Shown here piece by piece: positions 1 through 64,000 of a DNA stretch of 64,000 bases. The notes under the pieces are model-generated. The model was not told the DNA's origin, did no database searches, and was given only the letters and a program-made list of their open reading frames with translations. Source of the DNA: Haladaptatus sp. ZSTT2 (GTDB lineage Archaea > Halobacteriota > Halobacteria > Halobacteriales > Halococcaceae). The position numbers and the translations under genes are program-made. The stretch spans positions 992,001 through 1,056,000 of the forward strand of contig NZ_JBAMHQ010000001.1 in the NCBI RefSeq assembly GCF_037081775.1, given 5' to 3'. Each line of letters opens with the position of its first letter. Within the stretch, counting starts at the first letter, position 1.

Positions 1-98
1 TCGGTCGGGCAAAAAGCTGGACCAAAAAGACTGCCGCGTTCCCGGTGGTCACGCGTTGTCCCGCTCGTTCGGAAGCCTCACTCGCGGTAGAAGCGTAT

Positions 99-1115
99 CT
101 ACTCCTGAATCCTCTCGCGTGCTCCCGCAACCACGAGTGGGAGGGTGATTGTGGCGTCTGCGTACACCGAGACGTTTCGCGCTGCCTTCTCCAACTTGCC
201 CCACGAGCGGGCTTCATCAAGGGTTGCCCCGGAAAGACCGCCCGTGTTCGGCGCGTCCATCGTAAGTTGGACGGCGTAGTTGTAGGCGTCGGGGACGACG
301 AGCATCGTCTGGAGGACGAAGTTCTTCGGGACGCCACCGCCGACGACCATCGCGGCTGCCTGCTCTGCGTCGAATGCGATGTCGGTGAGGCCGGTCATGT
401 CCGAGAGCGCGTCGAGGCTGAACTCGTTGACCTGCGAGTACATCCACGCCTGCAGGCCGAGCACGGAGTCTTGAATCGCGGGGACGTAGATTGGCACGTC
501 GTTCTCGTAGGCGGCGGCAGCGATACCTGCGTCCTCCTCGATGCCCTCGCGCTCATTTATCTCGGCGTTCGCGCGGCCGAGTTCTTCGGTGAGTTCCTGA
601 ATGGTCACCGTCCGGTCGATGTTCGGGAACACTTCGGAGCGGAGGTGGCCTTCAAAGGCAGTAAAATGCTCCTGGGGGAGATAGACGTTGTAGATGCGGT
701 CGACCCACTCGTCGCGGAGTTTTTCGTCGAAGTCGCGTGGCGTGGATTCGCCGTCATGGTCGCGGCCGTGGTGGTGCTTGCCGCCGATAGCCTCGATGGC
801 GTCGTGGGTGAGGTTCGCGCCGGTCGTCACGAGCACGTCGATGTGGCCGTCGCGGATGAGGTCGGCCACGAGGTTTCGCATCCCCGTGGGAACCATCGCG
901 CCTGCGAGGCCGAAGAAGTTGGTCACGTCATCGTTGCCAATCATCTCAGCGTAGATGTCCACGGCTTCGTGGAGGTCTGCTGCGCCGATTCCGGCGTGAC
1001 CGTACTCGGAGACGAGCTCGCCAACGGTCATGCCCGCCCACACGTCGGTGTGGCCGATTGGGTCGTGGTGGAACTCCTCTCTGGGTGGGAGTTCGTGATC
1101 TGCGTCGTCGCTCAT
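99..1115 (-). CDS. dys: Deoxyhypusine synthase
   Basis: 338-residue deoxyhypusine synthase family protein. The family moves an aminobutyl (or, in haloarchaea, probably agmatine-derived) group from an NAD-bound intermediate onto one lysine of eIF5A. The sequence has the N-terminal MxVGELV and LAGAMVPTGMRNLVADLI segments, NAD-site segments such as VTTGANLTHD, and the C-terminal SWGKL motif whose lysine (about residue 307) matches the catalytic lysine of the family. I start at the ATG at 1115 because the extra 25 codons upstream are basic and not family-like. eIF5A and the agmatinase-like enzyme lie 2.7 kb away on the same strand, which supports the assignment. Confidence 0.95.
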   Translation of the reverse strand: MSDDADHELPPREEFHHDPIGHTDVWAGMTVGELVSEYGHAGIGAADLHEAVDIYAEMIGNDDVTNFFGLAGAMVPTGMRNLVADLIRDGHIDVLVTTGANLTHDAIEAIGGKHHHGRDHDGESTPRDFDEKLRDEWVDRIYNVYLPQEHFTAFEGHLRSEVFPNIDRTVTIQELTEELGRANAEINEREGIEEDAGIAAAAYENDVPIYVPAIQDSVLGLQAWMYSQVNEFSLDALSDMTGLTDIAFDAEQAAAMVVGGGVPKNFVLQTMLVVPDAYNYAVQLTMDAPNTGGLSGATLDEARSWGKLEKAARNVSVYADATITLPLVVAGARERIQE

Positions 1116-1173
1116 TGTCACAGGGTGTGGGTTGCGAAGGTTTGAACGGCGCGGTCTGTGGCGGCTACAACGC

Positions 1174-1183
1174 TTATGAGATG
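1174..1183 (+). promoter_or_regulatory. TATA-like element for the 1203 gene
   Basis: The AT-rich stretch CGCTTATGAG is centred about 25 bases before the ATG at 1203, the spacing expected for a leaderless haloarchaeal transcript. Position and composition only. Confidence 0.35.
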
Positions 1184-1202
1184 GTAGCAAGACTCATGCA
1201 GT

Positions 1203-1412
1203 ATGGCACCCGCTGTCCCTCCCCTGTCGGTGCTCCCCTCTGCCCCCGACCTGTTCCTCATCGTGCTGTCGGGCGTGGTGGTCTTTGGCCTCCCGCTCGC
1301 CGTCGGCCTCGTGTTCATGCGCGGCGTCAATGAGGAGCGAGCCGTCCTCGATGAGTCTGTCCACGACTTAGAACAGCAGATAGACCACCTCGAATACGGC
1401 CGCAATCCGTAG
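1203..1412 (+). CDS. Small single-span membrane protein
   Basis: 69 residues, not assigned to a named family. It has one clear hydrophobic segment (about residues 15-38), followed by an acidic, heptad-like tail (about residues 43-66) that could form a short coiled coil facing the cytoplasm. It lies divergent to dys and stops one base before the convergent Nif3-family gene. The leaderless-type promoter spacing and the sensible membrane topology favour a real gene. Function unknown. Confidence 0.6.
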   Translation: MAPAVPPLSVLPSAPDLFLIVLSGVVVFGLPLAVGLVFMRGVNEERAVLDESVHDLEQQIDHLEYGRNP

Positions 1413-1413
1413 G

Positions 1414-2175
1414 CTAGAGTCCCGTCGGTTCACCGATGAACGCTGTCTCCAGTCCCCACTGTTCGGTGAGGCTCTGGAGCGCACGCACCCCGAACGTCTC
1501 GGTCGCGTAGTGGCCAGCAAGCACGACGTGGATGCCCGCTTCCTTCGACTCGTGGTAGGCAGGCTGTTTCCCCTCGCCCGTGATGAGCGCGTCTACGCCC
1601 ACCGCTTCTGCTTCCGGGAGCCAGTCGGTTCCGCTCCCGGTGATGATGCCGATATGCTCGATTTCGTCGGGACCGTGGTCGAGTATCTGCACGCCCTGCC
1701 CGCCATTGTCGAGGCCAACGAGTGCTTCGCGGAGGTCAGTCACGGAAAGCGGGTCGGGAGCCGACCCACGAAGCCCGATGTATTCTGCAGCCTCCGCACC
1801 GAATCGCTCGCGGTCTTCGAGCGCAAGCAAGTCTGCGATACCGGCGGCGTTGCCGAGTTCTTCGTGCCCGTCAAGGGGGAGGTGTGAGGCGTAAAGGGCG
1901 ATGTCGTTCTCCAAGAGCAGGCGAATGCGCTCGTAAGTCGCGCCGGTCACGCGCTCGATACCGCCCCACGAGAGGCCGTGGTGGACGACGAACACGTCCG
2001 CCCCTTCGTCGGCCGCAGCTTCGATGGTCGAGACGGCGGCGTCCACGCCGAAGGCGACGGTTGAGACGTCCTTCTCGTCGGGGCCGACCTGCAATCCGTT
2101 CGCGCTCACGTCGAACGCGTAGTCTGCGGTGCGAAGGCGCTCATCGTAGCGCGAGACGAGGTCAGTGAGTTTCAT
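1414..2175 (-). CDS. Nif3-like dinuclear metal centre protein
   Basis: 253-residue member of the Nif3/YqfO/YbgI family, cytoplasmic proteins with a two-metal centre; some are annotated as GTP cyclohydrolase I type 2, but the physiological reaction is unsettled. Visible metal-site motifs are VVHHGLSWG (His65, His66), SHLPLDGH (His98, Asp102, His104) and the C-terminal LAGHYATETFGV segment. Length is normal for the short single-domain form. The ATG at 2175 lies about 27 bases from the AT-rich element at 2198-2205, so the mRNA is probably leaderless. It sits between dys and the eIF5A pair, but a role in hypusination is not shown. Confidence 0.9.
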   Translation of the reverse strand: MKLTDLVSRYDERLRTADYAFDVSANGLQVGPDEKDVSTVAFGVDAAVSTIEAAADEGADVFVVHHGLSWGGIERVTGATYERIRLLLENDIALYASHLPLDGHEELGNAAGIADLLALEDRERFGAEAAEYIGLRGSAPDPLSVTDLREALVGLDNGGQGVQILDHGPDEIEHIGIITGSGTDWLPEAEAVGVDALITGEGKQPAYHESKEAGIHVVLAGHYATETFGVRALQSLTEQWGLETAFIGEPTGL

Positions 2176-2197
2176 GGATTCAAATTAGCCACCAACG

Positions 2198-2205
2198 TTA
2201 AGAAA
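2198..2205. promoter_or_regulatory. Shared TATA-like box for two divergent transcripts
   Basis: TTAAGAAA (CGTTAAGAAA in context) lies about 27 bases from the Nif3-family ATG reading left and about 25-29 bases from the start of the first RNA hairpin (2227) reading right. It is the only good TATA candidate in the divergent gap, so one AT core may serve both directions. Based on position only. Confidence 0.4.
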
Positions 2206-2223
2206 TGCGGCGATGACAAAGCG

Positions 2224-2397
2224 ACTACCCGCCTTCGCGGGTCGGACAACGGAGTTGATTCCCAATGGGAAAATTCCGCAAAGCCGCATTCGTTTGGCGT
2301 CGATTACCTCGACGAACAAAGAATCGGATTGTCCGAACAGCACGGGGACTCGCACGCCGGGTGACCCCCGGGTAATAGCCGGCCCCGTTCCCGTTTT
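2224..2397 (+). ncRNA. Candidate structured non-coding RNA
   Basis: A stretch of about 171-174 bases folds almost completely by perfect short stems. They are a hairpin ACCCGC (2227-2232)/GCGGGT (2237-2242) and a closing stem CGGACAA (2243-2249)/TTGTCCG (2329-2335). Inside that stem are two arms: CGGA-TTCCC/GGGAA-TCCG (2250-2278) and CCG-ATTC...GAAT-CGG (2284-2327) capped by CGTCGA/TCGACG (2298-2303/2309-2314). A final stem ACGGGG (2342-2347)/CCCCGT (2383-2388) contains CCGGG/CCCGG. A T5 run at 2393-2397 fits an archaeal terminator, and a TATA-like box lies at 2198-2205. No tRNA, 5S, 7S or RNase P signature was recognised. The 129-codon reading frame across it does not look like a protein. Confidence 0.5.
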
Positions 2398-2413
2398 TAG
2401 GTTGAAAAGTAGA

Positions 2414-2474
2414 GTGCTAAGCCCTCTCCCTCAAGGAGCGAACGAAGTGAGCGAGTACGGAGGGGATACAGCAC
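2414..2474 (+). repeat. Left-end imperfect hairpin of the TnpB element
   Basis: GTGCT (2414-2418) pairs with AGCAC (2470-2474), and CCCTC (2422-2426) pairs with GAGGG (2460-2464), giving a long interrupted stem. Subterminal hairpins like this are the recognition structures of IS200/IS605 elements. Confidence 0.5.
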
Positions 2475-2543
2475 CCGCACGAGTTGCAAACATCCTAATC
2501 CATACCATAAATACACTCTGTTTCGTATATTTTGACAAGTCGT

Positions 2544-3824
2544 ATGGAGTACAGTCCACACTTCCGCTTGTTGCCCACCGAGAAGCAACGCGAAGACCGT
2601 GACTGGACTCGAAACACCGTACGACAAGTCTACAATCACGGCCTCTACCGATTCAATCAAATCCCCGAATCCGAGGGAACCGTGAAACAGAGAGTCCGAC
2701 AACTCAGAAATGAGCTACCCGAACTCAAAACGTGGTGGACAGACCTGCAAGACGTGTACTCGAAGGTCTTGCAAACCCACATCGAGCGCATCGCTCGAAA
2801 CATCACCAATCTCGGGAAACTCAAAGCGAAAGGCTACAACGTCGGCTCGTTGAACTGGAAGAAACCACGAGAGTTCCGCAGTTTCACGTACAACCAATCA
2901 GGCTTCAAACTCGACCACAAGAGTGGCCCGAACGGACGTGGGTTGCTGTACCTCTCGAAAATCGGCTGGATTCCAATCCGCCTCCACCGCGACATCCTCG
3001 AAGACGCCGAAATCGCGGAAGTCACGGTAAAGAAAGAACCCACTGGCGCATGGTACGCCTCGTTCTGCATCGACGTAGAAGAACCCGTGAAACCACCAGT
3101 CGAATCACTCTCAGTGGACGACTGTGTGGGTATCGACCTCGGAGTTTTCAACTACATCCACGACTCAAACGGTGTTGTCGTTGACCGTCTTGACCTGTCC
3201 GACGACCGAGACCGACTCGAACGCGAGCAACGAGCGTCGTCTCGCAAAACATACGGGTCGAAAAACTGGGATAAGCAACGTCGGCGAGTGGCGAAAGTCC
3301 ACGCTCGGATGAACGAGATGAAGTGGGACTTCAAGAACAAACTCGCACACTACTACACGACGCACTACAAGGCTGTGTTCCTCGAAGACTTGAACGTTAA
3401 AGGGATGCTCGAAGGGGCGCAGAACGCCCGCAACAAGGCCGAAGTCGGGTGGCGTGACCTCATCACTATTTTCAAGCACCACGGTCGGAAGAACGGGTGC
3501 TACGTGGTCACAGTCAAACCAGAGAACACGACCTTAGATTGTGCGTCATGTGGAACATCGGTGTACAAGCCGTTGTGGGTTCGTGGGCATTCGTGTCCGT
3601 CGTGTGGGTTTGAAACGGATAGGGATTGGAATGCGTCTCTCAACGTCCTCAGTCGAGGACTCAAGAAACTAGGAGTGGTTCACTCCGAAGACACGCCTGT
3701 GGAGACTGCAACCGCTATGTCCACCGACGGTGGCGATTCCTCGTCCATCGTTGTGGATGCAAGTCGCGTCACAGAAGCAGGAAGCCCCGTCCTCAAGGAA
3801 GCAACGCGAAGCGTTACTGAGTAG
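2544..3824 (+). CDS. tnpB: RNA-guided endonuclease TnpB
   Basis: 426-residue TnpB-family protein, in which a right-end-derived RNA guides a RuvC nuclease. The N-terminal helix-turn-helix/wedge part begins MEYSPHFRLLP. RuvC-I is VGIDLG (Asp198), RuvC-II is FLEDLN (Glu281), and RuvC-III is DRDWNASLN (Asp361). A four-cysteine zinc ribbon is CASC (333, 336) and CPSC (351, 354). All catalytic residues are present, so it is probably active. I use the ATG at 2544 rather than the TTG at 2532. TATA-like ATAAATAC (about 2506-2513) and TATATTTT (2526-2533) lie upstream. The 3' end of the gene overlaps the presumed guide-RNA scaffold. Confidence 0.93.
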   Translation: MEYSPHFRLLPTEKQREDRDWTRNTVRQVYNHGLYRFNQIPESEGTVKQRVRQLRNELPELKTWWTDLQDVYSKVLQTHIERIARNITNLGKLKAKGYNVGSLNWKKPREFRSFTYNQSGFKLDHKSGPNGRGLLYLSKIGWIPIRLHRDILEDAEIAEVTVKKEPTGAWYASFCIDVEEPVKPPVESLSVDDCVGIDLGVFNYIHDSNGVVVDRLDLSDDRDRLEREQRASSRKTYGSKNWDKQRRRVAKVHARMNEMKWDFKNKLAHYYTTHYKAVFLEDLNVKGMLEGAQNARNKAEVGWRDLITIFKHHGRKNGCYVVTVKPENTTLDCASCGTSVYKPLWVRGHSCPSCGFETDRDWNASLNVLSRGLKKLGVVHSEDTPVETATAMSTDGGDSSSIVVDASRVTEAGSPVLKEATRSVTE

Positions 3825-3839
3825 GGCGGGGTAGTTCAC
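3803..3839 (+). ncRNA. Right end and presumed reRNA (omega RNA) 3' scaffold
   Basis: AACGC (3803-3807) GAA GCGTT (3811-3815) is a perfect hairpin inside the tnpB 3' end, followed by GGGCGGGGTAGTTCAC up to the element end. In characterised TnpB systems the guide RNA spans this right end and takes its guide from the flanking DNA. Here the guide would start at 3840, inside the agmatinase 3' coding end. The 5' limit of the RNA cannot be seen. Confidence 0.5.
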
Positions 3840-4636
3840 GCTGAATCGGCGTGTGAGAAGACGAATTCTCTGCACAGTTTCGCCCCGAGCGTCGCCGTCT
3901 GCCCGTCGTCGCGGTCGTTCACCTCAACCACGTCGAAGCCGACGGCATGTGGGGCGACCTCTCTAACAACATCACGCATCTCACGCGGTGTGAGGCCGTA
4001 CGGTTCCATCGTCCCCGTCCCCGGGGCGAAGCCGGGGTCTGCGGCGTCGATGTCCACGCTCAGGTAAACCGCACCGTCGCCCTCGTACGTCCACTCGGCC
4101 ACGTCTTCGGGGGGAATTACGGTCACGTCGCCGTCTGCGGCGCGTTCCCACTCGGCTTTGTTGCCCGTTCGCGCGCCGAGGATGATGGCCTCGTCTGTGA
4201 CTTCGAGGGCGTGGCGGGTGACGGTCGCGTGGCTGAGTGGGTTTCCAGCATATTCCTCGCGGAGGTCGAGATGGGCGTCGAGACAGACGAACGTGTCGGG
4301 GGCGGTTGCTCGCACGCCCGCCACGGTCACCGTGTGCTCGCCGCCAAGGAGGATGGGAAGCGCCTCGTCACGCTCGATATCGGTGACCATCCCCTGTAAG
4401 AAGTTGAGGTAGTCAACCGCGTCGTCCCACGCGTGGAGGTCGCCCTCGTCTGCAACCTGCAAGTCAGTAAAATGCGCGTCCGTCCGGTGGTCGTAGTCGT
4501 CAAAGTTCTCCGCGTACTGCCGGATGCGTCCGGGGCCGAATCGGGCCCCCGGCTGGAACGAAGTAGAAATGTCAAGCGGCGCGCCGAGAATGACGTACGA
4601 AGCGTCGGTGCGAGAAGCCAGCGCGCCCGGGAACAT
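3836..4636 (-). CDS. speB: Agmatinase-like ureohydrolase (eIF5A hypusination)
   Basis: 266-residue ureohydrolase of the arginase/agmatinase superfamily, with the full set of two-manganese ligands: GGEHT (His101), DAHLD (Asp120, His122, Asp124) and SVDIDAAD (Asp195, Asp197). In Haloferax volcanii a gene of this type next to eIF5A is reported to finish deoxyhypusine formation from an agmatine intermediate; I infer the same role here. The ATG abuts the eIF5A stop (TAA immediately followed by ATG), so the two are co-transcribed. The stop codon (3836-3838) and the third base of the last sense codon lie inside the TnpB element right end, yet the C-terminus looks unaltered. Confidence 0.93.
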   Translation of the reverse strand: MFPGALASRTDASYVILGAPLDISTSFQPGARFGPGRIRQYAENFDDYDHRTDAHFTDLQVADEGDLHAWDDAVDYLNFLQGMVTDIERDEALPILLGGEHTVTVAGVRATAPDTFVCLDAHLDLREEYAGNPLSHATVTRHALEVTDEAIILGARTGNKAEWERAADGDVTVIPPEDVAEWTYEGDGAVYLSVDIDAADPGFAPGTGTMEPYGLTPREMRDVVREVAPHAVGFDVVEVNDRDDGQTATLGAKLCREFVFSHADSA

Positions 4637-5014
4637 TTAGATAATTTTGCGCTGGTCGTCCATCTCGAGGTATTCGATTTCGTCTTCCGGCGTCAGCGTC
4701 TTGTCGCCGGGAACCTTGATGGAGAAGGTTTCGTAGGTATCGAGGTCCATGACCTGAGCGACGTCGGAGCTTTCGACGCTCACGACCTGTCCCTGTTTTC
4801 GCTCGATAATTGGAATCCAGACTTTTGCGTCGACTGGCTGGGAGAAGCTACGCTTTTTGCTGTCGAAGACGCCCTTCCCCTCGACACGGGCCTTTGCACT
4901 GCCGTGCTTGCCGGGCTTTGCCGTGCTGTAGGAAGTGATGAGACACGGAACGTTGTTGATCATTACGTAGCTACCTTCCTGGAGGTCGCGGACCTCGCCT
5001 TGTTGCTTCGCCAT
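4637..5014 (-). CDS. eif5A: Translation initiation factor 5A (aIF5A)
   Basis: 125-residue archaeal eIF5A, which relieves ribosome stalling. The N-terminal SH3-like domain carries the modification loop KPGKHGSAK, with Lys36 as the hypusine site, followed by a C-terminal OB-fold (about residues 68-125). Length is normal. First gene of a two-gene unit with the agmatinase-like enzyme. The ATG at 5014 gives the usual MAKQQ start. Confidence 0.97.
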
Positions 5015-5056
5015 GTGTCTGCTTTTTCCACGAGACTGTATAAACGGTTTGGAACG

Positions 5057-6124
5057 CTATTCGTGCCGCCGGAGACAGGTTTCAAGCCGTGAGAGGCCCT
5101 CTCGCAACTCCGCCGTGGGCAACCCAAATCCCAGTCGAAATCGGTCTGGATAGCCAAAGAACTCACCCGGCGCGAGGACAACGCTTTCTTCTCCCACGAC
5201 CGCCTGACAGAACTCTTTTCCGCTCGAAAACGCGTCGGGAATCTCGATAAACGCGTTCACGCCAACCGGTTCGAACCACGCTAAGTCCCACGCATCGACG
5301 AACTCTGCGACGAGCGCACGGTTCGTGGCGGCAATCTCGCGGCTCTCTGCGAGCAGTTCGTCTTCGCGCTCGAACGCTTGCCCGGCGACGTGTTGGCCGA
5401 ACTGGGAAGGCGAGATGGTCGTGTAATCTTTCCAGTGCCACGCCGCTTGCACGACCTCTGGCGGGCCGACAATCCACCCAAAGCGCAGGCCTGCGAGGCC
5501 GTACGCCTTCGAGAGGCTGGCCGTGCTGATGGCGCGTCGGCCGAGGCTCGCCGCTGGCGGGTGCGGATTCTCTGCGAGCAGCCGGTAGACTTCGTCTACG
5601 AGCAGGTAGGCGTCGTGTTCGACGGCGAGGTCGTACAGCGCAGCCATCGTCTCCGCGTCGTGGTATTTCCCCGTGGGGTTGTTCGGGTTGTTGACGACGA
5701 TGAGGCGAGTGTCCTCGCGAATTGCCTCGGTGACGGCGTCCACGGAGAGTTCCCACGTCGGCGCGTCGAGTTCGACCGTCGTCACCTCGCCAAAGGCGTC
5801 CGGAATCGCGTGAAGTGACTGGTAGGTGGGCGTGACCGTCACCGCGTGGCCGCCCTGCCCGAGCAAGGCAAGGAACACGAGGAAGTTCGCCTCCTGTGCA
5901 CCACAGGTGAAGATGACTTCGTCCACGCTTCGGTCGTAGCGGGCGGCGAGCTGTTCGCGCAACTCCTCGTCGCCGTTGGTCGGGATGACGTAACCGAGTT
6001 TCCCGGGATCGGTGTCGAATCGGCTCGCCGAAAGCGACCGAATCCCACTCTCTGCGAGCATGATGTCGGCATCCGCTTCGTACCGGGCGAACCAGCGTTC
6101 GAGGCCGAACGAGTCGATTTGCAT
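5057..6124 (-). CDS. PLP-dependent class I/II aminotransferase
   Basis: 355-residue fold-type I aminotransferase. Visible are the NNPNNPTG loop (about 145-152), DEVY (Asp177, Tyr180), the PLP lysine in SLSKAYGLAG (Lys206), and the C-terminal FRLGFG arginine that binds the substrate carboxylate. Substrate is not evident; aromatic or branched amino acids are possible. I place the start at the ATG at 6124 (MQIDSFGLERW) because the 47 codons upstream in the same frame are not conserved-looking. Monocistronic by context. Confidence 0.9.
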   Translation of the reverse strand: MQIDSFGLERWFARYEADADIMLAESGIRSLSASRFDTDPGKLGYVIPTNGDEELREQLAARYDRSVDEVIFTCGAQEANFLVFLALLGQGGHAVTVTPTYQSLHAIPDAFGEVTTVELDAPTWELSVDAVTEAIREDTRLIVVNNPNNPTGKYHDAETMAALYDLAVEHDAYLLVDEVYRLLAENPHPPAASLGRRAISTASLSKAYGLAGLRFGWIVGPPEVVQAAWHWKDYTTISPSQFGQHVAGQAFEREDELLAESREIAATNRALVAEFVDAWDLAWFEPVGVNAFIEIPDAFSSGKEFCQAVVGEESVVLAPGEFFGYPDRFRLGFGLPTAELREGLSRLETCLRRHE

Positions 6125-6286
6125 ACCCAGAGTAACAGCCGAGTCGGAGAAAAGTAACGGGGTTTTGCCAAGCGTTTTTAGCCAAAGGAGCGGCCAGCGA
6201 CGCCATGTCCTGACTGACAACCGCGAAGCGTCCCGCGGGTGTACGACACACCGCTTCGCGCCCACGACCGTGTCGTTTGTTCGCCC

Positions 6287-7945
6287 CTATTTGCCCTGGC
6301 GCTGGCGAAGGTTCTGTCGCGTAAACTGCGGAGTCGCCCGAATCCCACGACGTTTGCGAAAGGAGAGATAGAGCAACCCAGCGATTGCGAGCGAGAACAC
6401 GCCCGCCACCGCGCTCGATTCGGGCGTCGCAAACGCGTAGAGCACCGCGGTCGCAATCAGCCCAACCGAGAGCAACATGCCGTAGATAAGCCGCTTTGCG
6501 AGGCGCGTGAGGTGACCATCAGAGTCCTCGATATCCGCACGCACGTAGAAGTCATCGCGGTTGACACGGTCAAGCGCGCGTTCGAGCTTCGGTGGCGTAC
6601 GAAGCCCCGACCACGCCGCCTGTTTCACCTCGTCGCTGCGGTCTTCTAGGAACTGCTTGACCCCCGCCTCGCGGTAGCCCTGCTCGGTGAGATACTGCGT
6701 CGCAACCGAGATAAAGTCGAAATCGGGGTCGAGCGTCACGCAGACGCCCTCTACCACCGTCGCCACGCGCAACACGAGCGCAAGATTCGACGGCAGGCGA
6801 AGCGGGAACTCGTAGATGGTGTCTTCGACCTGGCTCACAATTTGCTGGACGCGATACTGTTCGATGTTCTCACCGCGTGCATCAGCGATGGCGAGTTCCA
6901 TTACGTCGCCCATCACCCGGCGGTCTGCATCCGGGCTGAGCGTCCCCATCTCGATGAGCGCGTCGAGGATGCCTTCGATGTCTTGGTTCGCAACCGCGAT
7001 GTAGAACTCGATGATTTTCTGCTGGACGAACTCGTCTACCCGCCCGCTCATCCCGAAGTCGTAGAAGACGATTTTGCCGTCCGGGCGCACCGCGAGGTTT
7101 CCGGGATGTGGGTCTGCGTGGAACACGCCATCGTCGATAATCATCTGCAGATAGATGCGCTGGAGGGTCTCGGCGAGCACCGAGCGGTCGACGTTCATCG
7201 CGTCGATGTCTTCGATATCGTTGATTTTCGTCCCGCTCACGTACTCCATCGTGAGGACGCGCGAATCGGAGTGCGATTCGATGACGCGGGGAATCACGAT
7301 TCGGTCTTCGTCTTCGAAATTCGCGCGAATCTCCGTGAGCATCTGCCCCTCGCGGCGGTAGTCCATCTCCTCGCGAATAGTTCTCGCAAATTCGTCTGCA
7401 AGGTTTTCGAGCGAGAACGCCCGCGCCGTGCCGGTAAACCGCATCAGCACCGGCAGACTCCAGCGGATGACCCGCAGGTCGGCTTCGACGAGGTCTTCGA
7501 TGTTGGGTCGGCGCACCTTGACGGCGACGGCTTGGCCGTTGAGTTCGGCGTAGTACACCTGTCCAAGGCTCGCGCCGCTGATGGCGTCTGTCTCGAAGGT
7601 ATCGAACTCCGCGTCTATTGGGCCGAGTTCGGTTTCGATGACCTGTTTGGCCTCCGGCCACGGCGCGGGCGGGACGCTGTCTTGGAGTTTGGTGAACTCG
7701 TGTATGTACTCCGGTGGGAGAATATCCGGGCGCGTAGAGAGCAACTGGCCGAGCTTGATGAACGTCGGCCCGAGTGTCAGCATCGCATCGAGGAGCGCCT
7801 GTGCTCGCTGGCGGCGAATCTCCGGGGTGACGGTTCTACGCCCACCGAACAGCAAGAACCGGCGTCGGTCACGCGCGTAGGCGAGGAGCAGCGGTAAAAA
7901 CTGTCTGGCGACGGTGAAAAACCGTCGGTACGGACGAAGGTTCAC
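6287..7945 (-). CDS. ABC1/UbiB family atypical kinase
   Basis: 552-residue UbiB/ADCK protein. These atypical kinase-like ATPases support quinone and isoprenoid lipid metabolism at the membrane. The diagnostic KxGQ motif is in FIKLGQLLSTRPD (Lys64 to Gln67). The kinase core contains GASLGQVYYAEL, AVKVRRP, the HADPHPGN catalytic loop and the YDFG metal motif. Two hydrophobic C-terminal segments (about 490-510 and 515-535) form the usual membrane anchor. It starts at a GTG (7943-7945). Haloarchaea use menaquinone, so a role there is likely but inferred. Confidence 0.92.
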   Translation of the reverse strand: MNLRPYRRFFTVARQFLPLLLAYARDRRRFLLFGGRRTVTPEIRRQRAQALLDAMLTLGPTFIKLGQLLSTRPDILPPEYIHEFTKLQDSVPPAPWPEAKQVIETELGPIDAEFDTFETDAISGASLGQVYYAELNGQAVAVKVRRPNIEDLVEADLRVIRWSLPVLMRFTGTARAFSLENLADEFARTIREEMDYRREGQMLTEIRANFEDEDRIVIPRVIESHSDSRVLTMEYVSGTKINDIEDIDAMNVDRSVLAETLQRIYLQMIIDDGVFHADPHPGNLAVRPDGKIVFYDFGMSGRVDEFVQQKIIEFYIAVANQDIEGILDALIEMGTLSPDADRRVMGDVMELAIADARGENIEQYRVQQIVSQVEDTIYEFPLRLPSNLALVLRVATVVEGVCVTLDPDFDFISVATQYLTEQGYREAGVKQFLEDRSDEVKQAAWSGLRTPPKLERALDRVNRDDFYVRADIEDSDGHLTRLAKRLIYGMLLSVGLIATAVLYAFATPESSAVAGVFSLAIAGLLYLSFRKRRGIRATPQFTRQNLRQRQGK

Positions 7946-7960
7946 TGACTTTGGAACCCC

Positions 7961-8317
7961 CTATTCGTCACTGATGGGAATGCTCGTCCCGGGAGCGGCA
8001 CGCCATTTCGGGAGGGTGATTTCGAGCACACCACGCGACACAGACCCCTCTGCTTCCGTCCCGGTCACCTTCGGCGGGAGCGGCAGGTCTACGTCGAGGA
8101 ACATAGAGCGGTCTTCCCGAAGATACCGGTATTCGGTCGGGAGGTCTTTCTCTCGGCGCGCCTCGATGTGGAGTCGTCCGTTCTCAACACGCACATCCAC
8201 GGTGTCTTTCGTGACGCCGGGGAAGTCAATCACGAGGAGGTACGAGTCGTCGTTTTCGAGGAGGTCTGCGAACACTGCGTCTGGAAGGTCTCGCAGAGCA
8301 TCGCGCAGCGCTGACAT
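7961..8317 (-). CDS. Hsp20/alpha-crystallin small heat-shock protein
   Basis: 118-residue small heat-shock protein, an ATP-independent holdase. The alpha-crystallin domain runs from about residue 25 to 110. It has the beta-strand run SYLLVIDFPGV and the closing GVLEITLPK segment, a form of the A-x-x-x-G-V-L motif. The C-terminal SIPIS contains an I-x-I motif used in oligomer assembly. The start is taken at 8317 (MSALRD); an ATG two codons upstream (8323) is equally possible. The longer frame to 8581 runs into the moeA gene on the other strand and is rejected. Confidence 0.9.
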   Translation of the reverse strand: MSALRDALRDLPDAVFADLLENDDSYLLVIDFPGVTKDTVDVRVENGRLHIEARREKDLPTEYRYLREDRSMFLDVDLPLPPKVTGTEAEGSVSRGVLEITLPKWRAAPGTSIPISDE

Positions 8318-8407
8318 ACCCATGGCTATGGACGCAGGAGCGAAAAAGCCCCCGGTAGCGGGAATTCGCCCGGGTGCTTTTTGTCGGCCGCGACGTAGGG
8401 GCCAGCC

Positions 8408-9625
8408 ATGAGCGACCTCCTCCGAGACGCCGGGTTCAAAGAGCTCACCCGCGTCTCCACCGCCCGCACCCGTCTTCGGGACGTAACCACACGACACGAG
8501 CGGACTGTCCGCCGTTCGCTCGTCGAGGCAGACGGCTGTGTGCTGGCCGAAGCCGTGACGAGCGGGCAAAACGTGCCTCACTACGACCGCGCGGCGATGG
8601 ACGGGTTTGCGGTCAGGGCTGAAGACACGTTCGGCGCCTCAAGCAGAGCGCCGAACCTCCTACGCGTGGCCTCAGACGAAGTCGCGCCCGGCGACGCCGT
8701 CCGGGTGCACACCGGGAGCGAAATCCCGCCCGGCGCGGACGCCGTCGTAATGGTCGAACATGCAGAGCTGGTTGGCGACGACCTCGAAGTGTTCGACGCC
8801 GTGGCAGAAGGCGAGAACGTCGCTCCCGAAGGCGAGGACGTCGAGGAGGGCCAACAACTCTACGAAGCGGGCCACCGACTGCGCCCCTCCGACCTCGGCC
8901 TGCTCAAATCGACCGGCGTGCGCGAGGTCACGGTGTACGAACCGCCTCGCGTGGCCGTCATCCCGACCGGCGAAGAACTTGTGGAGGAAAACCCCGAACC
9001 CGGCGAGGTCATCGAGACAAACGGGCTGACGATTTCGAGACTGGTCGAACGCTGGGGTGGCGATGCGAGCTACCACGACATCGTGACTGACGACGAGACA
9101 AGCCTCCGCGAAGCGGTCGACAATAATCTCGATTCGGACATCATCGTCACGACCGGCGGTTCGTCAGTCGGGGAGCGCGACCTGATTCCAGAAGTCATCG
9201 CAGAGATCGGTGAGGTGGTCGTCCACGGCGTCGCGCTCAAGCCCGGCCACCCGGTCGCCCTTGGCGTCGTTGCTGACACCCCAATTATCATGCTGCCGGG
9301 CTATCCCGTCGCGTGCATCATCAACGCCGTCCAGTTCCTCCGTCCGGCGCTCAAGTGGGCTGGCGGGCTGCCACTCGATTCGTTCCCGACGGTCGAAGCC
9401 CGCCTCGGGCGAAAGATACACAGCGACGTGGGCGACCGAACCTTCGTCCGCGTACGCCTCAGCGAGGAAGACGGCGAGCGCGTGGCCACCCCGACGCGGG
9501 CGAGTGGCTCCGGCGTGTTGTCGAGCGTCGCGCTCGCAGACGGCTGGGTCGAAGTGCCAGAATCGAGTGAGGGGATTGCGAGCGGGGAAACCGTCGCGGT
9601 ACAGAACTGGGAGTGGCTCGCGTGA
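8408..9625 (+). CDS. moeA: Molybdopterin molybdenumtransferase MoeA
   Basis: 405-residue MoeA, which inserts molybdate into adenylylated molybdopterin in Moco synthesis. Family motifs are YDRAAMDGFAV (about 58-69), PPGADAVVMVEH, PTGEEL, TTGGSSVGERD and LPGYPVACIINA, followed by the C-terminal beta-barrel domain. It is co-transcribed with a second MoeA: the GTG of the downstream gene overlaps this gene's TGA stop (GTGA). Confidence 0.95.
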   Translation: MSDLLRDAGFKELTRVSTARTRLRDVTTRHERTVRRSLVEADGCVLAEAVTSGQNVPHYDRAAMDGFAVRAEDTFGASSRAPNLLRVASDEVAPGDAVRVHTGSEIPPGADAVVMVEHAELVGDDLEVFDAVAEGENVAPEGEDVEEGQQLYEAGHRLRPSDLGLLKSTGVREVTVYEPPRVAVIPTGEELVEENPEPGEVIETNGLTISRLVERWGGDASYHDIVTDDETSLREAVDNNLDSDIIVTTGGSSVGERDLIPEVIAEIGEVVVHGVALKPGHPVALGVVADTPIIMLPGYPVACIINAVQFLRPALKWAGGLPLDSFPTVEARLGRKIHSDVGDRTFVRVRLSEEDGERVATPTRASGSGVLSSVALADGWVEVPESSEGIASGETVAVQNWEWLA

Positions 9626-11505
9626 GCAGAAAAGAGTTCCACGACCTCGCCACGCCGAACGAGGCCCACGACTCGATTGCGTCGCTGGAACTTGGCGGGC
9701 GCACAGAAACCGTGTCGCTCGCAGCGTCTCGCGGTCGGGTGCTCGCAGAGCGCATCGACGCCCACCTCGACGTGCCCGGTTTCGACCGCGCGAGTATGGA
9801 CGGCTACGCGGTGCAGGCGCGCGACACCTTCGGCGCGGACGAAGCGAATCCGGCGGTGTTGTCGCTCGTCGGTGAAGTGCACGCAGGCACAGAACCAGCC
9901 GTCTCAGTTGGTGAAGGTGAGTGCGTCGAGATCTCGACCGGCGCGGTGATGCCACCCGGTGCGGATGCCGTAGTCATGGTCGAGCGCACCGACGAACGCG
10001 ACGGCGAAATCGCGTTTCGAACCGCCGTCGCGCCCGGTGACAGCGTGATGCTCGCGGGAGCAGACATCGCGGCCGGAGAACGCGCCCTTGGCCCCGGAAC
10101 CCGCATCACGCCCCGCGAGATTGGCCTACTGTCGGCGCTCGGAATAGACGAGGTTCCCGTCCGGGCAAAGCCGCGCGTCGGCATCGTCTCGACCGGTGAC
10201 GAACTCGTCCGACCGGGCGAGTCGCTCAACAGCGCCGCCGGGCAGATTTTCGACGTGAACAGCACCACCATCGCCGCGGGCGTCGAGGACGCGGGCGGCG
10301 AAGCCGTGTTGTACCCCCACGCGGGCGACGACTACGACGAGATGGAGCGATTGTTGACGAAGGCGGCGAGCGAGTGCGACCTCGTCCTCTCCTCTGGCTC
10401 CACGAGCGCATCCGCGGTGGACGTCATCTACCGCGTCATCGATGACCAGGGCGAGCTGGTGCTCCACGGCGTGGCCGTAAAGCCAGGCAAACCCATGCTC
10501 ATCGGCCGCCTCGAACACTCTGCGTACATCGGGCTGCCGGGGTATCCGGTGTCCGCGCTCACCATTTTCCAAGCCTTTGTCGCACCCGCCATCCGCGCGG
10601 CGGCAGGGCTTCCCGAACCCGCGGCGGCGACTGTTTCTGGAAAAATGGCCGTCCGCGAGCGCTACGCTGAAGGTCGGATGCGACTCATGCCCGTCGGCTT
10701 GGTCGAAAACGGCGCGGGCGACCTGCTCGTCTACCCGGTGGACAAAGGAAGCGGCGCGACGACGAGCCTTGTCGAAGCAGACGGCGTCGTCGAAGTACAC
10801 CCCGACACCTCGTTTCTCGATATGGGTGAAGCCGTTTCGGTGTCGCTGTTCTCGCCGGACATCGTCCCGCCGACCGTGTTCGGTGTGGGCGAAGACGACC
10901 CCGCACTATCTCGGCTACTCGACAACGTGACGCGACCGCGCTATCTCTCGATGGGGAGCCGCGAAGGGCTCAGACGGCTCCGCAACGGCATCGCCGATGT
11001 TGCGGTAACGTCGATGGGTGGCGAGCCGGAGTTCGACGCCGTCTCGCTCGGGTCGTGGACGCGCGAGTGGGGACTCGTCGTTCCGGCGGGGAATCCGAAC
11101 GAAGTGACCGGGCTTGCAGACCTCGTCGACCGCGACCTCCGGTTCAGCAACCGCTCGTCTGCATCCGGGCTCAGAACCTCGCTCACGGAGGCGCTGGCGG
11201 CGCTCGCAGCCGACCGCGGCCAGACGCGCCACGACCTCGTAGCGGCGATTGTGGGCTTCGACCACACCGTGAAAGCCCACGAGAGTCCGGCACGGAAGGT
11301 TGCGACCGGTAGTGCAGATGTCGGCCTCGGCCTTCGGGTCACCGCCGAGAAACTGGAACTTGGCTTCGTCTCGCTCGGAACGGAGACGGTCAACGTGTAC
11401 GGAAATCCTGACCGTGTGGAAAAACCGGGTGTTCGCGCGCTATCTGAAGCGATTGCGGCGGCGGATGACGTTTTCGCCGCGTTGTCCGGCTACGACCGGC
11501 CCTAA
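9622..11505 (+). CDS. MoeA fused to a PBP-like (LysR substrate-binding-like) domain
   Basis: 627 residues. Residues 1-400 are a second complete MoeA (FDRASMDGYAV, PPGADAVVMVER, STGDEL, GLPGYPVSALT), and residues about 415-627 form a periplasmic-binding-protein-like domain, an archaeal architecture linked to tungstate/molybdate sensing or delivery. The region equivalent to TTGGSSVG in the first MoeA reads SSGSTSASAVD, so the two copies differ at a functional loop. Start GTG at 9622 overlaps the previous stop; the frame could open at 9613. The pair probably serves molybdenum versus tungsten cofactor, which is inference. Confidence 0.93.
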   Translation: MSRKEFHDLATPNEAHDSIASLELGGRTETVSLAASRGRVLAERIDAHLDVPGFDRASMDGYAVQARDTFGADEANPAVLSLVGEVHAGTEPAVSVGEGECVEISTGAVMPPGADAVVMVERTDERDGEIAFRTAVAPGDSVMLAGADIAAGERALGPGTRITPREIGLLSALGIDEVPVRAKPRVGIVSTGDELVRPGESLNSAAGQIFDVNSTTIAAGVEDAGGEAVLYPHAGDDYDEMERLLTKAASECDLVLSSGSTSASAVDVIYRVIDDQGELVLHGVAVKPGKPMLIGRLEHSAYIGLPGYPVSALTIFQAFVAPAIRAAAGLPEPAAATVSGKMAVRERYAEGRMRLMPVGLVENGAGDLLVYPVDKGSGATTSLVEADGVVEVHPDTSFLDMGEAVSVSLFSPDIVPPTVFGVGEDDPALSRLLDNVTRPRYLSMGSREGLRRLRNGIADVAVTSMGGEPEFDAVSLGSWTREWGLVVPAGNPNEVTGLADLVDRDLRFSNRSSASGLRTSLTEALAALAADRGQTRHDLVAAIVGFDHTVKAHESPARKVATGSADVGLGLRVTAEKLELGFVSLGTETVNVYGNPDRVEKPGVRALSEAIAAADDVFAALSGYDRP

Positions 11506-11571
11506 CCGGCCGCCGAAGTTTATAACCAGTCGTGCGACGTTATACCATACGCCGGATTCCGGTGGTGGCAC

Positions 11572-11784
11572 ATGAGCTGCGCGCATCCACTTGAGGCGGA
11601 ATACCTGTACCCCTCAGACACAGAAGTGTTAGGCATCGAACATCGAAACGGTGACGTCGTCGTCGTACTGGCACTCCCGTGTCCAGAGTGCGGTCACGAC
11701 TTGCGTGTCAATTCGACGGTCACAACGGTCGAAGAAACCGTGATGGGGGCGCGACTCGAAGACCCACAAGACACCTACGACTAA
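11572..11784 (+). CDS. Small zinc-binding-like protein, unknown function
   Basis: 70 residues, acidic. It has Cys3/His5 near the N-terminus and CPEC (Cys37, Cys40) in the middle, a possible zinc site split over the chain. No family was recognised beyond small haloarchaeal proteins. It follows the MoeA pair on the same strand, and its stop overlaps by four bases the stop of the convergent HAD gene. Confidence 0.6.
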   Translation: MSCAHPLEAEYLYPSDTEVLGIEHRNGDVVVVLALPCPECGHDLRVNSTVTTVEETVMGARLEDPQDTYD

Positions 11785-12455
11785 TCTTCTGCGGGCGGCT
11801 GTTTCGAACGATTCAGTGTGCTGTTTTTCCACAACTCCTCGAACGACGTGATGCGATAATCCCCGAGAACGCACTCACCGCGCCGGTGGGGGTCGTGGCG
11901 TTCGACGTGAATCCCGTCAAGCCCAGCGTTCCACGCCGCGCCGATATCGTTCGAGCCGTCGCCTGCGAGCACGCCGTGTGCGTCAGGTGACACACCGAGT
12001 TCGCGCATCGCGAACGAGACGGGGCCGGGGTCTGGCTTCCACCCTAAATCATCGCTACAGCAAACGATGGTGTCGAACCAGTCACCGATGTCGAGATGCG
12101 CGAGCACCGGGTGGGCGAGAAACGGCTGACAGTGCGTGACGAGGCCAACCGGCGTCGAAAGGTCTGCGACGAAGGTGGCATCGTCGTGGAGATACGTGGC
12201 CTCGGCGCGAGCAGTCGGGTCTTCGACCGCATGAAACGCCGGCCAGAACGCCGCCGGGTCGATGCCCCACTCGGTGAGTTTGTCCTCGCGCTTCCCGCCG
12301 AGGCCGTGCCAGAGGATTTCGGCTTCGCGGTCTGAGAACTGCCGGCCGAGGCGGTCGCCAACCCGGTCGAACACCTCGCGGGTGTAGCGCCACTCCACGT
12401 CGATGAGCGTGCCGTCTAAATCAAACAGCCAAAAGTCGTAGTCAGCGACGACCAT
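11781..12455 (-). CDS. HAD-superfamily phosphatase
   Basis: 224-residue haloacid dehalogenase-like hydrolase, cytoplasmic. Motif I is DLDGTLID (nucleophile Asp12 region), motif II is GLVTHCQ, motif III is the lysine in GWKPDPGP, and motif IV is GDGSNDIGAAWNAG. The alpha-helical cap sits between motifs I and II, as in phosphoglycolate-phosphatase-like (subfamily I) enzymes. Substrate cannot be told from sequence. Confidence 0.9.
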   Translation of the reverse strand: MVVADYDFWLFDLDGTLIDVEWRYTREVFDRVGDRLGRQFSDREAEILWHGLGGKREDKLTEWGIDPAAFWPAFHAVEDPTARAEATYLHDDATFVADLSTPVGLVTHCQPFLAHPVLAHLDIGDWFDTIVCCSDDLGWKPDPGPVSFAMRELGVSPDAHGVLAGDGSNDIGAAWNAGLDGIHVERHDPHRRGECVLGDYRITSFEELWKNSTLNRSKQPPAED

Positions 12456-12495
12456 TCACGGAACCTACGACATGGGCCGATAAGTCCTTTTCCGC

Positions 12496-12867
12496 TTACG
12501 TGACCTGAATCGAACTGCCGAGATACTTAGAGACCACTTCGTCCACCGAATCCGCGTTGAACAGGTCGAGATGGCCGTGGATCTCGTCTTTCAGCGCGTC
12601 GAGATACGCAGTCGAGGTCTGGAGACCTTTGAACTCAACGCCGACGACGCGCAGCGAAAATGCGTTTTCAAGGTCGCGTGTGAACGCGGTTGCGTCGTTC
12701 AGGTTGCCACGCCAGAGGTAGTCTCTGAAGAACAACCAGCCGTCTTCACCCGGTTGTGCTGCATCCTTGTAGAGCTTGACCGACATCTCCGCGGGTGATA
12801 GCGTGAGGTCATCACGGGCGCTCTCTGGGCGAACGCGAATCTCGAACACGTAGCGTGCGTGGCTCAC
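12496..12867 (-). CDS. LWR-salt protein (haloarchaea-specific)
   Basis: 123-residue protein of the haloarchaeal LWR-salt family, named for the motif seen here as DYLWRG. No biochemical role is known to me. Its ATG overlaps by four bases the stop of the upstream pterin dehydratase gene, so the two are co-transcribed and translationally linked. Confidence 0.75.
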   Translation of the reverse strand: MSHARYVFEIRVRPESARDDLTLSPAEMSVKLYKDAAQPGEDGWLFFRDYLWRGNLNDATAFTRDLENAFSLRVVGVEFKGLQTSTAYLDALKDEIHGHLDLFNADSVDEVVSKYLGSSIQVT

Positions 12868-13139
12868 TGCTCGTCGTTGAACCGCCCCGCGAGGTGCGTA
12901 TCCTTCTCAGTGATGCCGCCTTCTTCGTGGCTCGTGAGCCGCACTTCGACCTGCTTGTAACCAATGGTGATTTCCGGATGATGGAACTCATCATCGGCGA
13001 TTTCTGCGATGTTCGTGACGAACTCGACGCCATCTAGGTAGTCGTCGAACTCGTAGGTGCGCGTAATCTCGTCGCCGTCTCGCTCCCACCCGCTCGGGAG
13101 CCGGGAGGCGATTTCGTCGTCGGAGAGCAGGTCTGCCAT
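12864..13139 (-). CDS. 4a-hydroxytetrahydrobiopterin dehydratase (PCD/DCoH)
   Basis: 91-residue pterin-4a-carbinolamine dehydratase. The diagnostic catalytic segment FHHPEITIGYKQVEVRLTSH (two adjacent His, Pro, then Tyr/Val and a third His) is complete. Such enzymes recycle oxidised pterin cofactors; many prokaryotic copies may act in Moco or folate chemistry. Followed by the LWR-salt gene with a four-base overlap. Confidence 0.92.
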   Translation of the reverse strand: MADLLSDDEIASRLPSGWERDGDEITRTYEFDDYLDGVEFVTNIAEIADDEFHHPEITIGYKQVEVRLTSHEEGGITEKDTHLAGRFNDEQ

Positions 13140-13188
13140 ACCCTAACCACTCGCTCGATTGAAATAACCGTTTTTGCTAGTGGTGTGC

Positions 13189-13623
13189 CTACGGAAGCGC
13201 GTATGGCGGCGACTCAGACCGAATAACCTCTGAGAGGTCGTGGAGCTCGTCTTCGAGTAAGACGATAATGTCATCGAGCGTCAGAATGCCTGCAAGCTCG
13301 CCGTTGTCCATAACGGGCACCCGTCGTACCCCGCTCTCGCGCATCGTCCGGCAGACGTCGAAGACACCGTCGTCGGCATCCACGGTGATGGTGTTGCCGT
13401 TCATCACGTCCGCGGCGGTCAGGTCACGAGGGTTCTTGCCCGCGGCGACGATTTTCATCGCCAAATCACGGTCGGTGACGATGCCGATTGGTTTCCCGCG
13501 CTCTTCGATGACGACACTCCCGACGGTTCGCTCTCGCATCATCGTCGCGAGTTCTGTTACCGGCGTCTCCTTCGTCGCGGAGACGAGTTCCTCTCGTGGC
13601 CGCGCAATATCTCTGATTGTCAT
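13189..13623 (-). CDS. Tandem CBS-domain protein
   Basis: 144 residues made almost entirely of two CBS motifs (about 8-64 and 71-128), each with the G(I/V)-T-D/L-D ending (GIVTDRD, GILTLDD). A CBS pair forms one Bateman module binding adenine nucleotides such as AMP or ATP. No catalytic domain is attached, so a stand-alone sensor or regulator is likely. Confidence 0.92.
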   Translation of the reverse strand: MTIRDIARPREELVSATKETPVTELATMMRERTVGSVVIEERGKPIGIVTDRDLAMKIVAAGKNPRDLTAADVMNGNTITVDADDGVFDVCRTMRESGVRRVPVMDNGELAGILTLDDIIVLLEDELHDLSEVIRSESPPYALP

Positions 13624-13725
13624 ACCATTCCTCTCCGGTCGCCGCGTCTTGCGGCCGAACGGTCGGAGAAACGTACGCGTTCGCTGGAGAAATAGCTAAT
13701 TCACCACCGGGCGATAGTCGGCAAA

Positions 13726-15045
13726 TCAGTCGTCTTCGGCGCTCGTCGCGGCGGAATCGGGGCGGTCAGGCTCGGACATCGCTTTGACGAACGCCGGCGG
13801 CTCTGCGCCGAACTCGGGATTGAACAGCTGGAGTGCCGTGTTGATGGTCGTCCAGTCGTCCTCTTCTGCGGCGTCGCGCAGGCTTTTGGTCGGTGCGGCG
13901 AGCAACTGGCCGACCAGCGAGTTGGCGAGCGATTCGACGATCTCGCGCTGTTCGTCGGTCAGGTCGCCGGTTGCCTCGAGTTGGGAGAACGCCGTCTGCA
14001 ACTCGCGGGTCTTTAGGTGGTCTGCGCTCTCGTACATCGCCGCAATCACGCGGTCTGCCCGTTTTCGCTTGTACTGGGCGAGTAAGTGGTCGAACTCGCG
14101 GTCGATCATCTCAGAGACGCGCTGAGCGGCGGCTTTGCGCTGTTCGTGGGCCTCGTCGGTGACCGATTCGAGCCGGTCTAAGTCGAAGATGGTGATCCCC
14201 GGAAGCGACGCCGCAGAAAGGGCGACGTCACGGGGTTGGGCGAGGTCGATGATGAGCGTCTCCGCTGCCTTCGAGAGCGTCTTCTCAGAGAGCACCGGTT
14301 CCGGGCTACCGGTCGCGGTGATGATGAGCGACACGTCCGCGACGACGGCGGGAACGTCGTCGAGTGAGATGGCCGTCGCCTCGGTTTCGAGCACCTCTGC
14401 GATGGCTTCTGCTCGGGGGACGGTTCGGTTCGCAACGTAGAGCGTCGAAACGGTGTCTGCGAGTGACGTGGCCGCGAGCGATCCCATCTCGCCCGCGCCG
14501 ATGACGAGGGCGGTGGCGTCTTCGAGGTCGCATTCGCGGGCGGCGAGGGACGTAGCCGCGCTCGCAAGTGAGACGGTTCCTTCGTTGATTTCCGTCTCCG
14601 TGCGGGCGCGCTCGCCGACATGGATGGCCTTGGCGATGCCGTCGTCGAGCAGACGGCCGAGGCCGCCAACACCGCTCGCGTCGAGATAGGCGGTGCGCAA
14701 CTGGCCGAGAATCTGGTCTTCACCGATGACGAGCGACTCTAAGCCCGCTGCCACGCGCATGAGGTGGCGCAGGCTGTCTTCGTGGGTGAGCGAGACAACG
14801 GCGTCCTCAGGAACGGCTTCGACGTAGTCTGCGAGGATGCGGCCGCCGAGTTCGGGCGTGGCCGTGACGACGTACGCCTCGGCGCGATTGCACGTCTGGA
14901 GAACGAACGCCTCTTTGACGCCCTCTTCCGCGAGCAGCGACTCAACGCCGGTTCGCTGGTCGTCTGCACACGCCGCTTCAATCGTCTCTACGCACGCGTT
15001 TTTGTGCGACACGCTCACGCCCGAGATGACGCCTGCCTCACGCAT
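13726..15045 (-). CDS. hemA: Glutamyl-tRNA reductase
   Basis: 439-residue GluTR, the first committed step of tetrapyrrole synthesis by the C5 path (Glu-tRNA to glutamate-1-semialdehyde). The nucleophilic cysteine is in LQTCNRAEAY (Cys52). An NADPH Rossmann motif VIGAGEMG follows near residue 175, and a C-terminal helical dimerisation domain covers about 310-410. The tail beyond is acidic. The ATG at 15045 lies inside the end of the upstream sirC-like gene (8-base overlap), showing tight coupling in the haem/sirohaem operon. Confidence 0.96.
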   Translation of the reverse strand: MREAGVISGVSVSHKNACVETIEAACADDQRTGVESLLAEEGVKEAFVLQTCNRAEAYVVTATPELGGRILADYVEAVPEDAVVSLTHEDSLRHLMRVAAGLESLVIGEDQILGQLRTAYLDASGVGGLGRLLDDGIAKAIHVGERARTETEINEGTVSLASAATSLAARECDLEDATALVIGAGEMGSLAATSLADTVSTLYVANRTVPRAEAIAEVLETEATAISLDDVPAVVADVSLIITATGSPEPVLSEKTLSKAAETLIIDLAQPRDVALSAASLPGITIFDLDRLESVTDEAHEQRKAAAQRVSEMIDREFDHLLAQYKRKRADRVIAAMYESADHLKTRELQTAFSQLEATGDLTDEQREIVESLANSLVGQLLAAPTKSLRDAAEEDDWTTINTALQLFNPEFGAEPPAFVKAMSEPDRPDSAATSAEDD

Positions 15046-15694
15046 CAAAATCACCGCCAACGACTGTTTCGTCTATCACGCTCTGTGCCTCGTTGCGCGC
15101 TTTTGCTTTCCCAGTACCTAAAGCCTTCCAAACGCGGTCAGATTTGACCACCGCGCGGATGGCCTCGCGGCGTGCCTCGGGGGCGACGGCCGCAGACTGG
15201 AGTTCGAGCCTGAGTTCGCCCGTCAGTTCTGCCATCGCACCGGCACCCGCGATGTCGGCTTCGATGCGCTGTCTGAGCAGTTTCGAGAGCGCCGGACTCG
15301 CCCCGCCGGTGGAAATCGCCACCGTCACGGGGTCGTCGTGGACGGTCGCGGGCACGACGACGCTGCCCGCCTCGCGTTCGCCCGACTGGTCGGTGCGATT
15401 GACGAGCGTCTGGCGTTCTCCGGCCGCTGCCGCGATGGCTTCGTTCAACGCGGGTTCGTCCGTCGCGGCGACGACGAGCACCGGTTCGACGCGGTCTAGC
15501 CACTCGCCAACGTCGGGAATCGACGGCGCGGCACGAATCCGCGCGGTCCCGCCAAACGAATCATCGGAAAATTCCGGGCTGACCACGACCACGTCCGCCT
15601 CGCGGGCGAAGCGTCGAGCCTTGCGCGCGCCGACGGAGCCGCCGCCAAACACGAGGACTGTCTCGCCGCTGAAGTCGTGGAACAGAGGTATCAT
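15038..15694 (-). CDS. Precorrin-2 dehydrogenase / sirohydrochlorin ferrochelatase-like (SirC/Met8)
   Basis: 218-residue NAD-dependent precorrin-2 oxidase family protein. The N-terminal Rossmann motif is VLVFGGGSVGARKA, the family signature ISTGGASPALSKLLR is at about 120-135, and a helical C-terminal part follows. It converts precorrin-2 to sirohydrochlorin and may also insert iron (Met8-type). The ATG overlaps the stop of the upstream siroheme decarboxylase gene (ATGA). Longer frames upstream belong to that gene's shadow. Confidence 0.92.
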   Translation of the reverse strand: MIPLFHDFSGETVLVFGGGSVGARKARRFAREADVVVVSPEFSDDSFGGTARIRAAPSIPDVGEWLDRVEPVLVVAATDEPALNEAIAAAAGERQTLVNRTDQSGEREAGSVVVPATVHDDPVTVAISTGGASPALSKLLRQRIEADIAGAGAMAELTGELRLELQSAAVAPEARREAIRAVVKSDRVWKALGTGKAKARNEAQSVIDETVVGGDFDA

Positions 15695-16746
15695 TCGGTG
15701 TTTGCGGTTGCGCGTTCGGTGATACGGATGCCCGTCTTCTTCAAGATGCGCGAAGAGAACAGCGTATCCCAGTCGTCGTCGCCCACATCCCAGAACTCGC
15801 TCATGCGTTCTTTGACGAGGCCGATGTGTTTCTGGCTTTCTTCTTCGGTGCGGCCGTGGGTCATGGCAAAGAAGTTGTACGGCCAGACACCCTCGTGGCG
15901 GGGGCGTTCGTAGCAGTGGGTCACGAAGTCGAGGCTCGCAATCGCGGGGCCAACCTCGGAGAGCAGTTCGTCGGGGACGTTCCAGACGGTCATGCCGTTT
16001 TCCGTGTAGCCGAGTTTGTAGTGGTTCGGGATGACGCCAACGCGACGGATTTTGCCCTCTTGGTTGAACCGCTTGATGGTCGAGACGACCCACTCGGTGT
16101 CCTGACCAATGGCCGCCGCCACGTCCGCATACGGCGTCGCAGTAATAGGGAGGCCGCCTTGAATCTCGACCACGAGGTCGCGCTCTGCGGGCGTGAGCGT
16201 GGTGCGGGCTGTGGGCGTCACGTCCGGGCCGAGGTGCGAGAGGTCTACGTCACCCTCGGAGAGTGGCCCGGAGAGCAGGAACTTGGCTTCGACGCGGAAC
16301 TCCTGTTGTTTCGGGAGGTTGTACGTTTGCTGGCCGGTTTTTGCCTCGATTTCTGCGAGCACTTCCTCGACGCGGGCGGCGTCGCCAACGGAGACGACGA
16401 ACCACATGTTGAGATGCGGGTGTTCGCGCTCGTAATTGTGCGCGACTTCGCGAAAGGAGTTGACCTGTTCTGCGACCTCGTCGTAGCGCTCTGGCGGGGC
16501 GTGCATGGCGACGAGCGTTGCGGTTCCGCCGATGGCTTCGGCGTTGATGAGCGCCCCAAAGCGCGTGAGGACGCCGCGCTCGTCGAGCGATTGAATGCGT
16601 GTGAGAAGGTCGTCAGCGGAGATGTCAATACCGCGCTCGCGGAGTGCCGCGGCGGCGGGTTCAAACGGCCGTTCGGTAACGGGAAACCCGCCCTGGAAGG
16701 CGTTGACGATGGCGCGGTCAGTCGGGCCGAGGTCCGCCTCTGTCAT
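15691..16746 (-). CDS. Siroheme decarboxylase, fused AhbA-AhbB type
   Basis: 351 residues built from two Lrp/AsnC-like halves (about 10-165 and 180-345), each an HTH plus ligand-binding domain. Such pairs are AhbA/AhbB, which remove two carboxylates from siroheme to give 12,18-didecarboxysiroheme in the archaeal haem route. Haem-site signatures are HNYEREHPHLNMWFVV in the first half and HCYERPRHEGVWPYNFF in the second. They have often been misannotated as transcription regulators. The start may be 16746 or the ATG at 16755. First gene of the ahbAB-like, sirC-like, hemA operon. Confidence 0.88.
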   Translation of the reverse strand: MTEADLGPTDRAIVNAFQGGFPVTERPFEPAAAALRERGIDISADDLLTRIQSLDERGVLTRFGALINAEAIGGTATLVAMHAPPERYDEVAEQVNSFREVAHNYEREHPHLNMWFVVSVGDAARVEEVLAEIEAKTGQQTYNLPKQQEFRVEAKFLLSGPLSEGDVDLSHLGPDVTPTARTTLTPAERDLVVEIQGGLPITATPYADVAAAIGQDTEWVVSTIKRFNQEGKIRRVGVIPNHYKLGYTENGMTVWNVPDELLSEVGPAIASLDFVTHCYERPRHEGVWPYNFFAMTHGRTEEESQKHIGLVKERMSEFWDVGDDDWDTLFSSRILKKTGIRITERATANTE

Positions 16747-16773
16747 GCCTGCCATTCAGCAGGCGGCAGGCAT
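16745..16773. repeat. Nine-base inverted repeat over the ahbAB start
   Basis: ATGCCTGCC (16745-16753) and GGCAGGCAT (16765-16773) are perfect inverted repeats with an 11-base spacer. They cover both possible start codons of the siroheme decarboxylase gene, so they could be an operator or an RNA hairpin limiting translation. Confidence 0.4.
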
Positions 16774-16789
16774 AAGCACCTCGCTTGGG

Positions 16790-18238
16790 TCAGCGTAGCT
16801 CGACGTCGACTGTGTTCTCCGTGATGTGGAGGAAGTAGAGCGTGTAGCTGCGCTGGTCGTAGTGGATGGTGCCCTCAGAGATGCTTTCGTTGATGGTTTG
16901 CGCACTCTTATCAACGACCGTGAGGTCGATGTCTGGGCCAACCTCACCGAGATAGTTGCTCAATACCAAGCCGAGTTCGGTGTCTTGCCCTTCGTTGAAG
17001 GCGTCGCTCGCAGCGCGGCGGTCTGCGTCGAGGCTCACGCCGCTTGCGCCACCGACGACGTCGTTGTTGCTGATAGACGAGTAGTCCATCGTGACGTCCA
17101 TCGAGTTGAGATCGGCGTACAGGTACGATTCGTCCGCTACGCCGTCGTTGTCGGCGTCGTAGCACGAGGTTTTGAACGCCTCGTCGTTCTGCCAGCCCTC
17201 GTAGGTAGGGCCGTTTTCGTAGTAGATGGTTATCCCCACCCACTTCTTATCGCAGGCTTCCCCGTCGTCGGGCGCGTTGCCGGTGCTTCTGAGGTGAATC
17301 TCGAACTCCTCATCGACTTGCTTCGAGACGAACGACCACTTCAGGTTGTTGTACCACGCGCTGTCGCTGTCGTCTGGATACATCGTGACCGTGAACTCAG
17401 AGAGTGGGTGGTCTTCATCGACCGCCCGGAGGTGGAGCGAATCACCCTCTTCAGGCATCCGGAACCAGCCCATGTCGTAGGGCACCGTCAGGTCGAGCGT
17501 CACGGTCTGGGTCGCCGCATCGACCGTCACCGTCCCCTCCGTGCGGGTTTCGAAGTACTGCGCCCAGCCCTCGTAGTAGCGCGACTGGACGACGACCGTC
17601 ATCGACCCCTCTGCACCGGGGTTCGACCACGGCTCACCGTTCGCGAGAGTCCGGCTCGCGTCGGGGAACACCGTTTGACCGGTCGCCCCGCGCGTGGCTT
17701 GGATCTGTGCATTGTCACCGGATACCGATCCGTCACCCGTCACCCGGATGACCGGAACCGTGAGCGTTGCCTCGCGGTAGTGGAACTCGGGCGCAGAAAC
17801 CATGCGCGCCTGGCCACTCTCATCAAGCCGCCAGATGCCGCCGCCTTGATAGGCGATTTCGGTGTCGCCCTGTCTGTAGACGAGCGCGCCGAGTTTGTTG
17901 TTGTACAGCACAGTGTCGTGGCCGTCTAAGTCGGTGTGAATAATCACCATCGAGCCTTCGTCTTCGTCGACGAACAGCTCTCCCTCGCCGGTGTTGCCAA
18001 AGGCGACCGTCTGAAGGTCAGATTCTCCGAGCGTGACCGCGCTTGCTCGCATATCGAACACCCCCATTGCGGTCTCCGCTTTGCTCACTTCCGCCGTGGC
18101 TTGAACACTTGCAATCCCGCCAGATGCGGTAATCACCATGAAGCTGACCATCGCGATGGACAGCACCGTGACGAGCAAGAATCCAAGTAGCTCCGACTGC
18201 GCCCGCTGTTGGGCCCCCATTCCCCCCTTCGTTCCCAT
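16790..18238 (-). CDS. Pilin-like exported protein (DUF7289-type)
   Basis: 482 residues. The N-terminus is basic, then GAQQRAQSELLGFLLVTVLSI...; a charged stretch followed by one hydrophobic helix (about residues 15-38) matches the archaeal pilin/archaellin class III signal layout seen in DUF7289-type haloarchaeal proteins. The remaining 440 residues are acidic and beta-rich, as expected for an extracellular domain. Two cysteines (CDKK, SCYD) could form a disulfide. A surface or pilus-like role is inferred. Confidence 0.75.
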   Translation of the reverse strand: MGTKGGMGAQQRAQSELLGFLLVTVLSIAMVSFMVITASGGIASVQATAEVSKAETAMGVFDMRASAVTLGESDLQTVAFGNTGEGELFVDEDEGSMVIIHTDLDGHDTVLYNNKLGALVYRQGDTEIAYQGGGIWRLDESGQARMVSAPEFHYREATLTVPVIRVTGDGSVSGDNAQIQATRGATGQTVFPDASRTLANGEPWSNPGAEGSMTVVVQSRYYEGWAQYFETRTEGTVTVDAATQTVTLDLTVPYDMGWFRMPEEGDSLHLRAVDEDHPLSEFTVTMYPDDSDSAWYNNLKWSFVSKQVDEEFEIHLRSTGNAPDDGEACDKKWVGITIYYENGPTYEGWQNDEAFKTSCYDADNDGVADESYLYADLNSMDVTMDYSSISNNDVVGGASGVSLDADRRAASDAFNEGQDTELGLVLSNYLGEVGPDIDLTVVDKSAQTINESISEGTIHYDQRSYTLYFLHITENTVDVELR

Positions 18239-18395
18239 GTAAGTTCCCCGGACATACCTATGCGTGAGATGGTCATTGTTACAAGCGTATTTCCGCTGAC
18301 TGTTCAGGCGTTAATCGACTCCTACCCAAAGTGACGAAGACAGCGGCGCCTCTCGGTTTCAGTGCCTAACAGTGAAATAGTCGCCCCGTGGGTGG

Positions 18396-18794
18396 TTAGC
18401 CGAGCACGCCCGTGACCTCAAAGCCGAGGTCGCGGATGTCGTCGAGGATTGCCTCGTGGTTATGCGCCGCCTCGTAGTAGATGACGATGTGGAAGGTACC
18501 CTTCCGAAGCAGTTGTTGGCACTCCCAGACGAACTCGTCTTCTTCGATGGTCAACCCTTGGTGTTGGTTCGAGGAAAACTTCGGGTTATCGTTGCCCGAA
18601 TAGACGTAGGTGTCGCCTGCAAGGCCCGCGCGGGTGGCGATGATGTCACCGACATCGAGCGTGGCTTGGTGCATCTCGATGTCTTGGTCGCTCGTGAGGC
18701 CGGTGTGGACGATTGCCCCGTTTAACTCGATGTCACCCGGCTCTAACAGCGCCTTCGTTCGCTTGTATAAGTCCTCGTCAAGCACGTCGCTCAT
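18396..18794 (-). CDS. DUF5778-type haloarchaeal protein
   Basis: 132-residue soluble acidic protein that I match, from memory, to the haloarchaeal DUF5778 family. Segments such as ALLEPGDIELNGAIVHTG and FHIVIYYEAAHNHEAI look conserved-like. No catalytic signature was recognised. The gap before it (18239-18395) shows no gene or clear structure. Confidence 0.7.
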   Translation of the reverse strand: MSDVLDEDLYKRTKALLEPGDIELNGAIVHTGLTSDQDIEMHQATLDVGDIIATRAGLAGDTYVYSGNDNPKFSSNQHQGLTIEEDEFVWECQQLLRKGTFHIVIYYEAAHNHEAILDDIRDLGFEVTGVLG

Positions 18795-18883
18795 ACCCCG
18801 CAGTCAGCACTGGGGGGGTTTACACGTCACGGTCGCCACTCGGCGGGTGTGAAAATGTGAAAATATCTCGTTCGAAAGCCGCC

Positions 18884-19078
18884 TTACAGCCGCTTTACGT
18901 TCTTCGCACGAGGGCCTTTGTCGGCCTGCTCGATGTCGAATTCGACTTCCTGCCCTTCTTCGAGGTCTGGGCCGCCGACGTCTTCCATGTGGAAGAACAC
19001 GTCGTCGTCGGAGTCTTCGGTCTTGATAAAGCCGTAACCGCCAGTGTCGTTGAAGAAGTCAACCGTGCCTTTCGCCAT
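18884..19078 (-). CDS. cspA: Cold-shock protein, third of three tandem copies
   Basis: 64-residue single-domain cold-shock protein. RNP-1 is GYGFIKT and RNP-2 is VFFHMEDV, the nucleic-acid-binding motifs of the CspA OB-fold. It differs from the other two copies at a few residues (EDSDDD loop, NVKRL end). Two bases separate it from the preceding copy, so all three are read as one unit from 19472. Confidence 0.95.
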   Translation of the reverse strand: MAKGTVDFFNDTGGYGFIKTEDSDDDVFFHMEDVGGPDLEEGQEVEFDIEQADKGPRAKNVKRL

Positions 19079-19080
19079 GG

Positions 19081-19275
19081 TTAGAGTCTCTCCAAGTTCT
19101 TTGCGCGTGGGCCTTTGTCAGCCTGCTCAATATCGAACTCCACTTCCTGTCCTTCCTCAAGGTCAGGACCGCCGACGTCTTCCATGTGGAAGAATACGTC
19201 GTCGTCTGCGTCGTCCGTTTTAATGAAACCGTAGCCGCCAGTATCGTTGAAGAAATCAACCGTACCTTTCGCCAT
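19081..19275 (-). CDS. cspA: Cold-shock protein, second of three tandem copies
   Basis: 64-residue CspA-type RNA/ssDNA chaperone with intact GYGFIKT and VFFHMEDV motifs. The variable loop reads DDADDD and the C-terminus NLERL, shared with the first copy. Its start lies two bases after the stop of the first copy. Confidence 0.95.
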   Translation of the reverse strand: MAKGTVDFFNDTGGYGFIKTDDADDDVFFHMEDVGGPDLEEGQEVEFDIEQADKGPRAKNLERL

Positions 19276-19277
19276 GA

Positions 19278-19472
19278 TTAGAGCCGCTCCAGATTCTTTG
19301 CGCGGGGACCTTTATCTGCCTGCTCGATGTCGAATTCGACTTCCTGCCCTTCCTCTAAGTCCGGGCCACCGACGTCTTCCATGTGGAAGAATACGTCCTC
19401 ATCAGAGTCGTCTGACTTGATGAAGCCGTAGCCGCCGGTATCGTTGAAAAAGTCAACCGTACCTTTTGCCAT
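19278..19472 (-). CDS. cspA: Cold-shock protein, first of three tandem copies
   Basis: 64-residue CspA-type protein with GYGFIKS and VFFHMEDV RNA-binding motifs; the variable loop reads DDSDED. The start is set at 19472 (MAKGTVDFF), aligned with the other copies; the 25 codons upstream in frame contain the promoter. Leads the triple csp unit. Confidence 0.95.
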   Translation of the reverse strand: MAKGTVDFFNDTGGYGFIKSDDSDEDVFFHMEDVGGPDLEEGQEVEFDIEQADKGPRAKNLERL

Positions 19473-19496
19473 TGCAACCGTTGTGAGTAGTCCCAC

Positions 19497-19505
19497 ACAT
19501 AAATA
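19497..19505 (-). promoter_or_regulatory. TATA box of the csp unit
   Basis: Reading left, TATTTATGT is centred about 28 bases before the first csp ATG at 19472, which fits a leaderless or nearly leaderless transcript. Confidence 0.6.
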
Positions 19506-19602
19506 CCTGCGCACCTGTTTTCGACTGTCCATCGTGACTGTCAGCACGTTCGACTGGTTAGGTCACAAGACTCATAGAGTCAGAGCAAGACCACTCAGGT
19601 GA

Positions 19603-20526
19603 ATGCGCACGTGGGTTCGGTCGCAACTCAGACGGACGTACGAGCGACTGCTCGAACGCGAGATTTCGGGCGTGCCAACGCACGTCGCCGTGATTCAAGA
19701 CGGGAATCGTCGCTACGCAGACGCGAACGGCGACGAGACGACCGACGGCCACCGACAGGGCGCAAAAACCACCGAGAACCTGCTGTTTTGGTGTGACGAC
19801 CTCGGCATCGAGGAACTCACCCTCTATGCCTTTTCGACCGAGAATTTCAACCGCCCCGAAGAGGAGCGTGAAGCCCTCTTCGACCTCATCTGTGAGAAAC
19901 TCACCGAGTTCGCAGACGCAGACCGCATCCACGAAAATGAAGTGCGAATCCGCGCGATTGGGCAACTCGACATGCTGCCCCCACGCGTCCAAGAGACCAT
20001 CAACTACGCTCACGAGCGAACCAAGGACTACGACCGGCTTCGGTTGAACATCGCGCTCGCCTACGGCGGGCGGGCAGAACTCCTCGAAGCCAGCCGCGAC
20101 GTTGCACGCGCGGTCCAAGCCGGTAGCCTTTCGCCCGAGGACATCACGGTCGAAACCCTCGAAGAACGCATCTACGACGGCCCCGCCCGCGACGTAGACC
20201 TCATCATCCGCACCGGCGGCGACGAGCGCACGAGCAACTTCCTGCCGTGGCACGCAAACGGCAACGAGGCTGCCGTGTTCTTCTGTACGCCCTATTGGCC
20301 GGAGTTTTCGAAAATCGACTTCCTGCGCTCGATTCGTACCTACGAAGCCCGCGAAGCGAGTTGGCGGCGCACCCGCGCCCAGCGCGCCGTCGCGCTCGTC
20401 AAATCCTTCGGCGGGACGGAACTCGACGAAGCAAAGCGCATCATCACGCGCTTCCGTGACCACCTTCCGAACGGCGAGCTAGAGGGTGTCGAAGCAGACG
20501 ACCTGCGCGAGACACAGATCGAGTAA
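19603..20526 (+). CDS. uppS: Cis-prenyltransferase (polyprenyl diphosphate synthase)
   Basis: 307-residue UppS/DHDDS family enzyme, which extends allylic diphosphates with IPP to make the polyprenyl (dolichol-type) carrier for glycosylation. The catalytic aspartate is in VIQDGNRRYA. Other family motifs are LYAFSTENF, ALAYGGRAEL, the IIRTGGDERTSNFLPW region and YWPEFSKIDFL. All core residues are present. It lies divergent from the csp unit and upstream of an EamA transporter and a degenerate paralogue. Confidence 0.95.
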   Translation: MRTWVRSQLRRTYERLLEREISGVPTHVAVIQDGNRRYADANGDETTDGHRQGAKTTENLLFWCDDLGIEELTLYAFSTENFNRPEEEREALFDLICEKLTEFADADRIHENEVRIRAIGQLDMLPPRVQETINYAHERTKDYDRLRLNIALAYGGRAELLEASRDVARAVQAGSLSPEDITVETLEERIYDGPARDVDLIIRTGGDERTSNFLPWHANGNEAAVFFCTPYWPEFSKIDFLRSIRTYEAREASWRRTRAQRAVALVKSFGGTELDEAKRIITRFRDHLPNGELEGVEADDLRETQIE

Positions 20527-20574
20527 TTCCCCGCAACCGAGAGCAATAATTATCCGGCGACCATCAGCGCACTC

Positions 20575-21489
20575 GTGAACCACCGTTTTCGTGCAATCGG
20601 CATGTTCGCAACCCTCGCGCTCTGTTGGGGCTTTTCGTTTCTGGCAATCGCCGTCGGCCTCGAATCGCTCGAACCCGTGCTGTTCGCGGCGTTTCGCTAC
20701 GACACGGCAGCCATCTTGTTGCTCGCCTACGCCCTCATTTCGCGGGCGACGTGGCGACCGACCAGCCGCGCGAATCTGAGTGCCATCGTCGCAGGCGGGC
20801 TGTTTCTCGTCGCCGCGAATGGGATGTTGTTCATTGGCCAGCAGACGGTGCCAAGCGGCGTCGCCGCCATCATGCAGAGTCTCATCCCTATCCTGACCTC
20901 ACTCTGGGCGTTTGGCTTGCTCCCCGAAGAGCGCGTCTCGGCCGTCGGCGCGGTTGGCATCCTCCTCGGCTTTGTCGGCGTTGGCCTCATCATCCGTCCC
21001 GACCCCGGAAACCTGCTTGGCTCCTCAGTCGTTGGCCGACTCATGATTCTCGTCCAAGTGTCGGGCGTCGCCCTCGGTGGCGTCCTGATTCAGCGGGCAA
21101 ACCCAACGCTCGATAAATCCGCCCTCTCGGGCTGGTCGATGCTCATCGGCGGCGTCATTCTCCACGCCATGAGCACCGCCATTGGCGAACCGTTTTCGCT
21201 CCCCACGACGCTCGAAGCGGCCGCCGCCGTCGCGTATCTCGGCGTCATCGCAACCGCACTCGCCTTCATCATCTATTTCACGCTCCTCGAAGTGCGCGGC
21301 GCGCTCGAAACCTCACTCGTGACCTATCTGGTGCCCATCGTCGCCACGATTACCGGTGTCGTCGTCCTCCACGAAACGCTCACCGCGCTCACGATCCTCG
21401 GTTTTCTCGTCGTGTTTGCGGGGTTCCTCGTCCTGAAACGCGAGGCAATCGCCGAGCTGGTGGGCGAGATACGGGGTGCGGTGGCGTAA
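20575..21489 (+). CDS. EamA/DMT-family transporter
   Basis: 304-residue integral membrane protein with about ten hydrophobic segments and two EamA repeats (about 8-140 and 155-290). The repeats are recognised by FSFLAIAVGLESLEPVLFAAFRY at the start and SLVTYLVPIVATITGVVVLHE near the end. It starts at a GTG (20575). Family members export metabolites, often amino acids; the substrate is not visible. It sits between two cis-prenyltransferase genes. Confidence 0.9.
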   Translation: MNHRFRAIGMFATLALCWGFSFLAIAVGLESLEPVLFAAFRYDTAAILLLAYALISRATWRPTSRANLSAIVAGGLFLVAANGMLFIGQQTVPSGVAAIMQSLIPILTSLWAFGLLPEERVSAVGAVGILLGFVGVGLIIRPDPGNLLGSSVVGRLMILVQVSGVALGGVLIQRANPTLDKSALSGWSMLIGGVILHAMSTAIGEPFSLPTTLEAAAAVAYLGVIATALAFIIYFTLLEVRGALETSLVTYLVPIVATITGVVVLHETLTALTILGFLVVFAGFLVLKREAIAELVGEIRGAVA

Positions 21490-21579
21490 TTCGTTTCCTT
21501 GTTGCTCACAGGGTTCGAAACAACGTTCGGCTGTCAGTCCGAATTACCGCCTCTCGCTTCGCTCGCGGCATAATTCGCC

Positions 21580-22188
21580 CTAGCGGCCGAATCTCCGCTG
21601 GCGATTCTGATAATCCAACACCGCGCGCAGGTAGTCGCGCCGCCGGAAGTCTCGCCAGTTCACGTCCGTGAAGTAGAGTTCAGAGTAGACTGACTGCCAA
21701 ATCATGAAATCAGAGAGGCGCTCTGCGCCGGTTTTGATGACGAGGTCGGGGTCGGTCGGGAACACGAGGTGGTCTTCGATGACCGCCTCATCGATGTCGT
21801 CCGGAGAGAGGTCCCCCTCAGCGACGCTCTCTGCGGTGGCCTGAACCGCCTTTGCGAACTCGTGTTTCCCGCCTAGCCCGATGCTCACCTGTACCGGTGT
21901 GTCTGCGCGCTCGGTGTCGTCGCGGCCCCTGACCGCGAGCGGGCGCGGACTCTGGAGTTGGGAAAAGGCACGCTGGAGCGCCGGCACCGCGGCGGGGTCT
22001 AGGACGCTGATGTACACCATGATTCGCTCCGCACCGAGTTCGAACGCCCACCCGAGGAACGATTCGAGCGTCCGGTAGGCCCCGCGCTCTAAGAGGTCGC
22101 GCTCCGTGAGGACGACCGCTACCCGTTCGGGGACGGGCGCGTCGTGACGGCGGATTCGCATGGCGAGGTAGCGGTCGTACAGACCCAT
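21580..22188 (-). CDS. Degenerate cis-prenyltransferase paralogue (NgBR-like subunit)
   Basis: 202-residue protein of the UppS fold. Where active enzymes have the catalytic DGNRR loop it reads AVVLTERDLLERG, so the key aspartate is absent. The C-terminal region (DLVIKTGAERLSDFMIWQSVYSELYF) keeps the family's substrate/dimer segment. Eukaryotic NgBR/Nus1 and some archaeal partners also lack the catalytic residue and work as regulatory subunits of a heteromeric enzyme; I infer this role with UppS 1 kb away. Start taken at 22188. Confidence 0.75.
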   Translation of the reverse strand: MGLYDRYLAMRIRRHDAPVPERVAVVLTERDLLERGAYRTLESFLGWAFELGAERIMVYISVLDPAAVPALQRAFSQLQSPRPLAVRGRDDTERADTPVQVSIGLGGKHEFAKAVQATAESVAEGDLSPDDIDEAVIEDHLVFPTDPDLVIKTGAERLSDFMIWQSVYSELYFTDVNWRDFRRRDYLRAVLDYQNRQRRFGR

Positions 22189-22253
22189 TGTCCGCACGTT
22201 TCCATGGCGATGGGGTAAAACTCACGGGTTGGCGCGCTGACCGTGGTTCAGGA

Positions 22254-22263
22254 AGGTTAAATA
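22254..22263 (+). promoter_or_regulatory. TATA box of the DUF92 gene
   Basis: GTTAAATAAG lies about 28 bases before the GTG at 22287, which decides that start over the earlier in-frame ATG at 22188. Confidence 0.5.
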
Positions 22264-22286
22264 AGCGACGCCGGAAAAACGGAGAC

Positions 22287-23606
22287 GTGACTTCGACCGT
22301 CCGACGGGCCGGCGCATTCGCCCTCGTTGGAATGCTTTCGCTCTCCGCGCCGGTGCTGGGACAAGCCGCCGCCCTACCATTCGTCGCGATTGCGGTGCTC
22401 GCGTTGTTCGTCGTGAGCGAGGGCACCCTGTTCGAACTGTTCGCCCGCCCGGGCGACCATCAGGACAAACGACTCTACGGTCTCGCTTCGTTTTCGCTCG
22501 CCGCCGCGGGCCTCGCCATCCTCGCCTCGCTGTTTGCTCTCCCCGTCTCCGTGTTCATCACGAGCGTGTTGATTCTCGCCTTCGGGAACCTCACCCAGGA
22601 ACTCCTGCGCCAGTACAGCGACAACCCCTTCATGGCCACCGTGGGCTTTTCGACCGGCGGCTTTCTCGCGGGCCTCCTCAGCCAAGTCGGCCTGACCGCC
22701 GCCGAGATTTCGATGACCACCGTCCCCGTCGCCGCGTTTCTCGCGGCGAGTGGCGCGTTGCTCGGGGCGCTCCTCCGCGCAGTGCTGTTTGAGCGCGACG
22801 ACCCGCTCGTCATGCTCACGATTGGCTTCCTCCTCTGGCTGTTCGTCGACCTCGGCATCGAGGTGACCGGCCAGCAAATCGTCCTCGCGCTCACGCTCAC
22901 CGTCATCCTCGGCTACGTCTCCTACGCGCTCGAAACCGCGTCGATTCCGGGGATGCTCACGGGCGTCCTACTGAGCCTTCTCACCATCGTTCTCGGCGGG
23001 CTTGGTTGGTTCGCCATGCTCATCTCGTTTTTCGGCATCGGTGGCCTCTCGACGAAATTCCGTTACGACGAAAAACAACAGCGCGGCATCGCAGAGGAGA
23101 ACGACGGCGCGCGCGGGAGCGGGAACGTGCTCGCAAACTCCGCGGTGGCCATCGCCGCCGTCGTCGGCTACGCCGCGAGTCCGGCGCTGACGACGCTTTC
23201 GCCCGATCTGTTTCTCTTTGCGTTCGCCGGGTCGATTGCCGCCGCGATGAGCGACACCCTGTCGAGTGAGATTGGCGGCCTGTTCGACCAGCCTCGACTC
23301 ATCACGACGCTCAAACCCGTCCCCGCCGGAACCGACGGCGGCGTGACGTGGCAAGGCGAAGTTGCGGGAGTCGGTGGGGCCGCGCTCATCGCGGCGATTG
23401 CGTTCGTGCTGTTCGACACCGTCAGCACCACGGGCGCGAGCATCATCGTCCTCGCGGGCGTGGCCGGAATGACCGTCGATAGCCTTCTTGGAGCCACCCT
23501 CGAAGGAGTGAACCTCTCGAATCAGGGCGTCAACTTCCTCGCAACGCTCGCGGCAGCGCTCGTCGGCGTCGGACTGGCACTCGCCACCAACGCCATCGTG
23601 CTATGA
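22287..23606 (+). CDS. DUF92 family integral membrane protein
   Basis: 439 residues, strongly hydrophobic with about a dozen predicted membrane segments. The DUF92 core (about 200-439) contains SDTLSSEIGG, QGEVAGVGGA and DSLLGATLEG, the conserved polar motifs of the family. Plant and cyanobacterial members (VTE6) are phytyl-phosphate kinases, so an isoprenoid-phosphate kinase role is plausible next to prenyltransferases. The start is the GTG at 22287; the 33 codons before it overlap the divergent gene and its promoter. The downstream GNAT gene overlaps by four bases. Confidence 0.85.
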   Translation: MTSTVRRAGAFALVGMLSLSAPVLGQAAALPFVAIAVLALFVVSEGTLFELFARPGDHQDKRLYGLASFSLAAAGLAILASLFALPVSVFITSVLILAFGNLTQELLRQYSDNPFMATVGFSTGGFLAGLLSQVGLTAAEISMTTVPVAAFLAASGALLGALLRAVLFERDDPLVMLTIGFLLWLFVDLGIEVTGQQIVLALTLTVILGYVSYALETASIPGMLTGVLLSLLTIVLGGLGWFAMLISFFGIGGLSTKFRYDEKQQRGIAEENDGARGSGNVLANSAVAIAAVVGYAASPALTTLSPDLFLFAFAGSIAAAMSDTLSSEIGGLFDQPRLITTLKPVPAGTDGGVTWQGEVAGVGGAALIAAIAFVLFDTVSTTGASIIVLAGVAGMTVDSLLGATLEGVNLSNQGVNFLATLAAALVGVGLALATNAIVL

Positions 23607-24010
23607 TTCGACGAGCGACCGACGCAGACCTGCCCGCACTCCGGGCGATTCAACAGGCCTCCCTCGATGAGCCGTGGCCTGATCTGCTTGCAACCACCGC
23701 AGACGGCCCCCTCATTCTCGTCGCAGAAGACCCCGAGCCGGTTGGCTACCTCGTTGCGATTCCCGGAGAGGCAGAGACGTATCTCGCTGAGCTGGCGGTG
23801 ACGCCCGCTGCCCGACGAAAGGGGTACGCAACCGAACTGCTCGAAGCGCTCAGAGAGCGCACCGCGGGCCGACTCGAACTCACCGTCCAAGAATCAGACG
23901 ACGGCGCACGCGCTTTCTACGACAGCCACGGCTTCACGGTCGCAGAACGGCTCGAAGACTACTATAAAAGTGGCGACGGGTTGCTGCTCGTCTCCGAGTC
24001 AGGCGAGTAG
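23603..24010 (+). CDS. GNAT-family N-acetyltransferase
   Basis: 135-residue GNAT with the acetyl-CoA loop [15 protein letters not shown] (Q/R-x-x-G-x-G/A type) at about 73-87 and a RimI-like layout ([30 protein letters not shown]). Substrate unknown. Its ATG overlaps the stop of the DUF92 gene, so it is co-transcribed. Its 3' end overlaps the convergent dnaG by 12 bases. Confidence 0.9.
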
Positions 24011-25294
24011 CTGGTCTGCGGTGCGAATCCGCACGGCTGCGGGCTTTTTGACGAACTCGCCTTCGCTCTTTGCGACGATTTGTTCGACACCGCGCTGGGC
24101 AGCCACGTCGAGCACTTTCTGCCCGAGTTCGCCGTCTAAAACGACCGCGTGTGGCGCCACGTCCGCGTCCTTAATGAGGTCGAACGCATTTGCGGCGGGT
24201 GCGTCTGCCACCGTTTTGAAGTCCCCGTCGAGTAAGCGAACCGTCCCGGTGTCGTCGCCAATCACGGCTTTGACGTGTCCGAGCAGCGTTTCGGGTTCGG
24301 GTTTTTCTGTGGGTTCGGCTTCGACTTCGACGGCCGATTCTTCGACCGGTTCCTCGGCAGTTGTCGCGTACTCGACGAGTGGTTCGTCGGTTTCTCCGTC
24401 CACGTCCTCGATGACCGGAGCGGGGGTCTCCGGTGAGACGGTCGTGACACTGCCGTCGGTCACGGCCACTGTTTCGGGGGCGGCGGGGGCGTTTTTTACT
24501 TCGTCGTAGGGCACCTTCTCGCGCAACGCGGCCATGACCTCGTGGCGGTCTAAGTCCTCGACCGAGAGCCCAGAGGGCGCGAAGGCGACGTAATCTAAGT
24601 CGCCCACCTGCGAGAGTTCCTTGAGGATGAGTTCCCCGCCGCGGTCGCCGTCTAAGAAGGCGGTGACGGTTTTCTGTTTCGTGAGGGCCGCCACCGCTTT
24701 CGGCACGTTCGTTCCTTCGACGGCAATCGCGTTTTTGATGCCGTATTTGAGCAGCGTGAGCACGTCTGAGCGGCCTTCGACCACGATGATGGCGTCGCTC
24801 GTCTCGACGCGCGGCCCCGCGGGAAGCCCTTCGTACTCGGTGATGTCTTCGACGCGAATCGAGCGGCGGACTTCCTCGATGAGTTCCTCACTGGAGAGGA
24901 CGCTGTCGTCGAAGGCGCTCACGAGCAGGTCTTTCGCGCGGTCGACGACGCGACGGCGCTTTGCGGCGCGCACGTCTTCGATGTTCGAGACCTCGACGGT
25001 CGAGCGACATGGCCCGACGCGGTCGATGGTTTCGAGCGCGGCGGCGAGGATGGCTGTTTCGACCTTGTCGAGACTGCTTGCGATGGTGATGTTGCCAAAC
25101 GAGTTGCCTCGTTCTGAGTCGATACTGACGTCTATCCGGCCGACCTTCGATGAGTTCTGGAGGTCGCGGAGGTCTAAGTCGTCGCCGAGGAGTCCCTCGG
25201 TCTGGCCAAAGATAGCCCCGACGACGTCACTCCGTTCGACCACCCCGTCGGCGGTGATGTCTGCGTGAATGAGGTATTTTGCTGAATCCTCCAT
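23999..25294 (-). CDS. dnaG: DnaG primase-like protein (archaeal)
   Basis: 431-residue archaeal DnaG with the TOPRIM core: [17 protein letters not shown] (Glu of motif I) and [15 protein letters not shown] (DxD motif). The N-terminal domain (1-165) is typical of archaeal DnaG, linked to the exosome and RNA metabolism as well as priming. Residues about 270-340 form an acidic Glu/Pro/Thr-rich linker, an expansion common in haloarchaea, before the C-terminal domain. The start at 25294 gives [10 protein letters not shown]. Confidence 0.95.
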
Positions 25295-25390
25295 GAGTGA
25301 TGAACTGCCCCTGCGCGGGGCTGGATGATGATGGGACCATGAGTGCGGTCATGGACACCTAGATACGTTCGCTACGCGCGATTCATATAC
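25295..25390 (-). promoter_or_regulatory. Structured dnaG leader and putative promoter
   Basis: A TATA-like GGTATATG (about 25386-25393, read leftward) predicts a transcript start near 25362, giving a leader of about 65 bases. It holds two perfect hairpins: CCATGA/TCATGG (25337-25342/25349-25354) and GCCCC/GGGGC (25307-25311/25317-25321). CCATGAGTG occurs at 25291-25299 and again at 25337-25345, so the start-codon context is duplicated in the leader. Inferred from sequence only. Confidence 0.35.
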
Positions 25391-25486
25391 CTTGTCGTCG
25401 CCGCAGCCATCGCGCTCGCAGTGGTCGATTTTCGACAGTTTCCGGCGGGCAAAACTACTCCTTCTCCGCCCGTGAGAGGCTTCCAC

Positions 25487-25834
25487 ATGGGTATCGACCA
25501 ACCCGACATCGACCCGGCACAGTTTCTCACCAACGTAGAGATGCGCATCGGTGAAGTCATCGACGTGAACCCGTTTCCAGAGGCGCGAAAGGACGTGTAC
25601 AAGCTGCGCGTTGATTTCGGTGACACCGTCCTCCAGTCCGCCGCGGGACTCACCGACAACTACACCCAAGCCGAGTTGCTCGGCCGCCAAGTCGTCGCCG
25701 TCGTGAATCTTGGTACTGTCAACATCGCGGGCTTCGAGAGCCAGTGTCTCGTGACCGGCGTGGACGACGAATCGGGCAACGTCGTCCACCTCCAGCCCGA
25801 ACGATCCGTCGAAAATGGCACTCGCGTATATTGA
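25487..25834 (+). CDS. CsaA-like tRNA-binding OB-fold protein
   Basis: 115-residue tRNA-binding-domain protein like CsaA and the C-terminal domain of methionyl-tRNA synthetase. Visible motifs are EMRIGEVIDVNPFPEARKDVYKLRVDFG and the closing GFESQCLVTGVDDE segment. CsaA has chaperone-like activity in bacteria; the archaeal role is unknown. I choose the ATG at 25487 because the longer frame upstream runs through the dnaG promoter region. Confidence 0.88.
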   Translation: MGIDQPDIDPAQFLTNVEMRIGEVIDVNPFPEARKDVYKLRVDFGDTVLQSAAGLTDNYTQAELLGRQVVAVVNLGTVNIAGFESQCLVTGVDDESGNVVHLQPERSVENGTRVY

Positions 25835-25910
25835 AGGAAATTTTTCTTCAAATTCGCTTTTTGTTCAGAATTAGCAACGTTTAGATACTAGTAGGAGATA
25901 TTAGTCAGTG

Positions 25911-26132
25911 ATGAACGGCAATAGTTCGAAGTATATTCTGTGGACGGTGGTCGCCCTCGTGCTCGTGGCGCTTTCCGTCCCATGGTTCCTCTGGGACGAC
26001 TCGCGGGTCGCCTTCGGCCTCCCGTTGTGGATTTGGTGGCATATTGGCTGGATGGGCGTGACCGCCGGCGTGTTCTACGTTTTCGCCCAGCGCGCCTGGG
26101 GCCTCGGCGTAGAGGGGGTGACCCATGGCTGA
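25911..26132 (+). CDS. DUF3311-type small membrane protein (symporter partner)
   Basis: 73 residues with two hydrophobic helices (about 8-26 and 37-60) joined by the VPWFLWDDSRVAFGLPLWIWW loop characteristic of DUF3311 proteins. These are regularly encoded just before a sodium:solute symporter, as here: the symporter start overlaps this gene's end by eight bases. Probably an accessory subunit. Confidence 0.85.
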   Translation: MNGNSSKYILWTVVALVLVALSVPWFLWDDSRVAFGLPLWIWWHIGWMGVTAGVFYVFAQRAWGLGVEGVTHG

Positions 26133-27591
26133 GACCGGCCTCCAACTCGGTATCATCGGCGGCTACCTGCTGCTCACGCTCGTCATCGGCCTCGTCGCCT
26201 ACCGGCTGACCGACAAAACCGCAGAGGACTACTACCTCGCCAGTCGCACCTTCGGCACCGTCGTCTTGCTGTTCACGACGTTCGCAACCCTCCTTTCGGC
26301 GTTCACCTTCTTCGGCGGCCCGAACCTCGCCTACGCCGCCGGTCCCGAATGGATTCTCGTGATGGGCCTCATGGACGGCGTCCTGTTCGGGATTCTCTGG
26401 TACGTCATCGGCTACAAGCAGTGGGCCGTCGGCAAAGCCCACGGCTACGTCACCCTCGGTGAGATGCTCGGCGACCGCTTTGGCTCGAAGGCGCTCCGGG
26501 TATTCGTGGCCGCCATCAGCATCTTCTGGCTGTTCCCCTACGTCATGCTTCAGCAGAAAGGCGCGGGGACGGCGCTCGTCGCGCTCACCGACGGCGCGGT
26601 GCCCTACTGGGTTGGCGCGGGCGGCATCACGCTGTTCATGATCGCCTACGTCGTCGCCTCCGGGATGCGCGGGGTGGCGTGGACCGACACCATGCAGGGC
26701 GCGTTCATGCTCCTCATGATCTGGGCCGCGGTGCTCTGGATTCTCGCCGCCCTCGGTGGCCCGAGCGCTGCAACCGCCGGGATGGGCGCAGCGAACTCCG
26801 AGTTCCTCTCGCTCGGCGGCGGCCTCTACACGCCCCAGTTCATCATCGGCACCGCAATCAGCATCGCCTTCGGCGTCACCATGTTCCCGCAGGTGAACCA
26901 GCGCTTTTTCGTCGCCCGCTCGAAGACTGTGCTCAAACAAACGTTCGTCCTCTGGCCGGTTCTCGTCGTCTTGCTGTTCGTCCCGGCGTTCATGCTCGGC
27001 GCGTGGGCGGTGGGCCTGAACCTGAACGTGCCAGAGGGCGGCAACGTCCTCTCGGTACTGCTCCGTGACACCACGCCCGCGTGGTTCGCCGCGCTCGTCG
27101 TCGCCGGGGCGATGGCCGCGATGATGAGTTCCTCTGACTCGATGCTCCTGTCGGGGTCGTCGTACCTCACCCGCGACATCTACCGCCCGCTCGTGAGCGC
27201 GGCGGGGAAGCGCGAGGACACGATTGCCCGCGTCGGCGTCGCCGTGTTTGCCACGCTCTCGTTTGTGGCGAGCATCTACACGCCGGGGACGCTCATCGAA
27301 ATCGGTGAGACCGCCTTCGGTGGGTTCGCCCAGCTCGCCCTCCCCGTCATGGTCGCGCTCTACTGGGCGCGGACGACGAAGTGGGGCATGCTCGCGGGCG
27401 TCATTGGCTCGCAAGCGTTCTACCTCGCAAGCGTGTTCATCCCGCAGGTGCCCGCAACCATCATGACGTGGGACACGTCACTGTACGGCATGGCGCTCGG
27501 ACTCGTCCTCACCGTCGGCCTGTCGCTCATCACCACCTCCGCTCCGACAGAAAAGCGGTCGGTCTACTTCGAGGAGGTCCGCGCTGACTGA
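26125..27591 (+). CDS. Sodium:solute symporter (SSS/PutP family)
   Basis: 488 residues and about 13 membrane helices. SSS-family features include the N-terminal YYLASRTFGTVVLLFTTFAT segment, GMRGVAWTDTMQG, and SSSDSMLLSGSSYLTRDIYRP near helix 8, which contains Na+-site serines. The substrate cannot be fixed; pantothenate- and monocarboxylate-like members have similar layout. It forms a unit with the DUF3311 partner upstream and a DUF6293 regulator whose ATG overlaps its stop (TGATG). Confidence 0.93.
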   Translation: MAETGLQLGIIGGYLLLTLVIGLVAYRLTDKTAEDYYLASRTFGTVVLLFTTFATLLSAFTFFGGPNLAYAAGPEWILVMGLMDGVLFGILWYVIGYKQWAVGKAHGYVTLGEMLGDRFGSKALRVFVAAISIFWLFPYVMLQQKGAGTALVALTDGAVPYWVGAGGITLFMIAYVVASGMRGVAWTDTMQGAFMLLMIWAAVLWILAALGGPSAATAGMGAANSEFLSLGGGLYTPQFIIGTAISIAFGVTMFPQVNQRFFVARSKTVLKQTFVLWPVLVVLLFVPAFMLGAWAVGLNLNVPEGGNVLSVLLRDTTPAWFAALVVAGAMAAMMSSSDSMLLSGSSYLTRDIYRPLVSAAGKREDTIARVGVAVFATLSFVASIYTPGTLIEIGETAFGGFAQLALPVMVALYWARTTKWGMLAGVIGSQAFYLASVFIPQVPATIMTWDTSLYGMALGLVLTVGLSLITTSAPTEKRSVYFEEVRAD

Positions 27592-28499
27592 TGGCGCGCG
27601 CTGAGACTAGCTACGACCAGACGCACGTCGTGCCCGTCGGCTTCGACTACGACCGACTCATCGCGCCGCTCGTGCGCGACCAGCACACCGTTGACCGGGT
27701 GATTCTCCTAGAGGGCGCGGTGGGCAGCGAGGCGAACGTCGCCTACAGCAAGCGTCTCGCAAAGAAGTTGGAGCGCGATTTTTCGAACCTCCTCGGTGCG
27801 GAGACAGAACGCCTCGTCATCGCGGACGTGTACGATTATGATACGGCCTTCGAGCAGGCCTACGACCTCGTGAACGAGGAACTCGATGCTGGCAACGAGG
27901 TGTGGGTGAACCTCTCTGCGATGCCCCGCACTGTGAGTTTCGCCTTTGCGATGGCCGCCCACTCGGTGATGGTCGAACGCCAGGAAGACCGCGAGCGAAT
28001 TCACACCTACTACACCGCCCCCGAGAAGTATCTCGAAACCGAGTTGGCGGAGGTGTTGCGCCGGGGAACCGACCTCGTCACCGAACTGCACGACGCAGAA
28101 AACGACCGCGTCTCGGCGTGGTTGAGCGAGGCAGAATCGCTCCTCTCCGAGTTCGACGAGCGCGGGACGACCATCGGCGCGAAATCCGTCGAGGGCAGCC
28201 ATATCGTGGAGTTGCCGGTGGCCTCGTTTTCGAGCGTCAAACCGTTCGAGGAAGTCATCTTATTCAAACTCGGTGAAGACGGCGAGTTTGAGAGTGTGAG
28301 CGAGTTGGCTCAGGCGCTCGCCCGCGATTTGGGCGAGGAGTACTCGGACAGCTTTCGCTCGCGGGTGATCTACACAGTAGACCGCCTCGGGCCGGGCGGG
28401 AAGGGCTACATCGAGCAACAAGAGGAAGGGAAATCCTACCGGACGAAGTTATCCAGAATCGGGACGCTGTGGGTGCGCGCCCACGCAAACGGCGACTAG
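27591..28499 (+). CDS. DUF6293 / HFX_2341-type transcriptional regulator
   Basis: 302 residues. The N-terminal half (about 10-135) looks like a Rossmann-type sensor related to CARF domains (THVVPVGFDYDRLIAPLV, VWVNLSAMPRTVSFAFAMAAHS), and the C-terminal part (about 205-295) is a winged-helix region (SELAQALARDLG, YTVDRLGPGGKGYIEQ). Translationally coupled to the symporter, which it may control. The CARF relationship is from memory of the family; no CRISPR genes are near. Confidence 0.8.
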   Translation: MARAETSYDQTHVVPVGFDYDRLIAPLVRDQHTVDRVILLEGAVGSEANVAYSKRLAKKLERDFSNLLGAETERLVIADVYDYDTAFEQAYDLVNEELDAGNEVWVNLSAMPRTVSFAFAMAAHSVMVERQEDRERIHTYYTAPEKYLETELAEVLRRGTDLVTELHDAENDRVSAWLSEAESLLSEFDERGTTIGAKSVEGSHIVELPVASFSSVKPFEEVILFKLGEDGEFESVSELAQALARDLGEEYSDSFRSRVIYTVDRLGPGGKGYIEQQEEGKSYRTKLSRIGTLWVRAHANGD

Positions 28500-28509
28500 G
28501 CGTCGAGTG

Positions 28510-29229
28510 TTAGGCTTCGAGTTTTTTCACGCGGGTTGCGAGCGCGAGAAACGTTGCGAGCACGGTGAGTGTCACCGCACCTGCGGCGGCGATTTCGTGG
28601 CCCGGACTCGCGTGTTGCACCACGCCGTTGACGATTGGCTCGACCGCGGGCGGGAGCAAGGTGTGGTGGGCATTGCCCACGAGCGGGATGAAGTAGTCCA
28701 CGAGGTCGTTGAGCAGATACCACCCGGCAGCGACGGCCACGGCCTTGACGGGGAAGTTGGTGATGCGATGGAGGAGAAAGCCCTCCACGACCATAGCGAG
28801 GTGGCTCCAGAACAGGAAATTGTACATCGCCCAGTGGAGGTAGCCAAACTCGGTCATGAACATCCCGAGGACGAACGGCGTCCACGCGCCGAGTTTCAAA
28901 CAGCCGAAAAAGGCCAGCGCCGAGAGGTAGTCGTTCTGCCTGCCGAGCAGCCACGCGCCGAGCGCGAGGGCGATGAACAGGGTAGCGACGGGGCTATCGG
29001 GGACTAAGGGCCACATCACGACCGGTTCGAGGGAGAACTGGAACAGGTAGTAGTAGAAGCCAAAGGCCGTCCCGGCGAGGTTGATGAGGACGATGAGCCA
29101 CGCGATTCGCAGGCCGAAGTCTTCGAGCCATTTCGGGAGGGGCGCAACGTACCACGGCAGGTCGTCGGGTTCTGGAACCGGTTTAGAGAAGAGGCGAGAA
29201 AGCAGTCCGCGCCCGGTTTCTGAGGACAT
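28510..29229 (-). CDS. DUF1405 family membrane protein
   Basis: 239 residues with about six hydrophobic helices. Recognised segments are YYLFQFSLEPVVMWPLVPDSPVAT (in pieces) and FMTEFGYLHWAMYNFLFWSHLAMVVEG, typical of DUF1405 (YpjA-like). Function unknown. Stand-alone, convergent with the DUF6293 gene. Confidence 0.85.
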   Translation of the reverse strand: MSSETGRGLLSRLFSKPVPEPDDLPWYVAPLPKWLEDFGLRIAWLIVLINLAGTAFGFYYYLFQFSLEPVVMWPLVPDSPVATLFIALALGAWLLGRQNDYLSALAFFGCLKLGAWTPFVLGMFMTEFGYLHWAMYNFLFWSHLAMVVEGFLLHRITNFPVKAVAVAAGWYLLNDLVDYFIPLVGNAHHTLLPPAVEPIVNGVVQHASPGHEIAAAGAVTLTVLATFLALATRVKKLEA

Positions 29230-29278
29230 TGGGCACAGAAAGGGACGGGTGGGGCAAAAACGCTACTGATAGGCGAGA

Positions 29279-29467
29279 TTAGTCGGCGTAAAAGAGAACG
29301 CGCCGACACTCAGTGCAGACGTAGGCGTTGACGTTCGTCGCGCCTTTGTAGCCGAATTTTCCCAACACACCGCTGCCTTCGCGGAGGCGAATCATGTCGC
29401 CGTTCACGTCGGTGTCGTACTCGACGGACTGGAGCGTGCCGTCGCAGTCGGGACACGGTTTACTCAT
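29279..29467 (-). CDS. Small zinc-ribbon protein
   Basis: 62 residues with CPDC near the N-terminus and CTEC near the C-terminus, a rubredoxin-knuckle-type zinc ribbon. The Gly-rich middle (GSGVLGKFGYKGATNVNAYVC) is family-like for small haloarchaeal proteins. Function unknown. Confidence 0.75.
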   Translation of the reverse strand: MSKPCPDCDGTLQSVEYDTDVNGDMIRLREGSGVLGKFGYKGATNVNAYVCTECRRVLFYAD

Positions 29468-29610
29468 ACCCCCTCATTCACCCCGAGCGCGAAAATCGTT
29501 CTGCCCGCTCTCGTGGGAATAAAAGATGGCCGGACGACACCACTGTCCGCCTCGTGCGTTGGGGTGACACAATCGGTACGCATTAACCCTCCCAACCGCT
29601 AGAGTCGCGT

Positions 29611-30519
29611 ATGCCTGAGGAGACCAATCTTGAGGAACTAAAGCGCGGCACCGAACTGGTGAAGCGTGGGTTCGCAAAGATGCAGAAAGGCGGCGTCATC
29701 ATGGACGTCGTCAACGCAGAACAGGCCCGTATCGCAGAAGACGCCGGTGCGGTCGCCGTCATGTCGCTCGAAGCCGTCCCCGCGGACATCCGCAAACGCG
29801 GCGGCGTCTCGCGGATGGCAGACCCGGCGCTCGTCAACGAAATCATCGACGAAGTGTCGATTCCGGTGATGGGCAAAGCCCGTATCGGCCACACGACCGA
29901 GGCACAGATTCTCGAAGCCATCGGCGTGGACATGATCGACGAGTCCGAGGTGCTGACCCCCGCAGACGACGCCTACCACATCGACAAGCGCGAGTTCACC
30001 TCGCCGTTTGTCTGTGGCGCACGCGACCTCGGCGAGGCGCTCCGGCGCATCAACGAGGGCGCGGCCATGATTCGAACGAAAGGTGAGGCCGGCACGGGCG
30101 ACGTGAACCAGGCCGTCAAGCACCAGCGCGCCATCCGCGGGGCAATCCGCGAACTCGAAGGGATGACCTTCGAAGAGCGCGAGGCGTACGCCCGCGAAAT
30201 CAGCGCGCCCGCAGAACTCGTCCACGAGACGGCTGAGATGGGTCGGCTTCCCGTCGTCAACTTCGCCGCAGGCGGCATCGCAACGCCCGCAGACGCGGCG
30301 CTCATGATGCACCACGGCTGTGACGGCATCTTCGTCGGCTCCGGTATCTTCGGCGCAGAGAACCCCGCCGTGATGGGCGAGGCAATCGTCGAAGCGGTCA
30401 ACAACTGGGACAACCCAGAAAAGCTTGCAGAAATCTCGTCGAACATCGGCAAGGGCATGAAAGGCGAGGCGAACGTCGACCTCCCCGAAGAGAAGAAACT
30501 GCAGGGTCGCGGCGTCTAA
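29611..30519 (+). CDS. pdxS: Pyridoxal 5'-phosphate synthase lyase subunit PdxS
   Basis: 302-residue TIM-barrel PdxS, which makes PLP from ribose 5-phosphate, glyceraldehyde 3-phosphate and ammonia supplied by PdxT. Catalytic lysines sit in [10 protein letters not shown] and [12 protein letters not shown]. Length and ends are normal. pdxT is not in this window. The AT-rich stretch CATTAACC about 25 bases before the ATG fits a leaderless promoter. Confidence 0.97.
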
Positions 30520-30528
30520 CCTCCCACC

Positions 30529-30534
30529 TTTTTT
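30529..30534 (+). terminator. T-run terminator after pdxS
   Basis: Six consecutive T residues ten bases after the pdxS stop, preceded by pyrimidine-rich CTCCCACC; typical archaeal intrinsic terminator. Confidence 0.55.
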
Positions 30535-30588
30535 CTTTCGTGGTGTGCGGTCAGTGGCGATGAGAGCGACGGCTTCGAAGCTAAAAGT

Positions 30589-31467
30589 TCAGCGGAAAAT
30601 CGTCGCACCGCGCCCCATCTTCGTCTGGAAGGCGCGGGCCTCAACGCCTTCGCGGGCGAAGCCCTCTATCATCGCATTCGCAATCTCGCGCTGGTCGCGC
30701 TCGTAGCAAGCGGCGATGACCGTCGGGCCTGCGCCACTAACGGTGACGCCGGTCGCGCCCGCTTCGAGGGCGTTCTCGCGGACGGTGTCGTAGCCCGTGA
30801 TGAGTTCGGCACGAGCGGGCGTGACGACGGTGTCGTGCATGCCTCGACCCACCAGTTCCGGGTCGTTTCGGGCCATCCCCGCGGTGAGGGTCGCGGCCTT
30901 GCCAACGGTGTCGATGAGCTGTGAAACCGACGTTTGCTCCGGGACGACGCGGCGGGCGTCACGCGTCGAGACCACGATGTCAGGCAGGCAGGCGACGAGC
31001 GGGATGGTGGCGTCGATTTGGGTGATGCCGTCGGGAGTAGCGATGGTGAACCCGCCCAAAATCGAGGGGGCGACGTTGTCGTCGTGGGCGTCGCCGGAGA
31101 CGACGGCCTCGCCTTTCGCGGCAATCGGGACGAGTTCTTTGCGCGAGAGGCCACGGTCGTACAGTTCGTTGAGGCCAACCGCGGCGGCGGCGGCGCTCGC
31201 GGCCGACGACCCGAGTCCGGAGGCGGGTCGAATCCCCTTGTCGATGTGGATGTGGGCGGGTGCGTCGAGGGCGCGCGCGACGGCCCCGACCGTGTTCTTG
31301 TCCGGGTCTTCGGGGATGTACTGCGCCCCGGCACCCGTCACTTCGATGGTCGTCCGGTCTGCCTTCTCGACGCGGACGATGTCAGCGGGCCGTTCGAGCG
31401 CCACCCCAAACACGTCGAAGCCACTCCCCAGATTCGCACTCGTCGCAGGCGCTCGCACGGTAAGCAT
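30589..31467 (-). CDS. thrB: Homoserine kinase
   Basis: 292-residue GHMP kinase phosphorylating L-homoserine for threonine synthesis. The ATP-binding signature PASGLGSSAASAAAAA is at about 62-77, with the N-terminal APATSANLGSGFDVFG and C-terminal SGAGPTVIA motifs. The start at 31467 follows TATA-like ATTATAAAC (31489-31497) by about 25 bases; the longer frame crosses this promoter. Confidence 0.95.
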   Translation of the reverse strand: MLTVRAPATSANLGSGFDVFGVALERPADIVRVEKADRTTIEVTGAGAQYIPEDPDKNTVGAVARALDAPAHIHIDKGIRPASGLGSSAASAAAAAVGLNELYDRGLSRKELVPIAAKGEAVVSGDAHDDNVAPSILGGFTIATPDGITQIDATIPLVACLPDIVVSTRDARRVVPEQTSVSQLIDTVGKAATLTAGMARNDPELVGRGMHDTVVTPARAELITGYDTVRENALEAGATGVTVSGAGPTVIAACYERDQREIANAMIEGFAREGVEARAFQTKMGRGATIFR

Positions 31468-31488
31468 GGCACAGGGTTGTGTGAGGGC

Positions 31489-31497
31489 CTGTTTATA
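31489..31497 (-). promoter_or_regulatory. TATA box of thrB
   Basis: The T/A-rich stretch GTTTATAAT on the plus strand (ATTATAAAC read leftward) lies about 25 bases upstream of the thrB ATG, indicating a leaderless mRNA. Confidence 0.55.
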
Positions 31498-31567
31498 ATT
31501 AGCGGAGCGTCGTTTCGCCTGACAGGAAGCCAAAACGTACATCTGCGCCGGTCAAATAGCTCCGAGC

Positions 31568-32875
31568 ATGATAGGGGTCGTCGGCGGCGGTATCGCCGGA
31601 CTCGCAGCGGCGTATCGCCTGCAGAACCACGGTCACGATGTCCACGTCTTCGAAGCGAGCGACGACGTGGGCGGTCTCGCGGCTGTCTACGAGACGCGCG
31701 GCGACCGCATCGAGAAGTTTTACCACCACCTTTCGGCCTCAGAACAGACCATCATCGACCTCATCTCCGAGTTGGGCCTCGATGACAACCTCGAATGGCC
31801 GATTGGCAAAAACGCCTACTACGTCGATGGCGTCATCCACCCGCTCGACAAGCCGTGGGAGATTGCAGCCTACCCGCACATGAGCGTCTACGACAAGTTC
31901 CGCCTCACGATGCTCACCATGGAAATCGACGTGCGCGGGGGCGTCCCGAAGTTCGACACCTACGAGAATCTCGAAGACTTCGAGGACGTTCCCATCAAGG
32001 AGTTCCTCATCGAGCACACCACCCGCGGCGTCTACGAGAACTTCTTCGAGCCGTTGCTCGACGCCAAGTTCGGGAGCAAAAAAGAGGACGTGTCGGCGGC
32101 GTGGCTCCTCGGGCGCATCAAGTTCCGCGGCGAGCGCGACCTGCTGCGCGGCGAACCGCTTGGCTACCTCATGGGCGGCTTCGGACAACTGCTCGACGCA
32201 CTCGTAGACGAAGTTGGCCGTGAGAACATCACGACCGGTGCGCGCGTGACCGAAGTCGCGTTCGACGATGAAGTGCGCTCGATTACGGTCGAAACTGAGG
32301 AGGGAAGCGAAGAACACGACGTCGACTCCGTCATCGTCGCGTCGATGCCGAACGTCTTAGAGGACCTCACCGGCTACACCTGCGACATCGACTTCCAGGG
32401 CACCGTCTGTTCGGTCATCTCGATGGACGAGAAACTCACCGACACCTACTGGCTCAACATCGCGGACGACGCGCCGTTCGGGGCGCTCATCGAGCACACG
32501 AACTACATCCCGCCCGAACGCTACGGCGGCGAGCACATCCTGTATGCGCCGATGTACATCCAAGAGCCAAGCGAGCGCCTCTGGCAGGCGAGCGACGACG
32601 AGGTCGAGGAAATTTGGCTCTCTGGCTTAGAGGACCTATTCCCCGACTTCGACCGCGAGTCGGTCAACTGGATCAAGACCGCGCGCAACCCACGCACCGC
32701 GCCCGTCTACGAACGCGGCTATCTCGACATGGTCGTCCCCTACGACCTCGGCGACGAAGTTGCGGATGGCATCTACTACGCCGGGATGGCGTCGAAAGCG
32801 CAGTACCCAGAGCGCTCGCTCAACGGCGGCATCGTCGCCGGATTCGAGTGCGCGGACGCGATTCACCAAAACTGA
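31568..32875 (+). CDS. FAD-dependent amine-oxidase/protoporphyrinogen-oxidase-like protein
   Basis: 435 residues. The N-terminal dinucleotide fold is GVVGGGIAGLAAAYRLQ with the FEASDDVGG extension (about 1-50) of the amine-oxidase/phytoene-desaturase superfamily. The C-terminal FAD segment is GIYYAGMASKAQYPERSLNGGIVAG. Many relatives act on isoprenoids, sugars (UDP-galactopyranose mutase-like) or porphyrins; haloarchaeal copies are of unknown reaction. Not part of an obvious operon. Confidence 0.85.
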   Translation: MIGVVGGGIAGLAAAYRLQNHGHDVHVFEASDDVGGLAAVYETRGDRIEKFYHHLSASEQTIIDLISELGLDDNLEWPIGKNAYYVDGVIHPLDKPWEIAAYPHMSVYDKFRLTMLTMEIDVRGGVPKFDTYENLEDFEDVPIKEFLIEHTTRGVYENFFEPLLDAKFGSKKEDVSAAWLLGRIKFRGERDLLRGEPLGYLMGGFGQLLDALVDEVGRENITTGARVTEVAFDDEVRSITVETEEGSEEHDVDSVIVASMPNVLEDLTGYTCDIDFQGTVCSVISMDEKLTDTYWLNIADDAPFGALIEHTNYIPPERYGGEHILYAPMYIQEPSERLWQASDDEVEEIWLSGLEDLFPDFDRESVNWIKTARNPRTAPVYERGYLDMVVPYDLGDEVADGIYYAGMASKAQYPERSLNGGIVAGFECADAIHQN

Positions 32876-32897
32876 CTGGTGTGTTACCGTGACTCAC

Positions 32898-32906
32898 GTT
32901 TATATT
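32898..32906 (+). promoter_or_regulatory. TATA box setting the start of the next gene
   Basis: CGTTTATATT is centred about 27 bases before the GTG at 32929, pointing to that codon rather than the ATG at 32908 as the start of a leaderless gene. Confidence 0.5.
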
Positions 32907-32928
32907 GATGTGTCGAGTATTCGACGGT

Positions 32929-33135
32929 GTGGCACGCAATAAGACACTACCCGCCATCTTCGCCCTCGTGAGCGTGGGCGTTCTCCTCTATAGCATCGTG
33001 ATTATCCAGGAATTGTTACTCGGCTTTGCGTTCGTCGCCATCGGATTTTTCGTCTATCTTTCGGTGCGCTTTCTTCGCGCGTTCGAAGAAATCGCTCGCG
33101 CGCTCAAACGCATCGCCGAGCAGGACCGAACCTGA
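32929..33135 (+). CDS. Small two-helix membrane protein
   Basis: 68 residues from the GTG (76 if the TTG at 32905 were used). Two adjacent hydrophobic helices (about 6-25 and 28-46) are followed by an amphipathic tail (RFLRAFEEIARALKRIAEQ). No family recognised. The promoter spacing and topology support a real gene; function unknown. Confidence 0.6.
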   Translation: MARNKTLPAIFALVSVGVLLYSIVIIQELLLGFAFVAIGFFVYLSVRFLRAFEEIARALKRIAEQDRT

Positions 33136-33148
33136 GAGATATTGACAT

Positions 33149-33739
33149 CTAGTTGTCGTTTCCGCGCAGTCCGGGCGCGTCGCTCACATCAACGTTTTCT
33201 GGCTCCGCAACATCGCCCCCTTTTCTGAGGTCTCCGTCGCCGTCTTCTACGTACACGTCGTCTGCGAAGCCAGCGATGGCGTTTTCGTACTCAGCAGTTT
33301 CGCGCTTTTCGAGCGTTTTCGGCGCGTCGGGAATGCCGTCTGCGGGCGTAAACGCGCCAAGCGGGTCGTCGATGGTGATGTCGTAGGTTTTGAAAAAGTT
33401 CTCGTAGCGGCGGTAGTGGGCTTCGAGTTCGTCGCCGGGAATCTCCATCATCTCGGTCCAACCGTGGTTGAAGAAGTCGAAGTTGGCTTGGATATGCGTG
33501 AGTTCACGGGCCTCTGCCTCGGGGAGCCCGGCTTCGAGTCCGGCGACGTAGGAGTCCATCGTCGCGTCGAAGAAGGCATCAAGATGCGCCCGACGCTCTT
33601 CGCGCTGGCCCTCGGGAGCCTTCTTGAGGAAGATACCCGTGTGGAGGTCTACGAGTTTGCCCGAGACGACGTCCCCAACGACTGGCATGGTCAGCGCCTG
33701 TTTCGCAGCGAAGTGGCGGACGTTCTGACGGAGTTTCAT
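33149..33739 (-). CDS. DUF6149-type haloarchaeal protein
   Basis: 196-residue soluble, mostly helical protein matched from memory to the haloarchaeal DUF6149 family. It begins MKLRQNVRHFAAKQALTMP and ends in an acidic low-complexity tail (about 160-196). No catalytic motif seen. The in-frame extension to 34012 overlaps the divergent oxidoreductase gene and is rejected. Confidence 0.75.
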   Translation of the reverse strand: MKLRQNVRHFAAKQALTMPVVGDVVSGKLVDLHTGIFLKKAPEGQREERRAHLDAFFDATMDSYVAGLEAGLPEAEARELTHIQANFDFFNHGWTEMMEIPGDELEAHYRRYENFFKTYDITIDDPLGAFTPADGIPDAPKTLEKRETAEYENAIAGFADDVYVEDGDGDLRKGGDVAEPENVDVSDAPGLRGNDN

Positions 33740-33860
33740 TGGCGGGGCCTTAGGACTGGTCGGTAAAAACTGCTCGCCTGTGTCAGCCCTGCCCACGGCG
33801 AAATTTGCACAGTCATGAAGATAGCAATTCACATTAACCCCCGAAACGAACCTTCCTGCC

Positions 33861-35123
33861 ATGACCGAGGCGTACGTCATCATCGGCGACGGGATTGCGG
33901 GTAGTTCCGCAGCCGAAACAATCCGGCAGGAGCAACCGGATGCGGAAGTCATCGTCGTCACTGATGAGGGTGAGGCGCTGTATAACCGCATTCTGACAAA
34001 AGAGTTTGCCAAAGGAAAACTCCCTGAGGCACCAATCTCGATTCACGACGAGAGCTGGTACGACGAGCGAGATATCACGCTCAAGCTCAACACGCTCGTC
34101 ACGAGCGTCGACCGCGACGCAAAGGAGATCGTGACCCACGAGGGCGAGACCATCGAGTACGGCAAACTCCTCCTCGCCACGGGCGGGACGCCAACCCAAC
34201 TGCCCGTCGAGAACTCCGACGCTGAGGGTATCCACCATTTCTGGACCTTCCAGGATGCCCGCAACATCCGTGACCACGCAGAGCAGGCCGAAACCGGCGC
34301 AGTCATCGGCGCGGGACTGCTCGGTATCGACCTCGCGGCCATCTGCGCCGCCCAGGGCGTCGAGGCGAACTACCTCATGCGCGGCAACGCCTGGTGGCGT
34401 TACGCCCTCTCAGAAGATGGTGCAGACATCATCCACAAAGCACTCGACGAACGCGGCGTGACGCCCGTTTTCCAGTCCGGCGTTGACCACTTCGAAACCG
34501 ACGAGAACGGCAAGGTCGTCGCCACCGTCGACCCGAACGGCGAGCGCTACGAGAGCGACTTCGTGGGCATCGCCATCGGCCTCGACTTCAACACCGAACT
34601 GCTCGTCGAAACCGGCCTCGAACTGGACGACGGCATCGTCGTCGACCAGTACATGCGCACCGACGACCCGGACGTGTACGCCGCCGGTGACATCACCCGC
34701 TTTTACGATGTTATCCTAGAGGAGTACGCCCAGAACGGGGCGTGGGGCAGCGCGAAACAGCAGGGCATGGTCGCGGGAAAGAACATGGTCAAAGAGGCGA
34801 ACGGCGAGCCAGCAGAAGCGGACTTAGAAGAGTTCCGCTGGGTCTCCTCGTACTCGATTACGCACTTTGACTTCCCGTTCCTCTCCTTTGGCCACCCAAC
34901 GATTGGCGACGACGAAGCCGAGCGAAAGTACTCTGACACCGAGTGGCGGCGAATCGCGTTCAAAGACGGCAAAATCGTCGGTGGCGTCCTGATTGGCGAC
35001 CTCTCGCCACAGGGCAAGTACAAGAAGCTCATCCGCGAGCAGACGGTCGTTTCTGACCAGAAGGACATCCTCTTAGAGAAGATGTTCGAGCCAGAAAAGC
35101 TCGCGACGCCGACCGAACAGTAA
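33861..35123 (+). CDS. Pyridine nucleotide-disulfide-type FAD oxidoreductase
   Basis: 420 residues with two Rossmann domains. The FAD site is YVIIGDGIAGSSAAE (about 5-19), the NAD(P) site is GAVIGAGLLGIDLAA (about 146-160), and the second FAD motif is DPDVYAAGDITRF (about 272-284). No CxxxxC redox pair was seen, so it resembles NADH oxidase/nitrite-reductase NirB-like or ferredoxin-reductase-like members rather than disulfide reductases. Electron partner unknown. The next gene follows after 42 bases. Confidence 0.9.
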   Translation: MTEAYVIIGDGIAGSSAAETIRQEQPDAEVIVVTDEGEALYNRILTKEFAKGKLPEAPISIHDESWYDERDITLKLNTLVTSVDRDAKEIVTHEGETIEYGKLLLATGGTPTQLPVENSDAEGIHHFWTFQDARNIRDHAEQAETGAVIGAGLLGIDLAAICAAQGVEANYLMRGNAWWRYALSEDGADIIHKALDERGVTPVFQSGVDHFETDENGKVVATVDPNGERYESDFVGIAIGLDFNTELLVETGLELDDGIVVDQYMRTDDPDVYAAGDITRFYDVILEEYAQNGAWGSAKQQGMVAGKNMVKEANGEPAEADLEEFRWVSSYSITHFDFPFLSFGHPTIGDDEAERKYSDTEWRRIAFKDGKIVGGVLIGDLSPQGKYKKLIREQTVVSDQKDILLEKMFEPEKLATPTEQ

Positions 35124-35165
35124 AAGACCGAAGCCGTTTTCTCGCGCTCTACCTGAAGGTTGGAT

Positions 35166-35573
35166 ATGAGTACCGACGGCGAGATGACCCTCGCATTCGA
35201 GCTCGAAGCCTTGAAAGAGCTCGCAAAACCCTCGGAGGCGTTCGCGGACGCCCGAACGTGGAGCAAATACGTGGGCGTCGTCTCCGAGAAACCAACGTAC
35301 GTCGTGACGAATTTCACGCGCAAAAACCGCATCCGTCAGGACTTCTTCTCCGGGCCGCGCGGCAAAGAGGAGAGTTTGGAGAACGTCAAACGCCAGTTCG
35401 ACACCGCCCGCCACGTCCTCGTTGGCACTGACGACGAAGACAAGGCGCTCGCAGCAAAACTTGACTGGGAGTTCCTCCACGTCGAAGACGCCGCAGCCGC
35501 CGCAGACTGGCCGCTCGCACGAGACCAACCCGATGACGAAACAGAAGAACCAGTCCGCGACGACTGGCCCTGA
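35166..35573 (+). CDS. DUF7124-type haloarchaeal protein
   Basis: 135-residue acidic protein that I assign, from memory, to a haloarchaeal family of unknown function (DUF7124). It is rich in charged residues and ends in an acidic tail. I use the ATG at 35166 (MSTDGEMTLAFELEALKEL). Downstream of the FAD oxidoreductase on the same strand, possibly co-expressed. Confidence 0.65.
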   Translation: MSTDGEMTLAFELEALKELAKPSEAFADARTWSKYVGVVSEKPTYVVTNFTRKNRIRQDFFSGPRGKEESLENVKRQFDTARHVLVGTDDEDKALAAKLDWEFLHVEDAAAAADWPLARDQPDDETEEPVRDDWP

Positions 35574-35600
35574 GACGAGACTTTTCGTTGGCCGACTGCG

Positions 35601-35858
35601 TTATCGCTCTCGAACCCACCGAATCCCCTTCTCTAGCAGGACGCCGCTTGCTGCAACGGAGAGGCAGACAAAGAGAAACGCAGCGAGAAGTTCGACGCTC
35701 TGGCTCGTGGTGAGTCGGGACGCACCCATTGCGAGGGCAAACAGCACTGAAGCCATCAGGAGAATCGGGACGACGTAGTATTTGAACGCCCAGTGGTCGT
35801 CCAAGAACAGCGAGGTTCGGTAGACGGCGGACGCCACGACATCACGAACGCCTGACAT
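35601..35858 (-). CDS. Small membrane protein, unknown function
   Basis: 85 residues with two hydrophobic helices (about 29-48 and 53-75) and basic ends (WVRER). No family recognised. The start is set at the ATG at 35858 (MSGVRDVVAS). Lies convergent to the DUF7124 gene. Confidence 0.6.
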   Translation of the reverse strand: MSGVRDVVASAVYRTSLFLDDHWAFKYYVVPILLMASVLFALAMGASRLTTSQSVELLAAFLFVCLSVAASGVLLEKGIRWVRER

Positions 35859-35948
35859 ACGCAGACCCACGCACAACGGTTGCTTAGCGTTTGGGGTGGA
35901 CGGGTCGTACCCGCGGCGTTTTTACGGCAGAGACCCAAAAGAGCGCGT

Positions 35949-36479
35949 ATGTCAGAACCGCGCGTGCCCGGAAGCCGGGACGCCAGCCTCACGCTCCCCT
36001 GTGGGGAGTCTGTCGATGTTCGCAGCCTCGACATGGGGATGCGCGAGTTTCGCTGTGACTGTGGCGAAGTTCACGCGCTCGTGATGGACGTCCACCCACT
36101 TGGGCGGTTCGTCCCCGAGTTCCTCGAAACCATCCTCCAGGAGACCATCGACACCACCTCCGGGGCCGACTTTGGCACCCTCCACATGATGGGCATCGTC
36201 AAAGAAGAGTTCCCCGAGAAAGTCGTGAGCAAGGATGTCTCGAACGACGGGCAGGTTGGCTGTTCGATGCTCTGGGTGAGCGACTTCGACGACCGCAGAC
36301 TCCACGAAATCGTCGTCGAGCTGATTGTCGAACTCATGGAACACGCCGTGAGCCACGCAGAAGACGACTCCGCGATGAGCGAGTTCGAAGAGCAGATGCT
36401 GTCGTTCGATGTGGCAGCGTTCGTAGAAGAGTATCGCAGCCAGCGCGATTTCCACTCGGCGTCCGACCAGCCGGTTTGA
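35949..36479 (+). CDS. DUF5815-type haloarchaeal protein
   Basis: 176-residue acidic protein resembling the haloarchaeal DUF5815 family. A CRDC-like pair (FRCDCGEVH) follows an N-terminal segment ending LTLPCGESV, which may bind a metal. The C-terminal half is helical (EIVVELIVELMEHAVSHAE). Function unknown. Start at 35949 (MSEPRVPG). Confidence 0.7.
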   Translation: MSEPRVPGSRDASLTLPCGESVDVRSLDMGMREFRCDCGEVHALVMDVHPLGRFVPEFLETILQETIDTTSGADFGTLHMMGIVKEEFPEKVVSKDVSNDGQVGCSMLWVSDFDDRRLHEIVVELIVELMEHAVSHAEDDSAMSEFEEQMLSFDVAAFVEEYRSQRDFHSASDQPV

Positions 36480-36550
36480 GCGCCCAGTTTTCATCAGGTT
36501 GCTTACCGCTTTGACTAGTACCTTTGTAGGAAGAACACGTACACTGACCT

Positions 36551-36778
36551 ATGCGACAGCAGGGGGGTGACTTCGAGCGGATTCGGGCAGTGTTGGCCGA
36601 AGTCGAGCCAGAGGGGGCATTGACGGCAAAAGAGATTTGTTCGATTCTTTCGGAGCACGGGGAGGAGTTCGAGAGTGCCCACCGCGTGGCGACGGTGCTC
36701 GGCCGTCGCGCACACGGGGGCGATATAGAGGTCATCGAGGGCCAACCCTACCGGTACCGAATCCCAGAAATTGCCTGA
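36551..36778 (+). CDS. Small winged-helix-like protein
   Basis: 75 residues: helix (RIRAVLAEV), HTH-like segment (LTAKEICSILSEHGEEFESAHRVATVLGRRA) and a short beta wing (DIEVIEGQPYRYRIPE). This is a minimal winged-helix fold, possibly DNA-binding. No named family recognised. It stands 135 bases before carB; no evidence that it regulates it. Confidence 0.6.
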   Translation: MRQQGGDFERIRAVLAEVEPEGALTAKEICSILSEHGEEFESAHRVATVLGRRAHGGDIEVIEGQPYRYRIPEIA

Positions 36779-36832
36779 CACGAGAGGAGAATTTGCCAGC
36801 CACACCGAGTGACAGCCCCACGCACTGCATAA

Positions 36833-36845
36833 TTCGAATTTCGAA
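36833..36845. promoter_or_regulatory. 13-bp palindrome upstream of carB
   Basis: TTCGAA-T-TTCGAA is a perfect inverted repeat around a central T. It has the same architecture as the site in the carA/lrp intergenic region (42139-42151) and shares the core CGAATTTCG. It sits about 35-50 bases before the carB TATA-like ACTTATTACG (36878-36887). Confidence 0.5.
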
Positions 36846-36913
36846 ATCTGGCTTCGCTATTCGTAATTTATCGTCGGACTTATTACGATGTACGGACTTG
36901 AGCCGAGTAACCA

Positions 36914-39900
36914 ATGACCGACGGAGACGACCGGACGATTCTTTTGATCGGGAGTGGGCCAATTCAGATTGGGCAGGCCGCGGAGTTTGACTACTCCGGC
37001 GCGCAGGCGTGCCGTGCACTCAGAGAAGAGGGGGCCCGAGTTGTTCTGGTAAACTCCAACCCGGCTACCATCATGACCGACCCGGAGATGGCAGACGCCG
37101 TCTACATTGAGCCAATCAACACCGAGGCGCTCACCGAAATCATCGAAAAAGAGCGCCCCGACGGCGTCATCGCTGGGCTGGGCGGCCAAACCGGACTGAA
37201 CGTGACGGCGGAACTCGCAGAGGAAGGCGTCTTAGAGAAGTATGATGTCGATATTATGGGAACGCCCCTCGACACCATCTACGCCACCGAAGACCGCGAC
37301 CTGTTCCGCCAGCGCATGGAGAATATCGGCCAGCCAGTCCCGCGCTCGCAGACCATCGACGACATGGACCAACTCGAAGACGCCGTCAACGCCGTTGGCG
37401 GGCTTCCCGTCATCATGCGGACGACCTACACCCTCGGCGGGAGTGGGTCGGGCGTCGTCGGTGAGATGGACGAACTCAGAGAGCGCACGCGCAAGGGGCT
37501 TCGCCTCTCGCGCAACAGCGAGGTGCTCATCACCGAATCCATCGCCGGATGGATCGAACTCGAATACGAGGTGATGCGCGACGCAGACGACTCGTGTATC
37601 ATCATCTGCAACATGGAGAACATCGACCCGATGGGCATCCACACCGGCGAGTCGATCGTCGTCACCCCGAGTCAGGTCATCCCCGACGAGGGCCACCAGG
37701 AGATGCGCACCGCTGCGCTCGACGTCATCCGCGAACTCGGGATTCAAGGCGGCTGTAACATCCAGTTCGCGTGGCACGACGACGGTACACCCGGCGGCGA
37801 GTACCGCGTCGTCGAAGTGAACCCGCGCGTGTCTCGCTCCTCTGCGCTCGCCTCGAAGGCGACGGGCTATCCGATTGCCCGCGTGACCGCGAAGGTCGCC
37901 CTCGGCAAGCGCCTCCACGAAATCGAAAACGAGATTACCGGCGAGACGACGGCGGCGTTCGAGCCAGCCATCGACTACGTCGTGAGCAAGATTCCACGGT
38001 GGCCAAAGGACAAGTTCCCCGAGGTGGATTTCACCCTCAGCACGGCGATGAAATCGACCGGCGAGGCGATGGCCATTGGGCGCACCTTCGAGGAGAGTTT
38101 CCTCAAAGCGCTGCGTTCGACGGAGTACGAGCCAAGCGCCGACTGGGACGACGTAGACGACGAGACGCTCGAAACCGACTACCTCAAGGCGCCGACGCCA
38201 GACCGCCCGTTCGCGCTGTTCGAGGCGTTCAATCGCGGCTACACCGTCGACCAAATCTGCGAGCTCACAGGGATTCGTGAGTGGTACGCAGAGCGCTTCG
38301 AGCGCATCGCAGACGCGACGGTCGCCGCCCAGAACGGCAACTTCGCAGAGGCCGCACAAACGGGCTACACGAACGCCCAAGTCGCGGCCATCGCCGGCGT
38401 CGGCGTCGGTGAAGTCGAGTCGGTCGCCCCAGAGCGCACCTACAAGCAGGTGGACACCTGTGCCGGTGAGTTCGCCGCGAGTACCCCGTACTACTATTCG
38501 GCGCGCGACCCCGTAAGCGAGATGCGCCACAACGAGGTGAAAGTGAACGAAGATGTCGAAAGCGTCGTCGTGGTCGGCGGCGGCCCCATCCGCATCGGAC
38601 AGGGCGTCGAGTTCGACTACTGTGCGGTCCACGCCGTCCGCGCGCTGCGCGAGATGGGCATCGAAGCCCACGTCGTGAACAACAACCCGGAGACGGTGAG
38701 CACGGACTACGACACCTCCGACGGGCTCTTCTTCGAGCCAATCACCGCAGAGGAGATCGCGGACATCGTCGAACGCACCAACGCAGACGGCGTGATGGTG
38801 CAGTTCGGCGGCCAGACCTCCGTGAACGTCGGCCACCCACTCGAAGCAGAACTCGAACGCCGCGGCCTCGACTGTCAGGTCCTCGGCACCTCCATCGACG
38901 CGATGGACTTAGCCGAGAACCGCGACCGCTTCAACGCGCTGATGAACGACCTCGGTATCGCCCAGCCAGAAGGCGGCACGGCGCGCTCTGAGGAGGAAGC
39001 CCTCGCCCTCGCAAGCGACCTCGGCTACCCCGTCCTCGTCCGCCCGAGCTACGTGCTCGGTGGCCGTGCGATGGAAATCGTCTCCGACGACGAGGAGCTG
39101 AAAACCTACATCGAAGAGGCGGTTCGCGTGAGTCCAGACCAGCCGATTCTCGTAGACCAGTTCTTAGACGGCGCGGTCGAACTCGACGTGGACGCCGTCT
39201 CTGACGGCGAGGACGTGCTCATCGGTGGCATCATGGAGCACATCGAGACGGCAGGGGTCCACTCGGGCGACTCGGCGTGTATGATTCCGCCGCGCTCGCT
39301 TGACGACGAGTTGCTCGCCCGCGTCCGTGAGGTGACGGTCGACATCGCCCGCGCGCTCGAAACCGTGGGCCTGCTCAACGTCCAATTGGCGGTCAAGGAT
39401 GGCGAAGTGTACGTCCTCGAAGCCAACCCGCGCTCTTCGCGCACCGTCCCGTTCGTCTCGAAGGCGACGGGCGTCCCGATTGCGAAGCTCGCCGCGAAGG
39501 TGATGGGCGGGGCGACGCTCGCAGAATTAGACGTGAAAGAACAGGTTCCGGAGCACGTGAGCGTCAAGGAAGTCGTCCTGCCGTTCGACCGCCTCGAAGG
39601 CAGCGACCCACGCCTCGGCCCCGAGATGAAATCGACGGGCGAAGTGATGGGCTCTGCGCGCTCGTTTGCCAAAGCCTACGAGAAGGCACAGGCCGCCGCT
39701 GGCCAGCCGCTTCCGGAAGGTGGGAACGTGGTCGTCGACCTCGACGTAGACGGCTTCGACGCGTTCTACGACGTGGTTGAGTTCGATGACGTGGCCGCCG
39801 CGATACGCAACGGCGAGGTCGACCTCATCGTCTCCCGCGACGTGAAAGCGCTCCAGATGGCCGTCGAAGAGGACATTCCGTACTTCTCGACCGCAGAGAG

Positions 39901-40006
39901 CGCGAACGCAGCGCTCGAAGCGCTCGCGGCCCGCGACGACCCACTCGACGTGGAAACTGTCGAAAAGCGGCCAAAGCAGGTGCGCAACTGGGGCACGCCT
40001 CAGTAA
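36914..40006 (+). CDS. carB: Carbamoyl-phosphate synthase large subunit
   Basis: 1030-residue CarB, making carbamoyl phosphate from bicarbonate, ATP and ammonia for pyrimidine and arginine synthesis. Two homologous ATP-grasp halves are visible (about 1-390 and 545-890) with IGSGPIQIGQAAEFDYSG and GGGPIRIGQGVEFDYC at their starts. Between them lies the oligomerisation domain, and the C-terminal allosteric MGS domain (about 900-1030) is short, so the protein is some 40 residues shorter than the E. coli enzyme. carA is 1 kb downstream on the opposite strand, not in an operon. Confidence 0.97.
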   Translation: MTDGDDRTILLIGSGPIQIGQAAEFDYSGAQACRALREEGARVVLVNSNPATIMTDPEMADAVYIEPINTEALTEIIEKERPDGVIAGLGGQTGLNVTAELAEEGVLEKYDVDIMGTPLDTIYATEDRDLFRQRMENIGQPVPRSQTIDDMDQLEDAVNAVGGLPVIMRTTYTLGGSGSGVVGEMDELRERTRKGLRLSRNSEVLITESIAGWIELEYEVMRDADDSCIIICNMENIDPMGIHTGESIVVTPSQVIPDEGHQEMRTAALDVIRELGIQGGCNIQFAWHDDGTPGGEYRVVEVNPRVSRSSALASKATGYPIARVTAKVALGKRLHEIENEITGETTAAFEPAIDYVVSKIPRWPKDKFPEVDFTLSTAMKSTGEAMAIGRTFEESFLKALRSTEYEPSADWDDVDDETLETDYLKAPTPDRPFALFEAFNRGYTVDQICELTGIREWYAERFERIADATVAAQNGNFAEAAQTGYTNAQVAAIAGVGVGEVESVAPERTYKQVDTCAGEFAASTPYYYSARDPVSEMRHNEVKVNEDVESVVVVGGGPIRIGQGVEFDYCAVHAVRALREMGIEAHVVNNNPETVSTDYDTSDGLFFEPITAEEIADIVERTNADGVMVQFGGQTSVNVGHPLEAELERRGLDCQVLGTSIDAMDLAENRDRFNALMNDLGIAQPEGGTARSEEEALALASDLGYPVLVRPSYVLGGRAMEIVSDDEELKTYIEEAVRVSPDQPILVDQFLDGAVELDVDAVSDGEDVLIGGIMEHIETAGVHSGDSACMIPPRSLDDELLARVREVTVDIARALETVGLLNVQLAVKDGEVYVLEANPRSSRTVPFVSKATGVPIAKLAAKVMGGATLAELDVKEQVPEHVSVKEVVLPFDRLEGSDPRLGPEMKSTGEVMGSARSFAKAYEKAQAAAGQPLPEGGNVVVDLDVDGFDAFYDVVEFDDVAAAIRNGEVDLIVSRDVKALQMAVEEDIPYFSTAESANAALEALAARDDPLDVETVEKRPKQVRNWGTPQ

Positions 40007-40911
40007 ATCAGGTAGAACCCGGCGACGTGGAACCACGCGGCGCTCTGGGCGACCGCGAGGACGCCCATCGCTAGCACGGTGGGTAACGGATTTTCTGTTT
40101 TGGTGTACGTGCTCGCACCCCACGCGAGCAGCGGCACGATGGCGTAGCTCGCAAGCGCCACCGGACGCGGAAGCACAGACCCCGTGAGCGCCGCGAGCGA
40201 ACCGAACGTGGCGAGGACGAAGACGAGATACAGGCGACGGAGCCACGTCGCAGAGAGCCGCGTGGCGAGGGTGTGTTTGCCGACTTCGGCGTCCGCCTCG
40301 CGGTCTGGCCACATTAGCGCGAGCAGGTTGACGAACACGAGCAGGCAGAGCGGTGCGGTAGCGAGCGCGGCCGCACGGCTGTAGGTTCCAGAGGCCACCG
40401 CGACGCCGTACTGGGGCAAGAGAATGCCGCCGAGGAGCGCGTGTTCGAGTTCACCGAGGCCGCGCCACGCGAACGCGAGTGGTGGGAGCGAGTACGACCA
40501 GCCGAGCAGCGCGCCGAGCGCGAGGATAGCGACGGAGTGCAGCGGGAGCCAGCCGCGAACGTAGAAATAGCCAGCCGCGACCGCACCGACGGCCAGCGAG
40601 GCGCAGGCGGCGTACAGCGCGACGGTCGGAGACAGCTCCGTCTCGGGGAGTGCGCCACTGCCGCCAGAAAATCGGGTACGCGTCGTCAGCGCGTCCGTCT
40701 CGTGGTCTGCGTACTCGTTCGCGTAGTGAATACTCACGGCGACGGGAACGAGCGCAGCGAGACCAGCCGCGAGCGAGAGCCGATCGAAGACTGCGCCGTG
40801 AGCGAACGCAATCCCTGCACCGAGGACGTACACCACCGCCACGATCAGGAGGTGGATGGGACGGCTCATCACGAGGACAGCCCACGCGATGGTGGACGGA
40901 GCGCGGTCCAT
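40000..40911 (-). CDS. UbiA-family prenyltransferase (MenA-like)
   Basis: 303-residue membrane prenyltransferase with about nine helices. The two Asp-rich metal/diphosphate motifs are NEYADHETD (about 66-74) and DREADAEVGKHTLATR (about 207-222), as in 1,4-dihydroxy-2-naphthoate polyprenyltransferases, so a menaquinone role is likely. The ATG at 40911 follows TATA-like TATTTAGT (40931-40938 region) by about 24 bases; the frame to 40983 is rejected. Confidence 0.85.
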   Translation of the reverse strand: MDRAPSTIAWAVLVMSRPIHLLIVAVVYVLGAGIAFAHGAVFDRLSLAAGLAALVPVAVSIHYANEYADHETDALTTRTRFSGGSGALPETELSPTVALYAACASLAVGAVAAGYFYVRGWLPLHSVAILALGALLGWSYSLPPLAFAWRGLGELEHALLGGILLPQYGVAVASGTYSRAAALATAPLCLLVFVNLLALMWPDREADAEVGKHTLATRLSATWLRRLYLVFVLATFGSLAALTGSVLPRPVALASYAIVPLLAWGASTYTKTENPLPTVLAMGVLAVAQSAAWFHVAGFYLIY

Positions 40912-40930
40912 ACCGGGGGAACCAGTCACG

Positions 40931-40938
40931 ACTAAATA
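40931..40938 (-). promoter_or_regulatory. TATA box of the UbiA gene
   Basis: ACTAAATA on the plus strand (TATTTAGT read leftward) lies about 24 bases upstream of the ATG at 40911. Confidence 0.5.
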
Positions 40939-41015
40939 GTGTCTTCGAATCTCGTAAAACCACGTTCTCACGGGCGTCAGCACTCAACGGGTGAAAATAC
41001 CGAAAGAAGGGGGGG

Positions 41016-42086
41016 TTAGTCGCAGGTGACGAGACGGCGTGTTGACTTCGCCATCGCGAGCACGTCGTCGAAGAACCCGAGCGTGTCGAGTGGGCCGGGA
41101 TGGGCTTCAGGGTGGTACTGACGGGTGAGGATGTCGAGTTCCTCGTTTTCGAGCCCCTCCGGCGTGTCGTCGTTGACGTTAATCTGGGTCACGTCGAGTT
41201 TGTCGCCGGGGTCTGCGACCGTGTAGCCGTGATTCTGCGTCGTCATGACGACCTGCTTCGTCTCAAGGTCGAGGACGGGCTGGTTCACGCCGCGATGCCC
41301 GAAGGCCATCTTCTCGGTCGTGCCGCCGAGTGCGCCCGCGACGACCTGTTGGCCGAGGCAGATGCCTGCGATTGGCAGGTCACCGACGAACTCGCTGACG
41401 AGTGCCTGTGCGTCGGTGAAGTTCGCGGGGTCACCCGGTCCGTTCGAGATGAACAGGATGTCCGCGTCGACGGCCGTCACGTCTTCCGGCGTCGCGTCGT
41501 GGGGCAAGACGTGGACGACGGCGTCGCGCTCTGCGAGCGAGTCGATGATGCTGCCTTTCGCGCCACAGTCAACGAGCGCGACCGACGGGCCGTCGCCGTC
41601 TGCGTTCACGACTTTCGGTTCTGTCACGCTTACCTGTGCGCCGATGTTCGTGTGCTCGCTCATCCCCTTGCACTCGTCGAGTGCTTCGAGTGCTTTCTCG
41701 GGGGAGGCGTCCGGTCCAGCGGAGATGCCACACTTGATGGCCCCGCCTTCGCGGATGGTGATGACGAGGTCGCGCGTGTCGATGTTATCGACGGCTGGAA
41801 CGCCCTCGTGGGTGAGCCAGTCTGCGACGTCGTCGGTGAGCTCACGAGCAACGACAGCACGAGGGTGGACTCGGTCGGACTCGAATCGTTCCGCTCGGAC
41901 GCCATAGTTACCGATGAGTGGGTATGAGAAAGTGAGGATTTGTTCCTCGTACGAGGGGTCAGTGAGACTCTCCTCATAACCAGTGTACGCTGTTGTAAAG
42001 ACCAGTTCCCCGCGGGCTTGACCCGGAGCACGCGACCGCGCCTCAACGACGCGACCGCCCTCCAGTGCCACGTAGGCGTCCGACAT
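41016..42086 (-). CDS. carA: Carbamoyl-phosphate synthase small subunit
   Basis: 356-residue CarA, the glutaminase that feeds ammonia to CarB. The N-terminal CarA-specific domain (1-150) contains DPSYEEQILTFSYPLIGNYG. The class I amidotransferase domain carries the nucleophile in GICLGQQ (normally Cys) and the His/Glu pair in HPEAHPGP. Divergent from the Lrp-type regulator gene with a palindromic site in the 102-base gap. Confidence 0.96.
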   Translation of the reverse strand: MSDAYVALEGGRVVEARSRAPGQARGELVFTTAYTGYEESLTDPSYEEQILTFSYPLIGNYGVRAERFESDRVHPRAVVARELTDDVADWLTHEGVPAVDNIDTRDLVITIREGGAIKCGISAGPDASPEKALEALDECKGMSEHTNIGAQVSVTEPKVVNADGDGPSVALVDCGAKGSIIDSLAERDAVVHVLPHDATPEDVTAVDADILFISNGPGDPANFTDAQALVSEFVGDLPIAGICLGQQVVAGALGGTTEKMAFGHRGVNQPVLDLETKQVVMTTQNHGYTVADPGDKLDVTQINVNDDTPEGLENEELDILTRQYHPEAHPGPLDTLGFFDDVLAMAKSTRRLVTCD

Positions 42087-42138
42087 TACGAGATACGTAT
42101 GAAAGCCCCCACCATAAGTGTTGCTTTCGTAGAATCGC

Positions 42139-42151
42139 TACGAATTTCGTA
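42139..42151. promoter_or_regulatory. 13-bp palindrome between carA and lrp
   Basis: TACGAA-T-TTCGTA is a perfect inverted repeat with a central T. It lies about 18 bases upstream of the probable carA TATA element (ACTTATGG, read leftward from 42120) and about 40 bases from the lrp ATG, where it could serve both genes. A related site precedes carB. Confidence 0.55.
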
Positions 42152-42188
42152 ATCGTCAAGTGTTGCCACAGTGTAGGTGCTAATCTCC

Positions 42189-42602
42189 ATGGACGCGCTT
42201 GACCGAGAGATTCTGAGTATTCTGCGCCGCGACGCCCGAACGCCGTACACCGAGATTGCGTCAACCGTCGGTACGTCTGAGGGTACCGTCAGAAATCGCG
42301 TCGATCGGATGACCGAAGACGGCGTCATCGAACGGTTCACCGTCACCACCCGCACGGGCAACATCAAGGCGATGATAGAGGTGCGCGTCGCCGTGGACGT
42401 GGACACGCGCACGGTGACGGACAAGATGGCCGAATGGGAGGAAGTGGACTTCGTCTGGCAGGTGTCGGGCGAAGAGGACATCGTCCTCATCGTGGACGCC
42501 GCGGACACGCAGGGGGTAAACGAACTCATCACGCAGGCACGCGAGATGGACGAGGTCGTGCGGACGAAAACGCGGCTGATTCTCGACGAGCGTCTCGGCT
42601 AG
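42189..42602 (+). CDS. Lrp/AsnC-family transcriptional regulator
   Basis: 137 residues. The N-terminal HTH is LDREILSILRRDARTPYTEIASTVGTSEGTVRNRVDRM (given here as position 3-40, in part), and the C-terminal RAM ligand-binding domain covers about 60-135. Lrp proteins sense amino acids or related metabolites. It is divergent from carA with a palindrome between them and a matching one before carB, so it probably controls carbamoyl-phosphate synthesis and itself. I use the ATG at 42189 rather than the GTG at 42177. Confidence 0.92.
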   Translation: MDALDREILSILRRDARTPYTEIASTVGTSEGTVRNRVDRMTEDGVIERFTVTTRTGNIKAMIEVRVAVDVDTRTVTDKMAEWEEVDFVWQVSGEEDIVLIVDAADTQGVNELITQAREMDEVVRTKTRLILDERLG

Positions 42603-43312
42603 TCCGACTCCCTCGGCGTCTCGCCCGGCGGGTCGCCAATCCCCGGCGTCGCAGCGTCCGGCGGCGTCATCCAGCCTTTGTGACCGTGAGTGAGTTTGTA
42701 GCCACGGTGGGCGAGGCGGTTGATGAAATTGATGGAGACGTGGGGTTCGACCCGGCCGTCGCGGATGGCCGCAACGATATTCTCTGGCGTCGGAGTCTCG
42801 ACATCGACCGTGGTGTAGGCGCGGCCGACTTCGACCGGGTAGTGTGCGTCTGAGCCACCGACCAGCGGGAGGTCACGCTTGCGCGCGAGTCGCCGCACCC
42901 ACTCGTGCGTGCGCGGGTGCTTGCCATTTATTTCGATGGCGTCGAAGTCGGCTTTCACGTCGCGGACGGTGCTGTTGCGGTACGGGTGGGCGATGATGGC
43001 CGCACAGCCGCGAGAATGAGCGATATCGACCACCTCTTCGGGCGTGAGTTCGCCCGGCGTCGTCTCGGTTGGGGGGTTCGGGCCGACGACGAGGATGTGG
43101 CCCTTCGACGACGAAACTTCGATGCCCGGGAGGATGTCCACCGACCCGGAAAACGGCGTGTAGTAGTCGTGGTTGGTCGTCGCCACCGCGTCCAACCCGC
43201 GCAGCTCTGCGGCCTTCGTGAGCAGGCGAACCCCGAGGGGGTCAAACGCGTCCCCGAGCGTTCGATGGCCGTGGAAGAATCGTGTGTGCGAGTGGAGGTC
43301 GATGGCGTACAC
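42599..43312 (-). CDS. PHP-domain metal-dependent phosphoesterase
   Basis: 237 residues with PHP motifs: DLHSHT near the N-terminus, NHDYYTPF, PGIEVSS, AHPYRN and GSDAHYP, together giving the trinuclear metal site of the PHP/TrpH-like family. The C-terminal tail (from about 205) is Pro-rich. Starts at GTG 43312 (VYAIDLHSH). The stop overlaps the lrp stop (CTAG). Substrate unknown; nucleoside phosphates are likely. Confidence 0.88.
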   Translation of the reverse strand: MYAIDLHSHTRFFHGHRTLGDAFDPLGVRLLTKAAELRGLDAVATTNHDYYTPFSGSVDILPGIEVSSSKGHILVVGPNPPTETTPGELTPEEVVDIAHSRGCAAIIAHPYRNSTVRDVKADFDAIEINGKHPRTHEWVRRLARKRDLPLVGGSDAHYPVEVGRAYTTVDVETPTPENIVAAIRDGRVEPHVSINFINRLAHRGYKLTHGHKGWMTPPDAATPGIGDPPGETPRESD

Positions 43313-43366
43313 AGCTATCGATGGGGGCCAACAGCCCTTTTGTCTTCTGGCGTCTGCCCTGTGGCA

Positions 43367-44263
43367 ATGTCCCGCATCTGCATCTGTAACCCGATTAGCG
43401 GGAGCGGCGACCACGCGCCACAGGTGCGCGAACTGGCCGACGAACACGGCTTCACCCTCCACGAAACCGAACAGGAAGGCGATACGGTCGAGTTCGCTCG
43501 CGAGTTCGGTCCTGACGCCGACATTGTCGCCGCGTGTGGTGGCGACGGCACAATAAACGAGGTCGTCACCGGCCTCTACGAAGCCGACTGCCTCGACACC
43601 ACGACGCTCGCCGTGATTCCCGCTGGCACGGGCAACAACTTCGCCAGCCAACTCGGCATTCCGAATATCGAAACCGCCTTCGACCTCGTGGACGCAGGCG
43701 AGGTGCGCCACATCGACCTTGCGCTCGCAAACGACCGTCCGTTCGTCAACTCCTGTGTCGCGGGGCTGACCGCAGAGGCGAGCGCAGAGACCACGCCCGA
43801 GCTTAAATCGAAATACGGCATCCTCGCGTACGTCTTCACGACGTTCCGGACGATGAACGACTACGAGGGGATGCGCCTCGCCATCGAAACCGACAACGCC
43901 GTCACCGGGTCGTGGTCGGGAAAGGCCTTCGTCGCCCTCATCGGCAACGCCCGGCGCTTCCCCGCAAATGGGGGCACCCAGGCGAACGTCGAAGACGGCC
44001 TGCTCGACGTGACGATTGCAGAAGAACGACCGACGATGGAACTGATGGGCGAGGCGGCAGTATCTCGGTTTTTGGGGAGTGAAACCGCCCACCTGCATCG
44101 GCTGAAAAGCAAGTCGCTCACCATCTCCGTTCTCGACGGAACCACACACTTCAGTCTCGATGGCGAGATGCTCGAAACCAACCACTTAACCATCGAAACA
44201 CTTCCACAAGTGCTCTCGGTGTTCGTGGGCGAGGGATACGAGCCAGTGCCGGATGAGGCGTAG
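43367..44263 (+). CDS. Diacylglycerol/sphingosine kinase family protein, copy A
   Basis: 298 residues with the DAGK catalytic domain: ICNPISGSGDH, the nucleotide loop ACGGDGTINEVV (about 56-67) and IPAGTGNNFA (about 84-93), followed by the beta-sandwich C-terminal domain (GLLDVTIAEE, HFSLDGEML). Such proteins phosphorylate lipids or diacylglycerol-like alcohols (YegS type). The start at 43367 is used; upstream codons are antisense to the PHP gene. A paralogue follows 30 bases downstream. Confidence 0.9.
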   Translation: MSRICICNPISGSGDHAPQVRELADEHGFTLHETEQEGDTVEFAREFGPDADIVAACGGDGTINEVVTGLYEADCLDTTTLAVIPAGTGNNFASQLGIPNIETAFDLVDAGEVRHIDLALANDRPFVNSCVAGLTAEASAETTPELKSKYGILAYVFTTFRTMNDYEGMRLAIETDNAVTGSWSGKAFVALIGNARRFPANGGTQANVEDGLLDVTIAEERPTMELMGEAAVSRFLGSETAHLHRLKSKSLTISVLDGTTHFSLDGEMLETNHLTIETLPQVLSVFVGEGYEPVPDEA

Positions 44264-44293
44264 ACCTTTCACACCGCCGCCTGATTTTTGCCC

Positions 44294-45226
44294 ATGAGCG
44301 ACGCGCGACGGATTATCGTCCGAAACCCGAACAGTGGCGACCGAAAGCGCAGCAAGCGAGCGAGCGAAATTGGCGAAAAGCGCGGTTACGAAATCTGGAA
44401 CAGCACGAAGAAAGGCGAAACCCACACCCTCGCGCGCGACGCGGCCGAGGACGCAGCCCTCGTCGTCGCCTGTGGGGGCGACGGCACACTCAACGAAGTC
44501 GTGCGCGGCGTCGAGGAGGCTGACGCCCTCTCAGACGTGGAACTTGGCGTGATTCCCGCCGGCACGGGCAACGATTTTGCTGACAACATCGGCATCAAAA
44601 GCGTTCCCCACGCATTCAGGGTGCTCGAAAACGAAAACGTCCGGACGCTCGACCTCGGGTGGGCAGCAGACCGCCCGTTCATCAACTCGTGTGTCGCGGG
44701 CGTCACCGCCGAAGCGAGTGCCGCAACGACGCCCGCCCAGAAACGCCGCCTCGGGGTGCTTGCCTACGTCATGAACACGCTCCAGCAGACGCAGACGTTC
44801 GACGGGCTGCAAATCGACGTGCGCGCGAGCGAGAACGGCGACGTGCTCTGGCAGGGCGAAGCCATCATGCTCCTCATCGGCAACGGACGGCGCTTTCCCG
44901 GCGAGCAGATAAAACAAGCGAACATGGAAGACGGCTTGTTGAACGTCGTTATCCTCAAGCGCGTGCCGACGATTGATTATCTGACCCACGGGGCGGCAAA
45001 CCGTCTGCTCCAGCGCGGGGCGTCGCATCTCACGCGGCTCAAAGTGCCCCAACTCACGCTCACCCACGAAGGTGACCCCGTCCACTTCAGTCTCGACGGT
45101 GAGATGCTGAAACTGAACACGCTGTCTGCGCAAAGTCGTCGCGGTGCGATGCGATTCCACGTCGGGCCGACCTACGACCCCTCCCCCGAAGAGTGGGGTG
45201 TCAAACCAAATCCGAAGGGTGTTTGA
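44294..45226 (+). CDS. Diacylglycerol/sphingosine kinase family protein, copy B
   Basis: 310 residues, about half identical by eye to copy A. It has VRNPNSGDRKRS, ACGGDGTLNEVVRG and IPAGTGNDFAD in the kinase domain and HFSLDGEML near the C-terminus. It carries an extra 12-residue C-terminal tail. Same strand and close spacing as copy A, so a local duplication transcribed together. Lipid substrate unknown. Confidence 0.9.
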   Translation: MSDARRIIVRNPNSGDRKRSKRASEIGEKRGYEIWNSTKKGETHTLARDAAEDAALVVACGGDGTLNEVVRGVEEADALSDVELGVIPAGTGNDFADNIGIKSVPHAFRVLENENVRTLDLGWAADRPFINSCVAGVTAEASAATTPAQKRRLGVLAYVMNTLQQTQTFDGLQIDVRASENGDVLWQGEAIMLLIGNGRRFPGEQIKQANMEDGLLNVVILKRVPTIDYLTHGAANRLLQRGASHLTRLKVPQLTLTHEGDPVHFSLDGEMLKLNTLSAQSRRGAMRFHVGPTYDPSPEEWGVKPNPKGV

Positions 45227-45249
45227 AAGGGGTCGTTGTCTGTAGCATC

Positions 45250-45840
45250 ATGAGCACCACGAACTCTCCTGAGGATTCTGCGGCCGAGGCCGAGGGCGAA
45301 CGCCACAAAAATGCCATGCAGGACGTGATTGCGGTCGACGAAGACGACAACGAACTCGAACTCGTCAACCGACTCGACGCCCACATGGGCGACGGCATCC
45401 GACACCGAGCGTTCACCGCGCTCGTTTTCGACGAAGACGACAACATCCTGCTCGCCCAGCGCGCCTTCGGCAAGCGCCTCTGGGACACCCACTGGGACGG
45501 CACCGTCGCCTCCCACCCCGTCGATGGCCAGACCCAAGAGGAAGCCACGATGGAGCGCTTAGAAGAGGAACTCGGCATCACGCCAGACCAGTACGACGAC
45601 CTCCGGGTCACGGACAAGTTCGAGTACAAGCGCTACTACGAGAACGAAGGCCTCGAATGGGAGGTCTGCTCGGTGCTCAAGTGCACCCTCCAAGACACCA
45701 GCCTCGACGTGAACGACGAAGAAGTGGCCGGGCTGATGTGGGTTCCATACGAGTACCTCCACGAGAACCCACGGTTCTACCGCCAACTGCGTCTCTGTCC
45801 GTGGTTCGAGATTGCGATGCGGCGTGATTTCAAACAGTAG
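45250..45840 (+). CDS. idi: IDI-type Nudix protein with altered active site
   Basis: 196 residues aligned with type I isopentenyl-diphosphate delta-isomerase. The metal ligands of E. coli Idi appear conserved (LDAHMGDGIRH for His25/His32, SHP for His69, EWEV for Glu114/Glu116), but the catalytic cysteine (Cys67) is alanine (GTVASHP). It may isomerise IPP by a modified mechanism, act as a pyrophosphohydrolase, or bind without turnover. Start ATG at 45250. Confidence 0.85.
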   Translation: MSTTNSPEDSAAEAEGERHKNAMQDVIAVDEDDNELELVNRLDAHMGDGIRHRAFTALVFDEDDNILLAQRAFGKRLWDTHWDGTVASHPVDGQTQEEATMERLEEELGITPDQYDDLRVTDKFEYKRYYENEGLEWEVCSVLKCTLQDTSLDVNDEEVAGLMWVPYEYLHENPRFYRQLRLCPWFEIAMRRDFKQ

Positions 45841-45850
45841 CACCTGCACC

Positions 45851-45880
45851 TTTTTGAGCGCGAGAGATGAACGCTCGCGC
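45851..45880 (+). terminator. T-run and inverted repeat after idi
   Basis: TTTTT at 45851-45855, eleven bases after the idi stop, fits an archaeal terminator. GCGCGAG (45858-45864) and CTCGCGC (45874-45880) form a 7-bp inverted repeat just after it that could instead be an operator for the next gene. Confidence 0.4.
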
Positions 45881-45915
45881 CACACGCTTTTGCTGATTCC
45901 GTGCCTCTTTCAGCC

Positions 45916-46617
45916 ATGAACGAACCCGAACTCTACGACACGCTTGACGGGCAGGTCGCGCTCGTGACCGGGGCCACACGTGGCATTGGCGAGGAAGTGG
46001 CGTCGATACTCGCAAGCCACGGCGCGACCGTCTACGCCGGGGCACGCGACGTGGACGACGTGACCGTAGACACCCAGCATCCGATTCGCCTCGACGTGAC
46101 CGATGGAGGCGAAATTCAAGCCGCCGCAGACCGACTCCGCGACGAACACGGCAAACTCGACATCCTCGTGAACAACGCTGGGGTGGTTGGAAGCGGACGC
46201 GCGCTCCACGAAATCGACATCGACGCGCTCGACCACACGCTCTCGGTCAACCTGCGCGGGGCGACGTTGGTGGCGCGGGCCTGTCTCCCACTCCTGCTCG
46301 AAACTGACGCGCCCCGCATCGTGAATCTCTCCTCGGGGATGGGCGCACTCGGTGAGCGCATGTCTGGCGGCTATCCGGCCTACCGCATCTCGAAAACCGG
46401 TATCAACGGCCTCACGGCATATCTGCACGGCGAGTACAACCGACGTGGGCTGCTTACAAATTCGGTGTGTCCGGGCTGGGTGCGCACCGACATGGGCGGG
46501 TCAGGGGCGTCTCGAAGCGTCGAAGAAGGCGCGGACACGCCGGCGTGGCTCGCGCGCTTCGCGCCGGGAAGTCCGTCAGGTAAGTTTTGGCGTTCACGGA
46601 AAGTCATCGACTGGTAA
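45916..46617 (+). CDS. Short-chain dehydrogenase/reductase
   Basis: 233-residue SDR. The cofactor motif is VTGATRGIGEE (about 19-29), NNAGV is at about 85-89, catalytic Ser is in VNLSSGMG, and YxxxK is in YRISK. Acidic residues after beta-strand 2 are absent (ARDVDD), so NADP is plausible. Substrate unknown. It starts at the ATG at 45916. Confidence 0.92.
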   Translation: MNEPELYDTLDGQVALVTGATRGIGEEVASILASHGATVYAGARDVDDVTVDTQHPIRLDVTDGGEIQAAADRLRDEHGKLDILVNNAGVVGSGRALHEIDIDALDHTLSVNLRGATLVARACLPLLLETDAPRIVNLSSGMGALGERMSGGYPAYRISKTGINGLTAYLHGEYNRRGLLTNSVCPGWVRTDMGGSGASRSVEEGADTPAWLARFAPGSPSGKFWRSRKVIDW

Positions 46618-46649
46618 ACACCTAACTCGATTCCCGTCTCCCGCTACGT

Positions 46650-47092
46650 ATGGCCGGACGCGTCACCGACATCCACATCGCCCGCGAGAAAAGCGCCCCC
46701 GCCGAAGCCGTTGACTCCGCCGATGCTGTCGCCGGTGGGGGACTGCGCGGTGACCGCCATTTCTCCCCGGCGACGAGAAACCAGACCTGACGCTCATCGA
46801 CGGGGCCGCATTCGCCGCGGCGGGCGAGGACCTCGGCGTCGAACTCAAACCCGGCGAACACCGGCGCAACGTGACCGTCTCCGGCATCGACTTAGACTCG
46901 CTCATCGGCGCGGAGTTCACGATTGGCGAGGTGCGCTGTCAGGGACTCGCAGACTGCCCGCCGTGTGCCCACCTCGAATCACTGACCGCGCGCGACGGGC
47001 TGCAGGTCGCCATGACAGACCGCGGCGGCCTCGAAGTGCGCATCCTCTCTGACGGCGTCATCCGAGTCGGTGATGCGGTCGAGCCGCTGTAG
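46650..47092 (+). pseudogene. MOSC-domain protein with a one-base frameshift
   Basis: From the ATG at 46650 the frame reads MAGRVTDIHIAREKSAPAEA... and stops at TGA 46788-46790. The MOSC sequence continues in another frame from about 46769 (GDEKPDLTLIDG..., then GEVRCQGLADCPPCAHLE) to the stop at 47092. Adding one C to the CCCC run at 46765-46768 restores a 147-residue protein. MOSC domains bind sulfur (and Moco-related) ligands through a conserved cysteine, here in the ADCPPC region. Either a recent inactivation or a sequencing error in a homopolymer. Confidence 0.8.
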
Positions 47093-47134
47093 GCCGCCAG
47101 CAGAGTTACCCGTCTGTTTGTTCAAGCATAACAC

Positions 47135-48532
47135 ATGCAACGCGTGAATCCAGCCACCGGCGAGCCGCTGAGTACAATCGACGAACACAGCGACGACGAG
47201 GTGGACGCGGCACTCGATACCGCGATGGACACTTTCGCGGAATGGCGAAACGTGTCGACTCGAGAGCGCCAACAGTTGCTCTCGAACGCCGCAGACGTGC
47301 TTCGCGAGAACAAACAGGAGTACGCAGACGTGATGACCAGAGAGATGGGCAAACCAATCGCCGCCTCCGTCTCCGAGGTCGAAAAGTGCGCGTGGGTGTG
47401 CGACTACTACGCCGAGCACGCGGGCGAACAGTTACAGGACAAGGTCATCGGCAGCGAGCCACACGCCCAGTCGAAAGTCACCTACGAGCCACTCGGCGCG
47501 GTGCTCGCGGTCATGCCGTGGAACTTCCCGTTCTGGCAGGTGTTCCGATTTGCCGCCCCGCACCTGACCTCGGGGAACGTTGGCCTGCTCAAACACGCCT
47601 CGAACGTCCCCGAGTGCGCCCTCGCCATCGAAGACGTGTTCCGGAAGGCAGGCTACCCCGAGGGCGTCTTCCAGACGCTCCTCGTCGGCTCTGCGAAGGT
47701 TGGCGATGTCATCGCAGACGACCGGGTTGCAGCCGTCACGCTCACCGGGAGTGAGGCTGCCGGGCGCTCGGTAGCCGAAACGGCAGGTAAGAACCTCAAG
47801 AAGACCGTGCTCGAACTCGGCGGGAGCGACCCGTTCGTCGTCTTTGACGACGCGGACGTGGCGACCGCCGCGAAGGTCGGCGCACGCGCGCGAACCATCA
47901 ACTCAGGGCAGTCGTGTATCGCCGCAAAGCGCTTTATCGTCCACGAGGCCGTCTACGACGAGTTCCTTTCGCAGTTCCTCACGGAACTCGAAGCCTTGAC
48001 CGTAGGTGACCCGACCGACGAGGAGACGGACATCGGCCCACAAGCCCGCAAGGGCCTGATGGAGGACCTCCACGAGCAAGTGACCGCGAGCGTCGAAGCG
48101 GGTGCGATCGTCGAACTCGGCGGGGAACCGATGGACCGAGACGGGTATTACTATCCACCGACGGTGCTCACGGACGTTCCGGACGGGTCACCCGCAGCCG
48201 AAGAGGAGATTTTCGGTCCCGTCGCTTCGGTGTTCAAGGTCGCAGACGAAGCCGAGGCGATTCGCGTAGCCAACGACACCAATCTCGGCCTCGGCGCGAG
48301 CGTCTGGACTGCTGACCTCGCGCGCGGCGAGCGCGTGGGCCACCGCATCGAGGCGGGCTGTGTGTTCGTAAACGAACTCGTGAAATCCGACCCACGCCTG
48401 CCGTTTGGCGGCATCAAAGACTCGGGCTACGGACGCGAACTCGCCCGTGAAGGGATGCTCGAATTCGTGAATCAGAAAACGATGTGGATTCAGGACGCAG
48501 ACGGCGACGCGGAGTTGTCACTCTCCGAGTAG
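47135..48532 (+). CDS. NAD(P)-dependent aldehyde (succinate-semialdehyde-type) dehydrogenase
   Basis: 465-residue aldehyde dehydrogenase. The catalytic Glu is in LELGGSDPFVV (about 224-234), catalytic Cys in NSGQSCIAAKR (about 258), and the NAD-site segment PWNFPFWQVFR is at about 128-138. The DPRLPFGGIKDSGYGRE ending is typical of GabD-like succinate-semialdehyde dehydrogenases. Exact substrate unproven. Its stop is close to the convergent small zinc protein. Confidence 0.92.
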   Translation: MQRVNPATGEPLSTIDEHSDDEVDAALDTAMDTFAEWRNVSTRERQQLLSNAADVLRENKQEYADVMTREMGKPIAASVSEVEKCAWVCDYYAEHAGEQLQDKVIGSEPHAQSKVTYEPLGAVLAVMPWNFPFWQVFRFAAPHLTSGNVGLLKHASNVPECALAIEDVFRKAGYPEGVFQTLLVGSAKVGDVIADDRVAAVTLTGSEAAGRSVAETAGKNLKKTVLELGGSDPFVVFDDADVATAAKVGARARTINSGQSCIAAKRFIVHEAVYDEFLSQFLTELEALTVGDPTDEETDIGPQARKGLMEDLHEQVTASVEAGAIVELGGEPMDRDGYYYPPTVLTDVPDGSPAAEEEIFGPVASVFKVADEAEAIRVANDTNLGLGASVWTADLARGERVGHRIEAGCVFVNELVKSDPRLPFGGIKDSGYGRELAREGMLEFVNQKTMWIQDADGDAELSLSE

Positions 48533-48545
48533 CCCACGGAAAGAT

Positions 48546-48659
48546 TCACTCGCGGCGAACGGTAATGTTCTGCATCACGCCGCCACACTCGGGGCAGGCG
48601 GTTCCGGCTGTGGCCTCCATACGATGCCCACAGTCCATACACTCGAACGTTTGTGTCAT
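48546..48659 (-). CDS. Tiny zinc-ribbon (rubrerythrin-like) protein
   Basis: 37 residues, MTQTFECMDCGHRMEATAG then TACPECGGVMQNITVRRE; two CxxC pairs make a rubredoxin/rubrerythrin-type zinc ribbon. Too short for usual gene-finder cut-offs. The close four-cysteine spacing and full stop-to-start frame argue it is real. Divergent from the acetolactate-synthase-like gene with a near-palindrome between. Function unknown. Confidence 0.7.
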   Translation of the reverse strand: MTQTFECMDCGHRMEATAGTACPECGGVMQNITVRRE

Positions 48660-48667
48660 ATGATAAC

Positions 48668-48686
48668 ATAACACACTTTGTGATAT
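48668..48686. promoter_or_regulatory. 19-bp near-palindrome between zinc-ribbon and ALS-like genes
   Basis: ATAACACA-CTT-TGTGATAT; the arms match at seven of eight positions. It sits in an AT-rich 98-base divergent gap and is a candidate regulator site. Confidence 0.35.
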
Positions 48687-48757
48687 TAACTATTTGGCGG
48701 GGTCTGCCTGACTCTCTGGGCCGGTGGAATGATGGCTCGGTGGGACAAACGTGCGGT

Positions 48758-50344
48758 ATGAAAGCGTCTGACTTACTCGTCGAGTGTCTCACGCTGGAAG
48801 GGGTGGAGTACATTTTCGGCCTGCCAGGGGAGGAACTCGAAGACGTGCTGTTTTCGCTCGAAGCGTCGTCAATCGAGTTCATTCCGACGCGCCACGAGCA
48901 GGGGGCAGCGTTCATGGCGGATGTCCACGGCCGGTTGACCGGCGAGGCGGGCGTCTGCCTGAGTACGCTCGGTCCCGGCGCGACCAACCTGCTCACGGGT
49001 GTCGCGGACGCACACCTCGATAAAAGCCCGCTCGTTGCGATTACGGGACAGGGTGGCCGAGAACGCCTGCACAAAGAGAGCCATCAGGCGCTCGATATCG
49101 TCCACATGTTCGAGCCAGTCGTGAAGTGGAACACGCAGATTAGCGAACCCGAAGTCGTGGGCGAATCGGTCAGGAAGGCGTTCAAACTCGCAGAGTACCA
49201 AAAGCCCGGCGCGACCCACCTAGAGTTCCCCGAAGACGTGGCGGGAGAGGAGACGAACGCGGAACCGCTCGAACAGCGCGGCCGGGTTCGCCGGCCAAAC
49301 CCCGACGAAGCGTCGGTCGAGCGCGCGACAGAGCTGCTCTGTGGAGCCGAGAAACCGCTCATTCTCGCTGGCAACGGTGCGGTGCGAACCCACGCTGGCG
49401 ACCTGCTCGAACGGATTGTCGAGCAGACGAACATGCCCGTCGTCGCCACGTACATGGGCAAAGGCGCGATTTCTGACGCGGACGACCACTCGCTGATGAC
49501 GCTCGATTCGGGTGCGAACGACGAAGCCCACGCCGTCATCGAGCGCGCGGACGCGGTGCTCGCCATTGGCTACGACATCGCAGAACACGATCCAGCGAAC
49601 TGGAACCCCGACCTCGACAAGGAAGTCGTCCACCTCGACCACGAGCCAGCAGAAGTGTATGAACACTACAACCCCGACGTGGAGTTGGTCTGTGACATCA
49701 CGGCGGGGCTTCGAGCCTTGGACGCCCACCTCGACGGCTGTTCGACGGACGACGACTGGTACGCCACCGAGCGGGAGACGCTCGTGACGGAAGTCGAGAC
49801 GAAACCCGACGCGGACGCCGAGTTCAGCGTGGCTGGCACCCTCCCATATCTCCGCGAAGCCATGGCCGACGACGACGTGCTCATCTCCGACGTGGGCCAC
49901 CACAAGATGGTCATCGCTCAGAACTTCCCGGCCTACGAACCGAACACAACCATCATCTCGAACGGACTTGCGACGATGGGAATTGCGGTCCCGGGAGCCG
50001 TTGCCGCAGACCTCGCGGTGGACGCGAACGTCGTTGCGGCAACGGGCGACGGCGGCTTCCTGATGAATGCCGCGGAAATCGAAACCGCAACCCGACTCGG
50101 CTGTGGGTTCACCATCATCGTGTTCAACGACGACGATTACGGCCTCATCTCGAAAAAACAGCGCGACCACACCGGCGAATCGTTTGGAACCCACCTCACG
50201 AACCCCGATTTCGTCACGTTCGCAGAGAGCTTCGGCATCGACGCCTACCGCCCCGACTCGTGGGACGAACTCGAAACCGTGTTACAAACAGTCGTCCCCG
50301 CAGACGAGATGGCGCTGGTCGAAGTGCCCTACTCACGGAGTTAG
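48758..50344 (+). CDS. Acetolactate-synthase-like thiamine-diphosphate enzyme
   Basis: 528-residue ThDP enzyme with the three domains of the ALS/POX family. The N-terminal pyrimidine domain includes the catalytic Glu in TRHEQGAAFMADVHGRLTG, a central FAD/NAD-like domain covers about 190-320, and the C-terminal domain has GDGGFLMNAAEIETA plus FNDDDYG, the ThDP GDG-N motif. It most resembles catabolic (AlsS-type) acetolactate synthases; pyruvate oxidase-like activity is possible. The start is set at 48758, since the frame from 48653 passes through the promoter region. Confidence 0.9.
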   Translation: MKASDLLVECLTLEGVEYIFGLPGEELEDVLFSLEASSIEFIPTRHEQGAAFMADVHGRLTGEAGVCLSTLGPGATNLLTGVADAHLDKSPLVAITGQGGRERLHKESHQALDIVHMFEPVVKWNTQISEPEVVGESVRKAFKLAEYQKPGATHLEFPEDVAGEETNAEPLEQRGRVRRPNPDEASVERATELLCGAEKPLILAGNGAVRTHAGDLLERIVEQTNMPVVATYMGKGAISDADDHSLMTLDSGANDEAHAVIERADAVLAIGYDIAEHDPANWNPDLDKEVVHLDHEPAEVYEHYNPDVELVCDITAGLRALDAHLDGCSTDDDWYATERETLVTEVETKPDADAEFSVAGTLPYLREAMADDDVLISDVGHHKMVIAQNFPAYEPNTTIISNGLATMGIAVPGAVAADLAVDANVVAATGDGGFLMNAAEIETATRLGCGFTIIVFNDDDYGLISKKQRDHTGESFGTHLTNPDFVTFAESFGIDAYRPDSWDELETVLQTVVPADEMALVEVPYSRS

Positions 50345-50631
50345 GGACGCGTCGTCGCCCACACCGCAAGCGACCCGAGCAAGAACGCTGGAATGAGCGG
50401 CAGAAACAGGTAGGTGTCTCGATACGAGAGGCCGAGGCCCACGACGAAGTCTTGGGCCATCGGCAGGAGTAAAATCGCACCCGGGATGACGAGGAAGGAG
50501 ACGATGATAACGCCCACGAGAATCCAGCCTCGCCAGCCGAACTCGCGGTCGTCTGTGGGCTGTTGGGTCGCGTTCGCGTCGCCACTTTCCTCGAAGGCGG
50601 CCGGGTCGTGGACGTATCGGTCGTCGGCCAT
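50341..50631 (-). CDS. Small two-helix membrane protein
   Basis: 96 residues. An acidic N-terminal stretch (about 1-32) is followed by two hydrophobic helices (about 35-56 and 72-90). No family recognised. Its ATG overlaps the stop of the quinone reductase gene upstream (TAATG), so it is translated from the same mRNA. Confidence 0.7.
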   Translation of the reverse strand: MADDRYVHDPAAFEESGDANATQQPTDDREFGWRGWILVGVIIVSFLVIPGAILLLPMAQDFVVGLGLSYRDTYLFLPLIPAFLLGSLAVWATTRP

Positions 50632-51674
50632 TACTCGTAGTGGGCGTCTGGAACGACTACAACCTTCCCAAATCCGTTTCGGGTTTCGAGCAGCTTGTGG
50701 GCGCGTTTGATGTCGCTCATCGGAAGCACATCGCGGACGTGCGGGCGGAAGGTGCCGTCCCAGACGAGCGGGAGCACGTCGTCTGCCTCGCCGGGCGTCC
50801 CCATCGAGGAGCCGAGAATCTGGAGCTGGTGCCAGAAGATGCGGTTCAAGTCGGTTTCTGGATGTCGCCCAAGTGTGGCTCCGCACGTGACCAGCCGGCC
50901 GTTTTTCGCGAGACTCTTTATCGAATCTTGCCACGTCGGGCCGCCGACGTGGTCGACGATGACGTCCACGCCGCGTTTGTCCGTCATCTCGTAGATTTCG
51001 CTCGCGTAGTCGGTTTTCTCGTAGTTGATGACGTGGTCTGCACCACACTCGGCGGCGAGTTCGAGCTTTTCGGGGCTGGACGCCGTCGCGTACACCTCCG
51101 CACCGGCGTATTTGGCGATCTGGACGGCGGCGTGGCCAACCCCGCCGCTCGCGCCGAGGACGAGCACTTTCTCGCCGGGTTCCAACTCAGCGCGGGTGAT
51201 GAGCATGCGCCACGCCGTCTGGAAGACGAGCGGTGCAGCCGCCGCCACTTCCCACGAGACGTGGTCTGGAACCGGGACGAGGTTGGTTTCAGGGACGGCG
51301 GCGAGTTCGCTGTGGACGCCGCGGGTGTGCTCGCCAAGGACGCGAAAGTCCACACAGAACGACGGGTCGCCGTCACGGCAGAACTCACAGACGCCACACG
51401 AGAGTCCGGCGGTGACCGCGACGCGGTCACCGGGTGCAAAGCGCGTTACGTCCTCGCCAACCGCGTGGACGACGCCCGCACCGTCGCTCCCGGGGATGTG
51501 GGGAAGCGGAAGGTCGAGGCCGGGCAGCCCGCGGCGCGTCCACACGTCGAGAAAGTTGAGCGCCCCTGCCCGCATTTCGACCACAACCTCGTCGCGGTCG
51601 GGTTCGGGGTCTTGGAGTTCGTCGTACTGTAACACATCACGGTCGCCGTGTTCCTCGAAATAGACCGCCTTCAT
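50631..51674 (-). CDS. Zinc-type alcohol dehydrogenase / quinone reductase family protein
   Basis: 347-residue MDR protein. The NADPH-binding GASGGVGHAAVQIAKYAGA is at about 165-183. Cys residues at CGVCEFCRDGDPSFC (about 95-110) form the structural zinc lobe, and the N-terminal GSDGAGVVHAVG is catalytic-domain-like. The substrate is an alcohol, enone or quinone. Length is normal for the MDR family. Confidence 0.92.
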   Translation of the reverse strand: MKAVYFEEHGDRDVLQYDELQDPEPDRDEVVVEMRAGALNFLDVWTRRGLPGLDLPLPHIPGSDGAGVVHAVGEDVTRFAPGDRVAVTAGLSCGVCEFCRDGDPSFCVDFRVLGEHTRGVHSELAAVPETNLVPVPDHVSWEVAAAAPLVFQTAWRMLITRAELEPGEKVLVLGASGGVGHAAVQIAKYAGAEVYATASSPEKLELAAECGADHVINYEKTDYASEIYEMTDKRGVDVIVDHVGGPTWQDSIKSLAKNGRLVTCGATLGRHPETDLNRIFWHQLQILGSSMGTPGEADDVLPLVWDGTFRPHVRDVLPMSDIKRAHKLLETRNGFGKVVVVPDAHYE

Positions 51675-51684
51675 ACGTCACAGA

Positions 51685-51696
51685 CTCCCGTGGGAG
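51685..51696. repeat. Palindrome between quinone reductase and SnoaL-like genes
   Basis: CTCCC-GT-GGGAG, a perfect 12-base palindrome eleven bases upstream of the quinone reductase ATG. Possible operator. Confidence 0.3.
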
Positions 51697-51810
51697 GGCA
51701 AAACAGTACGGTCTGCGGAAAACGTTGAGAATCCTCGAAACTGGAGAGTCTCGGCCGCGAGCAGAGTAGCATATCGTGTGCGGCGGCGTAGATTCAACTG
51801 GGTGAGAGCA

Positions 51811-52257
51811 ATGGCTAGTAAAGCGACACGCCCGGCAGCATCGAACGGTGAGATTGCGCGAGAACTCTGGACGAGCATCAACGATGGGGACTTCAGCGTC
51901 GTAGACAAGTACGTTTCAGAAGACTACGTCGAACACGACCCGAACGCACCCGAGGAGATTCGCGGCCGCGAGGGGTTCAGACAGAACATCGAACAGTACT
52001 TCGCCGCCTTCCCGGACATGGTGATGACCATGGAAGACCTCATCGAAGAGGACGACAAGGTGGTGACCCGCTGGTCTGGAACCGGCACCCACAAGGGTGA
52101 GTTGCTGGGCATCGCACCGACGGACAAGCCTATCAGCGTGACGGGCCTCGAAATCGAGCGCTACGAAGACGGCATGCTCGTAGAAGCGTGGTCGAACTTC
52201 GACGTCCTTGGCCTCATGCGTCAACTCGGTGCAATCCCCGACGAAATGGGAGCGTAA
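51811..52257 (+). CDS. SnoaL-like polyketide-cyclase/ester-cyclase fold protein
   Basis: 148 residues of the SnoaL/NTF2-like fold: ELWTSINDGDFSVVDKYVSEDYVEHDP, GREGFRQNIEQYFAAFPDM and RWSGTGTHKGELLGIAPT are typical of SnoaL-like ester cyclases. Substrate unknown. A Shine-Dalgarno-like GGTGAG lies five bases before the ATG at 51811, which supports that start. Stand-alone. Confidence 0.88.
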   Translation: MASKATRPAASNGEIARELWTSINDGDFSVVDKYVSEDYVEHDPNAPEEIRGREGFRQNIEQYFAAFPDMVMTMEDLIEEDDKVVTRWSGTGTHKGELLGIAPTDKPISVTGLEIERYEDGMLVEAWSNFDVLGLMRQLGAIPDEMGA

Positions 52258-52264
52258 CCCTCCG

Positions 52265-52269
52265 TTTTT
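52265..52269 (+). terminator. T-run after the SnoaL-like gene
   Basis: TTTTT eight bases after the stop at 52255-52257; a second T-run occurs at 52280-52283. Archaeal-type terminator. Confidence 0.45.
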
Positions 52270-52307
52270 CCCGGACAGTTTTTGTCATTCCGCGAGTAGT
52301 GACGCCA

Positions 52308-52940
52308 ATGACCGAGAAGAAAAACCCCGACACAGCACATGGCCACGAGAAGGAAACGGACCACGACGGGCACGTACACGACGACGACCACGGGCATCAC
52401 GACCACGGCCACGACACCCACGAACATGACCACGGACACCACGACCACGACCTGAAGTCGGTGAGTGTCGCCATCGTCACGATTTCGACGTCACGGTCGC
52501 TCGATGATGACCCCGCCGGAGACGCGATTGCAGAAGCGTTCTCTCACGCCGGGCACTCGGTCGCAACCCGCGAACTCATCGGTGACAAGTTCGATGGGAT
52601 TCAGCAGACGGTAGACCGCCTCGTCGGCCGCGACGACGTGGATATCGTCGTCACCACCGGCGGCACGGGCGTCACCCCCGACGACGTGACCATCGAGGCA
52701 ATCACGCCGCTGTTCGAGAAAGAACTCCCCGGCTTTGGCGAACTGTTTCGCCAGCTTTCGTTCGGTGAAATCGGCACCCGTGTCGTCGGCACGCGGGCGA
52801 CTGGCGGTATCGCAGACGGAGTGCCCGTGTTCGCCCTCCCCGGAAGTGAGAACGCCGCACGACTCGGCTCCCACGAGGTCATCGTCCCCGAAGTGAGCCA
52901 TCTGGCCGGGCTTGCAAAACGAAGCGAACCCGACGCCTAA
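52308..52940 (+). CDS. MogA/MoaB-family protein with histidine-rich N-terminus
   Basis: 210 residues. Residues about 50-210 are a complete MogA/MoaB molybdopterin-adenylyltransferase domain (VTTGGTGVTPDDVTIEA, LPGSENAARL). Residues 11-47 carry 16 histidines in a His/Asp-rich stretch, a likely metal-binding extension. MogA adenylylates molybdopterin before MoeA action. The extension might buffer nickel, zinc or other metals; not typical of the family core. Starts at 52308. Confidence 0.9.
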   Translation: MTEKKNPDTAHGHEKETDHDGHVHDDDHGHHDHGHDTHEHDHGHHDHDLKSVSVAIVTISTSRSLDDDPAGDAIAEAFSHAGHSVATRELIGDKFDGIQQTVDRLVGRDDVDIVVTTGGTGVTPDDVTIEAITPLFEKELPGFGELFRQLSFGEIGTRVVGTRATGGIADGVPVFALPGSENAARLGSHEVIVPEVSHLAGLAKRSEPDA

Positions 52941-53374
52941 GGCGGCGTTACGAGCCGTGTTTCGTCCGACTCAATCGCGTCCGAATCAGGTTGCACGACG
53001 GTAACGCCCGCATTTTCTGCCTGTCGATACACCGGTTCAAGCGCCGCCTTGCAGTAGTCGTCGGTGAGAACGACGACCCGCGAATACTCTGGGTTCTCGT
53101 CGTCAAAGAGCACCGCCCGCAACTGCTGTTGGAGCCGTTTGACCCACTGCATCTCCTCGAACGGGCCAAACGCCTCGTGCGTGAGGTCGTAGCTCTCGAT
53201 TTCCCGCTCTGGGCTGACAATGTCGTACTTGGGTGAGACGACGACCCACGCATCGCAGGTCTCCTCTGCGTATGCGCGACGCGACTCGAATGTGGCCCCA
53301 GCATACTGCGTCCGAACCGCACGGGCCCCACCCCGTTGTTCGATACCCCCTTGGACGATCCCGATGGATGCCAT
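52937..53374 (-). CDS. DUF6884-like haloarchaeal protein
   Basis: 145 residues resembling DUF6884-type proteins (YAEETCDAWVVVSPKYDIVSPEREIESYDLT). A single alpha/beta domain; no catalytic triad could be named. Start at 53374 (MASIGIVQGG). Its stop overlaps the MogA-like gene's stop region on the other strand. Confidence 0.65.
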   Translation of the reverse strand: MASIGIVQGGIEQRGGARAVRTQYAGATFESRRAYAEETCDAWVVVSPKYDIVSPEREIESYDLTHEAFGPFEEMQWVKRLQQQLRAVLFDDENPEYSRVVVLTDDYCKAALEPVYRQAENAGVTVVQPDSDAIESDETRLVTPP

Positions 53375-53517
53375 AGCTGGACAACGTTGGGTATCGCGTA
53401 AAAAGCTAATGGACGCCAACACGAACAGCCAGAAAAGCGTGAATTTTCGCGAGGTTCGGATATTACTCGCGGTATTTCACGGAAACAGTCATTCTCTCAG
53501 TCAGCGTAGGTGCTGGT

Positions 53518-54000
53518 ATGGCACGGGTAGAAGCATCGACCACGATTCGGGCACCGCAAGAGTACGTCTGGGAACTCGTGTGCGACGTGAGACGCTATCC
53601 AGAGATTTCGTCTGCGTTCACAGAGCGCGTGACCTACGTGAGCGACGGGCCGGTCGGGAAGGGAACCGTCTACCGCGAATACGGTGGCGTCGGGCCGATG
53701 AAAGCCGAAAGCGAGTGGGTGATAACCGAGTTCACGGAGCCGACGCGACAGGTACACGAAGGCGACCTCGGCGTGATGCAACCCATACTGACCATCGAGT
53801 TAACGCCGATGGGCGAGGAGACGCGGCTGTTTCAGGCACTCGACTTCGAGCTGCTGCCGCGGGTTCGCCCGGTCGGACGACTGCTCGAAGCGCTGTTCGT
53901 CAAACGAACGATGCAACGCGGCCTCGACGACACCGTGGGGAACGTCAAACGGATTGCAGAGCGCGAGTACGAAGCCGAGTCGAAGCGGTCGGTGACCTGA
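53518..54000 (+). CDS. SRPBCC/START-like lipid- or metabolite-binding protein
   Basis: 160 residues of the SRPBCC (polyketide_cyc2) fold: IRAPQEYVWELVCDVRRYPEI at the N-terminus, beta-strands and a long C-terminal helix (about 125-155). Such domains bind hydrophobic ligands. Role unknown. The following gene starts 43 bases downstream on the same strand. Confidence 0.88.
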   Translation: MARVEASTTIRAPQEYVWELVCDVRRYPEISSAFTERVTYVSDGPVGKGTVYREYGGVGPMKAESEWVITEFTEPTRQVHEGDLGVMQPILTIELTPMGEETRLFQALDFELLPRVRPVGRLLEALFVKRTMQRGLDDTVGNVKRIAEREYEAESKRSVT

Positions 54001-54043
54001 CTGCAAGCGCCAATCGTTTTTGCGCGGTTCCGGTAGTGTGAGC

Positions 54044-54742
54044 ATGGACAAGCAACGCATCCGCGAGCGCGTCTGGGACGCCCTCGAAGCCGAGAGCATC
54101 GCTCGGTTTCCGTTTCCGCCACACGGTCGGATACCGAACTTCGATGGCGCGCGCGACGCCGCAGAGAGGCTGGCTGTAACTCCCGAGTGGCAGGAGGCGA
54201 CGACCATCAAGGCGAATCCCGATTCGCCACAACTCCCCGTCCGCCGCCAGGCGCTCGCGGCGGGGAAGACGGTGTACATAGCCGTCCCGCGCCTACGCGA
54301 CGAGCGATGTTTCGTCCGGTTAGACCCGGCGACCATCGACAACACCGACCGTGCCGCCGCCATCTCGCACATGGACGAGTACGGCGAGCAAACCGGTCCG
54401 GACGAGATAGATAGCGTCGACCTCATCGTGTCCGGAAGCGTCGCCGTCACAGAGGAAGGCGCGCGTATCGGAAAGGGCGAAGGCTACAGTGATTTGGAGT
54501 ACGCCGTGTTGCGCGAACTCGAACTGGTAGACGACGAGACGCCCGTGGTGACGACGGTCCACGAGCGACAGGTCGTAGACGACGCAGTGGAAATCGAGGC
54601 CCACGACGTGCCGATGGACTGTATCGTGACCCCGGAGCGCGTGATTCGTCCCACTGGCGGGCAGAAACCTGCGGGTATCGATTGGGCGCTACTGGACGAG
54701 GAACGAATCGCAGAAATCCCCGTTCTCAAGCGGTTTCGTTAG
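54044..54742 (+). CDS. 5-formyltetrahydrofolate cyclo-ligase-like protein
   Basis: 232 residues. The MTHFS/5-FTHF cyclo-ligase fold shows RVWDALEAESIARFP at the start, FPPHGRIPNF and GKGEGYSDLEYAVLRELELV (ATP/phosphate-site motif GxGxGYxD). The archaeal group differs from bacterial enzymes by its proline-rich N-terminal loop, so the precise substrate could vary. Start ATG at 54044. Confidence 0.85.
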   Translation: MDKQRIRERVWDALEAESIARFPFPPHGRIPNFDGARDAAERLAVTPEWQEATTIKANPDSPQLPVRRQALAAGKTVYIAVPRLRDERCFVRLDPATIDNTDRAAAISHMDEYGEQTGPDEIDSVDLIVSGSVAVTEEGARIGKGEGYSDLEYAVLRELELVDDETPVVTTVHERQVVDDAVEIEAHDVPMDCIVTPERVIRPTGGQKPAGIDWALLDEERIAEIPVLKRFR

Positions 54743-55056
54743 CTCGGGAACGGCGCGAGCGTCGCGGTGAAGTACACCACGTCCTCGGTATCGTTTCGTG
54801 CGCCGTGGAGGACGCCGCGGTCGTGGAACACGACGCCCGGGGCTTTGACGCGCTCTTCTTCGTCGTCTTGAATCACCGTCACCGTCCCCTTGACGACGTG
54901 AAACACGTTCGAAGAGCTGTCGTGAGGGTGGGGTTTCAACACCGCACCGGGGCCGAGGGCGAACAGTTTGACGAGCGCGTCATCGGAGACGACTAACTCT
55001 TCGGTGATGATTTCCCCCTCTTCAGGGTCGGGTGTGGTAAAGCGATTGAGCGACAT
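54739..55056 (-). CDS. Cupin-domain protein
   Basis: 105-residue single-domain cupin. The first motif is PGAVLKPHPHDSSSNVFHVVKGTVTV (about 36-60) with His residues at PHPHDS for metal, and the second is GVVFHDRGVLHGARND. Substrate unknown. The start at 55056 is used. Its stop overlaps the cyclo-ligase stop by four bases (convergent). Confidence 0.88.
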   Translation of the reverse strand: MSLNRFTTPDPEEGEIITEELVVSDDALVKLFALGPGAVLKPHPHDSSSNVFHVVKGTVTVIQDDEEERVKAPGVVFHDRGVLHGARNDTEDVVYFTATLAPFPS

Positions 55057-55172
55057 GGCAGAACCCACGCGCGGGTCGCCCTTAGCGTTTGGCCGTGGAA
55101 CTGAGTCAAGAAAGCCGGACAGTCTCACGAGACGAAAAAGCGGTTAGGCCCTCTGAGCGCGTTTATCTCTGC

Positions 55173-55988
55173 ATGGAGTACGTGGTCGCACAGGGGGCAG
55201 CGGTTCCGAAAATCGGACTGGGGACGTGGCAACTGCGCGGGACGACCTGTCGGCGCGTGGTCGAAGACGCTCTCGACCTCGGCTATCGACACATCGACAC
55301 GGCACAGAACTACGGCAACGAGCGACAGGTCGGCTCCGCGATTGCGGCGTCGGGGGTTGACAGAGACGAGATTTTTCTGGTCACGAAGCTCTCTCCGCGC
55401 AATCTGGGCGAAAAACGAGTGGCTGAGACGACCAAAGAAAGCCTCGCGCGCCTCGGCGTTGAGTACATTGACTGCCTACTCATCCATCGGCCGAACCCGC
55501 TGATTCCCGTGCGCGAAACGCTCGATGCCATGAACGACCTCGTCGAAGAAGGCGTCGTCCATCACATCGGCGTGAGTAACTTCAGCCAGTCACAGCTCAT
55601 GGAAGCCCGCGAGCAGTCGCTCGAACCGATTCTGACCAATCAGGTGCGCTACTCACCGTTCGACCGGAAACAGGCGCTGGTCGAATACTGCCAGATTCAC
55701 GACGTGGTGTTGACCGCATACAGCCCGTTTTTACACGGTGGGATTCTCAGAGATAGCACGCTCTCTGGCATCGGGCTTCGCTACGAGAAGTCGGCCGCAC
55801 AGGTCGCGTTACGCTGGCTGATTCAACAAGAGAACGTCGTCGCCATTCCGAAGGCGTCGTCGTACCCACACCTGAAACAGAATATCGAGGTGTTCGATTT
55901 CTCGCTCACCGCAGAGGAGATGGCGCGTATCGGCCGCCCCTCTGCCGCCAAAACGATTTCCGGCACGATTCGAGGGTTTCTGACCTAA
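55173..55988 (+). CDS. Aldo/keto reductase
   Basis: 271-residue AKR TIM barrel. Visible are GLGTWQL, the catalytic tetrad around DTAQNYGNE (Asp, Tyr), KLSPRN (Lys) and LIHRPNP (His), and the NADP-binding IPKASSYPHLKQN. Probably NADPH-dependent carbonyl reduction. Start ATG at 55173; the frame upstream is not conserved-looking. Confidence 0.93.
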   Translation: MEYVVAQGAAVPKIGLGTWQLRGTTCRRVVEDALDLGYRHIDTAQNYGNERQVGSAIAASGVDRDEIFLVTKLSPRNLGEKRVAETTKESLARLGVEYIDCLLIHRPNPLIPVRETLDAMNDLVEEGVVHHIGVSNFSQSQLMEAREQSLEPILTNQVRYSPFDRKQALVEYCQIHDVVLTAYSPFLHGGILRDSTLSGIGLRYEKSAAQVALRWLIQQENVVAIPKASSYPHLKQNIEVFDFSLTAEEMARIGRPSAAKTISGTIRGFLT

Positions 55989-56434
55989 GTGCCGCTTCCT
56001 TTCCGGCCAGTTTTCGCTTCGATGTCGAGGACGTATCCCTTGATGTCGCCCATCGGGTCGGCTTCGGAGAACAGACTCGGATGCCACGCGTTGTCGGCCA
56101 TCGTGTCGCGGGCGTGGGCGACTTCGTCGTCGCGCACCTCGCGCAATCGACCCGTCACGATGACACTCTGCCAGTCGAACTTGGAGTTGACCTGATAGGC
56201 GAGAAAGCTGGCCGTGTCCGTCGTGTCCACGAAATCGCGTTTCTGTGACGCAACGCCGAGTTGGAGAAACAGGAAATAGAGGTGGTCACCGTCGTAGCCA
56301 AACGAGACGGGCACGCCGTAGGCGTCGCCGTCTGCAGCGAGCGACAGCGTGCCGTAGCCCTGACTTCTGAGAAAAAAGTCGATTTCTGTCTCCTGCATCA
56401 CGCCCCCCTGTTCGGTGAAATCCTCTGTTGACAT
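55985..56434 (-). CDS. Pyridoxamine 5'-phosphate oxidase-like (PPOX) protein
   Basis: 149 residues with the split-barrel FMN fold: MQETEIDFFLRSQGYGTLSLAADGDAYGVPVSFGYDG and SVIVTGRLREV. Likely an F420- or FMN-binding oxidoreductase; substrate unknown. The stop overlaps the aldo/keto reductase stop. Confidence 0.88.
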   Translation of the reverse strand: MSTEDFTEQGGVMQETEIDFFLRSQGYGTLSLAADGDAYGVPVSFGYDGDHLYFLFLQLGVASQKRDFVDTTDTASFLAYQVNSKFDWQSVIVTGRLREVRDDEVAHARDTMADNAWHPSLFSEADPMGDIKGYVLDIEAKTGRKGSGT

Positions 56435-56525
56435 CGTCGTACCTGACAGTACATTGGAGCGCAGAGCGGTTAAACGAATATCTCGGGCGAAACTGCCACG
56501 GGGCTAGAGCGCGTTTTCTCACGTA

Positions 56526-57197
56526 ATGGTCAATCGACTCGGAACGATTGGATGGTGGTTCGACCTCCGCGGCGTCAACGCCTATCTCGTCAAAGACGGC
56601 GACGCACTCACGCTCATCGACGCAGGCAACCCGTGGGACGCAGACACCCTCCGCGCAGAAATTGAAGCGACGGGCCACACTGTGCGCGACGTAGACCGCG
56701 TCCTGCTCACCCACTACGACCTTGACCACGTCGGCACGCTCGCTCGACTCACCGAACTCGACGCACCCATCTACATCGGCGCGGACGACGCCCCCTACCT
56801 CCAAGGTGAGGACCGACCGACGTGGCGCAATCGAAAGGCCGCCCTCCAGCGCCTCGCCGGAGCGATGGTCAAACCAGTCACGACGGTCGAACGCATCGAA
56901 GACGGCGACGAAATCGGCAGTTTCACCGCCTACCACACGCCCGGCCACACGCCGGGACACGTCGCCTACGTGAGCGAGGACCTCTCGGCCTGCTTCCTTG
57001 GCGACCTCGTCATGGAGCGGAACGGTCGGCTCGAACCCTCGCCGTACATGCTCAGCTACGACGACGTGGCAGTCGAACAGAGTATCAAGGCACTCGCGGC
57101 GCACGACTTCGAGTTCGAAATCGCCGCAATGGGCCACGGCGTGCCCTTTGTGACGAAGGGTGCGGCCCGCCTCGACCTGCTGGCGGCGACCCTTTGA
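56526..57197 (+). CDS. Metallo-beta-lactamase-fold hydrolase
   Basis: 223 residues of the MBL fold. Metal motif THYDLDHVG is an HxDxDH variant of HxHxDH (second His replaced by Asp), followed by HTPGHTPGH and a CFLGDLV aspartate. Membership in the general hydrolase group is clear; substrate unknown. Close to, and convergent with, the DUF7126 gene. Confidence 0.9.
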   Translation: MVNRLGTIGWWFDLRGVNAYLVKDGDALTLIDAGNPWDADTLRAEIEATGHTVRDVDRVLLTHYDLDHVGTLARLTELDAPIYIGADDAPYLQGEDRPTWRNRKAALQRLAGAMVKPVTTVERIEDGDEIGSFTAYHTPGHTPGHVAYVSEDLSACFLGDLVMERNGRLEPSPYMLSYDDVAVEQSIKALAAHDFEFEIAAMGHGVPFVTKGAARLDLLAATL

Positions 57198-57200
57198 GAA

Positions 57201-57518
57201 TTAGACCAGTTCTTCTGCGACCGTTTCGACGGCGAGCAGGGCTGGGTCGATGATGAGACCGGCCTGTCCGCGGACGAACTCCGGCACCGAATCGTCCGCG
57301 TAGACGACGACGCGAAGCGACTCGTTCAGGTCTTTTGCGACCGGAATCGACGTGGCCTGTGACACGTCCGTGAGGACGAGCAGGTCACAGTCGGTGATGC
57401 CCGCGTCTTCGAGCGCGGGGCGGTTTGCGATACCATCGAGATAGGTGACGGAGACACCCCTTCCTTCGAGGGCGTCGCCAAGTGCGTACTCGTCTTCGCC
57501 GACGACGATTGCATTCAT
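57201..57518 (-). CDS. DUF7126-type small protein of the pyrG-guaA operon
   Basis: 105 residues with a Rossmann-like N-terminus ([21 protein letters not shown]) and an acidic C-terminal half, a TrkA-N-like minimal sensor. Haloarchaeal members are sometimes annotated as CTP synthetase because of genomic linkage, but the protein lacks synthetase motifs. Its ATG overlaps the guaA stop (TAATG), so it is the last gene of the unit. Confidence 0.75.
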   Translation of the reverse strand: MNAIVVGEDEYALGDALEGRGVSVTYLDGIANRPALEDAGITDCDLLVLTDVSQATSIPVAKDLNESLRVVVYADDSVPEFVRGQAGLIIDPALLAVETVAEELV

Positions 57519-58435
57519 TATTCGTATTCGATGGTAGCAGGCGGTTTGTGGGTTACGTCATAGACCACGCGCGAGACGTTGTCGAGCGTGCCCGTGATGC
57601 GCGATTGGATGCGCTGGAGCGTCTCCCAGTCGAGTTCCTGTGCCCGGGCGGTCATGCCGTCGCGGCTCTCGACCGAGCGGACGGCCACAATCCAGCCGTG
57701 AACGCGGTTGTCGCCTTTGACGCCGGTTGCCTTGCCGATGACGGCGGCGAGCGCCTGCCATGGCTCGTACTCTTCTAACTCCTCTTCGACGATGAACGTC
57801 GATTCGCGCGCGACGCGCACCTTCTCCTCGGTGACTTCACCGATGATGCGCACGGCGAGGCCGGGACCGGGGAACGGCATGCGTTCTGCGATAATCGATT
57901 CGAGGCCGAGGTCGCGGGCGACCTCGCGGACTTCGTCTTTGTAGAGGTCACGGACGGGTTCGACGATGCCCTCGAAGTCCACCACGTCGGGGAGGCCGCC
58001 GACGTTGTGGTGGGACTTGATTTCCCCGTCGGATTCGATGCGGTCGGGGTAGATGGTACCCTGCACCAGATAGTCCGCATCGACTTCGTTTGCGACGGTT
58101 TCGAACTCGCGGATGAACTGTGCGCCGATGATCTCGCGCTTCTCTTCGGGGTCGGTGACGCCCGAAAGCGCGTCGAGGAAGCGGTCTTGGGCTTCGACCA
58201 CGCGGAGGTTCTCCATGAACGAGAACGTCTCGCGGATTTGCTCGGTTTCGCCCTTGCGCATCAGGCCGGTGTCGACGTACACGGGCGTGAGTTGGCCACC
58301 GATAGCGCGGTGGGCGAGCGTGGCGGCGACCGAAGAGTCCACGCCGCCCGAAAGGGCAATGATGGCGTGGCCGTCGCCAACTTCGTCTCGAATCTCTGCC
58401 TCGGCTTCTGGGATGAATTCGTCTACGGTTACCAT
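57518..58435 (-). CDS. guaA: GMP synthase (glutamine-hydrolysing) subunit B
   Basis: 305 residues: the ATP pyrophosphatase part of archaeal split GMP synthase (XMP to GMP). The PP-loop [14 protein letters not shown] (about 29-42) and C-terminal dimerisation/XMP-binding domain with [10 protein letters not shown] and [13 protein letters not shown] are visible. The separate amidotransferase subunit A is not in this window. Its start codon overlaps the upstream pyrG stop. Confidence 0.93.
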
Positions 58436-60075
58436 TAGGCTTCAACCTCCGTTTGCTGCGCTTCGAGCACTGCTTTCACGAGGCCGACGAACGGCGGACT
58501 CGCCCGCCCGGGGCGGGACTTGAACTCGGGGTGGAACTGCGTGCCGAAGAAGTACGGATGGTTCGCGAGTTCGACGATTTCCATCCGGTTTTTCGCCTTG
58601 CCCGAAAAGACGAGGTCGTCGGCTTCGAGCTGGTCGATGTACTTCGGATTCACTTCGTAGCGGTGGCGGTGGCGTTCGACACAGGACGTGCCGCCGTACA
58701 CCTCGCTTGCGAGTGTGTTCGGGGAAATCTGGGTTTCGTGTGCGCCAAGGCGCATCGTTCCTCCGAGGTCTTCTAAGTCGTACTGCTCTGGGAGCAGGTC
58801 GATGACTGGGTGGGGCGTCTCCGGCTCCATCTCCGTCGAGTCTGCGCCTTCTAAGTCAAGGACGTTACGCGCGTACTCGATGACGGCGAGTTGGAAGCCA
58901 AGACAGAGGCCGAGGAACGGGATATCGTTCTCGCGGGCGTAGCGGATGGCCTCGATCTTGCCGAGGGTGCCGCGCGACCCGAAGCCGCCGGGGACGACGA
59001 TGCCGTCCGCGTCGCGGAGGCGTTCCATGTGGTTGTCGGCCATCTCGTCTGAGTCAACCCAGAGGATATCCACGTCGACGCCCTGGTCGAGTCCGGCGTG
59101 TTTGAGCGACTCGTGAATCGACATGTAGGCGTCTTCGAGAGCGTACTTGCCGACGAGCGCGATTTTGACGGAACCGTCGGTTTCCTGAGTAACGAGGTCG
59201 CGCCACTCGTTGTTGCGCTCTGCTTTTGGGAGGGCGTCGTCTGCGAGGGCGAGGTGCTCCATGACGTACTCGTCAAGGCCTTGCTCTTCGACCATCAGCG
59301 GGACGTGGTAGATGTCTTCGACGTCGGCGTTAGAGAAGACGGCTTCCGTCGGAACGTCGCAAAAGAGTGCGATTTTCTCCTTGGTTTCGGGTTCGAGTTC
59401 GGTCTCACACCGGCCAACGAGGATGTCCGGCTGCAGGCCAATCGAGCGCAGTTCTTTGACGCTGTGCTGGGTTGGCTTCGTCTTCTGCTCGCCGTTTTTC
59501 GAGTACGGGATGAGCGTGACGTGGGTGAGAAGGACGTCGTCTTCGTCCTCTTCGTGGACGAACTGGCGGAGGGCTTCTAAATACGGCATGCCCTCGATGT
59601 CGCCAATCGTGCCGCCCACTTCGACGATGCACACGTCGTGGCCGTCTGCGGCCTCGCGGATGCGCCGTTTGATGTCGTCGGTGATGTGCGGGATGATCTG
59701 GACCGTCTTTCCGAGATAGTCCCCAGCGCGCTCTTTTTCGATGACGTGCTGGTAGGTTTTCCCCGTAGTGATGTTGTGGTCGAACGTCATGTCGATATCG
59801 AGGAAACGTTCGTAGTTGCCCAGGTCTAAGTCCACTTCGCCACCGTCTTCTAAGACGTACACTTCGCCGTGCTGGTAGGGATTCATCGTCCCGGCATCGA
59901 CGTTTAAGTACGGGTCAATCTTGACCGCAGTCACGTCGAACCCAGCGTTCGAAAGCAGTCGGCCAGTGCTGGCGGCGGTGATACCCTTCCCGAGTCCGGA
60001 CATCACACCCCCGGTAACGAAAATGAACTTGTTCCCGAGTGTCGGGTCGTAATCCGTTTCGGGTTCCGTCGGCAT
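58435..60075 (-). CDS. pyrG: CTP synthase
   Basis: 546-residue CTP synthase. The amidoligase N-terminal domain has [20 protein letters not shown] and [22 protein letters not shown] (in pieces). The C-terminal class I amidotransferase has the nucleophile in GLCLGFQ and the His/Glu of QFHPEF. It heads an overlapping unit pyrG, guaA, DUF7126. The start is set at 60075 ([10 protein letters not shown]); the extension to 60144 is not conserved. Confidence 0.96.
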
Positions 60076-60143
60076 ACTGACTGTCCGCAAGCGTTCTTCA
60101 AAACCATTTCGGAGCGACGGAGCCACCGAGAGGGAGTCACACA

Positions 60144-60740
60144 CTACAGGTGTGGAACCAAAAAGTCACAGACGCAACGGGAAACTTTCTGGGTTTGCCC
60201 GACGAAAAAGTGGTCAGCACTCAACTCATCAACACGATAGCCGAGGGCGCGCGCTCGGTCGACAACTGGCTGCCAGTTCGCCGTCGTGTCGCGCGTGGCG
60301 TACACCACCTGCGTCGGTGCTGAAATGTTTTCGAGCGCGGTGGCCGTGTCGAAGCCCGCGGGCAGGGACCCAGCCGGCGCGAGCGCGCTTACCGCCGCGA
60401 GGTCGTCGCGGTTTGCCGCCGTGAGTAACGCGATAGCGCCGCCAAACGAGAAACCGAAGAGTCCCACGGTCTCGTAGTGGTCGTGCGCCCACGCGATGGC
60501 GTTGCGAGCGTCTTCGCGTTCGCCACGGCCTTCGTCCCACGCGCCGTAGTCAAAGCGCAGGGTGGCGATGCCGTGGTCTCCGAGTGTGTCTGAGACGGTA
60601 GTGAGGCGGGAGTCGGTTCGACGGCCACCGTGTTGGGGATGTGGCGGGCACGCGACGACGACGCTCGTCGCATCTGGGACGGCGTCGTGGCTCGCGCGCA
60701 CGTCGCGGCCACCCGGAACGAGAACGGGGTCTGCTGTCAT
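60144..60740 (-). CDS. Alpha/beta-hydrolase-fold protein
   Basis: 198-residue KANL3/Tex30-like or dienelactone-hydrolase-like alpha/beta hydrolase. The nucleophile elbow is [10 protein letters not shown] (about 95-104), and the catalytic Asp/His lie in ATRDTTANW and [19 protein letters not shown] forms the oxyanion-side loop. Substrate unknown. Confidence 0.85.
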
Positions 60741-60795
60741 TACTGACTGTTAGTGAGGTGAGAGTTTTTAAGGCCGCGCATGGCCAATAGCACCC

Positions 60796-61602
60796 ATGGG
60801 AATCTTCTCGCGCATGTCGTACGTCATCCGCTCGAAACTGAACGCGCTGCTCAACCGGGCCGAAGACCCGACCGAGACGCTCGATTACTCCTACGAGCAG
60901 ATGCGTGACGAGCTACAGGACGTAAAACGAGGAATCGCAGACCTCACCACACAGAAAAAGCGCCTCGAAATCCAGAAACGCCGCCTAGAGGAGAACGTCG
61001 AGAAGCACAACCGACAGGCGCGTGAAGCCGTCAACCAAGACCGCGACGACCTCGCCCGACAGGCCTTAGAGAAGAAAAAACAGAAGATGACCCAAATTGA
61101 GGAACTCGAAGGCCAGATTGCGAGTTTGCAGAACACTCAGGACAACCTCGTTTCGAAGAAGAACGAACTTCAGAATCGCATCGAGGAGTTCCGCACCCAG
61201 AAAGAGACCATCAAAGCCCGCTACGAGGCCGCAGAGGCGAGCACGCGCGTCTCCGAGGCGATGACGGGCGCGGGCAAGGAGATGGAAGACGTGTCCCGCG
61301 CCATCGAGCGCGCCCGCGAGCGCACCGACGACATGGAAGCCCGCTCTGAGGCGCTCGACGAACTCCAAGATTCGGGCGCGTTCGAGGACGCACTCTCCGA
61401 TAAGGACTCCATCGACCGCGAACTCGAATCGCTTTCCACCGACAACGAAGTCGAAGCCGAGTTAGAGACGCTCAAAGCTGAAGCCGGGAAGGGAACGACG
61501 AGCGCAGAATCCGAGACGGACGCCGAAGCAGAGACCGAAACTGAAGCAGTAGACCCCGAAGTCGAAGCCGAACTCGAAGACATCAAAGAAGAAGACAACT
61601 GA
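60796..61602 (+). CDS. pspA: PspA/IM30 (Vipp1/ESCRT-III-like) protein
   Basis: 268 residues. The N-terminal amphipathic segment MGIFSRMSYVIRSKLNALLNRAEDP and the long coiled coil (about 30-190) match PspA/IM30, membrane-remodelling relatives of ESCRT-III. The last 60 residues are an acidic Glu/Thr/Ala-rich tail, longer than in bacteria. Membrane stress protection is the likely role. A membrane-protein gene follows on the same strand after 43 bases. Confidence 0.9.
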   Translation: MGIFSRMSYVIRSKLNALLNRAEDPTETLDYSYEQMRDELQDVKRGIADLTTQKKRLEIQKRRLEENVEKHNRQAREAVNQDRDDLARQALEKKKQKMTQIEELEGQIASLQNTQDNLVSKKNELQNRIEEFRTQKETIKARYEAAEASTRVSEAMTGAGKEMEDVSRAIERARERTDDMEARSEALDELQDSGAFEDALSDKDSIDRELESLSTDNEVEAELETLKAEAGKGTTSAESETDAEAETETEAVDPEVEAELEDIKEEDN

Positions 61603-61645
61603 GCGGCCACCAACCCTTTTGAGGCGCACGGAGTTTCTCGGTTAG

Positions 61646-62683
61646 ATGAGCAATGGAAGCGGCGAGCCGAGCGACACGATGCGAGCCCGCGTCCCCGAAA
61701 ACCGCGCCAAACTCTGGTTTCTCATGGAGGCGAATCGCTGGCTGGTGGCGGGCATGTTGCTCGCCATCTTCTTTTTCGCCCTCGTGGTGCTCGGCGCGCT
61801 CGACCCGAGCCTGATTCGCGGGACGATGGCGAACAAAGACCCGACCGAGACGCTGTTTCAGGCCTTTGTTACGGCCATCATCACCGGCGTGACGCTCGTG
61901 GTGACGCTGAACCAGCTCGTGCTCTCACAGGAACTCGGCCCGATTGGTGACCAGCGCGAGCGCATGGAAGGGGCGATGCAGTTTCAAGCCGACGTCGAGG
62001 ACACGCTCGATACGCCGGTGAGTCCCGCAGAACCCGCCCGCTTCCTCCAGTCGATTATCGAAGCGACCGGCGAGCGGGCACACAGACTCGCGGACGGACT
62101 CAGCGGCGACCTCACGGATGACGAACGCGAGGAGATTACCCGCTTTACCGACAGTGTGACTGAAAACGCAGACGAGGTAGCAGACCGCCTCGACGACGCC
62201 CAGTTCGGGACGTTCGACGTGCTCTCTGCGGCGCTCGACTTCAACTACTCGTGGAAGGTGTACGAGGCCCGACGCATCCAGAACACGTACGACGAGCAGC
62301 TCGGCGAGGACGCAAACGACGCGCTTGACCAGCTCCGCGAGGCGCTCACCTTCTTCGGCCCTGCGCGTGAACACTTCAAGACGCTCTACTTTCAGTGGGA
62401 ACTCATCAACCTCTCTCGCGCGATGCTGTACGCGGCCGTCCCCGCGCTCATCGTCGCCACAGCGTCGATTATCTATCTCGATGCGAACGCCGTGCTGGGG
62501 ACGTTCCTCGGCCTCGACAATCTCATCTGGGTCGTGAGCGCGGCGGCGGCCATCTCGGTCGTGCCGTTCGTCATCCTGCTCGCGTTCATCATGCGAATTG
62601 CGACGGTGGCAAAGCATACGCTCTCGATTGGCTCGTTCATCCTCAGAGACACCGAGGGCAGTCACAAAACGGGTGGCAACTAG
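61646..62683 (+). CDS. Integral membrane protein paired with pspA
   Basis: 345 residues. It has four clear hydrophobic segments (about 33-52, 71-92, 268-288, 298-322) flanking a central acidic helical domain (about 105-250). No family named, but similar proteins occur in haloarchaea. The close downstream position from pspA suggests a shared role at the membrane; function unknown. Confidence 0.75.
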   Translation: MSNGSGEPSDTMRARVPENRAKLWFLMEANRWLVAGMLLAIFFFALVVLGALDPSLIRGTMANKDPTETLFQAFVTAIITGVTLVVTLNQLVLSQELGPIGDQRERMEGAMQFQADVEDTLDTPVSPAEPARFLQSIIEATGERAHRLADGLSGDLTDDEREEITRFTDSVTENADEVADRLDDAQFGTFDVLSAALDFNYSWKVYEARRIQNTYDEQLGEDANDALDQLREALTFFGPAREHFKTLYFQWELINLSRAMLYAAVPALIVATASIIYLDANAVLGTFLGLDNLIWVVSAAAAISVVPFVILLAFIMRIATVAKHTLSIGSFILRDTEGSHKTGGN

Positions 62684-63141
62684 GCGGCGACGGGTTCTCG
62701 AAGCAGTTTTTCGAGTTCGTCCGCTCGACCGGCCGTGAGCGGGCCGGGGGCGTGCCACCGCACCTCGCCGTCACGCGCGACGAGGAAGGCGTGCATCGAG
62801 TGTTCTGAGAGAATCTCTAACTCCCAGCGAAACGGTCGTTTGTCGATGAACGCCGTAATCGTGCGTTCGCGCATCGTTTCGTCGTCGGTGTCTGCGCGCA
62901 GGCCGCCGCCGAAAAATGGGCGGACGAGGCGATAGCTGCGACTCAACACGGAGAGTTCGTAGGACTGGAACCTCTCGTGGGTCGCACGGAGATTTTCGAC
63001 GAACGGTTCCCAAGAGTCCACGTCTGCCTGCTGATCGCGGCTGAACACGACGAACACGAGGTTCAGGTCGCCCGCGAAATCTGCCGGCAGTCGAAACTCC
63101 TTGCCTGCTTCAGTTGATCCGGTTACGGTTGGAAATTGCAA
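62680..63141 (-). CDS. Thioredoxin-fold-like protein (ATP10-like?)
   Basis: About 153 residues. A thioredoxin-like beta-alpha pattern (LNLVFVVFSRDQQADVDSW, HAFLVARDGEVRWHAPGPLT) without a CxxC motif; it resembles, weakly and by eye only, ATP10-type ATP-synthase assembly proteins. No ATG lies in frame at the N-terminus, so a TTG at 63141 (LQFPTVTGSTEAG) is my best start. TATA-like GTTTATCC lies 55 bases further up. Ends overlap the membrane protein stop. Confidence 0.55.
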   Translation of the reverse strand: MQFPTVTGSTEAGKEFRLPADFAGDLNLVFVVFSRDQQADVDSWEPFVENLRATHERFQSYELSVLSRSYRLVRPFFGGGLRADTDDETMRERTITAFIDKRPFRWELEILSEHSMHAFLVARDGEVRWHAPGPLTAGRADELEKLLREPVAA

Positions 63142-63220
63142 CGCAATACACGTCGTGGCGGGGGTGCCAGACAGGTGAAGATTTGCGGGGAAACAGGATA
63201 AACGTGCCTGCGATTCGGAC

Positions 63221-64000
63221 TTACGCGAGGAAATCAGGTTCGAGGCGTTTTTCTTCCTGTTCAGATTCGAGGTGGGCTTGGAATTCTGCGAGTTCCACAC
63301 CATTGCGGTCGCGCTCTTTGCGGTCGCGCACGGAGATGGTGCGGTCTTCTTCCTCGTTGCCGCCGATGATGATTTGGTACGGCACGCGGTCGGTGTGGGC
63401 CTGCTGAATCTTGCGCCCGACCGTCCACGAGCGGTCTTCGATGGTGACGCGGAAGTCACCGAGGCGGTGTTTGAGTTCTTTCGCGTACGGGATGTTGTCG
63501 TCGCTGACCGGGAGGATGCGCACCTGCTCTGGGGCGAGCCAGAACGGGAACTTGCCGTTGTAGTGCTCGATGAGCACCATGAAGAAGCGCTCGAAGGAGC
63601 CGTAGAGCGCGCGGTGAATCATGACCGGCCGGTGGTCTTCGTTGTCCTCGCCGGTGTAGGTGAGGTCGAAGCGCTCTGGCATGTTGAAGTCGAGTTGCAC
63701 CGTCGGTCCGTCCCACACCCGGCCGAGGGCGTCCTCGAACGAGAAGTCGATTTTCGGCCCGTAGAACGCGCCATCTCCGGCTTCGACGCGGTAGTCGATG
63801 CCCGACTCGTCGAGCACGCTTTCGAGTTGCGTCTCTGCTTGCTCCCAAATTTCGTCGCTGCCGACCGATTTCTCGGGGCGGGTGGCGAGGGCGACCTTGT
63901 ACTCTAAGTCGAACGTTTCTAAGACTTCGAAGATGAGGTCCATCGTGTCTTCGACTTCGGATTTAATCTGGTCGGGGCGGACGAACAGGTGGCCGTCGTC
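63221..64000 (-). CDS. thrS: Threonyl-tRNA synthetase, C-terminal part (truncated by window edge)
   Basis: The last 259 codons of ThrRS; the N-terminal TGS/editing and the first part of the catalytic domain lie beyond 64000. Visible class II core segments are [43 protein letters not shown] (motif 3) and the anticodon-binding domain (about the last 100 residues: [27 protein letters not shown]). Reading frame is open to the right edge. Normal end at 63221. Confidence 0.96.

Follow-up and report, generated by a model that had tools for sequence, protein, structure and literature searches.

A 174-nt stretch between nif3 and a TnpB element very probably specifies a short, structured mRNA that encodes a cationic microprotein of two helices. 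This confidence covers the mRNA and its product, not what the product binds. The stretch lies in the window, by which we mean the whole 64,000 nt of Haladaptatus sp. ZSTT2 DNA that was analyzed, and a preliminary description proposed it as a small structured RNA. A discrete short structured transcript is still plausible. However, the conserved core of the stretch is a protein-coding ORF, and the reading of that core as a noncoding RNA therefore fails. In the model that we favor, the gene would be very short, with a promoter, a leader containing a hairpin and the Shine-Dalgarno sequence, the ORF of 36 codons, and a terminator formed by a stem and the T run (Table 1). Transcription would yield a structured mRNA of roughly 150–170 nt, whose structure probably stabilizes or regulates the short message, and the product would be a cationic microprotein whose two helices meet at a conserved Leu-Pro kink. 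This microprotein family is well supported, haloarchaeal, and apparently new to description.

Table 1. Positions in the window of the small gene, its elements, and its neighbors
Feature	Position	Strand	Basis
NIF3/DUF34, divergent neighbor	1414..2175	-	PF01784
TATA-like element	2195..2206	-	21-22 nt from NIF3 start in most relatives having the element
Leader hairpin ACCCGC-CTTC-GCGGGT, or promoter palindrome	2227..2242	+	found again in several other clades, with a different stem sequence
Closing stem, 5' arm CGGACAA	2243..2249	+	conserved within the genus only
Shine-Dalgarno-like GGAGTTGAT, 5 nt before ATG	2251..2259	+	sequence; aligned homologue leaders
Small ORF, 36 aa, ATG...TAA, MGKFRKAAFVWRRLPRRTKNRIVRTARGLARRVTPG	2265..2375	+	translation; homologues; synonymous bias
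Closing stem, 3' arm TTGTCCG, within ORF	2329..2335	+	stem projection on homologues
GC-rich 3' stem overlapping ORF end, then T5, terminator-like	2342..2398	+	fold; T-rich stretches after stop in many homologues
TnpB (IS1341-type) element between small gene and agmatinase; TnpB ORF 2532-3824	2409..3836, ends approximate	+	empty site in G017, L002
Agmatinase-like gene, convergent neighbor	3836..4636	-	PF00491
Translation factor aIF5A gene	4637..5014	-	PF21485

Selection on the small reading frame

Patterns of substitution among homologues make it nearly certain that the small ORF is a coding gene. Among pairs at least 90% identical, differences at the three codon positions number 31, 19, and 146, placing 146 of 196 at third positions. 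Synonymous codon changes outnumber nonsynonymous ones by 136 to 44, whereas a null in which the same substitutions are redistributed gives 55 and 129, and the synonymous bias persists in pairs at 70–90% identity. All 48 distinct coding sequences begin with ATG, all three stop codons are in use, and W11 is invariant across the 48. Most copies have GAGGTGA, or a sequence close to it, ahead of the ATG; in the window, GGAGTTGAT stands there. The homologues share a start and a frame under purifying selection, as members of a conserved microprotein family do, and the synonymous bias, conserved ATG, and usual Shine-Dalgarno sequence amount to a coding potential that a noncoding RNA family would lack.

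Of the six frames, +0 has the fewest amino acid changes at every distance. All homologues also lack stops in the antisense −1 frame, but that frame is less conserved, and we rejected it as a gene because it shows more amino acid changes than +0 at every distance. An overlapping 129-aa ORF in the +2 frame (2213–2602) contains stops in several homologues and was set aside, as was a sigma-70 promoter scan of the region, which is not applicable to archaea.

A coding outcome has precedent, since in Haloferax volcanii seven annotated or putative sRNAs encode small proteins of 31–116 aa that mass spectrometry detected, two of which were seen on Western blots as well (PMC12482152). As in the present case, these are short haloarchaeal transcripts taken as noncoding, yet coding. 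Unlike that set, which rests on protein data, the present family is inferred from conservation, and none of the H. volcanii proteins could be matched to it.

Structure of the predicted transcript and its ends

RNAfold assigns the 174-nt stretch −72.8 kcal/mol, a z-score of −3.35 against dinucleotide shuffles, of which 1 in 200 folds equally well. By comparison, control folds of random 174-nt windows from the related loci have a mean z of −0.30, and 0 of 140 fall below −3.3. Thus, the structure is not a product of chance. The perfect stems of the preliminary description, including the 7-bp closing stem and the 5′ hairpin, are all present in the sequence, and so is the GC-rich 3′ stem followed by a T5 run, although the run occupies 2394–2398, one nucleotide off its original placement. 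No known RNA family had been recognized, and Rfam likewise gave no match at the gathering score, and searches at both thresholds returned no described family, the best match (mir-67, E = 0.62) being meaningless.

Conservation of the stems, which had been named as the test that could refute a structured RNA, divides these elements. In a gapless projection on homologues from outside the genus, 121 of 315 closing-stem cells can pair (0.38 versus 0.35 for random), which is at chance, and the three-way junction largely fails. The two arms of the junction are paired at 0.48–0.49 outside the genus against a random 0.35, modestly above chance, and this excess falls in DNA constrained by protein sequence. 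Over the proposed core of closing stem and arms, the conserved pairing with compensatory changes that marks a structured noncoding RNA family was not seen. The 5′ hairpin survives, recurring in GC-rich form with changed sequence in several clades (ACCCGC/GCGGGT, CCTGCC/GGCAGG, CACCTGC/GCAGGTG, and TCCCC/GGGGA). It is significant at 0.05 in 5 of 22 representatives (binomial p = 0.004), or in 3 of 22 when a narrower stretch is taken (p = 0.09). In one genus (L032, L036–L038, L079, L080), a TATTTTTA or TATTTA box stands directly before a CCCC-GGGG palindrome; judged by this arrangement, the hairpin there could be a DNA element between the TATA box and the transcription start and not RNA. A diverged subfamily, MSKFKTARRLWNRLPSSVKRRIIKKGRKLIRRK (L084, L085, L087, L088), has no GAGGTGA, and a TGTCTG/CAGACA-type hairpin ends ∼8 nt before its ATG.

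Across homologues, whole transcripts fold with a mean z of −1.65 (21 of 48 below −2), against −0.30 for controls, whereas the coding sequence taken by itself is close to chance (mean z −0.38). Thus, the folding excess involves the untranslated ends, and a transcript more structured than the typical control window could accommodate an RNA function besides coding. Several clades have a leader motif, such as CGAGCG, that pairs with the 3′ UTR immediately ahead of a T-rich stretch, and within one genus both partners differ among CGAGCGG/CCGCTCG, GAAAAGCG/CGCTTTTC, and GGAAAGCGA/TCGCTTTTT. Pairing of leader and 3′ UTR from the same genome scores 21.55 versus 18.69 for mismatched genomes (22 representatives), a comparison that differences in G+C among genomes can inflate. 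Because the permutation p is 0.0001 with wide windows but 0.09 with narrow ones, these compensating changes are only suggestive of a leader-3′ end helix. Many clades show a weak helix or none, among them the window's genus (p = 0.19–0.98 per genome), and no clear helix is seen in the window's own copy.

A TATA-like box at 2198–2205, offered earlier as the promoter of the RNA, does exist. Its constant spacing of 21–22 nt from the NIF3 start codon, in most relatives having it, indicates that it is probably at least the nif3 promoter; perhaps it is bidirectional.

Distribution and genomic neighborhood

Both other sampled species of the genus carry the locus at 94% and 91% DNA identity, and weak DNA matches at the same place in two other families begin at the ATG with the frame open. 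A profile from a narrow alignment recovered four loci in the genome contigs. Of 392 sampled Halobacteriales genomes, 58 gave a homologue with a five-sequence profile (E = 0.01) and 51 with a 23-sequence profile (E = 0.001). Clear full-length homologues (30–42 aa), nearly always single copy, occur in about 48 of the 392 genomes; the cultured species Halomarina halobia and Haloprofundus marisrubri are among the carriers. The homologues from profile searches span about 18 genera in six families, with the consensus MGKFRKAxRxWRRLPRxTKRRIxRKxRRxxRR; distant peptides include MGKFRKAFFVWRRMPRSAKRRITRTARRVVRRVTP (G255) and MGKFRSALRVWRRLPRRTKRSITRKMRRVLRR (G100), to be compared with MGKFRKAAFVWRRLPRRTKNRIVRTARGLARRVTPG in the window. 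The sole duplication seen is in G338, with two copies on different contigs (L084, L085), one beside a partial agmatinase match. No carrier was found outside Halobacteriales in 247 sampled genomes of the phylum. Phage, plasmid, and viral collections yielded no relative, and as far as those collections show, a viral or plasmid gene is rejected.

The preliminary description correctly placed the stretch in a hypusination neighborhood: the order DHS–NIF3–agmatinase–aIF5A is seen (PMC5178350), and Pfam confirms DHS, NIF3/DUF34, agmatinase, and aIF5A. The synteny is nif3, small ORF, agmatinase, and aIF5A, and in most carriers the small gene diverges from nif3 and converges with agmatinase. The role of the agmatinase-like protein at this aIF5A-modification locus is still open (PMC5178350). 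Nearly every genome has NIF3 (154 of 155), but the small gene occurs patchily. Many genomes that lack it have a NIF3–agmatinase gap of 2–160 nt, even within one genus (L137, L138, and L140 versus L035). On an agmatinase tree, its presence changes at least eight times, a count that is illustrative given that noncarrier genomes were chosen for absence of the gene. This patchy presence argues against an essential role in translation.

The TnpB element starts ∼10 nt beyond the T run, with G017 as an empty site. Its left flank (2393–2410, TTTTTAGGTTGAA) and its right flank (3835–3846, TTCACGCTGAA) resemble one and the same ∼10-nt segment of the empty site, as though insertion had repeated a short stretch.

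The peptide and its possible roles

Asp and Glu are absent from 37 of 44 distinct proteins, and Lys plus Arg average 44%. The window peptide has a pI of about 12 and a net charge of about +12 to +12.5; the pIs of NIF3, agmatinase, DHS, and aIF5A are 4.3–5.2. AlphaFold2 predicts helices at 3–13 and 16–33 around Pro15 (mean pLDDT 84, pTM 0.40). The helices present hydrophobic faces in a Lys/Arg-rich peptide, with no hydrophobic transmembrane stretch. Pfam and NCBIfam searches returned no family for the small protein, and the PDB held no relative by sequence or by fold. A weak local match to MIGRI (NCBIfam NF047648; 12.2 bits, E = 0.15) falls well short of the curated 28-bit cut-off and probably reflects composition only. 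Zinc-finger microproteins of Haloferax such as HVO_0758 are likewise haloarchaeal and <70 aa, but they carry two C(P)XCG motifs (PMC10716476), whereas the present family is Arg/Lys-rich with no cysteine in any member seen.

As to function, we would put at roughly even odds that the peptide binds a polyanion, with rRNA or the ribosome first, judging from its charge and its neighborhood. A net charge of about +12, the usual absence of Asp and Glu, and an acidic proteome suggest that it may be an accessory translation factor that binds nucleic acid, with rRNA or the ribosome as the likeliest target; DHS, agmatinase, and aIF5A as neighbors fit this role. The main alternative is membrane activity. 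Membranes could be bound just as well by a peptide that is cationic and amphipathic. The peptide would then resemble a halocin, or a type I toxin whose production is repressed by folding of its mRNA. Its length of 30–42 aa, its Lys/Arg-rich helices with hydrophobic faces, an mRNA that is structured and in some clades pairs its leader with its 3′ end, and the patchy occurrence are all in keeping with such a peptide. However, the gene keeps a fixed chromosomal locus, nearly always in single copy, the phage, plasmid, and viral collections hold no match, and a transmembrane stretch is missing, so we regard a membrane-active product as improbable.

The RNA itself invites two further readings. In one, a noncoding regulatory RNA with a three-way junction would carry an ORF by accident. 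The z of −3.35 for the stretch, the mean of −1.65 against −0.30 for homologue transcripts, and the recurring leader hairpin speak for it. It is nevertheless scarcely credible given the strong synonymous bias, the invariant ATG with its usual Shine-Dalgarno sequence, a closing stem at chance outside the genus, and a coding sequence that alone folds near chance. In the other, a refinement of the microprotein mRNA and not an exclusive alternative to it, the leader, the leader-3′ end helix, or the hairpin would also have a role as RNA; it might, for instance, let the arginine-rich product regulate its own synthesis or shield the ends against exonucleases. The same-genome excess in pairing and the compensating forms within one genus favor this possibility, but the narrow-window p of 0.09, the weakness or absence of the helix in many clades (the window's among them), and the potential effect of G+C on the scores leave it doubtful. 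A specific version, in which a bifunctional minimal mRNA with paired ends has its leader hairpin bound by its own arginine-rich, ribosome-associated peptide, tuning translation with the adjacent aIF5A and hypusine genes, is a long shot. The microprotein mRNA remains the reading that we prefer.

In genome scans, a candidate noncoding RNA that rests on structure can be a small mRNA, and a codon-substitution test is needed before an archaeal sRNA is called. An almost acid-free, strongly cationic peptide is unusual in acidic proteomes and points to a specific polyanionic target. Overall, the new family sits at a locus devoted to the modification of translation factor 5A.

What the first reader, a model, noticed from the sequence alone, without database searches (positions are those of the whole stretch)
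2401..3839. TnpB element inserted exactly at the agmatinase stop codon without changing the protein
Seen: the element right end (GTAGTTCAC, to 3839) supplies the agmatinase TGA stop and the wobble base of its last codon. Removing 2401-3839 rejoins flanks to give the same Ser-Ala end plus a TAA stop. A neutral landing at a stop codon may explain survival next to a core gene pair and lets both the element and eIF5A modification persist.
Basis: partly seen in the sequence, partly recalled or inferred. Interest (0 to 1): 0.6.

Follow-up and report, generated by a model that had tools for sequence, protein, structure and literature searches.

The report
Jumping gene carrying its own stop
A small archaeal jumping gene sits exactly on the stop codon of an agmatinase-like gene and its own end supplies a replacement stop in the right frame; the same exchange recurs at many genes in other haloarchaea, because the sequence where it inserts and the sequence of its own end both read as stop codons on the opposite strand.

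Summary
Element 2401-3839 is a TnpB-only IS200/IS605 (IS1341-type) insertion in a haloarchaeon. Its right end TCAC (3836-3839) gives agmatinase its TGA stop and last wobble base. Joining the flanks gives Asp-Ser-Ala-TAA. Two congeners have empty sites with agmatinase ending at the same place; the closer one (97% identical) keeps TAA in the same column. Boundaries are independently fixed by a target/guide code: the TTAN target base is complementary to the left-end guide base in 82 of 88 related insertions.

It is not peculiar to this locus. Target TTAN reads NTAA on the other strand and the right end TCAC reads GTGA, in the same register. Any insertion whose TTAN is the antisense of a TAA stop therefore swaps TAA for TGA. 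In haloarchaea 21 of 88 complete insertions do this (3.6 expected from matched target sites). Of 32 genes running into a right end, 29 are in the one frame giving an immediate stop; a held-out set gave 6 of 6. Genes affected include aRF1, TatC and Cdc6.

Protein preservation is shown. Why stop codons are enriched beyond purging of harmful insertions is open; TnpB-guided retention is possible but untested.

The parts
2397..2400 (+). Host target tetranucleotide TTAG; on the minus strand CTAA, i.e. the original wobble base and TAA stop of agmatinase
2401..3839 (+). TnpB-only IS200/IS605 (IS1341-type) element, 1439 bp
   Evidence: boundaries from related copies, target/guide code and congener empty site
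2419..2422 (+). Left guide AAGC, last base complementary to the target base G
   Evidence: covariation
2423..2465 (+). Left subterminal hairpin (CCCTCTCC ... GGAGGGG)
   Evidence: not better than shuffles: z 0.42
2544..3824 (+). tnpB, 426 aa, intact, RuvC motifs and zinc finger present
   Evidence: NF040570 guided_TnpB 225.6 bits vs cut-off 100; Pfam OrfB_IS605 and TNB; alignment to a solved TnpB-like chain
3781..3839 (+). Right end: guide-like GAAG, hairpin GCCCCGTCC...GGGCGGGGT, cleavage site TCAC; also the 3' end of the predicted omega RNA scaffold
   Evidence: 3700-3839 folds at -54.3 kcal/mol, z -2.64
3836..3839 (-). Element-supplied stop TGA (3836-3838) and wobble base G (3839) of agmatinase
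3840..3859 (+). Host sequence that would be the TnpB guide: antisense of the last agmatinase codons
   Evidence: inferred from its position next to the right end; not tested
3836..4636 (-). Agmatinase-like gene
   Evidence: PF00491, TIGR01230
4637..5014 (-). aIF5A gene directly upstream (TAA-ATG junction)
1414..2175 (-). NIF3-like gene downstream of the insertion
   Evidence: PF01784
99..1115 (-). Deoxyhypusine synthase gene
   Evidence: PF01916

Best explanation
The element is a TnpB-only member of the IS200/IS605 family. A TnpA acting in trans (inferred; this genome has none now) inserted it 3' of a TTAG target. That TTAG was the antisense of the agmatinase's C-TAA (last wobble base plus stop). 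The family cuts the target after TTAN and the element after TCAN. On the opposite strand both read NTRA, so the target's TAA is replaced in the same frame by the element's TGA. The protein is unchanged except that the last wobble base becomes G (here GCC to GCG, both Ala). Insertions of this kind are therefore tolerated at the ends of indispensable genes, and such landings are a recurrent and enriched class in haloarchaea. Shown: boundaries, empty site, frame rule, enrichment. Inferred: that tolerance (purging of insertions inside genes) is the main reason such copies survive.
For: Congener empty sites with agmatinase ending at the same place. Target/guide complementarity 82 of 88, shuffled maximum 49. 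Site survey of 88 complete insertions: antisense TAA stop 21 (3.6 expected), inside gene 10 (24.3), sense stop in target 4 (0.7), intergenic 53 (59.4), against 5-mer-matched sites in 462 kb of host DNA; the excess holds over four gene-calling settings. Right-end phase test: 29, 1 and 2 of 32 genes in phases 2, 0 and 1, background 61, 70 and 71; held-out loci 6 of 6. Independent empty sites: a CBS-domain gene in G052 against G083, filled CTG-TGA versus empty CTC-TAA followed by the predicted downstream sequence; a 431-bp derivative in G001 against GGTC-TAA in G000 and G002. Ten of ten scanned stop-site genes carry a Pfam domain. IS608 has the same register: CL TTAC, CR TCAA (PMC5934647); group A IStrons use TTTAT or ATTAT (also TTGAT) targets and end in TCAG (PMC4227781).
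Against: If selection guarded the last residue, synonymous changes should be over-represented; they are 13 of 21, about what gene ends give (C-ending TAA genes 19 of 39). Purging alone does not explain why stop sites beat intergenic sites (21 observed, 4.9 expected among 78 sites outside gene interiors). Observed intergenic insertions do not avoid gene starts (48% within 100 nt, background 32%), so promoter avoidance does not explain it. No strain of the window's own species without the element was available.
Confidence: 0.87

Rival explanations
1. TnpB-guided retention drives the enrichment. At an antisense stop the guide RNA reads into the conserved end of the coding sequence, so TnpB can cut empty alleles of relatives and copy the element in without harming the gene.
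For: TnpB is intact and scores as an RNA-guided nuclease. The genome has no TnpA (0 matches in G000) yet keeps the element. Stop sites exceed intergenic sites.
Against: Sense-stop sites, whose guide lies downstream of the gene, are also in excess (4 against 0.7, two of them sharing one left flank). Elements under 1 kb, too short for a full tnpB, show 2 of 9 at antisense stops, no fewer than the rest (small numbers). The window guide may fold on itself (CACGCUG...CGGCGUG).
Confidence: 0.25
2. TnpA itself prefers gene ends, for example because they are more often single-stranded.
For: Antisense and sense stop sites are enriched by a similar factor (21 against 3.6; 4 against 0.7). Intergenic copies lie nearer to gene ends than background (within 30 nt 11% against 5%).
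Against: Small counts for sense sites; no transposition data.
Confidence: 0.2
3. A one-off coincidence at this locus.
For: A random TTAN site has a few per cent chance of being an antisense stop (81 of 2108 background sites).
Against: Recurrence in 21 of 88 sites, 29 of 32 abutting genes and 6 of 6 held-out.
Confidence: 0.03
4. The element is kept because its antisense guide RNA regulates agmatinase (a domesticated regulator).
For: The predicted guide is antisense to the last agmatinase codons.
Against: RuvC motifs are intact, unlike nuclease-dead TldR repressors (recalled). Both congeners lack the element at this place.
Confidence: 0.04

Closest known systems
IS608 (IS200/IS605 family, Helicobacter pylori)
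   Same: Insertion 3' of a TTA-type tetranucleotide, guide tetranucleotides 5' of end hairpins; TTAC/TCAA obey the same stop-for-stop register (PMC5934647, passages).
   Different: IS608 carries TnpA; here TnpB only, target TTAG, right end TCAC, haloarchaeal. No stop-codon landing class appeared in the passages read.
Haloarchaeal IS605-type elements and PATEs (Haloquadratum, PMC3119063)
   Same: Solo tnpB elements without target duplication, and short derivatives with related palindromic ends (passages and one section).
   Different: The passages found for 'stop codon' and 'target site' do not describe insertion at stop codons.
Borrelia IS605B stem loops at lipoprotein genes (PMC2775950)
   Same: An IS605 end overlaps the 3' end of a coding region (passages).
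   Different: A left-end fragment overlapping the last 8 nt of the gene; no frame rule or target-site explanation in the passages read.
Group A IStrons (PMC4227781)
   Same: Targets TTTAT/ATTAT and 3' end TCAG fit the same register (passages).
   Different: They are harmless through self-splicing, not through a supplied stop codon; one of their targets, TTGAT, does not fit.

Membership tests
IS200/IS605 family, IS1341-type (solo TnpB) | TnpB with OrfB_IS605 and zinc-finger nuclease domains | tested here: met
   PF01385 58.9 bits, PF07282 57.1 bits; NF040570 225.6 bits
IS200/IS605 family, IS1341-type (solo TnpB) | No TnpA in the element | tested here: met
   no Y1_Tnp match anywhere in genome G000; tnpB is the only large gene-like ORF in 2401-3839
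IS200/IS605 family | Insertion 3' of a short target, guide complementary to target, no target duplication | tested here: met
IS200/IS605 family | Subterminal hairpins at both ends | tested here: inconclusive
   right end strong (3700-3839, z -2.64); left end hairpin predicted but not better than shuffles (z 0.42)
Active TnpB RNA-guided nuclease | RuvC D-E-D residues | tested here: met
   DLG, EDLN and DRDWN align with the corresponding motifs of chain 9yyg; that these form the catalytic triad is recalled
Active TnpB RNA-guided nuclease | omega RNA expression and TAM-dependent cleavage | not testable with these tools
   needs RNA-seq and a cleavage assay
TldR nuclease-dead TnpB-like repressor | Loss of RuvC catalytic residues | tested here: not met
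   motifs present; family definition recalled

The most novel reading that the evidence does not exclude
Stop codons are a preferred, self-maintaining niche for TTAN/TCAN-type TnpB elements. The element swaps in its own stop so that even indispensable genes (release factor aRF1, TatC, Cdc6, the agmatinase-like gene) tolerate it. At the same time its guide RNA is read from the conserved end of the coding sequence, so TnpB can keep re-invading empty alleles. This would be a homing strategy aimed at gene ends, built into the end sequences of the transposon.
Probability: 0.25. Interest if true: 0.75.

Novelty: new variant of a known kind. Interest (0 to 1): 0.52.

Why it matters
It gives a simple structural reason why a very abundant group of transposons can sit on the last codon of indispensable genes: the sequence it needs for insertion and the sequence of its own end are both stop codons in the same frame on the other strand. 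Published ends of IS608 and of some group A IStrons fit the same register, so the rule may extend to bacteria. It predicts which genes can carry such elements, and it links TnpB guide choice to conserved gene ends, which can be tested. It also warns annotators that a stop codon and last wobble base can belong to a transposon.

Tried and rejected
Alternative left boundary (TTTA|G): rejected, because it shortens the join by one base relative to the congener empty site and breaks the target/guide complementarity. Gene disruption or truncation of agmatinase: rejected, the tail length is the usual one. Promoter avoidance as the reason for the excess at stops: not supported. Selection on the last residue: not supported, 13 of 21 synonymous. 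Using the insertion flanks and the window as background (expectation 4.6) was replaced by 462 kb of mostly separate host DNA; both give a clear excess. The choice matters: in the 64-kb window alone the scan gave 25 antisense stops and 100 intergenic sites, so the excess over intergenic sites depends on the background, while the phase test does not. Rfam gave only one chance-level match in 2000-4000 and nothing in four related loci. The first regular expression for agmatinase tails covered 30 of 80 loci and was replaced by direct translation.

Rows dropped: the list was itself cut short. I carried 126 of its right-end places forward and fetched 120; places at contig ends and places in genomes already fetched or judged duplicates were left out by hand. 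Of 140 candidates (120, 19 from the first batch of 20 regions, and the window) 51 gave no usable left end (44 low score, 7 no acceptable TTAN/guide pair) and one was a duplicate, leaving 88. L224 and L225 share a left flank. L181 counts as phase 2 but as inside a gene on the other strand.

Full report
What is there. The window lies in a haloarchaeal genome (G000, 3.23 Mb, four contigs). Genes on the minus strand run aIF5A (4637-5014), agmatinase-like (3836-4636), [element], NIF3-like (1414-2175), deoxyhypusine synthase (99-1115). Between agmatinase and NIF3 sits a 1439-bp element, 2401-3839, carrying only tnpB on the plus strand. TnpB is intact (426 aa), scores as an RNA-guided TnpB (NF040570, 225.6 bits, cut-off 100) and keeps the RuvC motifs and zinc finger when aligned to a solved TnpB-like chain. 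The genome has no Y1 transposase match: 0 in G000, 3 in G001, 1 (with an internal stop) in G002. So the element was moved by a TnpA that is no longer there, or by one acting in trans (inferred).

The last codon of agmatinase is GCG and the stop TGA; that G and the TGA are the complement of the element's terminal TCAC (3836-3839). Removing 2401-3839 restores GCC-TAA. In congener G002 (agmatinase 97% identical) the same place reads ...GATTC GAC GTAA GAACGGGAACG, which aligns base for base with the join ...GATTC AGC CTAA AAACGGGAACG; G001 (90%) ends HAAQS-TAG. Against G002 no bases were lost or duplicated. In 79 of 80 further relatives (one lacked the anchor motif), the C-terminal tail has median 5 residues, as here.

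Boundaries by an independent rule. In IS608 the target tetranucleotide (TTAC) is recognised by base pairing with a guide tetranucleotide (AAAG) 5' of the left hairpin, and the right cleavage site is TCAA (PMC5934647, passages). I searched 391 genomes of the class with a right-end pattern (224 of 391 had at least one match), fetched 120 of the listed places plus 20 first-batch regions, and could define both ends for 88 of 140 candidates. Targets are TTAG, TTAC, TTAA or TTAT. The guide base is complementary to the variable target base in 82 of 88; 20,000 shuffles never exceeded 49 (85 of 88 if a matching candidate is preferred). The window copy fits: TTAG and AAGC. This places the left boundary at 2401.

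The stop-for-stop rule. TTAN on one strand is NTAA on the other; TCAN is NTGA. The element is cut after TCAN and the target after TTAN, so at an antisense TAA stop the host codon NN|N-TAA becomes NN|G-TGA with no frame change. For the window element, entry with two host bases in hand stops after one codon; with one base after 8 codons; with none after 56. The protection is therefore specific to the frame in which TTA is the antisense of a stop.

It is common. Sites were classified with a simple codon-usage gene finder on the joined flanks, and the same classifier was run on every TTAN site in 462 kb of host DNA (20 regions of 20 kb from 20 genomes, and the window). Of 88 insertions, 21 sit on an antisense TAA stop (3.6 expected with matched 5-mers), 10 inside genes (24.3), 4 on a sense stop (0.7), 53 elsewhere (59.4); 50,000 simulations did not reach 21. 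Four gene-calling settings give 12 to 21 observed against 2.2 to 4.3 expected. A test independent of the left end asks in which frame a gene runs into the right end: of 135 distinct right flanks 32 have such a gene, in phases 29, 1 and 2 (immediate stop, other, other), while background TTAN sites give 61, 70 and 71. I wrote down the prediction and tested 50 loci from 15 genomes not sampled in the first round: 6 of 6 in the stop frame. The held-out rate per flank (6 of 50) was lower than in the first set (29 of 135).

Independent empty sites. In G052 the gene at L200 (CBS-domain protein) ends CTG-TGA with the element; sister species G083 ends CTC-TAA-AACGCACTTTTTGCTGTG, the ending predicted by removing the element. 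A 431-bp derivative in G001 (L216) predicts GGT-C-TAA at its insertion point; G000 and G002 both end GTC-TAA there. For L070 the orthologues end at the same residue but with TGA. Ten of ten scanned stop-site genes (of 21) carry Pfam domains, among them an eRF1-type release factor (L136), TatC (L201), Cdc6 lid/AAA (L173) and a PLP enzyme (L132).

What is not settled. The last residue changes in 8 of 21 cases, so selection on it is not visible. Purging of gene-interior insertions explains their deficit but not the excess of stops over intergenic sites (21 against 4.9 among 78). That excess depends on the background used (one search shows a gene-dense region with relatively more stop sites); the phase test does not have this weakness. 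TnpB-guided retention would predict it, since at an antisense stop the guide lies in conserved coding sequence, but sense stops look enriched too, and elements under 1 kb show 2 of 9. I put this at one in four.

The host gene. In Haloferax volcanii the agmatinase-like HVO_2299 clusters with aIF5A and DHS and could not be deleted without a second copy, even with putrescine; the authors favour a role in aIF5A modification (PMC5178350, abstract and passages). Whether expression is unaffected is unknown.

Literature. Searches for TnpB or IS605/IS608/IS1341 with stop-codon and target terms (listings only) and passages of PMC3119063, PMC2775950, PMC7290912 and PMC4227781 did not show this rule. The nearest is an IS605 end overlapping the 3' end of a Borrelia lipoprotein gene (PMC2775950). 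TnpB acting as a gene drive for IS elements on plasmids is described in PMC11870625 (abstract read). The library is open-access only, so the absence is not proof.

Noticed in passing
window 2216-2395 (minus strand), L410, L411, L412, L413: Conserved non-coding region between agmatinase and NIF3-like genes: 94% and 91% identical in two congeners and a diverged copy, also between these genes, in two genomes of another family (5 of 146 genomes in all). A consensus fold of 5 sequences has 11 of 48 pairs with changes on both sides, but no net covariation gain; no Rfam match. Possible structured RNA or 3' UTR element.
   Followed up: partly
survey sites: The target base TTAN and the left guide base AA[GT]N covary in four subfamilies (TTAG with C, TTAC with G, TTAA with T, TTAT with A) of haloarchaeal IS605-type elements, a natural guide-target code.
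   Followed up: yes
L136 (G129:C24): A related element supplies the stop codon of the archaeal release factor gene aRF1 itself.
   Followed up: partly
window 3837-3853: The predicted guide of the window element can pair with itself and the last right-end bases (CACGCUG/CGGCGUG), which might hinder guide function.
   Followed up: no
G159:C1:729108 and 729717 (L224, L225): Two right ends 609 bp apart share one left end, suggesting a tandem or nested insertion; G304 has right-end matches with the same spacing.
   Followed up: no
L075, L076, L116, L156, L170, L194, L213, L216: Short derivatives (153-563 bp) with the same ends but too short for a full tnpB, PATE-like, follow the same target rule.
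   Followed up: partly
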